Of a stretch of DNA of 28,559 bases, positions 1-28,559 are shown piece after piece. Every line of letters begins with the position of its first letter. The first letter of the stretch is position 1. The stretch comes from a virus: IMG/VR virus record IMGVR_UViG_3300025424_000031, positions 1 through 28,559 of that record, one strand, 5' to 3'. The notes under the pieces are model-generated. The model did no database searches. It had not been told where the DNA came from and was given only the letters and a program-made list of their open reading frames with translations. The position numbers were made by a program, and so were the translations under genes.

Positions 1-107
1 TAGCGAGTTCTATATCAAGAAAGCAAGTAATTGCTTTTATAGTTTTAGGCTGATGAGTGAGCTTAGTATCTTACTATTTTTTCTCATTGGATATTTTATG
101 CGGATAA
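1..107 (+). other. Non-coding left edge with two weak terminator-like hairpins
   Basis: I see no convincing gene here. Two short plus-strand hairpins are visible. One at 20-37 has a 7-bp stem (AAAGCAA/TTGCTTT) and a GTAA loop. One at 64-76 has a 5-bp stem (TAGTA/TACTA) followed by six Ts. Both are AT-rich and weak. They could end a transcript entering from the left, which would fit a region of RNA genes continuing into 108-197. Confidence 0.25.
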
Positions 108-197
108 CGGAAGCATTTAGCAATTTGGAGTTGAACTACTGACATGTTCAACAACTGCGGTCAGGCAGTCCAATAGAGTTCGATTCTCTAGCTTCTG
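108..197 (+). tRNA. tRNA-Ser-like structure with long variable arm, possibly degenerate
   Basis: The fold has a 7-bp acceptor stem (CGGAAGC with GCTTCTG), a canonical T-arm (TAGAG, loop TTCGATT, CTCTA), a D-loop with GG, and a long variable arm (ACTGC/GCAGT), as in type II serine or leucine tRNAs. The middle hairpin has a 7-bp stem (GTTGAAC/GTTCAAC) around a 9-nt loop, TACTGACAT, whose centre TGA would be a serine anticodon. Position 8 is A instead of U, position 33 would be C instead of U, and no CCA follows. It is therefore either a divergent phage tRNA-Ser(UGA) or a decaying one. Confidence 0.4.
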
Positions 198-324
198 TAC
201 AATATTGGTGACACACGGCCCTCAGATCTCGCCGTCTGATGTTTGGAATCGGTAGCACAAACTTTGAACTTGTTGGTGCCGATGCGACAGTGGTTTGAAT
301 GGAGAGATGAAAAGCTCCCCAGCC
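198..324. other. Intergenic stretch without a supported gene
   Basis: There is no convincing coding region. Some local base pairing is visible (ACGGC/GCCGT around 215-235, and an imperfect inverted repeat around 249-284), so a structured RNA is possible. No complete tRNA cloverleaf could be drawn. It lies just beyond the stop of the leftward membrane-protein gene. Confidence 0.3.
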
Positions 325-807
325 TTAGAATTTGGTAAACACAAATATCAATAGACTGCCCCAAGCAAATCCACGCGATAATTCCACTATAGTGTTTGCC
401 CACGTCTTGTTAGGATAGTATGTTATCATATAATTCAACCAAATTGCCAAACCAGTAGCAATTAACGCAAAAACAATACCAGCAACAAATATTTGCAGTA
501 AACTAACCCCCACTAATCCGGCGATCACCAAACTCGCCAATATTAAACAATGTCGGAAAAAAGTTCCAACAATTTGTTTGACATTTTTAGGTGTCATCGT
601 ACCACCAAATAATGACCAGCCTGGTGAACGCCAGATGATCCACCCCAAACTAATTAATCCAGCTGGCCAACCTGCTATCAAAACAGATAAAGCCACTAGT
701 GGCAAAAACACCCAATATATGGGCCTGCCAGGAAAATTAGATTGCCATCCCAATCCGCCGCCACACCATCTGTCAGCTAACATAAAAATTATTGGTAATG
801 CAAACAT
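325..807 (-). CDS. Small polytopic membrane protein, unknown function
   Basis: This 160-residue protein is dominated by hydrophobic segments, roughly residues 1-12, 28-60, 85-125 and 145-158, so it is probably an integral inner-membrane protein with three or four spans. There is no lipobox or enzyme motif. It starts at an ATG preceded by TAAGGA, which overlaps the stop of the collagen-like gene 9 bp upstream, so the two genes are probably co-translated in the late operon starting at 2166. A membrane protein at the end of a fibre operon could be holin-like or act in superinfection exclusion, but nothing in the sequence proves either. Confidence 0.6.
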   Translation of the reverse strand: MFALPIIFMLADRWCGGGLGWQSNFPGRPIYWVFLPLVALSVLIAGWPAGLISLGWIIWRSPGWSLFGGTMTPKNVKQIVGTFFRHCLILASLVIAGLVGVSLLQIFVAGIVFALIATGLAIWLNYMITYYPNKTWANTIVELSRGFAWGSLLIFVFTKF

Positions 808-816
808 GTAAGTTCC

Positions 817-1941
817 TTAGAAAAATATGCTGATTCGAACTTTAGCACCAATTACAGTACCTGTATTGGAAGGGGTTAATCCGGTAATAACGAAAGTACT
901 TGGTTGACTGATATCATATGCAATGAAGCATGAATTTGATTCTGAAATGCCAGTCCAGCGAGTGGAATTAATAGCTTGCTGACCCCACAAGAACATGCCT
1001 TGTGGTAAACCCAAATTGACATAACTGACTGTGATTGAACTTCCTGATACAGAAGTTGTCCATCCGGATGGTACCCCAGTAACAGAATTAATTGTACCGT
1101 CCATATTATAAACAACTGTAAAATTATATGTGGTGTTTAGTCCCTGTGGACCAGTAGCTCCAGTTGAACCTGTCGAACCAGTAGGACCAGTTGATCCAAT
1201 TGGCCCAGTTACCTGTGAAGCTGCGCCAATCGGTCCAGTTGGTCCAGTTGGTCCTCCATTGGGACCCGTTGGTCCTGTTACAGTAGATTGTGCGCCAGTT
1301 AGTCCTGCAGGACCAGTTGGTCCCTGTATTCCTGTAGGACCTGTTACGGTAGAAGCTGCACCAGTAGCGCCAGTTACACCCGTAGCACCAGTTGGCCCAA
1401 TTATACCAGTCGGGCCAGTGGGACCATCGGGACCCATGCTCGGACCAGTTGGTCCTGTTATTTGAAGACCGCCTCCAAGTGAGGTGAACCCGCCTGCAAC
1501 ACCACCGACTGTACCATAATTTAACAATATCTGAGTAATGGATCCAATATAAGCAGGATCCAGTGGTTGATTGCTTAAATAAGAACGGTCTATGCGAGCT
1601 CGGATCCAGATAAAATTTCCTGAAAAACTGTAGGTAGCAATACCAGTATCGCCCAAGTCACCACTGGTAGGATTTGCAGGATCTTTGGGAAACTGTTGAT
1701 AGGGTAACAAATCCAACGTCAATGGAATCGGAAACCAATCAGTTGCCTGTGGATCAGTTGCAAGTGATCCTTCAATATACAGACGACCTACAAAATTGGC
1801 TAGATAAGCACTGATAGTATGATTGTTACCAACTGTATTTGTGTAGCCGGCACCAGGTGTTTTTGGACCAGTCACATTTATTGGCGTTGGTAATCCAGAA
1901 GGATTGGTAGTCGTACTACTTAAGAGAATGACACTGTGCAT
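817..1941 (-). CDS. Collagen-like phage fibre or virion surface protein
   Basis: This 374-residue protein has three parts: an N-terminal globular domain (about 1-160), a collagen-like stretch of G-x-T/G-P-T triplets (about 160-290, many GPTGPTG units), and a C-terminal Ser/Thr/Gly-rich beta-type domain (about 290-374). Collagen-like triplets in phage tail fibres form trimeric rods connecting a base to a receptor-binding tip, and this layout matches. It lies 3 bp downstream of a 61-aa gene and is transcribed from the late promoter at 2159-2166, as expected for a virion component. Threonine dominates the Y position instead of hydroxyproline. Which virion part it belongs to cannot be told from sequence. 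Confidence 0.75.
1145..1465 (-). repeat. Collagen-triplet DNA repeat
   Basis: Degenerate 9-bp units (GGACCAGTT-like on the plus strand) encode the Gly-Pro-Thr triplets of the fibre gene. Such tracts expand and contract by slippage and can vary the rod length. The repeat also creates a spurious plus-strand reading frame of PVGPVGP type. Confidence 0.7.
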
Positions 1942-1944
1942 TCT

Positions 1945-2130
1945 TTATTTATTTGTTTCAACAATCTCTACTACTATTGCTGGATCACCAATCATTTCTT
2001 GAATTATTTCATCCAGTGTTTCTTTAAGAATAGCAATTCTATCTTCTGAAAGAACGGCTTCTTTATCACCAGTTTTAGATAATTTGTGGAAGTTGAGTTC
2101 CAGAGTTTGGGTTTTGATTTGTATTGACAT
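1945..2130 (-). CDS. Small hypothetical protein, first gene of the fibre operon
   Basis: This 61-residue, mostly helical, acidic protein (central EDRIAILKETLDEIIQEMI) has no recognisable domain. It begins at an ATG 29 bp downstream of an exact TATAAATA late promoter and ends 3 bp before the collagen-like fibre gene, so it should be made late in infection with the fibre. A fibre chaperone or small connector is conceivable but unproven. Confidence 0.6.
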   Translation of the reverse strand: MSIQIKTQTLELNFHKLSKTGDKEAVLSEDRIAILKETLDEIIQEMIGDPAIVVEIVETNK

Positions 2131-2158
2131 GAATAGCCTTTTTGATTATGTACAGCTA

Positions 2159-2166
2159 TATTTATA
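2159..2166 (-). promoter_or_regulatory. T4-type late promoter (TATAAATA)
   Basis: The minus strand reads TATAAATA, identical to the T4 late consensus recognised by the gp55 sigma factor with gp33/gp45. The predicted start of transcription is about 6 nt beyond the last A, leaving a leader of about 23 nt before the 61-aa gene. The box overlaps the end of the upstream 154-aa gene. Confidence 0.75.
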
Positions 2167-2626
2167 CCAAATCATCAATTGTTGATACTTCGATCTGCAC
2201 TCTTTTACCAACCAGGTTGCCTTCTTCATCCAGGATATCTTCAAATTCCAAAGGTTTGCGTTCCTTCTGTGATTCCAATTCCTTTTCATCACTCCACTTT
2301 TGAAAATAACGTGCATGTGCCATTGAAAAGCTAGCGGCATCTTCCATGTCAGAAAATCGAACTAGACTGGTTAGGCAATTGTTTTTTTCATCCCATGACA
2401 AACTAAAATCAAATGGATCATAGGATTCTGAAAGAGACGCCAACGCTGGTTTTAAAATTGAATCAGGTAAATTTGGTGCTTTGAATAAAAACCCATCAGA
2501 GACAGACATCAGTTTTTCAAATGGATTGGTCTCCAGTTCAACGACATATTTGTGTTTTTGATCAATTGTTTCAAAAACAACTTGTGTGCCAAACATGTTT
2601 TCAGTTATTTGATGTTCAAATTTCAT
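2162..2626 (-). CDS. Conserved-looking hypothetical phage protein (154 aa)
   Basis: I do not recognise this soluble alpha/beta protein of 154 residues. It has no cysteine cluster or catalytic signature. The C-terminal third is charged (EKELESQKERKPLEFEDILDEE). It starts at ATG with GGAG about 7 nt upstream. It sits last in the minus-strand group that contains the DnaE-like and possible clamp-loader genes, so a replication-linked role is possible. Its stop codon region contains the late promoter of the following fibre operon. Confidence 0.55.
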   Translation of the reverse strand: MKFEHQITENMFGTQVVFETIDQKHKYVVELETNPFEKLMSVSDGFLFKAPNLPDSILKPALASLSESYDPFDFSLSWDEKNNCLTSLVRFSDMEDAASFSMAHARYFQKWSDEKELESQKERKPLEFEDILDEEGNLVGKRVQIEVSTIDDLV

Positions 2627-2658
2627 TGTTTATCTCCACTCTGGAAACGATGCGGCAT

Positions 2659-3252
2659 TCAAACAGTTTTGTCAAGGTCTTCCAAAATCAATTGTGCATG
2701 TATTACCACCACTTGCGCATATGATACACCATGACTCTTTTTTAGATAATACCCGTCTTCCGAAGGAACCCAAATTTCCGCTGAAATAGCAGAAAATCCC
2801 GAATGTTTACAACGTTCTATTAAATGTTTTTTGCCAGGACGAATCAAAGCTAGGAACATGGCTAATTCAATTATGGAACTGGGTTTTAAGACTTTTATTA
2901 AATCCGAGTGATTACTGATGTGAAATAGCTGCTGGCAAAATTCCGGATACTGTAATAGTTCCCAATCAAATGGTCGAGACATCAAATCCAATAAATGTGC
3001 TTCATCTCGTACTCGATCATAGACGTGCAGGTTAAGCAAATCTATTTTATAACAGTGTCGATCTTCTGCAGATTTATAGTCAATGCTGGCCAAGCCCGTT
3101 ATGGGATCAACTGGCATTTTATGAAAATAAACACCTGTATTATGACGAATGATTTCACCATCTCGAAATATGCTGGCAGGGGTATGATCAACACCAACTA
3201 AAGCCAGTGATCTATCTGGGAAATCAATATCAATATCACCACGTCCGGACAT
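2659..3252 (-). CDS. Miniature C-family (DnaE-like) DNA polymerase core protein
   Basis: Only 197 residues long, yet it carries the landmarks of the bacterial DNA polymerase III alpha palm and fingers in the correct order. These are GDIDIDF (residues 5-11, compare PDFDVDF with the first two catalytic aspartates), YKIDLLNL (68-75, compare VKFDFLGL with the third aspartate), CQQLFHISN, LKPSSIIELAMFLALIRPG (122-140, compare the ALxRPG finger motif) and KKSHGVSYA (171-179, compare NKSHSAAYA). There is no PHP, beta-binding or OB domain; full DnaE is over 1,100 residues. The catalytic Asp positions are retained, so it may bind DNA or nucleotide, but processive polymerisation seems unlikely. It overlaps the upstream gene by one base (TAATG). 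T4-like phages normally replicate with a family B polymerase. Confidence 0.75.
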   Translation of the reverse strand: MSGRGDIDIDFPDRSLALVGVDHTPASIFRDGEIIRHNTGVYFHKMPVDPITGLASIDYKSAEDRHCYKIDLLNLHVYDRVRDEAHLLDLMSRPFDWELLQYPEFCQQLFHISNHSDLIKVLKPSSIIELAMFLALIRPGKKHLIERCKHSGFSAISAEIWVPSEDGYYLKKSHGVSYAQVVVIHAQLILEDLDKTV

Positions 3253-3509
3253 TAGGGCAGCTTTCTAGAAATTTGTCGAACCTGTTGTTCCAAATTGCTG
3301 ATCCTAGTTGCTTGATCACGAGTTTTTTGTTGTAGTGTACTGACCGTAGATTCCAATGATCGAATCTTAGCAAGAAAATAAGTTGTTTGATTTTCTTCTT
3401 TGGTAGTGTTTTTTGGAATAACGGCAGTGCCGGTAACAGGAACAGCTTCCTGTGGTTTATCAGCGTCATACATGGTTGACATTTCTTCATCAGTCAATTT
3501 ATGGTTCAT
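3252..3509 (-). CDS. Small coiled-coil protein
   Basis: Starting at the ATG that overlaps the stop of the upstream zinc-finger gene (ATGA), the protein has 85 residues. It has a disordered N-terminal part (residues 1-40) and a C-terminal coiled coil of heptad type (about 43-80, LAKIRSLESTVSTLQQ...ISNLEQQVRQI). A longer frame exists upstream, but it lies inside the neighbouring gene. The stop overlaps the start of the DnaE-like gene by one base, so all three are translationally coupled. It may be an oligomerising partner of a neighbour; no family is recognised. Confidence 0.65.
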   Translation of the reverse strand: MNHKLTDEEMSTMYDADKPQEAVPVTGTAVIPKNTTKEENQTTYFLAKIRSLESTVSTLQQKTRDQATRISNLEQQVRQISRKLP

Positions 3510-4183
3510 AGTCCAGCCTCGGCTAGGGTTTCTTTTAGGAATTTTGTACCCGCAGTGTTTCGGGAAAATTTTATTTTCCAAACAGCAATTGGTGCTAAAT
3601 CTTTTATCAAAGTAATTTGCTCAGCTGAACATCTTTCAAAAAATTCTTCAGCTGATGGGGCATTGTACAATACCCAGGGACTCAAACGACCACGCTTCAA
3701 CCATTGTATAACAGACCCTGCTCCAACTTTTCGGAAAAAGTCTGTCCAAGTTTCACCACTTTCTTGACTCCACTTCTGCATCAATTCAATATTACGCTCT
3801 AATGCAGCTTCCGGTTCTTCTTTTTTAATCAACTCAGCGACATATTGATTGTATATTTTTTCGTTTGTCCATTCTGTCATTGGAATATTACCTTTGATCA
3901 CAAAGTCGATAAATTTGTTGACATCAATAGGATCAGTTTGGACCAAATATTTTCCAAATTTATAAAACCCAGTATAATACCTGCTGTCTATAAATTCTCG
4001 ATAATCAGTTCTTGAAACTCTGGAATTCGGCATGCTGAGTTCATAAAACCGACTCCAAGCAATAAATGCCAGTCGACTAACTGGATCTTCTTTGGCAAAC
4101 CATCGCCGTTTAATTTCACAGCTATGATTAATTAAAACGTCTTCACGATTAAAAGACCTTTTGCAAAATTCACATTTATGCAT
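3506..4183 (-). CDS. Zinc-finger protein of the replication group, unknown role
   Basis: This 225-residue protein opens with a single classical-type zinc knuckle: C4-x2-C7, then H20 and C22 (CEFCKRSFNREDVLINHSC). The remaining 200 residues are charged, mainly helical and rich in aromatic residues, with no nuclease motif I can identify. The finger plus the basic stretch after it (EIKRRWF) suggests nucleic-acid binding. It overlaps the gene before it by 8 bp and the coiled-coil gene after it by 4 bp. A replication accessory or transcription factor is a reasonable guess only. Confidence 0.65.
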   Translation of the reverse strand: MHKCEFCKRSFNREDVLINHSCEIKRRWFAKEDPVSRLAFIAWSRFYELSMPNSRVSRTDYREFIDSRYYTGFYKFGKYLVQTDPIDVNKFIDFVIKGNIPMTEWTNEKIYNQYVAELIKKEEPEAALERNIELMQKWSQESGETWTDFFRKVGAGSVIQWLKRGRLSPWVLYNAPSAEEFFERCSAEQITLIKDLAPIAVWKIKFSRNTAGTKFLKETLAEAGL

Positions 4184-4670
4184 CTAATTTCTTTAAATCC
4201 TCTAAAATCTTTTTTGTATCTGCTTTGCTTTCACCATGTGCTCGACACAGTGTTTCTAAAGCATCGGTTGTTAAATCAGTTTTTAGTATGTTGAGCTCTG
4301 TAATATTTACATCCGGATATATTTTTGAAAAAAACTCATCCAAATTAGGAGTATTCGTTGTTTTCTTTTTTGATATCCAGGGTCGATGTTGTTTTACTCC
4401 TGTTCCAACCACACACATGAGTTGATGTTGCAATTCTGGATGATTCGATAATTCCCAAAAACCCACATTCACAATGTCATTTGTTAAAATAACAGATAGG
4501 TCAGCCTGCGAGTTTTGACTTGGAAGACTGCTCATATATCGCATAAGAACAAGAGCTGCATATCCCTTCTTCTCTTCTTCAGTCAAATTCTGATAATAGG
4601 TTTTATTACCACGATCAATTGATTCCAGTGTTTTGAATAGATCCAATTTGTATTTTTTGTCTTCTGCCAT
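4176..4670 (-). CDS. Possible clamp-loader small subunit (gp62-like)
   Basis: This 164-residue helical protein has an N-terminal block, LFKTLESIDRGN...YQNLTEEEKKGYAALVLMRYMSSLPSQ, a middle block with FWELSNHPELQHQLMCVVGTG and an HRPWI element, and a C-terminal Lys-rich helix. This pattern resembles proteins I associate with gp62-type clamp-loader small subunits in non-enteric T4-like phages; gp62 itself is about 187 aa in T4. Similarity to T4 gp62 is too low to judge by eye. It is the first gene of its transcript, with AGGTGA before the ATG. Gene 44, the usual partner, is not in the window. Confidence 0.4.
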   Translation of the reverse strand: MAEDKKYKLDLFKTLESIDRGNKTYYQNLTEEEKKGYAALVLMRYMSSLPSQNSQADLSVILTNDIVNVGFWELSNHPELQHQLMCVVGTGVKQHRPWISKKKTTNTPNLDEFFSKIYPDVNITELNILKTDLTTDALETLCRAHGESKADTKKILEDLKKLDA

Positions 4671-4690
4671 AAAAGTTCACCTATCTCACA

Positions 4691-4719
4691 AATTTATGAC
4701 ATTTGAGTTGGAATATCAA
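4691..4719 (-). promoter_or_regulatory. Sigma70-like promoter for the replication-associated group
   Basis: The minus strand has TTGATA (4719-4714), a 17-nt spacer and TAAATT (4696-4691), followed about 20 nt later by the ATG of the possible clamp-loader gene. The -10 is imperfect. The same bases also contain CATAAATT, one mismatch from the late box, so the promoter class is uncertain. Confidence 0.4.
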
Positions 4720-4748
4720 GTTTGAATTGGCTCAAAATTTTGGTTCTG

Positions 4749-4756
4749 CATAAATA
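4749..4756 (+). promoter_or_regulatory. T4-type late promoter (CATAAATA)
   Basis: CATAAATA lies 29 bp upstream of the ATG of the plus-strand structural gene, with AAGGAG between them. It differs from the T4 late consensus only at the first base and recurs identically before the next plus-strand gene. Confidence 0.65.
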
Positions 4757-4785
4757 AGACTACAGCACAAGGAGATAAACAACAC

Positions 4786-5901
4786 ATGGGTCGCCCTCTT
4801 AAAAAAACACTAATCGGCAATACCTCACAAACAGGTCAACAAATTGCCATTAATGCTTGGGTATCTGGAGATTCGCAAGCACGAACAGGATACATTATCA
4901 AAGAAAAAAATTATCATAGGTATTATGTTAATACCACAAACGCAACATCCAATACCACTTTCCTAGGAGTTGTTGCTCTTCAAAACACAGCACCAACTGC
5001 TGCTGGACAAGCTACCATTCAAATCACACCATATGGGGCATCTGGATCCGGCGTTGCCGCAACTGCAAATGTGGGACTTTACAGCGCAGGAAACATTGCA
5101 GTTTATGGTACAGGTACCACCAGTGCAAACTATGTTCCGGGTGAAACTCTACAACTGTTAGGTGGATCCAACACCACAATAGCAAATGTTACCGTCAATT
5201 CAGTACACGTTCGTATTGCAAACGTACAAACAAATGGCACTGGTTTCACAGTTGGCGACACATTTACTTTCAGTGGGCCTGGCTATGTGCAACCTGCGCA
5301 AATTACTGTAGCAACAACCACAGGAAACGGTGCAATTGGTACTTTATCAGTTGCACTTGCAACAGATGGATCATATACAAGCACAACATTACCAGCTAAC
5401 CCAGTAACACCAAACGTTGCTGTTACTGCAAATAGTGGATTAACAACTGCAACATTCAACCTCGGGTGGGGTGTTGACCAACTCACTGTCAAATCACCTG
5501 GTCTATTCTCAAGTGTTCCATCAAATCCAATTGCACTTTCAGGAAGCGCAACTGGTACTGGAGCAACCATAAATGGAACATGGACTGTAAAAACTGTTAC
5601 AGTTAGCCCCGGTGGTTCTGGATATGATGCACCTCCCTTTGTTTCATTCAATGCTTCCCTGGGTTCAGATGCACAAGCTACTTCTACGATTGCGTCAGGT
5701 GTTGTAACCGCAGTAAACGTAGCAGCCGGTGGTGTTTATGCAGCAGTTCCAGGCGTCAATTTTGCAAACGCAGGCAACGTAAAATATGCTGCTAAAATTA
5801 ATGATCACACTGTGGTTGCTTATGATGGCACTTCTTATACTTGGTATGCTACAGGAACAACACTTACTGCTCCTGGTCAAGCAACAATACCAACATCCTA
5901 A
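4786..5901 (+). CDS. Probable virion structural protein, Gly/Ala/Thr-rich
   Basis: This 371-residue protein has low-complexity, beta-rich composition (long runs of G, A, T, S, V; almost no Cys). Internal motifs resemble each other: FTVGDTFTFSGPGY, VTVSPGGSGYDAPPFVSF and VNVAAGGVYAAVPGVNF, suggesting repeated beta modules. This composition is typical of phage head-decoration, fibre or tail proteins. It is an isolated plus-strand gene with its own late box at 4749, AAGGAG 11 nt before the ATG, and a strong terminator 37 bp after the stop, which implies high late expression. The exact virion role is not determined. Confidence 0.7.
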   Translation: MGRPLKKTLIGNTSQTGQQIAINAWVSGDSQARTGYIIKEKNYHRYYVNTTNATSNTTFLGVVALQNTAPTAAGQATIQITPYGASGSGVAATANVGLYSAGNIAVYGTGTTSANYVPGETLQLLGGSNTTIANVTVNSVHVRIANVQTNGTGFTVGDTFTFSGPGYVQPAQITVATTTGNGAIGTLSVALATDGSYTSTTLPANPVTPNVAVTANSGLTTATFNLGWGVDQLTVKSPGLFSSVPSNPIALSGSATGTGATINGTWTVKTVTVSPGGSGYDAPPFVSFNASLGSDAQATSTIASGVVTAVNVAAGGVYAAVPGVNFANAGNVKYAAKINDHTVVAYDGTSYTWYATGTTLTAPGQATIPTS

Positions 5902-5937
5902 TCTCGCTAGACTAGAAAATAGTTAGCAGACTCAGGC

Positions 5938-5979
5938 AAAGCCTCTGACGAACCCAAGTAAGTCAGGGGCTTTGTTTTT
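5938..5979 (+). terminator. Strong rho-independent terminator
   Basis: A 12-bp stem (AAAGCCTCTGAC with GTCAGGGGCTTT, one G-T pair), a 12-nt loop and GTTTTT follow the structural gene. It insulates this gene from the next plus-strand late gene. Confidence 0.85.
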
Positions 5980-5986
5980 CTCTGAA

Positions 5987-5994
5987 CATAAATA
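5987..5994 (+). promoter_or_regulatory. T4-type late promoter (CATAAATA)
   Basis: An identical CATAAATA box lies 26 bp before the ATG at 6021 and just beyond the preceding terminator. The leader carries CGGAG 6 nt from the start codon. Confidence 0.65.
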
Positions 5995-6020
5995 ATGTGG
6001 CGCTTTAATCGGAGATAAAA

Positions 6021-6761
6021 ATGGCCAAAATTAAAATTTCAATCGTCAATGAAACAACTGTAGTTCATGACGCGGATGTCAAACCAATAACAGATGCACT
6101 TCAAATTCAAATTCATCGAGACTTTGCACCAATCTGGGGGATTGATGCAGATCTTATTTTTGTACCCAAGGGACATAAACCCGATCCCACTACTTGGTGG
6201 CTAGTATTGCTTGATAATAGTGACCAACAAGGTGCATTGGGATATCATGACTTGACCCCTGCAGGACTTCCCATGGGCAAAGTTTTCGTTAAGACTGATC
6301 TACAATATAAACTCAGCTGGTCAGTTACTATGAGCCACGAACTCCTGGAAATGATTGCTGATCCAGATATTGATCTAACCGTATTTTCACAGGACTCTGA
6401 CACATCTGGGTACCTATATGCTTTTGAAATGTGTGATGCCGTGGAAGATGATGCATTTGGATATGCGATTGGTAGTACACGGGTTTCCAACTTTGTTTTA
6501 CCAGCGTATTTTCAACCAGGAATCCCTGGCAACAAATGGGATTTTATGGGTAAGTTGACTGGTCCAATTCCTGCTATGTTGAGTGGTGGCTATTTGAGCA
6601 AGTTCCCAGTCAACAAACCCGGTGAAACAGCTGGTTGGACACAAATAAATGCTGAACTGGCTGATCCAAATATATTTGGGCGTTATCTAAATAATGGTGG
6701 TGGAACTCGTCGTGTCAAAAGAGCTCAAAAAACTGCCTTAAAGGTTTCCGAAACAAAATAA
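6021..6761 (+). CDS. Putative metallopeptidase-like protein with HELLE motif
   Basis: This 246-residue protein contains SVTMSHELLEMIADPD (102-116). The HExxE core has H106, E107 and E110, followed by D114, where a gluzincin would have a second His. Downstream it has YAFEMCDAVEDDAFGY and SNFVLPAYFQPG, compact blocks that look like conserved active-site or structural segments. The tail (about 222-246) is basic. There is no signal peptide. The late promoter and following terminator suggest a virion-associated or lysis-stage protein. I call peptidase only tentatively, because the third-position His of HExxH is missing; it may be a relative that has lost or changed its metal site. Confidence 0.5.
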   Translation: MAKIKISIVNETTVVHDADVKPITDALQIQIHRDFAPIWGIDADLIFVPKGHKPDPTTWWLVLLDNSDQQGALGYHDLTPAGLPMGKVFVKTDLQYKLSWSVTMSHELLEMIADPDIDLTVFSQDSDTSGYLYAFEMCDAVEDDAFGYAIGSTRVSNFVLPAYFQPGIPGNKWDFMGKLTGPIPAMLSGGYLSKFPVNKPGETAGWTQINAELADPNIFGRYLNNGGGTRRVKRAQKTALKVSETK

Positions 6762-6768
6762 CGAATAT

Positions 6769-6797
6769 TGAAGCGATCCTAGGATCGCTTCAGTTTT
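6769..6797. terminator. Palindromic terminator between convergent genes
   Basis: A perfect 24-nt palindrome spans 6769-6792 (stem TGAAGCGAT or longer). It is followed on the plus side by GTTTT, giving a rho-independent terminator for the HELLE gene. It lies immediately after the stop of the converging minus-strand gene, although the minus-side T-tract is poor. Confidence 0.75.
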
Positions 6798-6798
6798 C

Positions 6799-7299
6799 TC
6801 AAAATAGCTTCCTAATATCAATAGCTTCAGGTACTTTACCAATATCTTTTATAAAATAAGCACATAGTGGTTTTGGACCATCTTCCAAAGGCACGGCTAA
6901 TAAATGGCCATTTTTTAATTTGGGAAAATACCACTTGACGTCTGGCCAAATATTGATGACTTCAAATTTTGTAAACTTTGGCATATAGCCATCTATGGGA
7001 TTATAAGTGAATACATCAAAATCCTTGTCATTCAAATATATCAACGGCATAATTTCCAGATCGCCACTGTTGATATCCCCAATAATAACGGACCAATCCA
7101 GTGGCATTTGAATATTTGAATTGCCAATTTTAATATCAACACAAGGACTATTGAAGCTTTCAAGAAAAATAAGTGGTATAAAATAGTAATCCACATCTGC
7201 TTGATCTGAATAATCCAATACACAATAGTTGATATCAACAGTTGCTTCAGGTATTTGATTTAAATTATAAGTTTGATTTTCGTTTGTTAATACTCTCAT
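6799..7299 (-). CDS. Conserved T4-like phage protein of unknown function
   Basis: This 166-residue soluble protein has blocks that look strongly constrained: DYYFIPLIFLESFNSPCVDIKIG, IQMPLDWSVIIGD, DVKWYFPKLKNGHLLAVPLEDGPKPLCAYFIKD. I associate proteins with these blocks with marine and freshwater T4-like phages, but I know no function. It is the last gene of the recombination operon, 50 bp after uvsW, and ends at a bidirectional hairpin. No catalytic motif or membrane segment is visible. Confidence 0.6.
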   Translation of the reverse strand: MRVLTNENQTYNLNQIPEATVDINYCVLDYSDQADVDYYFIPLIFLESFNSPCVDIKIGNSNIQMPLDWSVIIGDINSGDLEIMPLIYLNDKDFDVFTYNPIDGYMPKFTKFEVINIWPDVKWYFPKLKNGHLLAVPLEDGPKPLCAYFIKDIGKVPEAIDIRKLF

Positions 7300-7349
7300 T
7301 TCCAGCTTTTTGTTAATTTTTGCTGAATATTTACCTGTATTTTCAGTAC

Positions 7350-8807
7350 CTAAATCAAATAATTTATTTTTTCTGTTGTATAGGGATATTTTGCTGAATC
7401 ATAGTGCTTCTTGCGAGCAGTCAAATGACGTTTACTGAACTTGCATGTACTAGTAATATCGTAAATCATGGCATGATCCTTGTCATTTGCCATTCGAAGT
7501 CCACGCCCAATACTTTGTATCACTCGAATAAAACTTTTTCCGGGCTCAACCATTACTAGATTGAATATTCGCGGAATGTCAAGTCCAACCGCCGCAACTC
7601 CAAAAGTAGCGATAACAACTTGATCATCGGCTACTCTAATAGAGTCATAGGCTTCTGATCTTTTTGCAGTCTTTACACTACCACTAACAAATACACTATT
7701 GGGAATTAACTCAGCTAATCGCTTGCCAGTTTCAATTCTGTCTACTAGAACCACGGTATTACCAGAATCTTTGATTAACATTATTCTATCAGCTAACCAT
7801 TTGAGTCTAGCTTCATTTGTAGTTAGGAATTTTAGTTCATCAGGGTATTTTCCAAATACTTGTGTTTCACGTGTTTGAAGGATATTGACATGACAATTTG
7901 CCAAAACACCTTGCGCCTGCAATTCATGAGCAGGTAGTTCCCCAACGACTGGACCCAGTGCAGCTAAAAGGCTGAATTTATCTTGTTCTAATTCAGGCAG
8001 TGTACCAGTCAATCCCCATCTCAGTGGTATTTTAGCGAAATTCTGTGTTAGTAGTTTAAACAACACTTCAGCTTTGCTCATATGTACTTCATCACATATT
8101 ACACACACTAGGTCTTTCATGAAAACTACTAGTTGACCATCATCCAAACAGTCCTTGGATTTTTTATCTAAAACGCTCAAACTCTGCCAAGTACAGATGG
8201 TATGTGTGCGATCATATTCTTTTCGATCACCATACAATACACCCACATCCAGTCCCAGATTGATATAGTCTTTTTCAGTCTGTTCAACCAGGTTGATATT
8301 GGGCACAATCACAATGGATCTGCCCCAGGGTTCAACAATAGAACTCAAAGTTGCTGTTACTAGAGTTTTTCCGGCTCCAGTAGCTGCAACATATATGGAT
8401 TGGGGACCTTCAACAAAATGATTAATTATTTCGACTTGATAATCACGAAGTACAATTGGTTGACCTTCAAATCTGTGACCGGCTGGCCAAGTTTTGCCTG
8501 CATGATAGTTTTCATCAATAGTCTTTAATGAAAAATCGAACGCTGGTCTTTGATCTTCTAATTCAATTTCATAACCAGCTGTTTGAATAATGGGCAAGAT
8601 GCGATCAAGTAGATTCAAATATGTTCTTCCACCAATAGTCATAAAGCTTTTGGTTCCATCCCATCGTCCCAATTTAAATGCTGCTGAATATCGAGCACCA
8701 GGAATGAAATATTTTAAGGCATTGACACATTGACGGCGTTCAGCCAATTCCAGCCCTTTAACTGAAATGTTGACTTCATCTTCAATAATAATTTTTGCTA
8801 TTTTCAT
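7350..8807 (-). CDS. uvsW: UvsW-like superfamily 2 DNA helicase
   Basis: At 485 residues, it is close to T4 UvsW (503). After an N-terminal domain of about 115 residues, SF2 motifs appear in order: the Q-like RDYQ (121-124), Walker A ATGAGKT (142-148), motif II DEVH (239-242), motif III LTGT (266-269), and motif VI QSIGRGLRM (431-439). UvsW unwinds branched DNA and R-loops, catalyses fork regression and branch migration, and helps switch from origin-dependent to recombination-dependent replication. The start overlaps the UvsY-like stop (ATGA), so translation is coupled. Confidence 0.9.
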   Translation of the reverse strand: MKIAKIIIEDEVNISVKGLELAERRQCVNALKYFIPGARYSAAFKLGRWDGTKSFMTIGGRTYLNLLDRILPIIQTAGYEIELEDQRPAFDFSLKTIDENYHAGKTWPAGHRFEGQPIVLRDYQVEIINHFVEGPQSIYVAATGAGKTLVTATLSSIVEPWGRSIVIVPNINLVEQTEKDYINLGLDVGVLYGDRKEYDRTHTICTWQSLSVLDKKSKDCLDDGQLVVFMKDLVCVICDEVHMSKAEVLFKLLTQNFAKIPLRWGLTGTLPELEQDKFSLLAALGPVVGELPAHELQAQGVLANCHVNILQTRETQVFGKYPDELKFLTTNEARLKWLADRIMLIKDSGNTVVLVDRIETGKRLAELIPNSVFVSGSVKTAKRSEAYDSIRVADDQVVIATFGVAAVGLDIPRIFNLVMVEPGKSFIRVIQSIGRGLRMANDKDHAMIYDITSTCKFSKRHLTARKKHYDSAKYPYTTEKINYLI

Positions 8808-9271
8808 CGATCATTATTTTCCATCTGGGCATCTTCCAGACCAGCTGCTCGTAGTTTTACAATATGTCCAATTTGAAACTGTTTAGTGTCCAGTCCTTTG
8901 ATGACCGCCAAATATTTGTTTCTAACAAGTGCAACTTCATTAATAATGTCATACATGTCATTAACATCTGCTTCACCATCAATGTATTTTTCAATTGCAC
9001 GATCAGTTAGTTCTCGATTGTAAGCTTCCAAATATTTGCGATAATGACCACTTCGCATTCGATCCAATCGATGATTAAAATACTTCAGGATAGCTTCCAA
9101 ATCTTGTAGTTGAGCATATCGGTGAGCCATAAACCCACCTATATTTTGAGACTGAGTTTCCAACTTGCCTGAAATTTTTGTTTCAGCAAATGCAGTTACC
9201 AGTTCTTCATTATAATAAGCGATAGCGTCTGTGACTCTCGACATGTCATCAACTACTCGATTATACCACAT
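8804..9271 (-). CDS. uvsY: UvsY-like recombination mediator
   Basis: This 155-residue all-helical, charged protein (T4 UvsY is 137) has the UvsY-type C-terminal pattern. It includes a tyrosine- and arginine-rich helix, an acidic break, then ALVRNKYLAVIKGLDTKQFQIGHIVKLRAAG, comparable with the LDAIKSRGFAIKHIQDMRAF end of T4 UvsY. Its position between UvsX and UvsW strongly supports the call. UvsY loads UvsX onto gp32-coated ssDNA. Translation restarts directly on the previous stop (TAAATG). The N-terminal 12 residues may be upstream of the true start, since Met10 is an alternative. Confidence 0.75.
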   Translation of the reverse strand: MWYNRVVDDMSRVTDAIAYYNEELVTAFAETKISGKLETQSQNIGGFMAHRYAQLQDLEAILKYFNHRLDRMRSGHYRKYLEAYNRELTDRAIEKYIDGEADVNDMYDIINEVALVRNKYLAVIKGLDTKQFQIGHIVKLRAAGLEDAQMENNDR

Positions 9272-9490
9272 TTATTCTTCTTCAACCTCTTCATCAGGAT
9301 CGGTTTCAGTAAAATGATCTAGTGCCATGTCCAGATAGTGATCTTCACCTCGGACTTGTTCTAAGTCATCTAGATCAAATGCGTGATCAGAAAATACTTT
9401 GATCAGCTTGTTTGCTGCATCTTCTTTTTTGTTGGTTGGTAAGTTTTCATTCAATACTTCCCAAACATCCAGTATGATTGATATATCCAT
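9272..9490 (-). CDS. Small acidic protein between uvsX and uvsY
   Basis: I set the start at the ATG preceded by GAGGAA with 6 nt spacing. A longer frame runs back into the endonuclease gene and lacks a site. The 72-residue product is helical and ends in a very acidic tail (TDPDEEVEEE). Acidic small proteins next to UvsY/UvsX occur in other T4-like phages, but I know no function. Its ribosome binding site lies inside the last codons of the homing endonuclease gene. Confidence 0.65.
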   Translation of the reverse strand: MDISIILDVWEVLNENLPTNKKEDAANKLIKVFSDHAFDLDDLEQVRGEDHYLDMALDHFTETDPDEEVEEE

Positions 9491-9491
9491 T

Positions 9492-10247
9492 TTATTCCTC
9501 TTCTTCTTCAATTTTTTTATTAATATTATTTTCAGTCATTCTAATACGCAATTTTTCCTTATATTCATCTGAATGAGTTTTACCAAACATTGGGTTGTTT
9601 TCTCCAGATCTGTATTTTCCAACGTTTTTAACTTCTCTGGTTGTTCCTTCACCAGTCGTCAAATTAAATGCTTGCCATCCAGAAGATGAACCTCTTTTTG
9701 GTATCCATCCGTCTTTTACTGCTTTTCCCATAGTTATGGGTGATAAATTATTATCAATACAAAATTTCTTAAATCCACCAATAAATTCAAAAATTTCACC
9801 CGCAGGGGAAATCACTCGCCATTGAATATTGTTCGTTATACTGTTTGTGATACCAGTACGAGATGGATAACGTTCTGGATTATTTTTTCTAAGTTCAGAT
9901 ATTGATTTTCCAATTCTTGTACTTACATCTGGAGTACGAGTATTTAGGTTTCTACCTCCCAAATCAATATTCAAGCTCAATGGATCATCTATAAGTTCTT
10001 TAGTAACATACTTGAATTCCAAAGCATTCAATTCATTCAAATCCTTTGCAAATTCTAATATCTCTCTCATGATGCCAGTTTTACCATGTTTTTTAATATA
10101 GTATGTTAATAACAATCCAGATCCCAAATAATATTGATCCATGGTTTTGTGGCTTCGTATTTTATGTTGACCAATATAAAACCTGCCATCTGGAAGAGTA
10201 GTTTTATATATAAATCCATAATATTTTATATTGTTAGGCTCAGACAA
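9492..10247 (-). CDS. GIY-YIG homing endonuclease inserted after uvsX
   Basis: This 251-residue protein has an N-terminal GIY-YIG nuclease domain (GFIY at 11-14, FYIG at 23-26, conserved Glu in the NALEFKYV helix near 77). It has a C-terminal DNA-binding region with a NUMOD3-like motif (NNPMFGKTHSDEYKEKLR, about 216-235). Free-standing endonucleases of this kind (Seg type in T4) cut a homologous site in a competing phage and spread by repair. The start is TTG with AGG 7 nt upstream. The C-terminus ends in five Glu, where the frame runs through the next gene's ribosome site. It interrupts the uvsX-uvsY neighbourhood, so it probably arrived recently. Confidence 0.85.
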   Translation of the reverse strand: MSEPNNIKYYGFIYKTTLPDGRFYIGQHKIRSHKTMDQYYLGSGLLLTYYIKKHGKTGIMREILEFAKDLNELNALEFKYVTKELIDDPLSLNIDLGGRNLNTRTPDVSTRIGKSISELRKNNPERYPSRTGITNSITNNIQWRVISPAGEIFEFIGGFKKFCIDNNLSPITMGKAVKDGWIPKRGSSSGWQAFNLTTGEGTTREVKNVGKYRSGENNPMFGKTHSDEYKEKLRIRMTENNINKKIEEEEE

Positions 10248-10261
10248 CGTTTACCTACTAA

Positions 10262-11326
10262 CTATTCTTCAATATCAATCTGTATAGTATCAGCATGCCT
10301 GAACATACCGCCTTCAAGTGCTTGTATGTCAGCCATAATTAGATCCAAGCAGCCATTTTTGTTTTGATTCCAAGCTTTTCTGAAATATTTCAGCTTCTCT
10401 CCATTTTGAAGGGTATAAATCAGGCTGTTGCCTTCTTTGACAAGTAAACCGGCGCCGTCGACCAGATCTAGTAGACCCGAATATTCATCCAGTCCTCCTG
10501 CATAGGGAATCTTCAACTCAATTTTCTCAAATGGTTTTGAATAACGTGTCTTAGCAACTTGACACATGGAACGAATACCATGCACGTCTGTTGTTTTGTT
10601 GCCATCATCATCTTCTTTAAGCTTGCCTTTTTTAATACTCACTACAATACTAGCAGCAAAAATAGGACCAGATCCTCCGGAAATAATATCATCTGGTGCG
10701 TATTGTGATTGACTTGCATACGTATGGTTGGTAGCCAACAGCCCAATACCCAAATCACCAAACATGTTCACGCAGTTTGTAATTAGAGCTTTGAGTGCTT
10801 TGGGCTTTAATCCCATGTCACCACGTAGTGAACCAGCATTGAATTGATCTTGTTGAGTTGGAACCATCAACATGCCCAAACTATCAATTACGAAAAGTAC
10901 TTCGGGACGATCTGCTTCAGAAAGTCCGCGATATTCTTTGACGAATTCACTGATCATCTTAGCAACATCGTCAATCATAGCCATGTTAAACTTCAACAAT
11001 TTACTTTCGGAAGTATCTACATTGAAAGCTTTTAGCCAATCTTCATCTAGAGCATTTTCACTATCTACTAGAATTACATATATTCCTTGATCTTGTGCAT
11101 TTTTAATAATATTGGCGCTTAGGAGGCTTTTGCCACTTCCTGACTCCCCGGCCAAAATTGTGGTCTTGCCTAATGGCACTCCACGATTGAAGTTACCACT
11201 GATTACATAGTTTAGTGCATAATTACCTGTTGATATCCAAGTCTTGGGATCATGAAATCCCACACTGATACCATCTATACTTTTAGTTATATTTTTCCTG
11301 AATTTCGATACGTCGAACGGCTTCAC
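10262..11326 (-). CDS. uvsX: UvsX recombinase (RecA/RAD51 family)
   Basis: This 354-residue protein (T4 UvsX is about 390) has Walker A GESGSGKS (60-67), acidic ENALDEDW (90-97), Walker B VLFVIDSLG (143-151), the DNA-binding loop region around QQDQFNAGSLRGDMGLKPKALKAL, and the LLATNHTY segment. The C-terminal domain is shorter than in T4. It catalyses homologous pairing and strand exchange for recombination-dependent replication and repair. The start is GTG with GGAG 8 nt upstream. It lies 70 bp after gene 32, separated by a hairpin terminator that should reduce but not abolish readthrough from the gene 32 promoter. Confidence 0.95.
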   Translation of the reverse strand: MKPFDVSKFRKNITKSIDGISVGFHDPKTWISTGNYALNYVISGNFNRGVPLGKTTILAGESGSGKSLLSANIIKNAQDQGIYVILVDSENALDEDWLKAFNVDTSESKLLKFNMAMIDDVAKMISEFVKEYRGLSEADRPEVLFVIDSLGMLMVPTQQDQFNAGSLRGDMGLKPKALKALITNCVNMFGDLGIGLLATNHTYASQSQYAPDDIISGGSGPIFAASIVVSIKKGKLKEDDDGNKTTDVHGIRSMCQVAKTRYSKPFEKIELKIPYAGGLDEYSGLLDLVDGAGLLVKEGNSLIYTLQNGEKLKYFRKAWNQNKNGCLDLIMADIQALEGGMFRHADTIQIDIEE

Positions 11327-11353
11327 TATTATTCTCCAGTTTGAAAAGGGTTT

Positions 11354-11382
11354 AAAATGGGGATACCGTTACCAGTATCCCC
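11354..11382 (-). terminator. Hairpin terminator between gene 32 and uvsX
   Basis: On the minus strand, an 8-bp stem (GGGGATAC/GTATCCCC) with an 8-nt loop is followed by ATTTT, 14 bp after the gene 32 stop. T4 also has a terminator after gene 32. It would give high gp32 and lower uvsX expression. Confidence 0.65.
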
Positions 11383-11396
11383 TAACTTAAATTGTA

Positions 11397-12419
11397 TTAT
11401 CGAGAAGCTTGTTGGCGGCTTCGAATTACAGCCAGTATTTGTTCTGGCGTTTTCTTTTCACTAGTAGAACTCGGAGTTGGTTCAGGAGTAGTATCTACTT
11501 CTTCTTCAACAATTGGTGTTGCTTTCATTCGGCTCAATATTGAGCTTGCAGAAGGAACAGTAGTTTCTGTTTTAGCTGTTTGATTAGCTTGGCCAGTTGG
11601 TTGATCACTGGTTTCAGCTTTAAATCCACGTGGCTTATAGTATTGGCTCCAACGATCTGGATCATACATTTCACCATCAACACTGGCTTCAAACAATTCC
11701 ATGATAGCTGTTTTATGAGCTTCATCTGGTTTTTGTGGCAACCAAGAATTTAGAGTATAAAGACCATGTGTTTCAATTACCTGTAGTTCATCAGCTGAAA
11801 GTGGACGTTCTTTCATATGCCATGAACTGGAAGTATAGTTGGGCCACTTGCCTTTGATGGTTTTGGAAATATCAAAATCACGACCATTTTCATAGTCGGT
11901 TGGTGAATTTTCCAGATCAGGGCGTAGCAAAATTCCTTTAATAATATCAAACAATTCTTGATTGATATCAAAACGTCGAATAGGATTTTCAGGTGTGGTG
12001 TCATCTGGGTTGGGATTCTTTGTAACAAATCCCTGTAGTAGAAAAGATTTCTTCCGGTAATATGTGCGAGCCATGTCTTCCAGTGAAGAATCTTTCCACC
12101 ATGGAGCAATTGCGGCTGTAATACCACATGACCTGTCTTCCCACATGTTGGTGCAAGGAACCACCACATCTGTTCTTTTGGAATCACGTTCACCTTTGAT
12201 TCCTGCAAAGGGAAGTCGAATTGTTAGTTTTTCTCTCCAGAAGAAATCATTAGTTGGATCTTCATCTGGTAGGAAACGTGTTGTTGCTAATGAATTTTCG
12301 GGGTTGTTCCAAAATGCATAAGTTAAATTGTTGTTTTGGAAGTTGCCTGTTTTACCTTTTTCTCGTTTTGCTTCTTGTTCTAATAATTTTGCTTGAATTT
12401 CTTTTAAAGTTTTTGCCAT
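11397..12419 (-). CDS. 32: gp32-like single-stranded DNA-binding protein
   Basis: This 340-residue protein has a gp32 layout. It has an N-terminal basic helix (about 1-25, for cooperative self-binding), a core OB-type DNA-binding domain (30-250, with FWNNP, TRFLPDEDPTNDFFWREKLTIRLPF and the RPLSADELQ block), and a flexible Pro/Thr/Ser/Glu-rich tail. T4 gp32 binds zinc with one His and three Cys. Here only C89 and C98 are visible in the corresponding CTNMWEDRSCGI stretch, so the zinc site is altered or lost. The last residues are basic instead of acidic. The transcript has its own late-type box and a structured leader. Confidence 0.9.
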   Translation of the reverse strand: MAKTLKEIQAKLLEQEAKREKGKTGNFQNNNLTYAFWNNPENSLATTRFLPDEDPTNDFFWREKLTIRLPFAGIKGERDSKRTDVVVPCTNMWEDRSCGITAAIAPWWKDSSLEDMARTYYRKKSFLLQGFVTKNPNPDDTTPENPIRRFDINQELFDIIKGILLRPDLENSPTDYENGRDFDISKTIKGKWPNYTSSSWHMKERPLSADELQVIETHGLYTLNSWLPQKPDEAHKTAIMELFEASVDGEMYDPDRWSQYYKPRGFKAETSDQPTGQANQTAKTETTVPSASSILSRMKATPIVEEEVDTTPEPTPSSTSEKKTPEQILAVIRSRQQASR

Positions 12420-12448
12420 TTTGTTTTGCTTTCATTTAATGTTAAGAC

Positions 12449-12479
12449 GTTCACTGTGATCCACACAGCGCCGACGAAC
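12449..12479 (-). promoter_or_regulatory. Leader hairpin upstream of gene 32
   Basis: An inner stem, CTGTG/CACAG with a 5-nt loop, and an outer stem, GTTC/GAAC, are separated by an asymmetric interior loop just after the start of the transcript. In T4 a leader pseudoknot and an unstructured AU-rich run let gp32 repress its own translation. Here an AU-rich stretch also follows the hairpin up to the ATG. A similar autoregulatory role is inferred only from this resemblance. Confidence 0.4.
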
Positions 12480-12487
12480 TATTTATG
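12480..12487 (-). promoter_or_regulatory. Late-type promoter box of gene 32 (CATAAATA)
   Basis: CATAAATA lies on the minus strand with its last A 61 bp from the ATG of gene 32. It is preceded by TTTTG, so it could also serve as an extended -10 for host-type polymerase. T4 gene 32 likewise has several promoters including a late one. Confidence 0.5.
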
Positions 12488-12523
12488 CAAAATGGCCGAC
12501 TATTGATTCAATATTCATGATAT

Positions 12524-14152
12524 TTATCTCAAGTATTCACCATATTTCTCCAGTAGACTGGGGTCAATACATGATCGTGGATTTATGTAATTAATGGAGT
12601 AATAGTTTTGTCTACATGCTGCTGATTGTATCAGTGGTGTAGGATGTGGTATTTTAGAAATTGCAAATCCATTTTGATTTACTGCTGCCAACTGAACTCC
12701 AATACTAGGATTCTTTATATAATCAATTATATATCCATTTTGATTTACTGCTGCCAATTGCACTTCTACGCTGGGATTTTCAATATATATTATCGCAACA
12801 CCGTTTTGATTTACTGCTGCCAATTGCACTTCTAAACTGGGATTTTCAATATATTTTATCGCAACACCGATTTTATTGACAGTAACCAATTGCACTTCTA
12901 AACTGGGATTTTCAATATATTTTAAAGATTCACAATCTTTATTAACCGCAGCTAATTGAACTGATACACTCGGATTCTTAATCTTCCCAATATAAACTCC
13001 CCGTCTTTCAACAAGAGCAATCTGTTGTTCTTCTGTCCAATCATTGGGATCAACTGAGATTGCAGGATTATTAATATATTGACGGGCTTTTTTATATTTT
13101 CCAATAGCCGCTATCTGAACTAATATACTGGGATTCTCTAGTTGTTTAATATTATCTGCTTTTTTTTCAACAAACGCGATTTGTTGTTCTTCTGTCCAAT
13201 CATTGGGATCAGCTGATTTGTTCTTTGTTTCGGTTAATGATTCATTTAAATAACAGCCATATTTTTCCAGTAAGCCAGGATCAATACATGCGTGTGGTTT
13301 TATATAAAGAATTGAATTTGGATCTTGTTTAATTGCTGCATATTGGACTAGTGGACTGGGGTTAATAATAAACCATATTGAACTACCATTTTGTTGAACC
13401 GCAGCTAATTGAATTTCCAAGCTTGGGCTTTTAATATATTGAATTGCATCTCCAAATTCCTGTACCGCAGCTAATTGAACGTCTAAACTGGGATTTTTGA
13501 TATAAACAATTGCCCTGCCATCTTTTTTAACTGCACACAGTTGTATTTCTAAACATGGAGATTTGATATATTTGATCGCATCATAAAACTCTTCTACAAC
13601 AGCCATTTGAACTTTAACAGATGGATTTTTAATTTTGGCAAATCTCCTTGTATTTTCCAATACCCATTTGATTTGTTCTTCATCACTCCAGGTATTAGGA
13701 TCAGCTGATTTGTTATTTGTTTCAACCAGTTGAATCACACCAGGCAAATTATTGTACCAGTCTTTTATAGACGGTGCTAAGTCTTCCCGTTTAATCAAAT
13801 ATGGAACTATCTGGTAATCTTTTTTTGCAGCAACCCACTGTATCATTGCTGGGGGATGTTTTATATATGAAATTGAATATGGATCGGCGTTAACAGCAGC
13901 TAACATAACTCGAATACTTGGGTTCGGAATATATTCAATTGCAGTTCGATATTTTTCAACTGCATATATCAAAATATCTTCAGTAATTAATTTTGGCCAA
14001 GTATCCAGCATATCTCCAATGATCATTGAATCATTATGAATTGTATTAAACTGATCAATTGCACATTTGATTAATCCACTACTTGGATTAAATAGATTAA
14101 ATATCCAATAGGGATTGTTTTTTATTTCTTCATATTTCTGTTCTTCTGGCAA
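12524..14152 (-). CDS. Tandem helical-repeat protein (DUF4116-like), possibly a frameshift extension
   Basis: The 542 residues consist largely of ~22-residue units of the form YIKNPSxxVQLAAVxxxGxAI. They are grouped into blocks separated by SADPNxWxxEEQI linkers and two near-copies of CIDPxLLEKYG. The repeats should stack as a helical solenoid for protein binding, and a paralogous set occurs at 16945-17838. The earliest in-frame start is a TTG without a ribosome site, inside a hairpin. The same frame stays open up to 14206 and is entered by a -1 shift at the A AAA AAG site ending the upstream gene. So the product may really be an extension of that 151-aa protein, about 700 aa in total. The function is unknown. 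Confidence 0.65.
   Translation of the reverse strand: MPEEQKYEEIKNNPYWIFNLFNPSSGLIKCAIDQFNTIHNDSMIIGDMLDTWPKLITEDILIYAVEKYRTAIEYIPNPSIRVMLAAVNADPYSISYIKHPPAMIQWVAAKKDYQIVPYLIKREDLAPSIKDWYNNLPGVIQLVETNNKSADPNTWSDEEQIKWVLENTRRFAKIKNPSVKVQMAVVEEFYDAIKYIKSPCLEIQLCAVKKDGRAIVYIKNPSLDVQLAAVQEFGDAIQYIKSPSLEIQLAAVQQNGSSIWFIINPSPLVQYAAIKQDPNSILYIKPHACIDPGLLEKYGCYLNESLTETKNKSADPNDWTEEQQIAFVEKKADNIKQLENPSILVQIAAIGKYKKARQYINNPAISVDPNDWTEEQQIALVERRGVYIGKIKNPSVSVQLAAVNKDCESLKYIENPSLEVQLVTVNKIGVAIKYIENPSLEVQLAAVNQNGVAIIYIENPSVEVQLAAVNQNGYIIDYIKNPSIGVQLAAVNQNGFAISKIPHPTPLIQSAACRQNYYSINYINPRSCIDPSLLEKYGEYLR
12660..12935 (-). repeat. 66-bp tandem repeats within the helical-repeat gene
   Basis: A 66-bp (22-codon) unit recurs with high DNA identity. 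For example, TTGATTTACTGCTGCCA on the plus strand starts at 12674, 12740 and 12806, and the next unit is more diverged. The close identity points to recent duplication by slippage or unequal recombination, so unit number may vary between relatives. Confidence 0.8.
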
Positions 14153-14178
14153 CAGTTGCCAATCATCTAATGCGGTTT

Positions 14179-14634
14179 CTAAAACTTTTTTTTTAGAAAA
14201 TCCAAATTAGCTGAAAAAGAATTGAAATATTCCTGCAACTCAACCTGTTCCCTTAATAGACCAAACTTGGGTTCAATGTCTCGATTAAATTTCGCCATGT
14301 GAATAGACAAACCACAGTGCTTACCAACTGATCTGATCAATTCAATCTTAGTCAACATTTTATTGAAATTCACATTACCAATCACACTAGCATCAGGAAT
14401 TTTAATATCGATCTGACTCTTTGCACCGTCTTCAACAAAAATAATCAAATAACTATAGCTTTTTAAATTTTGTTTTTCAGTGTCAGCATTTGCAACCGTA
14501 ACAAACATTCGTCGCATTTCAGACATGTCTTTAGTAGTTGCACCATCTTGGTCAAACGTTTGAACGTGGCTTTCTTCCAAGCCTTTGACTATTCCCAATA
14601 TTCGTTCACTAACATCATTCCAATCAATATTCAT
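14179..14634 (-). CDS. Hypothetical protein ending on a -1 slippery sequence
   Basis: I do not recognise this 151-residue alpha/beta protein. It has a YLIIFVEDGAKSQIDIKIPDAS strand-rich core and a helical C-terminus. Its last codons are CTA AAA AAA AAG TTT TAG, placing A AAA AAG in the reading frame. A -1 slip would avoid the stop and continue into the repeat protein frame. The ATG is 22 bp downstream of GATAAATA with CTGGAGA between, so it is expected late. Whether the 151-aa form, the fused form or both are made cannot be told from sequence. Confidence 0.65.
   Translation of the reverse strand: MNIDWNDVSERILGIVKGLEESHVQTFDQDGATTKDMSEMRRMFVTVANADTEKQNLKSYSYLIIFVEDGAKSQIDIKIPDASVIGNVNFNKMLTKIELIRSVGKHCGLSIHMAKFNRDIEPKFGLLREQVELQEYFNSFSANLDFLKKKF
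14185..14191 (-). other. Candidate -1 programmed frameshift site (A AAA AAG)
   Basis: The heptamer A AAA AAG, the same as in bacterial dnaX, lies in the zero frame at the end of the 151-aa gene, six bases before its stop. The -1 frame is open straight into the repeat protein. A 6-bp hairpin (TGGCAA/TTGCCA) lies about 24 nt downstream, farther than usual stimulators. A miscounted base in the run of nine A is the alternative. Confidence 0.5.
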
Positions 14635-14655
14635 TCGTATTTCTCCAGTAACAAA

Positions 14656-14663
14656 TATTTATC
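14656..14663 (-). promoter_or_regulatory. Late-type promoter box (GATAAATA)
   Basis: GATAAATA on the minus strand lies 22 bp before the ATG of the 151-aa gene, and divergently to the plus-strand accessory cassette promoter. Confidence 0.55.
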
Positions 14664-14690
14664 AAATTGAATTCACATCGCAAACCTATA

Positions 14691-14718
14691 TTGATAACGA
14701 TAAATATATTCGTATAAT
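14691..14718 (+). promoter_or_regulatory. Sigma70-like promoter of the accessory cassette
   Basis: TTGATA (14691-14696), a 16-nt spacer and a perfect TATAAT (14713-14718) lie 24 bp before the first cassette gene. A GATAAATA box (14699-14706) sits in the spacer, so a late start is also possible. A host-type promoter suggests early expression independent of phage factors. Confidence 0.6.
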
Positions 14719-14742
14719 CACAATATATAAAAGGATTTAAAT

Positions 14743-15051
14743 ATGTCAGACTGGTATAGAAAGTTGTTAGAAAAATTTGAAAAAATAGAAAAATCTATTA
14801 TAGATGAAGCACAAGATTTAGAAAAAAAACAAAGAAACAAAATCAAGATTGATATAGATTTTCCTAAGAAATCATTTAATGAACTTGATAAAATTCAATT
14901 GATAAAGACTATAAAAGTTGATAATATACTTCTAAAAAAAGGGCGTACTGGAACTATAGTTTGGTGTTTCCCAAATGATGATTATGATATTGAATTTCCT
15001 GATATTTCAGACACATTTGTAATCAATGGGAAGTTTTTGAGAAAAATATGA
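14743..15051 (+). CDS. DUF4926-like small protein
   Basis: This 102-residue protein has a Lys/Glu-rich helical N-terminus (1-35). A compact beta domain follows (about 45-95), FNELDKIQLIKTIKVDNILLKKGRTGTIVWCFPNDDYDIEFPDISDTFVI. This matches the DUF4926 pattern: ELDxV, then a GxxGTIV turn and a YDIEF strand. DUF4926 proteins are small bacterial proteins of unknown function, often with a DUF6883 partner. The ATG has AAGG 8 nt upstream and the stop overlaps the next start (ATGA), so the two products are coupled. Its own promoter and AT-rich codons suggest an acquired cassette. A toxin-immunity or antitoxin role is inference. Confidence 0.6.
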   Translation: MSDWYRKLLEKFEKIEKSIIDEAQDLEKKQRNKIKIDIDFPKKSFNELDKIQLIKTIKVDNILLKKGRTGTIVWCFPNDDYDIEFPDISDTFVINGKFLRKI

Positions 15052-15347
15052 TAGTAATTCATGATTCAAAAATTGTCGATTACCTTTTAAAAGATCCAGG
15101 AAAGAAAAAATTTTTCAACTTATTTGGTTATGATTTATCTAATTGGGAACAACTTAAAACAGATATTTACGAATTAGCAGAAAATAACGAACTTGTATTT
15201 CATAAATCAACACCGCATGGTAAAAAATATGAAATTATTGGGGATATAATTGCACCCAATGGTAGAACAATAAAGATAATTACCGGATGGATGATTGATA
15301 CTGGTAATGAAGATGTTTTAAGATTTGTTACAGCATATCCTGCATAA
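15048..15347 (+). CDS. DUF6883-like small protein
   Basis: This 99-residue protein fits the DUF6883 pattern from end to end: IVDYLLKDPGKKKFFNLFGYDLSNWEQLKTDIYELA, then KYEIIGDIIAPNGRTIKIITGWMIDTGNEDVLRFVTAYPA, ending at the characteristic VTAYP. In bacteria this domain occurs alone beside DUF4926 or at the C-terminus of larger polymorphic-toxin-like proteins. That makes an effector role thinkable but not shown. The start overlaps the upstream stop. The gene converges on the terminase gene with only 3 bp between the stops and no terminator seen. Confidence 0.6.
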   Translation: MIVIHDSKIVDYLLKDPGKKKFFNLFGYDLSNWEQLKTDIYELAENNELVFHKSTPHGKKYEIIGDIIAPNGRTIKIITGWMIDTGNEDVLRFVTAYPA

Positions 15348-15350
15348 TGA

Positions 15351-16922
15351 TCACAACCTCATGAAGGAAAATGGCAGTGGTTCTCTGAATGATTCTTCTT
15401 CATCATCTCGAAAAATACTGGCAATTGATTCATCCCAACTGGTTGCAATTTGCATCAATCGAACACATAATAGGGTGGCGGATACTGCATCATCATGTTC
15501 ACCAATCTTACCACCAAAACTATCTCCTTTGGATACATAAAATTTTAATTGACGTACTATCAATTCACTGTTAAGAGTCATACGGTCAGTTTCTATCAGC
15601 GTTTTTAATCGAGTACATGACTGAACTTTAGTTCTAGTATTTGTGTTTAATCCTTTTCGTTTCTTTGTTGTTTTCAAACCTGGTTCATTTATTAACTGTC
15701 CATTGATAGTATTTTCACCAATTTCATGTAAGCTGACAATGATGGCTTCACCAACTGAGTTGTTTTCAAAAGTATAGTAGATGTCAGGTTCGGATTTTGG
15801 ATCCAGTGTTTTTAATTCATCATGTATATAATTGACCAAGTCTTTTAACATCTGTGTTTGTTTTTTGGGGGACGTATTATTATTAGACCATTCAGCTATT
15901 TGAATCATGTCTGGTAACATGAATACTTGAATCACACTGTCATCTTTTCTAACACCTGCACTTGGATCTAGAGCAAGCAAATAGGTTTTGCCTTTTTCAA
16001 CTGATTGATACCAGCGTACATGTTGGTGAGTTGTGAATTCAGGTTTACGGGATTTCAATTTAGCTAGTTTAGCTGGAGCAATCAATGTTTCATCTGCCGT
16101 GATAAATTTACAGCCAAATTCTCTTTCAAACTTATCGGCCCCCACCTTATTTCTCTCTTTTGTGGCCCAAGCTTCGTCTCGTCCAGGGACATCACTATAG
16201 TGACAAGTAAATGCTTTAAAATCATTTCTACCAACGCCATCGGGTATTGGGTTTCCCCATTCATCAATTGTATTAGTTGCTCCATTCCATATTTCAGCAA
16301 ATTTGTCTTCATCACTGTTAGGTGTTGAACAAATAATACACTTTCCGCCCGTTGATAATGATGGACTGATAGATGTCCAAAATTCTTCTGCTATGCGTTT
16401 CTTAACGAAGGAAAATTCATCCAAAAACATCAGTGAAGGACTCATTCCTCTGGCCGTCTCTGGTGTTGTAGCATAAGCCAATATTCGACTTTTATTTTCA
16501 AATTTAACACTCTGTACATTGTTTACCGTCATATGTGACTTAATAAAATTTGGCATTTCATCATAGGCAAATTTTATGCGACTCATAATTTCACTAGCTG
16601 CTTTAAAATTGTTTGCCGCAATTAGAACCGTTACATCGGAATTAAACATGGCATACCACAGCAAATATCCTGCTGCACAAGTTGATTTCCCACTTTGGCG
16701 AGGAATCATAAATATAGATTGACGATAATTATGAAATATATCAATCATTTTTTCTTGGAAAGGATAAGCAGTAAATGGCAGAACCCCGACAACAGGGTAT
16801 TGTACTTTCATATAAGTGTTCATAAAATAAAGTGGATCAGCCTCACATCTAACAAATGATTTAAAAAGATCCTGTTTTTCAGACGATCTTATATGTGGAG
16901 CTTTAATTAATTCAATTCCCAT
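15351..16922 (-). CDS. 17: Terminase large subunit (gp17-like)
   Basis: This 523-residue packaging motor (T4 gp17 is 610) has an N-terminal ATPase with Walker A RQSGKST (75-81), Walker B LMFLDEF (164-170) and coupling motif CSTPN (198-202). Its C-terminal RNase H-type nuclease has acidic residues at D319 (LALDPSAG), E386 (YTFENNS) and D477/D478 (GEHDDA). It docks on the portal, pumps DNA into the prohead and cuts headfuls. The only in-frame start before a stop is the ATG at 16922. It follows AGGG with one base spacing and lies in a perfect palindrome containing a TATAAATA box. Translation may therefore begin on a leaderless late RNA. Confidence 0.95.
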   Translation of the reverse strand: MGIELIKAPHIRSSEKQDLFKSFVRCEADPLYFMNTYMKVQYPVVGVLPFTAYPFQEKMIDIFHNYRQSIFMIPRQSGKSTCAAGYLLWYAMFNSDVTVLIAANNFKAASEIMSRIKFAYDEMPNFIKSHMTVNNVQSVKFENKSRILAYATTPETARGMSPSLMFLDEFSFVKKRIAEEFWTSISPSLSTGGKCIICSTPNSDEDKFAEIWNGATNTIDEWGNPIPDGVGRNDFKAFTCHYSDVPGRDEAWATKERNKVGADKFEREFGCKFITADETLIAPAKLAKLKSRKPEFTTHQHVRWYQSVEKGKTYLLALDPSAGVRKDDSVIQVFMLPDMIQIAEWSNNNTSPKKQTQMLKDLVNYIHDELKTLDPKSEPDIYYTFENNSVGEAIIVSLHEIGENTINGQLINEPGLKTTKKRKGLNTNTRTKVQSCTRLKTLIETDRMTLNSELIVRQLKFYVSKGDSFGGKIGEHDDAVSATLLCVRLMQIATSWDESIASIFRDDEEESFREPLPFSFMRL

Positions 16923-16940
16923 CCCTTATTTATAAGGGAT
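16921..16940 (-). promoter_or_regulatory. Perfect palindrome covering the terminase start and a TATAAATA box
   Basis: Twenty bases form an 8-bp stem (ATCCCTTA/TAAGGGAT) with a 4-nt loop. On the minus strand it includes TATAAATA (16927-16934), the AAGGG ribosome-site-like bases and the AT of the start codon. In readthrough RNA from upstream the hairpin would hide the start. RNA begun at the late box would start at about the AUG and lack the hairpin. This is inferred from position. Confidence 0.6.
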
Positions 16941-16944
16941 TTGT

Positions 16945-17838
16945 TTATCCAGCGATCAATTTCATTTCCATAGTCGGGTTCTTCACATATTTCAACGCTT
17001 CAGGATTTTGGCAAATAGCTTGATACTGTACTTCACGTCGGGCTCTGGACTTGAAATGCCGTAATAGTAGACCATCCTTTTTGACTGCCGCTAATTGATA
17101 TTCATATTTGGGAGGTTTGCCCAAATCCAAAACAACACTTGGTTGAAGATCAATTGCTAGATACACTAGTTCATCATTGGGCTTGTTGATACATTTTATT
17201 GCACTGGGTGTTGTTCTTATCGCCGTTTCCAGTAGTTCTGGGAAAATCAGTTCATCCGGAATATAATTGATTGCTCGACCAGATACTTCAACAGCTCGCA
17301 TCAAAAGATCTCGAGTTACGAATTTGGATTTGGATATAAGATATATGGTAGAATAACTTTCATCAATTAGTTCTTCCAAAAGTGAAGTGGGTGGATTTGG
17401 CATTTCTAGAACATAGTCTGTCATTGCACTATACCATTTTTTGATACCTAATGACATGACCTCTGGGCTGACGTCTGTAAAGAATTCAAAGATTCCTCTA
17501 CCTTTAGCAGAATCGATTGCCGTCTTTTGAAATTCGGGATCAGCTGAATATTCGTGAAACAATTCCATCAAATTGGCGTCGAAACTTAGAGCTAGTAATT
17601 TGACTTCTCGACTATTAGTATGGCCAGCAATATGTTCTTCCCAAAATTCTCTTAGGGGACTTGCATACCGTGAGTTATACCACGTGTTACTTTTGTGTTT
17701 TTTGTGTTTTTCATAGTAACAATTAATAGCCATCCTTTGTAGAGTTTCAGACTGTGGTTCAAGAAATCGAATCAAACTGGGATCTGATTCCAACATCTCC
17801 TCAATCTTGTCTAATGAAAGAGCAATTTTTTCACTCAT
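16945..17838 (-). CDS. Second helical-repeat protein (DUF4116-like), between rnlA-like gene and terminase
   Basis: This 297-residue, mainly helical protein has a C-terminal half that repeats the pattern of the 542-aa protein: KPPKYEYQLAAVKKDGLLLRHF, EVQYQAICQNPEALKYVKNPTMEMKLIAG and earlier FVTRDLLMRAVEVSGRAINYIP. The N-terminal half has more divergent repeats. It is a paralogue with older, degenerate units. The start overlaps the stop of the Rnl1-like ligase (ATGA), so the two are co-translated. It ends 22 bp before the terminase. No catalytic motif is visible; a protein-interaction scaffold is the simplest guess. Confidence 0.65.
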   Translation of the reverse strand: MSEKIALSLDKIEEMLESDPSLIRFLEPQSETLQRMAINCYYEKHKKHKSNTWYNSRYASPLREFWEEHIAGHTNSREVKLLALSFDANLMELFHEYSADPEFQKTAIDSAKGRGIFEFFTDVSPEVMSLGIKKWYSAMTDYVLEMPNPPTSLLEELIDESYSTIYLISKSKFVTRDLLMRAVEVSGRAINYIPDELIFPELLETAIRTTPSAIKCINKPNDELVYLAIDLQPSVVLDLGKPPKYEYQLAAVKKDGLLLRHFKSRARREVQYQAICQNPEALKYVKNPTMEMKLIAG

Positions 17839-19028
17839 GCATCACCATCCCAAGAATAATTCCATGTCACAGCATTGTTCCACAAGCTTCTTGCCTTGTC
17901 AACCTTGGTCTGAGTAGACAAACTCTTCACAATACGATCAATAACTTGTTCTCGAATCGACTTGCCATCTGCGGCTGCAAATATAATACCAGCCGCCCAT
18001 GAATCAGTCAAACCAGGAACAACATCAACCGCGAATCTCTTGCGTTCTGAACCACATTGTTCAACGAACACAGTATCAAACATGTTTTGATAGCGTTCAA
18101 CAGTTTCAGAAACCCCCTGCCAAAAACCAGTTTCATAAATTTCCAGACGCTGACGTTCTTCATCCGGCAACATGGATTTGATATCATCGGTTGCTGAATT
18201 TAGAATCAAATCAATCACGTTCTTTTCCTGTGACAGGCTATCTCGTGCCTTGTGAATACGCACATAATCAGCCGCCTTGATCTTTGCCATATGGCCAGTA
18301 TCAAAACGAAGCACCCAACCTTCTTGACCGATAATTGGGCGAGTGGTTTCAACAAGCTCATGAATATCGTCAACTGATCCTGGTCGTTCTTTAACAACAT
18401 CAAGATCCCAATTGACAAATTCATCAAGTGGAAGATATTCACCCGTTACATTGTTTCGAACGGCAAGCAGTACCAGGCGATCAACCGGGTAATCAATTAC
18501 AATTCGTTGCTTTCGGCTACAAAACTCAAAAACTGGAGTACAGTGATTTTGAATCATAAGTTCACAGAATTCCCGATAGTTCTTTCGCGTTTTAACCCAT
18601 TCTTGAGCCATCTGAGCAATATCCGTATCACCCATCTTTGTGGCCATTGTCCATTCGCCGTTGGGCAAGGCCAGTGGTCGCACAAAAGAACCATCCAGCT
18701 TTTCCAAAATTTTGTGTGGCTGACCAAGATCAATCAAATGTGGTTGGCAATCATCACTTTCACCAACATTCTTGAATTTATGAAGAGGACGGCTGATAAT
18801 GCGCCGTTCATTGTTGAACAGAATTCCTCGACATTCGCGCCGAATTGCCCAATTGCGGGCTGTCATTGAATCTGGTGCAGAATTAGGATCAGGAAATGTA
18901 TCAGCGAAGTTAACCATATAATTTACAACGTGTCCCCAATCACGACGAGCCACGATAAATTCATCTCGGCCTTCAATCGCAGGAAGCACATCTGACAAAA
19001 ATTCAATACGCGGAAAATCATAAAACAT
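17835..19028 (-). CDS. rnlA: RNA ligase, T4 Rnl1 type
   Basis: This 397-residue protein (T4 Rnl1 is 374) has the nucleotidyltransferase motifs. They are ECRGILF upstream element (65-71), motif I EKLDGS with adenylated lysine K110, motif IIIa FEFCSRKQRIV (167-177), motif IV EGWVL (236-240) and motif V KIKAADY (249-255), followed by a helical C-terminal domain. Rnl1 seals tRNAs cut in the anticodon loop by host defences such as PrrC. No 5' kinase/3' phosphatase (Pnkp) gene is in the window. It starts at ATG with GAGG upstream and has a TTGACA-N17-TATTGT promoter. Confidence 0.9.
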   Translation of the reverse strand: MFYDFPRIEFLSDVLPAIEGRDEFIVARRDWGHVVNYMVNFADTFPDPNSAPDSMTARNWAIRRECRGILFNNERRIISRPLHKFKNVGESDDCQPHLIDLGQPHKILEKLDGSFVRPLALPNGEWTMATKMGDTDIAQMAQEWVKTRKNYREFCELMIQNHCTPVFEFCSRKQRIVIDYPVDRLVLLAVRNNVTGEYLPLDEFVNWDLDVVKERPGSVDDIHELVETTRPIIGQEGWVLRFDTGHMAKIKAADYVRIHKARDSLSQEKNVIDLILNSATDDIKSMLPDEERQRLEIYETGFWQGVSETVERYQNMFDTVFVEQCGSERKRFAVDVVPGLTDSWAAGIIFAAADGKSIREQVIDRIVKSLSTQTKVDKARSLWNNAVTWNYSWDGDA

Positions 19029-19052
19029 TTGGTAACCTCGTTCTTGTGTTTC

Positions 19053-19081
19053 ACAATAGCTGGTTTTCCTAAACTTGTCAA
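19053..19081 (-). promoter_or_regulatory. Sigma70-like promoter of the rnlA-like operon
   Basis: The minus strand carries a perfect TTGACA (19081-19076), a 17-nt spacer and TATTGT (19058-19053), 24 bp before the ATG. A host-type promoter fits early expression of RNA repair. Confidence 0.6.
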
Positions 19082-19084
19082 ATA

Positions 19085-19092
19085 GATAAATA
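19085..19092 (+). promoter_or_regulatory. Late-type box directly before the HELIH peptidase gene (GATAAATA)
   Basis: GATAAATA ends 5 nt before the ATG. By T4 spacing, transcription would start at the A of the AUG, and no ribosome site is visible, so the mRNA may be leaderless. The next Met (codon 10) is the alternative start. Confidence 0.5.
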
Positions 19093-19097
19093 GCTAG

Positions 19098-19586
19098 ATG
19101 ACAACCACTGAAATACGAAAAATAATGACTGCTTTAGAAACCATTGATTCTGTGGAAAATTCAGTTGACCAAGTTTCTAAGGCATTGACGAATTTTATTT
19201 CAGTTGATCGACCATTATTAGAGTCATCTGAAATTGATTATGAAGAATTGAGTAAAAAATTTGTTCGCTATGTCATGCGTGGATTGAAATTAACTGACAT
19301 ACCACGCATTGAATTCATTACTAAAAAAAGAGTAGAAACTCAACAACCATCATTTGGTTCATTTAACCCAAATGACAATTCTATTGTGGTCAGTTGTTTG
19401 AATCGTCATCCGGTTGACGTGTTTAGAACCCTGGCACATGAATTAATTCACTATAAACAAAATATTGCTGGTGAACTGAGTGCTGATTCTGGGTCCACAG
19501 GCAGTCGTCATGAAAATGAAGCCAATGCCGGGGCTGGTATTATAATGCGAAACTTTGCTAAAAAATACCCCGGTTACTTTGATTGA
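19098..19586 (+). CDS. Zinc metallopeptidase-like protein (HExxH)
   Basis: This 162-residue protein has a helical N-terminal half. Its C-terminal zincin domain contains TLAHELIHYKQ (HELIH at 114-118) and, about 21 residues later, ENEANAGAGIIMRNF. Glu in that element is a likely third zinc ligand. There is no signal peptide. Similar small C-terminal HELxHYxQ domains occur in T4-like phages, where they may process virion proteins. It is an isolated plus-strand gene with a late box and no clear ribosome site. Its end overlaps the converging membrane-protein gene by 13 bp. The substrate is unknown. Confidence 0.7.
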   Translation: MTTTEIRKIMTALETIDSVENSVDQVSKALTNFISVDRPLLESSEIDYEELSKKFVRYVMRGLKLTDIPRIEFITKKRVETQQPSFGSFNPNDNSIVVSCLNRHPVDVFRTLAHELIHYKQNIAGELSADSGSTGSRHENEANAGAGIIMRNFAKKYPGYFD

Positions 19587-20017
19587 CGATCTGCAATTGA
19601 TCCCCAAATGATTTGATGTTCTAATTTTCTTTTAGGGTCAACAGGATCCCAGAAGAAATCTTCCGAGTGAAATTTTAATATTCTGAAATTTCTGTGGCCA
19701 GTCCCATCTAAATACAATATGATTTGTGTATAATCATCAAATACAAAACCTTTATATATGACAGTTTTCGGATCAGTCTGTGAATCCAACTTTTGACGGT
19801 CAACAAAAATGATTGCTCTATTATCAAATCGATCTCGTACTTCTATCTTCACAACAAATCCAAGTTTACATTTGATATATTGTTTGATGTCATTCAAATT
19901 ACGTAGTATCAAAAAGAAAATGTCAGTTATAACCGCCAAAATGATCAAAAATAAAATCGCAACTAATGTAGGAACCAAAACATTTGCAATCAAATCATTT
20001 AAACTGATGCTATCCAT
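19574..20017 (-). CDS. Single-span membrane protein, third of a tandem family
   Basis: This 147-residue protein has an N-terminal hydrophobic segment (about 12-37, VLVPTLVAILFLIILAVITDIFFLIL), then a soluble beta-rich domain (IEVRDRFDNRAIIFVDR...). The end, DPKRKLEHQIIWGS, resembles the FxxExELERKMxYGS ends of the two genes upstream, so it is probably a diverged copy. It overlaps its upstream neighbour by 8 bp and converges on the peptidase gene. The large domain should face one side of the host inner membrane. The function is unknown. Confidence 0.6.
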   Translation of the reverse strand: MDSISLNDLIANVLVPTLVAILFLIILAVITDIFFLILRNLNDIKQYIKCKLGFVVKIEVRDRFDNRAIIFVDRQKLDSQTDPKTVIYKGFVFDDYTQIILYLDGTGHRNFRILKFHSEDFFWDPVDPKRKLEHQIIWGSIADRQSK

Positions 20018-20393
20018 AAGTCATCTTTCTTTCTAATTCTCGCTCTTTATCAAAATATTCCCATCGTACAATATGATGCATTTCGTCATCAACCGATCCA
20101 TTAACCAATAGTTCACAATATTCTGTCGAAATAAAACGATATTTCCCAAACCATCTATATCCAGTTATAACCCTATCCAATCGATAAATATTTGATAATC
20201 TTTTTTTGTTTTCAAAATCATATAAAATAACAACTACATTTTGCAAAATGAACCCGTTGAATACAGTTGGAATAAATTGAAAAATATTTATTCTCCAGGA
20301 TCCAATATTGATGTCATTCATATATAGGTATGTTGCAATAAATGAAAACATAACTGGACTCATACCAACTAAAATAACTAATACGAGTGGCAT
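20010..20393 (-). CDS. Membrane protein, second of a tandem family
   Basis: This 127-residue protein has one strong hydrophobic segment (2-23) and a second weaker one (about 38-60). A beta-type domain with VVVILYDFENKKRLSNIYRLD follows, then a C-terminal signature VRWEYFDKERELERKMTYG. The signature is nearly identical to that of the neighbouring 162-aa protein, showing gene duplication. It starts 4 bp after the upstream stop. There is no enzyme motif. Possible roles are superinfection exclusion or modification of the host membrane, without direct evidence. Confidence 0.6.
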   Translation of the reverse strand: MPLVLVILVGMSPVMFSFIATYLYMNDINIGSWRINIFQFIPTVFNGFILQNVVVILYDFENKKRLSNIYRLDRVITGYRWFGKYRFISTEYCELLVNGSVDDEMHHIVRWEYFDKERELERKMTYG

Positions 20394-20397
20394 TTAC

Positions 20398-20886
20398 TCA
20401 CATACTCCCATAAATCATCTTTCGTTCTAATTCTAACTCAGGATTGAAATATTCCCAACGTACCATCCTAAGGTAATTGGTCTGATAAACCAAATCTACT
20501 TCACCAGTTGAAAATATTTCTATATATTCTGCGCGTGATCTGCCAATCTGAAATGAACACCACAAACGATCAGATTCAAATGTATCTTCATATAAGCACG
20601 ACAATCTTTTATTTCCACGCTCATCAACCAATATGATAAGATCATGTTTAAAAACAATACTGTTAATGATCACATTAATGGCATAGGGAATATTTATTTT
20701 CCAATTTTTAAAAGCAATTTCACGAAAAGCCATAAATACCAAAATTGTGGGAAACGCAAATAAGGAAACCGCCGTAATAGCAATTTGCCAAAAAATTCCT
20801 AATCCAATCTGATTCAACCAAACTTCTTCAAACGCTAACATAAGGGCAACAATTACGATGCATACCACTTCTAAAACGCAAATCAT
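20398..20886 (-). CDS. Membrane protein, first of a tandem family
   Basis: This 162-residue protein has two hydrophobic spans (about 2-20 and 29-54), then WKINIPYAINVIINSIVFKHDLIILVDERGNKRLSCLYED and the C-terminal signature VRWEYFNPELELERKMIYGSM. The middle aligns with WRINIFQFIPTVFNGFILQNVVVILYDFENKKRLSNIY of the next gene, so the similarity covers the whole protein. The start overlaps the stop of the second RNA ligase gene (ATGA), tying it to that transcript. The function is unknown. Confidence 0.6.
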   Translation of the reverse strand: MICVLEVVCIVIVALMLAFEEVWLNQIGLGIFWQIAITAVSLFAFPTILVFMAFREIAFKNWKINIPYAINVIINSIVFKHDLIILVDERGNKRLSCLYEDTFESDRLWCSFQIGRSRAEYIEIFSTGEVDLVYQTNYLRMVRWEYFNPELELERKMIYGSM

Positions 20887-22088
20887 TGAAGTTCAGTTCC
20901 GCCCTTTCGGGTAAGGTACACGGGGCTAACCATTTTTAGAATTGGACGCAGAGTGTGCTTTTCATCTGCCATTCGCGGAGATTGATCGCCAGTTGAAGTG
21001 ATGACAATACCTTCTCGAATGTTGCCGCCGCCCACAAGTGTCACACCATCGCGAAGTTGTGTTAGAATTTCAAGATCCCAGGGACCTCGGTAAAGAACTG
21101 GAGGGCGTTCAATTCCCATGGCAGCAAAGTTAGCAATTTTACGATCTGTGTCCATATAGGACACGTTGCCGTTGAAAAGCACAGCCATGTCAAATGCTCG
21201 GAAGGTAGGCTTTTGTGCACCATAATGTAGGTCTTGAACTCCTCGACCAAACACTTCTCCCAGGATATGAACTGGTGCACCAGCAAAGGTTCGATCACAA
21301 TGCGCAATCATTCTTTCAATAAATCCACTTTCCAACACTGTTCGAACATAGAGGTTAGATTGAATATTTTCCTCTACGTTCTTGAATACTAGGCCCTTGG
21401 CGCCCAGACCTTTGCTAGAAATCACAACATCACCATTCGCGAATGCTTCAGGATTATTCAGGCCAGGGATATAACTGATACGAACGTGAGAACCATGAAT
21501 TTTTTCCAGCACTTCCACTTCATCATTTGCCAGGAATTCGGGGTAGTTTTGCCAATTTTCGATGTCATATGAAAATTGTGCTTTATGACAAGCAAACAGT
21601 TGTCCAGACATTGATGACGGGATGGGTTCTTCGTATTTTTGAATACCAAAGAATTCAGCCACGTTGGAATAGAGCTCTACCGGAATTTCAGAATAGCTGT
21701 TTGTTCCCAGCGCGGCGATCCGCATGGGTTTCTTAACTGAATAGAATTCCTCTTCCTGTTCATTCACATGTTTTTCAACTTTCCAAACCAGCCCCTGTGA
21801 CACAACATTTCTTAAACGAATTGCTCGAACACGATTTCCTTGACTTCCAGCCAGCATGCCCTGCCCATTTTCATTGCAGTAGCCTCGATCCTTGAGAACA
21901 TCCAGCGGGATAACTGCATTTTCTGGAACATAAACAACCAGTTCACCGGCAGCAAATCGATGATTGCCCATTTCGTCCTTGGCAGTGATTGCTTCGTATC
22001 CGCGAATTCGACAGATTGAAAGACGATCAGCGCCCGGATGATCATAAACTGAATCAATTGGGAGTACCAGTACTTCAAACATGCTCAT
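20883..22088 (-). CDS. RNA ligase, DRB0094 (Rnl5-like) family
   Basis: This 401-residue ligase has an N-terminal OB-type module (1-120, FEVLVLPIDSVYDHPGADRLSICRIRGYEAI...GELVVYVPENAVIP) characteristic of the Deinococcus DRB0094 RNA ligase family. The nucleotidyltransferase domain follows: motif I EKIHGS with K196, motif III GEVFG (277-281), motif IV REGIVI (358-363), motif V LKMVS (384-388). The Deinococcus enzyme seals nicked RNA with a 3'-OH/5'-phosphate, often in duplex or hybrid context. This is the second, unrelated-family RNA ligase here. The start has AAGGA upstream. It lies between small membrane-protein genes. Confidence 0.85.
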   Translation of the reverse strand: MSMFEVLVLPIDSVYDHPGADRLSICRIRGYEAITAKDEMGNHRFAAGELVVYVPENAVIPLDVLKDRGYCNENGQGMLAGSQGNRVRAIRLRNVVSQGLVWKVEKHVNEQEEEFYSVKKPMRIAALGTNSYSEIPVELYSNVAEFFGIQKYEEPIPSSMSGQLFACHKAQFSYDIENWQNYPEFLANDEVEVLEKIHGSHVRISYIPGLNNPEAFANGDVVISSKGLGAKGLVFKNVEENIQSNLYVRTVLESGFIERMIAHCDRTFAGAPVHILGEVFGRGVQDLHYGAQKPTFRAFDMAVLFNGNVSYMDTDRKIANFAAMGIERPPVLYRGPWDLEILTQLRDGVTLVGGGNIREGIVITSTGDQSPRMADEKHTLRPILKMVSPVYLTRKGGTELQ

Positions 22089-22097
22089 TTGTTTTCC

Positions 22098-22343
22098 TTA
22101 AAAATTCATATGTTGATGGACGGCGGTGATGCCTGCAGGGATCATCCAAGCAGGCCAAGCAATGCCGAGGTAAATCAACGCGAGAATGGTGATGTGCGGA
22201 ACCAACATTTTCACAAAAATTGCAATTACTACTGAAATGATGAAGTAAGCACATGCAGCCATTTCAAGAACTGCTTTTTGGGTTGCTGTCAATGTTCGAT
22301 TGATAGATTGTCTAATTGGGCGTGAATTTGCAAGAGCTGTCAT
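22098..22343 (-). CDS. Small membrane protein with two spans
   Basis: I chose the ATG with AAGGAA 8 nt upstream, giving 81 residues; a longer frame has no ribosome site. A basic N-terminus (residues 1-25) is followed by two hydrophobic helices (about 28-48 and 49-68) and a short tail ending HQHMNF. The size and topology would fit a holin or a small accessory protein, but there is no neighbouring lysozyme gene to support lysis. It sits 9 bp before the DRB0094-type ligase gene and is probably co-transcribed. Confidence 0.55.
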   Translation of the reverse strand: MTALANSRPIRQSINRTLTATQKAVLEMAACAYFIISVVIAIFVKMLVPHITILALIYLGIAWPAWMIPAGITAVHQHMNF

Positions 22344-22383
22344 GTCAGTGTTCCTTGTTTGGTTACACATTCATAACATGATT

Positions 22384-22908
22384 CTAGTCTGAGTCAACCC
22401 TCTCATAAACAATTCCTTGTGGTAAACTCATTATGATTTCAAATATGTGTTCTTCAGACCCAGATATAATCACATTGTTTGTCCATTTTTCAGAAAACAC
22501 TTTGATATTAATTTCCCATTCCAGTTTTCTAAAATACTCGAATAACGTGTCATCATCTGACCAAATTCTAACTGCATGAGTTCGGGGTGGGATTGCTGAC
22601 AACAAATTATTAAATGACCAAAACAAATATTCATGCATCAAAATGCTGATTTCTTTGTTATCAAACCCCCCAACATCACTGTCTGAATAATTGCTTATCA
22701 ACCCGGGTACTGCTTGCCACTGATTTTGATGTAACCAACCTCGAATAGCAGTCAGCTCCATTTCTGAAAAGCTAACAATACATACCGCCGTCTTGGGATC
22801 ATGAATAGGAGTAATTGATGACAGTGAAGTTTCATCAATTTTCCACCATTTTAGACAAAAACGATCATTAACTCCTAGATCTGATTTGGGCAAACTAGTC
22901 AATTTCAA
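22384..22908 (-). CDS. Hypothetical protein (174 aa)
   Basis: I do not recognise this soluble alpha/beta protein. Visible blocks are DPKTAVCIVSFSEMELTAIRGWLHQNQWQAVPG, MHEYLFWSFNNLL and PPRTHAVRIWSDDDTLFEYF. It has no metal-site or nucleotide-binding motif. It overlaps the phosphoesterase gene by 14 bp and follows it on the same transcript, so a linked role is possible. Confidence 0.5.
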   Translation of the reverse strand: MKLTSLPKSDLGVNDRFCLKWWKIDETSLSSITPIHDPKTAVCIVSFSEMELTAIRGWLHQNQWQAVPGLISNYSDSDVGGFDNKEISILMHEYLFWSFNNLLSAIPPRTHAVRIWSDDDTLFEYFRKLEWEINIKVFSEKWTNNVIISGSEEHIFEIIMSLPQGIVYERVDSD

Positions 22909-23647
22909 CCACTAAATTTGGATCAAAAACTGGGTTCAATTCATGCCCCACATAACCACGTGGATTACAAACGAATCGAGTATCACCTAGCTTAAAGTCG
23001 AAGCTGTCATGCATATGACCACTGAACCAAGCTAGCGGATTTACCTGTTCAATAGTGGAATATAACCGACTTGTATAATAGGGATTATTGGTATAATTTT
23101 TAAAACGTTCATTTATACATTCAGGAATTGCTGGATGGTGTGTTACTACAATCGTTTTTTGTTCAGGCTTGTTTGAAAATGATTCAATAAAAAATCTAGT
23201 TTGCTGATGCTCTGCTAGAATATTTTCAGGCGTTAGTTTCTGACCACCAAACGTAATTTGGTTATAGTCATTCATTTGTGCGGGAGCATCCAGCATGGCT
23301 AGAGGTTGGTTTCCGAATAGATTGAAGTCTGTCCAAAGAGTTCCTCCCACAAAAATATACCCATTGATATCAACGGCGGTGTTTTGTAGAAAATGAATTC
23401 CTCGTTTTTGACATTTGTCGCGTAGTTCTTCTGTATGGTAAACAATATCTCTTCCATAGAATTCATGGTTTCCGGCTAGATAGATAGCAGGTATATTCTT
23501 ATCCAAGAAAGTTCGTTCAATCCAAGGCAGTGCCATCGATCCCACTCCCATGTCACCGGCTAGTACTGCTACATCACAGTCTGGTGGCGTATGTCGGAAC
23601 TTGCCGAACTCCAGATGGCAATCCGATAATAAAGTTATCTTTATCAT
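22895..23647 (-). CDS. Calcineurin-like metallophosphoesterase
   Basis: This 250-residue protein has the full metallophosphoesterase signature: SDCH (8-11), GD (31-32), GNHE (59-62), THHP (169-172) and GHMH (210-213). These supply the ligands for two metal ions. Family members hydrolyse phosphomonoesters or phosphodiesters, including 2',3'-cyclic phosphates, nucleotides and DNA ends. The substrate here cannot be read from sequence. With two RNA ligases nearby, an RNA end-healing role is attractive but not shown. The ATG follows AGG by 8 nt, behind an almost perfect sigma70 promoter. Confidence 0.85.
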   Translation of the reverse strand: MIKITLLSDCHLEFGKFRHTPPDCDVAVLAGDMGVGSMALPWIERTFLDKNIPAIYLAGNHEFYGRDIVYHTEELRDKCQKRGIHFLQNTAVDINGYIFVGGTLWTDFNLFGNQPLAMLDAPAQMNDYNQITFGGQKLTPENILAEHQQTRFFIESFSNKPEQKTIVVTHHPAIPECINERFKNYTNNPYYTSRLYSTIEQVNPLAWFSGHMHDSFDFKLGDTRFVCNPRGYVGHELNPVFDPNLVVEID

Positions 23648-23669
23648 TATTATACCTATATTTTAAAGA

Positions 23670-23698
23670 ATTATAGTAGAAATGCAAATTAAAGTCAA
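23670..23698 (-). promoter_or_regulatory. Sigma70-like promoter of the phosphoesterase operon
   Basis: The minus strand has TTGACT (23698-23693), a 17-nt spacer and TATAAT (23675-23670), 22 bp before the ATG at 23647. It is the best host-type promoter in the window and indicates early transcription. Confidence 0.75.
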
Positions 23699-23700
23699 TT

Positions 23701-23708
23701 GCTAAATA
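23701..23708 (+). promoter_or_regulatory. Possible late promoter box (GCTAAATA) of the second endonuclease
   Basis: GCTAAATA differs from the late consensus at the first two positions but occupies the expected place, 60 bp before the endonuclease start. It is the weakest of the boxes listed. Confidence 0.35.
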
Positions 23709-23714
23709 GAAGAT

Positions 23715-23744
23715 GTAGTTCGCGGGACGGGAATCCCCAACTAC
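23715..23744 (+). promoter_or_regulatory. Leader hairpin before the second endonuclease gene
   Basis: An outer stem, GTAGTT/AACTAC, encloses a GC-rich inner part (GGG/CCC). It lies between the late-type box and the AGGAG ribosome site and does not cover the site itself. T4 homing endonuclease mRNAs are often restrained by leader structure; the similarity is suggestive only. Confidence 0.4.
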
Positions 23745-23768
23745 TCTAACGCTTATAGGAGCATCAGC

Positions 23769-24596
23769 ATGACTATTTATTCTGCAAAAACCCCACCTCT
23801 TGATTATTATGTATATGCTTATTTAAGAAGTAAAGATTCTGCAACAGCAAATGCAGGAACTCCATATTATATTGGTAAAGGAAAAGGTAAAAGAGCATGG
23901 GGTAAACATAAAAATATACATATCCCAACAGACACCAATATGATTGTTATACTAGAATCTAATTTAACTGAAGTGGGTGCATTAGCGGTAGAACGGCAAA
24001 TGATACGTTGGTATGGAAGAAAAAACTTGGGAACCGGCATATTGATGAATAAAACAGATGGTGGAGATGGATGCGCTACAATGTCTGTGTCTATGGAAAC
24101 TCGAAAAAAGATATCTGAGAATCGTAAAAGGTTCTTCAGTGATCCTGATGAAAGACTAAAGGTATCTATCCGTAATAAAAACGCACATTTAAATGATCCA
24201 ACTCTTTCTCTTAGAAAATCTCATCCCGGAGAATCAAATGGAATGTGGGGAAAAACACATACTGAAGAAGCTAAAAAAATTTTTAGTGAAGCTGCAATTA
24301 AAAATTTCAGAGGTAAATCATATGAAGAATTATATGGGGTTGAAAAAGCAACTGAATTAAAACAACAAAGATCAAATTCTATGAAAGGGCGCGATCATTC
24401 TGGTGCAAATAATCCTCGTGCTAGAAATATACTTATTATTTGTCCTGACGGTACCGAAATTGTTTGTTTTGGCAATTTAAAAGTAACATGTATTCAGTTG
24501 GGATTAAAATATAGTTCTGTAATAGATATGCTTTGTTATGGCATAATTACAAAAAAATTAAGAGATTCTGGATATACCATCAAATACATGGATTAG
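23769..24596 (+). CDS. GIY-YIG homing endonuclease (second copy type)
   Basis: This 275-residue protein has a variant GIY-YIG domain (YVYAY at 14-18, YYIGKG at 33-38, then [23 protein letters not shown] with the conserved Glu). NUMOD3-like motifs follow ([17 protein letters not shown]; another in [17 protein letters not shown]), and the C-terminus resembles helix-turn-helix DNA-binding modules. It differs clearly from the endonuclease at 9492, so it was acquired separately. It has its own leader with AGGAG and reads against the surrounding genes. Its stop overlaps the stop of the converging small gene. Confidence 0.85.
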
Positions 24597-24874
24597 ATCC
24601 TTCCTAGGAATTGCCTAGCAAATGTTTCTGCCCAACTATCCAAATTTTTCTGAAGTTCATCAATTCCCGAAGCTGTATGTAAACTGGGAGTTTTGGCAAT
24701 TGCGTTTGTAACGACGGTTGGCAATTGATCTTCAATCATATTGATAATGCGTGATTTTTCCACAGGATTCATATCCTGGTCTTTTATACTCATGTAGAGT
24801 TTTTCACTCACCAGTAGGCAAATTTGAACAGTCAATTCTTCGAGTTGTGATTTATAGTCGCCGGGCGTCGTCAT
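24593..24874 (-). CDS. Small helical hypothetical protein
   Basis: This 93-residue protein is predicted to be almost entirely helical ([62 protein letters not shown]), like a small dimeric or adaptor protein. It has no known domain. The ATG is preceded by AAGGA. It is the last gene of the moxR transcript, 8 bp after its upstream neighbour. Confidence 0.55.
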
Positions 24875-24882
24875 TATTTTCC

Positions 24883-25206
24883 TTATAGATATGTCATCTT
24901 CAATTCTAATAGATGTTCCTCGTCAATGTCAACAATTACTCCGTGCCCATATACAGACACAACAAGGCATGCCATATACCAAGTTTCATTATCAATTCCT
25001 TTCTGAGTCAACAATCTAGAAAAATTGGTCGGTGAATGGTCGTAGTCTGAAGAAAGATGCATAATATAATGTTCATACGACATATCTTGTTGATACAGGC
25101 TTTTGAAATCTTCAAACACCCAACATGCGATTACATCTTGAATAGTGGTTAGATTGTTTATATCTATGGACAATTTTTGAAAGTTCACTCCAATCGGGTT
25201 CTTCAT
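24883..25206 (-). CDS. Hypothetical protein (107 aa)
   Basis: I start at the first ATG; a TTG five codons upstream is also possible and neither has a good ribosome site, so coupling to the VWA gene is likely. The protein is acidic and helical, with WVFEDFKSLYQQDMSYEHYIMHLSSDYDH and an IDEEHLLELKMTYL tail. No family is recognised. Confidence 0.5.
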   Translation of the reverse strand: MKNPIGVNFQKLSIDINNLTTIQDVIACWVFEDFKSLYQQDMSYEHYIMHLSSDYDHSPTNFSRLLTQKGIDNETWYMACLVVSVYGHGVIVDIDEEHLLELKMTYL

Positions 25207-25227
25207 ATCACAGACCAACAATTGTCA

Positions 25228-26544
25228 TCAATCAAAATCTGCTAATAGGTCAATATAGGCATATGCTCCAAATGGTGGAACAATACGAGATCCATGCCCG
25301 CCTGCGATAATCCAAAGTGTGTCACAGTAGTCAGAAGGTCCCCAGCCATAATTTGGATATCCATCTGTGAACCAAATTGCTTTCTTTGGCAAGATTTCAT
25401 TTTGTTGCCAATATTCCCAGACGGCTTCAAAACTAGTTCCACCGCCACCTCGGCATTCATAACCTAAAAACTCTTGTTTGTTTTCATGTGTGAATTCTTG
25501 GTAGTTGTGAATATTGGTATCGAAGCACAAAACACCAATTTTAAACTGAGAATAGACTTCCATGATTTCCCAGACTTCAGTCAAAAATTTCCTAGCCACT
25601 TTATCACTGATTGATGCACTCATGTCAATTGCAACTTGTACATCAATTGTTTCATCCACATTAAGAACTGGCATGAAAATATTAGTGCCTGTGAATCGAC
25701 GATTGGGTTTCATAAAGGTATAATCGTCTGACATACAACTGTTGATAGTTGATTGCAGTAGTTCTCGCCAATTGATTTCTGGTGTTAGAAAATTGTTGAG
25801 CAGTCGTTGCAGGCCAGCTGACATATTACCTGCTGCCGCCGACGCTGAACTAATCAGCGCTGACTTGATGTGTTCGCGAATTTCTTCTAGATCAGTATCA
25901 TTAATTTTGGGCATACTTTGTCCGCCCGGATTTTCCCCATCTTCGGGATCACCAGATCCTGCCATGGGAATATGAACATCCAGAGTCAGCTGTTTCTTGA
26001 CCTTTCGTTTCATCAAGTCATCATAAACAGCTTCACTGGTCCATAGATTGGGTTCACAATATCGCTTGTCATAGAGTCCAACACGCTGTTGTCCTTTGGT
26101 CGCAGAAGTTTTATCAACCACAATTTCTGTGGGCATTTTGCCAATGCCTTCTTGTTCCAGAAATCCGTTAACAATAAAATCAGTTGCCATGTTCCAATAG
26201 TCTGGATCACGTAGTGAACGACGTCCAAAATGTTCAAATGCACAATGGAGCAGCTCATGACAAAATACAAACATGAGTTCTGATGGTGCACCAGACTGTT
26301 CAACAGCTAGTCCCAAAACAAAGTCAGCGTTGTAGTAGATCTTTCGACCATCCACTGCCATCGTAGGACACCACCCTGCGTCGGTAGCATCTACTAGACC
26401 AAAATGCATTGCCAGATTCCCCAAGAAGGGATGTTTCATAAGCAGGCTGATTCTGGCCTTAGTAATTTGTCGCCGTGCCAGTTCTGATTTCTGACTTTTT
26501 TCAGCAGGTGTCAATTCTTTTGTTTTTGTTGCTGCTTTTGCCAT
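25228..26544 (-). CDS. HExxH plus VWA-like protein, partner of the MoxR ATPase
   Basis: The 438 residues have two recognisable parts. The N-terminal putative metallopeptidase domain has FCHELLHCAFEH (HELLH at 96-100) and a following WNMATDFIVN helix. The C-terminal VWA-like domain has a MIDAS-type DMSAS (307-311), a GGGGTSFE loop (about 370-380) and FTDGYPN. This fits the DUF2201-type metallopeptidase/VWA architecture. Such proteins usually pair with MoxR AAA ATPases that remodel protein or metal complexes. The MoxR gene lies directly upstream with a one-base overlap, confirming the pairing. The target is unknown. Confidence 0.8.
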   Translation of the reverse strand: MAKAATKTKELTPAEKSQKSELARRQITKARISLLMKHPFLGNLAMHFGLVDATDAGWCPTMAVDGRKIYYNADFVLGLAVEQSGAPSELMFVFCHELLHCAFEHFGRRSLRDPDYWNMATDFIVNGFLEQEGIGKMPTEIVVDKTSATKGQQRVGLYDKRYCEPNLWTSEAVYDDLMKRKVKKQLTLDVHIPMAGSGDPEDGENPGGQSMPKINDTDLEEIREHIKSALISSASAAAGNMSAGLQRLLNNFLTPEINWRELLQSTINSCMSDDYTFMKPNRRFTGTNIFMPVLNVDETIDVQVAIDMSASISDKVARKFLTEVWEIMEVYSQFKIGVLCFDTNIHNYQEFTHENKQEFLGYECRGGGGTSFEAVWEYWQQNEILPKKAIWFTDGYPNYGWGPSDYCDTLWIIAGGHGSRIVPPFGAYAYIDLLADFD

Positions 26545-27734
26545 TAGACGATCAATTCTGCAAATTCTTTGGTGTATTCTTTCCAGATGGGCAAGTCACG
26601 ACCACGGTATTGTGTTGGTTGGTGTGGGTGTCCCAAAATGCCTTTGCATCCCATGACAGCCAGCTCACGTTCGAAATTCTTTAGAATGAATGTCAAATAT
26701 GTGTTGGCCATTTCCTTCAGTTTTTTAACCGAATCTGGATTGGGATTGGTAGCAACCTTCTTATCCAGTTCAATAAGTCGATAAATGCAGCTTGTGATCA
26801 AGCTATAGACAATACCAATATCTTTGATATAAAGTTCAGTTAGTTTGCCTGTCAAGATTTCATCTGGATTGGGAAGTTTGGCAGCTTGTTCACGATATTT
26901 CATGAACTTCAAACCACGGCTTGCTCCCACAGTACCATTTACCAGTGAAGTCAGTGTTGATTCAGTGTTCCAGACCTTTTCGTGAATATTGCCCGCATCA
27001 TCTACTGTCTGCAGGAACTTGCTGACAAATTCCCAGGAACGTGGTGTAGCAAATGCTTCAGAATCCATGTTTTCACCAAACGAATTTAGATCGTTGGGTT
27101 GGAAGCAAATATAACCCACAACATCTCGATGGATTCGGTTTTGCATAGCCCACATCTTCCAGTCTTCAAAAGTCGTTTGAAGTGTAACATGGGTAAACCT
27201 GTTCCTGAGAGGAGTTGGCATCTTGTAGCTAACACCCTGGTCTTTTAGTCGATTACCTGCTGCAATAATTGCACATTGTTCTGGCAATTGGTAATTACCA
27301 ATACGTCGGTTTAGAATCATTTGGTAAGTCGCTGCCTGCACGCTGGGAGGAGCAGCTGAAATCTCATCATAAAACACCAGTGCTCGACTAGCTTGATCAA
27401 CTGGTAGGTCACTGGGATTACTCCAGCGGAATTCTTTTTCAACTAATGGTACTCCTGTATCATCACGAACCAACTTACCAGTCTCATCATATACTTTGAC
27501 TTCTGCTAGATAGGGAATGCCTCGGACATCTGTAATATCCAACAGTGGCAATCGAATATCAATAAGTGGTCGATTTTGTTTTTTTGCTGCTTGTGCAACG
27601 ATATCAGACTTACCAACACCTGGTCCAGCCCAAATCATAAGCGGACGTTTCATATCGATACAAACATCGATCATTTCAGCAAGTGCTGCTGGTCCTACTG
27701 AATCACTGATATCAATCGTATTACCTTTAGACAT
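26544..27734 (-). CDS. MoxR-type AAA+ ATPase
   Basis: I start at the ATG with AAGG upstream, giving 396 residues; a longer TTG-initiated frame lies within the neighbouring gene. It has Walker A GPGVGKS (37-43), Walker B LVFYDEI (119-125), sensor-1 region CAIIAAGN and an arginine-rich segment TPLRNRFTH. The helical C-terminus is characteristic of MoxR. MoxR ATPases act as chaperones for VWA-domain partners, here encoded by the next gene (TAATG overlap). A TAGACA-N16-TATAAT promoter lies about 30 bp upstream. The role in the phage cycle is unknown. Confidence 0.85.
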   Translation of the reverse strand: MSKGNTIDISDSVGPAALAEMIDVCIDMKRPLMIWAGPGVGKSDIVAQAAKKQNRPLIDIRLPLLDITDVRGIPYLAEVKVYDETGKLVRDDTGVPLVEKEFRWSNPSDLPVDQASRALVFYDEISAAPPSVQAATYQMILNRRIGNYQLPEQCAIIAAGNRLKDQGVSYKMPTPLRNRFTHVTLQTTFEDWKMWAMQNRIHRDVVGYICFQPNDLNSFGENMDSEAFATPRSWEFVSKFLQTVDDAGNIHEKVWNTESTLTSLVNGTVGASRGLKFMKYREQAAKLPNPDEILTGKLTELYIKDIGIVYSLITSCIYRLIELDKKVATNPNPDSVKKLKEMANTYLTFILKNFERELAVMGCKGILGHPHQPTQYRGRDLPIWKEYTKEFAELIV

Positions 27735-27765
27735 TCCAATACCTTTTTTCTTGGGTTGTATGCCT

Positions 27766-27793
27766 ATTATATGGCAACTTTTTTGTTTGTCTA
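27766..27793 (-). promoter_or_regulatory. Sigma70-like promoter of the moxR-VWA operon
   Basis: The minus strand has TAGACA (27793-27788), 16 nt and a perfect TATAAT (27771-27766). The -10 ends 31 bp before the ATG at 27734, inside a non-coding gap of 70 bp. Confidence 0.65.
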
Positions 27794-27804
27794 CCGAGTA
27801 TGAA

Positions 27805-28221
27805 TCAAAAAGTACAAAAAGCTCGAACATTTCCACTGGATAATTGGAATTCAAAAGCTGCTTCTGGATTCCAAAGAAACATAGTACCTGATTTAAAAAA
27901 CCAGGGTCCTGCTATATAACGATTCAAACCAATTATGACTTTGGGTGTCATTTCAGCTTGAAATTCTCGATGGGTTTTGGTTTGAAGTTCAACGGTAATA
28001 GGTGGCCAATGTGGAGACAATAATTCAAAACCGAATTTGGTTAACTGCCAACTTCGATTCACCCAAACCAGATCTGCCAATTCTTTAATTCGTTTTGCGT
28101 GTTCATCGGGGCCCTGGACAGTTAACTCCTGCAAAATAGGATTCAAGTCATTGATTATTTCAGTGACTTCTTGTCTAGATATTGCTTGTGGAAAACGATC
28201 ACTCACCTTCTTTGATTTCAA
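27805..28221 (-). CDS. Hypothetical protein (138 aa)
   Basis: I do not recognise this protein. The C-terminal half, PPITVELQTKTHREFQAEMTPKVIIGLNRYIAGPWFFKSGTMFLWNPEAAFEFQLSSG, looks like an antiparallel beta domain; the N-terminal half is helical. The start is uncertain: TTG at 28221 (GGAG directly before) or GTG at 28206, both overlapping the upstream gene. It is co-transcribed with that gene. Confidence 0.5.
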   Translation of the reverse strand: MKSKKVSDRFPQAISRQEVTEIINDLNPILQELTVQGPDEHAKRIKELADLVWVNRSWQLTKFGFELLSPHWPPITVELQTKTHREFQAEMTPKVIIGLNRYIAGPWFFKSGTMFLWNPEAAFEFQLSSGNVRAFCTF

Positions 28222-28495
28222 CTCCGCTGTTTAAAAGAAAAACTTGAAACTTGTTTGTTTTAAACATTCGATTTAATTTTTCTGCCAAATTAAAAGCATG
28301 GCCCTGGTTGGAAAAACTGCTTTTTTTATATTTTAGTGAATTTTCACTCAACAAACTATTTTTAATAGTTCTCAAATTAATGGGTTTACCATCATAGAAT
28401 ACCGCATAAATTCCGGTTGCTGCTAATACTTGTTCACTTTTATAAGTTTTGGGATCAGTATAGTTCAATACTACTCTAGGTTTGGGACGCGACAT
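28199..28495 (-). CDS. Hypothetical protein (98 aa)
   Basis: This basic alpha/beta protein of 98 residues has blocks RVVLNYTDPKTYKSEQVLAATGIYAVFYDGKPINLRT and NQGHAFNLAEKLNRMFKTNKFQVFLL. It has no known motif. The ATG follows GGTG and a promoter 15 bp upstream. Its end overlaps the next gene by 23 bp, suggesting coupled translation. Confidence 0.5.
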   Translation of the reverse strand: MSRPKPRVVLNYTDPKTYKSEQVLAATGIYAVFYDGKPINLRTIKNSLLSENSLKYKKSSFSNQGHAFNLAEKLNRMFKTNKFQVFLLNSGVEIKEGE

Positions 28496-28510
28496 AAAAA
28501 CACCATAATG

Positions 28511-28540
28511 ATTATATGGCTATTTATTCATTTTATTCAA
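28511..28540 (-). promoter_or_regulatory. Promoter at right edge, sigma70-like with an embedded late-type box
   Basis: The minus strand has TTGAAT (28540-28535), 18 nt and TATAAT (28516-28511). Within the spacer lies AATAAATA (28528-28521), a late-type box 25 bp from the ATG. Either or both could drive the 98-aa gene. Confidence 0.5.
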
Positions 28541-28559
28541 AAATTCCCGCCTTCAAAAG

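Follow-up and report, generated by a model that had tools for sequence, protein, structure and literature searches.

A split and minimal alpha subunit of DNA polymerase III (Pol III) was described from sequence in T4-like 'group 2.2' jumbo phages (Iyer et al., 2021, PMC7824862), and within the open-licence literature neither experiments on the split Pol III nor further reports of the split were found. Two earlier phage genome papers list genes which belong to the same split system, namely a truncated 'DNA polymerase III alpha' of phage CBB (CBB_328; PMC5259590) and a predicted DNA polymerase III alpha of phage Atu_ph07 (gp316; PMC6102473). Judged by its position gp316 is the N-terminal half (N-half), and CBB_328 (172 aa) is an N-half as well by its size and by the Pol III alpha label on the N-half match of CBB. 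In the passages concerned neither paper mentions the C-terminal half (C-half). Full-length phage DnaE proteins (PHROG 405), found in Mycobacterium, Gordonia and Pbunavirus phages, have the family-C palm core in common with the C-half but consist of one chain, which is about 1000-1290 aa long in those copies that were read. For Rossellomorea phage phiT1 the annotation divides DnaE into two ORFs, which flank a small one (L189:601-3883).

The gene described here is located on the minus strand at positions 2659..3252 of a stretch of viral DNA of 28,559 nucleotides (in the following: the window) and is a diverged further member of the known split Pol III. As in the system of Iyer et al., it encodes a DnaE-derived C-half for metal and template binding, the NTP-binding half is encoded at a distant position in relatives, and the hosts of the system are phages with a family B polymerase (PolB) and a MoxR-vWA pair (PMC7824862). 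Nothing essential differs; the present copy is diverged and is not adjoined by gp61 and gp41. The prior description is extended in that the break point is located exactly, the profile and fold matches are quantified, and the co-occurrence of the halves and the selection on the gene are measured; added to this are the DnaE residues kept and lost, above all the absent YQEQ/R709 segment and the exchange of R390 for Glu.

The ORF is intact, comprises 197 codons and encodes a protein of 197 aa assigned to PHROG 11778. Its start agrees with those of the relatives, which lie at, or a few residues ahead of, the same DIDIDF. This motif (residues 6-11, 3220..3237) corresponds to D401 and D403, the metal-binding residues of E. 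coli DnaE, and also to D405. It is followed by HNTG (residues 37-40, 3133..3144), the equivalent of H511-AGG in the palm right after the deleted thumb, and by KID (residues 69-71, 3040..3048), which corresponds to K553-F-D555 with the third catalytic Asp. The fingers are represented by RP (residues 138-139, 2836..2841; R639-P640 in E. coli) and by YYLKKSHGVSY (residues 168-178, 2719..2751; YGFNKSHSAAY 754-764 in E. coli); all motifs are encoded on the minus strand. In their longer forms the motifs are KIDLL (69-73), IRPGK (137-141) and KKSHG (171-175). Altogether the C-half spans E. coli DnaE residues of about 397-781, minus the thumb and one finger segment. The initial annotation had recognized a 197-residue protein with the landmarks of the DnaE core, which the intact ORF and the profile match confirm, and it was right about the small size and the missing PHP, thumb and OB domains.

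Searches with the single C-half sequence yielded the finger domain alone in Pfam (E 0.11, sub-threshold) and no match in the PDB with phmmer; they were too weak, so that profile methods were needed. As a full DnaE query found just two loci in IMG/VR, phage DnaE genes were added to the reference alignment. In a profile-profile comparison of 55 C-half family members with ten DnaE proteins a significant match was obtained (E 4.2e-11, probability 97.2, score 88.4), in which residues 36-188 of the C-half are paired with residues 510-774 of E. coli DnaE. Sixty column-shuffled controls scored 24.1 at most and the reversed alignment 19.8. The AlphaFold2 model of the C-half (mean pLDDT 93.3, pTM 0.82) superposes on the palm and fingers of family-C polymerases; VIA-align placed 192 of its 197 residues on Taq alpha (Z 9.8, rmsd 3.6) and aligned it to E. 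coli alpha 397-781 with a Z of 9.3. The first twelve rows of the fold search were all family-C enzymes (DnaE or PolC), whereas the next row had a Z of 3.2, and unrelated structures did not exceed this value. Both the HMM-HMM match and the palm, whose absence had been named beforehand as evidence against a polymerase origin, were thus found. The profile, fold and selection tests confirm that the C-half descends from DnaE.

The C-half belongs to a well-populated phage family. PHROG 11778 ('DNA polymerase') matches residues 4-191 with an E of 3e-58, and tblastn detected 93 relatives in IMG/VR and matches in 63 phage records, with none in the plasmid records searched. Carriers include Rak2-like phages as well as Atu_ph07, PA5oct, XacN1 and Phosso. 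Identities range from 38 to 94% among the 80 kept of the 93 IMG/VR relatives, with the nearest one at 94% and the next closest, among those kept, at 58%. No exchange of D6, D8, D10, K69 or D71 occurs in an alignment of 50 relatives, from which the copy at L052:1996-2580 was omitted; the KxD motif is lost there and reads TLALL, which represents either a sequencing error or an inactive copy. The C-half gene is under strong purifying selection, with a dN/dS of 0.048 against the closest relative and of 0.06-0.14 in other pairs.

Like bacterial DnaE and PolC, with which it shares homologous palm and finger parts, the C-half family conserves the catalytic Asp triad (D401, D403, D555), K553, H511, R639-P640 and H760. 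In the window protein the equivalents of E. coli D401, D403, D405, H511, G514, E547, G550 and K553 are kept, as are those of D555, L557, R639, P640, Y754, F756, H760 and Y764, so that the earlier observation of retained catalytic Asp positions is supported by the invariant D6, D8 and D71. Unlike in the bacterial enzymes, the palm is distributed over two genes, and much of the surrounding protein is gone. The GxGRGS triphosphate loop is absent, since the chain begins at PDIDIDF, and the PHP domain is missing. The thumb (433-510 in E. coli alpha) is absent, and D8 and D71 are separated by 63 residues in the C-half vs 152 in E. coli. The finger segment of about 656-750 with Y686-QEQ, R709 and K714-K715, which is conserved in full-length DnaE, has no counterpart. 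A separate gene for this segment was considered and rejected, because a finger profile run on whole genomes matched the C-half alone. The C-half stops at about E. coli residue 781, and therewith the OB fold and the clamp- and tau-binding C-terminus are absent; a conserved motif of the Q-L-F type was not found in the C-half. Substitutions relative to E. coli DnaE are R390 to Glu (in the N-half), Q610 to His and N757 to Lys.

When the large relatives were searched with PF07733, all six of the large PolB-matching records turned out to contain a further small ORF (E 1e-8 to 2e-12). This N-half (169-177 aa, PHROG 11127) carries the GxGRGS loop with the equivalents of R362-G363-S364, and the GRGS loop is invariant across its divergent aligned sequences. 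Its profile matches E. coli DnaE 318-393 (E 3.6e-12), and its model (pLDDT 87.7) aligns to residues 278-393 with a Z of 11.1. The two halves are exactly complementary: The N-half typically ends with EFLK or EFLR at the position of E. coli FERFLN393, and the C-half begins just past this end with PDIDIDF at residue 400. Halves joined from five genomes are collinear with DnaE 195-811 (E 3.3e-19), and the join falls between FERFLN and PDFDVDF in the fused alignment. The genes of the two halves are about 34 kb apart in RaK2, 44 kb in PAC2 and more than 180 kb in Atu_ph07 and Phosso. Both halves co-occur in 58 of 60 C-half phage records among the matches listed, many of which are near-duplicates, and in six of seven IMG/VR contigs of more than 200 kb. 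The N-half was found neither in the window nor in the 139.6-kb contig of the closest relative, both of which are incomplete fragments. Next to the N-half gene a small conserved ORF (VDME...NARGD..G.GG.I...RE) is present in all six genomes read (L096:5777-6238, L097:4928-5338, L098:5436-5795, L099:5369-5710, L100:5718-6020, L101:4910-5242). The N-half also matches PHROG 7513 (461 aa) and PHROG 13169 (463 aa) near their C-terminal ends, which suggests that other phage DnaE proteins end soon after the GRGS part.

In the relatives the C-half gene is part of a syntenic cluster in the order uvsW, PHROG 11279, PHROG 11758, PHROG 11058, C-half, a small antisense gene, gp61 primase and gp41 helicase. 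The gp61 gene is found downstream of the C-half in 61 loci and gp41 in 53, and uvsW lies upstream in 62. The window retains the upstream part of the cluster, with a C2H2-like zinc-finger protein (PHROG 11058, 3506..4183; upstream neighbor in 82 of 85 loci), a PHROG 11758 protein (4176..4670; 72 of 85 loci) and a UvsW-type helicase (7350..8807). The zinc-finger protein is a possible functional partner of the C-half. Further genes on this minus strand encode a UvsX/RecA-type recombinase (10262..11326) and a gp32-like single-strand binding protein (11397..12419), the latter with a weak Pfam match below the cut-off (E 7e-4). Downstream of the C-half the window contains a collagen-like fibre gene and not gp61 and gp41. 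The small antisense gene after the C-half (e.g., L083:8590-8946) is present in 81 of 85 loci and missing in the window and in L001. Markers of group 2.2 jumbo phages in the window are UvsW, the weakly matching gp32-like protein and the pair of a DUF2201 metallopeptidase/vWA protein (25228-26544) and an AAA (MoxR-type) ATPase (26544-27854). Pfam additionally identified a T4 RNA ligase 1 homolog (17835-19028), and in another ORF (20883-22088) a ligase-like KIHGS motif was noticed by eye.

The initial annotation had assigned the window to a phage type with a family B polymerase. This holds for the relatives, as the polymerase was detected in all ten large relative genomes, but it is absent from the 28.6-kb window, which is a genome fragment. 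In Atu_ph07 and PAC2 the family B polymerase is spread across two reading frames (NC_042013.1, about 212.3-213.7 kb; PP408249.1, about 202.9-206.7 kb). A PHP domain (PF02811) was found in none of the ten large relatives. A DnaQ/epsilon exonuclease was rejected as a constant partner, with RNase_T above the cut-off in only three of ten genomes.

We lean slightly towards the interpretation that the protein is the C-half of a split minimal family-C polymerase, which is predicted to act with the N-half as an accessory nucleotidyl transferase. The metal- and DNA-binding C-half would bind the separately encoded N-half in trans, and a physical assembly of this kind is, by inference from the complementary sequences, quite probable. 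The bound halves would rebuild one polymerase-beta-type palm with three catalytic Asp residues and a finger stub. That the pair is catalytically active is predicted with somewhat less assurance; the invariant metal ligands argue for catalysis over mere binding. By a two-metal mechanism the pair would transfer nucleotidyl groups to the 3' ends of DNA as an accessory to the family B replicase; the synthesis would be short and distributive, e.g., to extend and hand off primers, to fill gaps or to repair DNA, and it may take place near the gp41/gp61 fork machinery. For such a role as DNA polymerase beside PolB the chances appear evenly balanced. The loss of the thumb and the finger segment and the exchange of R390 for Glu could abolish templated synthesis, and because of the lost conserved finger segment and thumb a role other than that of a polymerase is conceivable. 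The fact that gp61 and gp41 are not next door in the window phage also counts against an accessory polymerase, as does the failure to find the N-half in the window and in the 139.6-kb fragment of its closest relative. The tiny nucleotidyltransferase proposed in the initial annotation would accordingly be acceptable only as one of two subunits; it is not self-contained, since the N-terminal palm half with the GRGS loop is supplied by a distant gene in the relatives.

A non-catalytic descendant, in which the two proteins serve as a scaffold that binds DNA or nucleotides and regulates the PolB replisome, e.g., by primer-template sensing or polymerase exchange, is the alternative we take most seriously, although we consider it rather unlikely. 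The loss of the thumb, of most of the fingers and of the YQEQ/R709 segment would fit such a scaffold, as would the presence of PolB in every large genome tested, but the metal-binding Asp residues, the K553 equivalent and the GRGS loop are invariant in about 50-60 divergent sequences, which should be beyond the need of a scaffold. Nothing was found that specifically supports the DNA-end sensor suggested earlier. A nucleotidyltransferase acting on another substrate, by untemplated tailing, on RNA 3' ends or by protein nucleotidylation, appears improbable. Little is kept beyond the polymerase-beta-type core, there is neither a template-gripping thumb nor a full set of fingers, and with an RNA ligase in the window phage the processing of nucleic acid ends lies within its biology; however, the synteny is with uvsW, gp61 and gp41, i.e., with replication and recombination and not with RNA-repair genes, and the finger residues R639-P640, Y754, F756 and H760 are retained. 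The initial annotation had also suggested a decoy, and the C-half, which resembles the core of the host alpha subunit, might in this way mislead or inhibit the host clamp, its loader or Pol III. This is very unlikely, as the alignment is restricted to palm and fingers, the parts of alpha that bind the clamp and tau are missing, no Q-L-F type motif is conserved, and the conserved positions are the catalytic ones. For a decaying fragment or a chance resemblance only the small size can be cited, and the probability is negligible in view of the profile, fold and selection tests, the more than 150 relatives and the co-conserved partner; the earlier argument against simple decay was borne out by the same evidence, from the profile match, the fold and the dN/dS to the relatives and the N-half.

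The core of the split minimal polymerase is cut in one fixed loop, lacks most accessory domains and is strongly selected beside an unrelated replicase. As a tentative proposal, which we hold to be possible and no better than that, the tiny halves would reassemble into an enzyme that is active although the thumb and the finger helix which usually binds the dNTP are absent. They would represent a new class of two-subunit nucleotidyltransferases with a task other than bulk replication, which would be left to PolB. The exact boundaries and residue losses make the prediction testable with two proteins of less than 200 residues. Such a split core would show with how little of a family-C polymerase some function can be carried out, and it may be informative about the evolution of Pol III.
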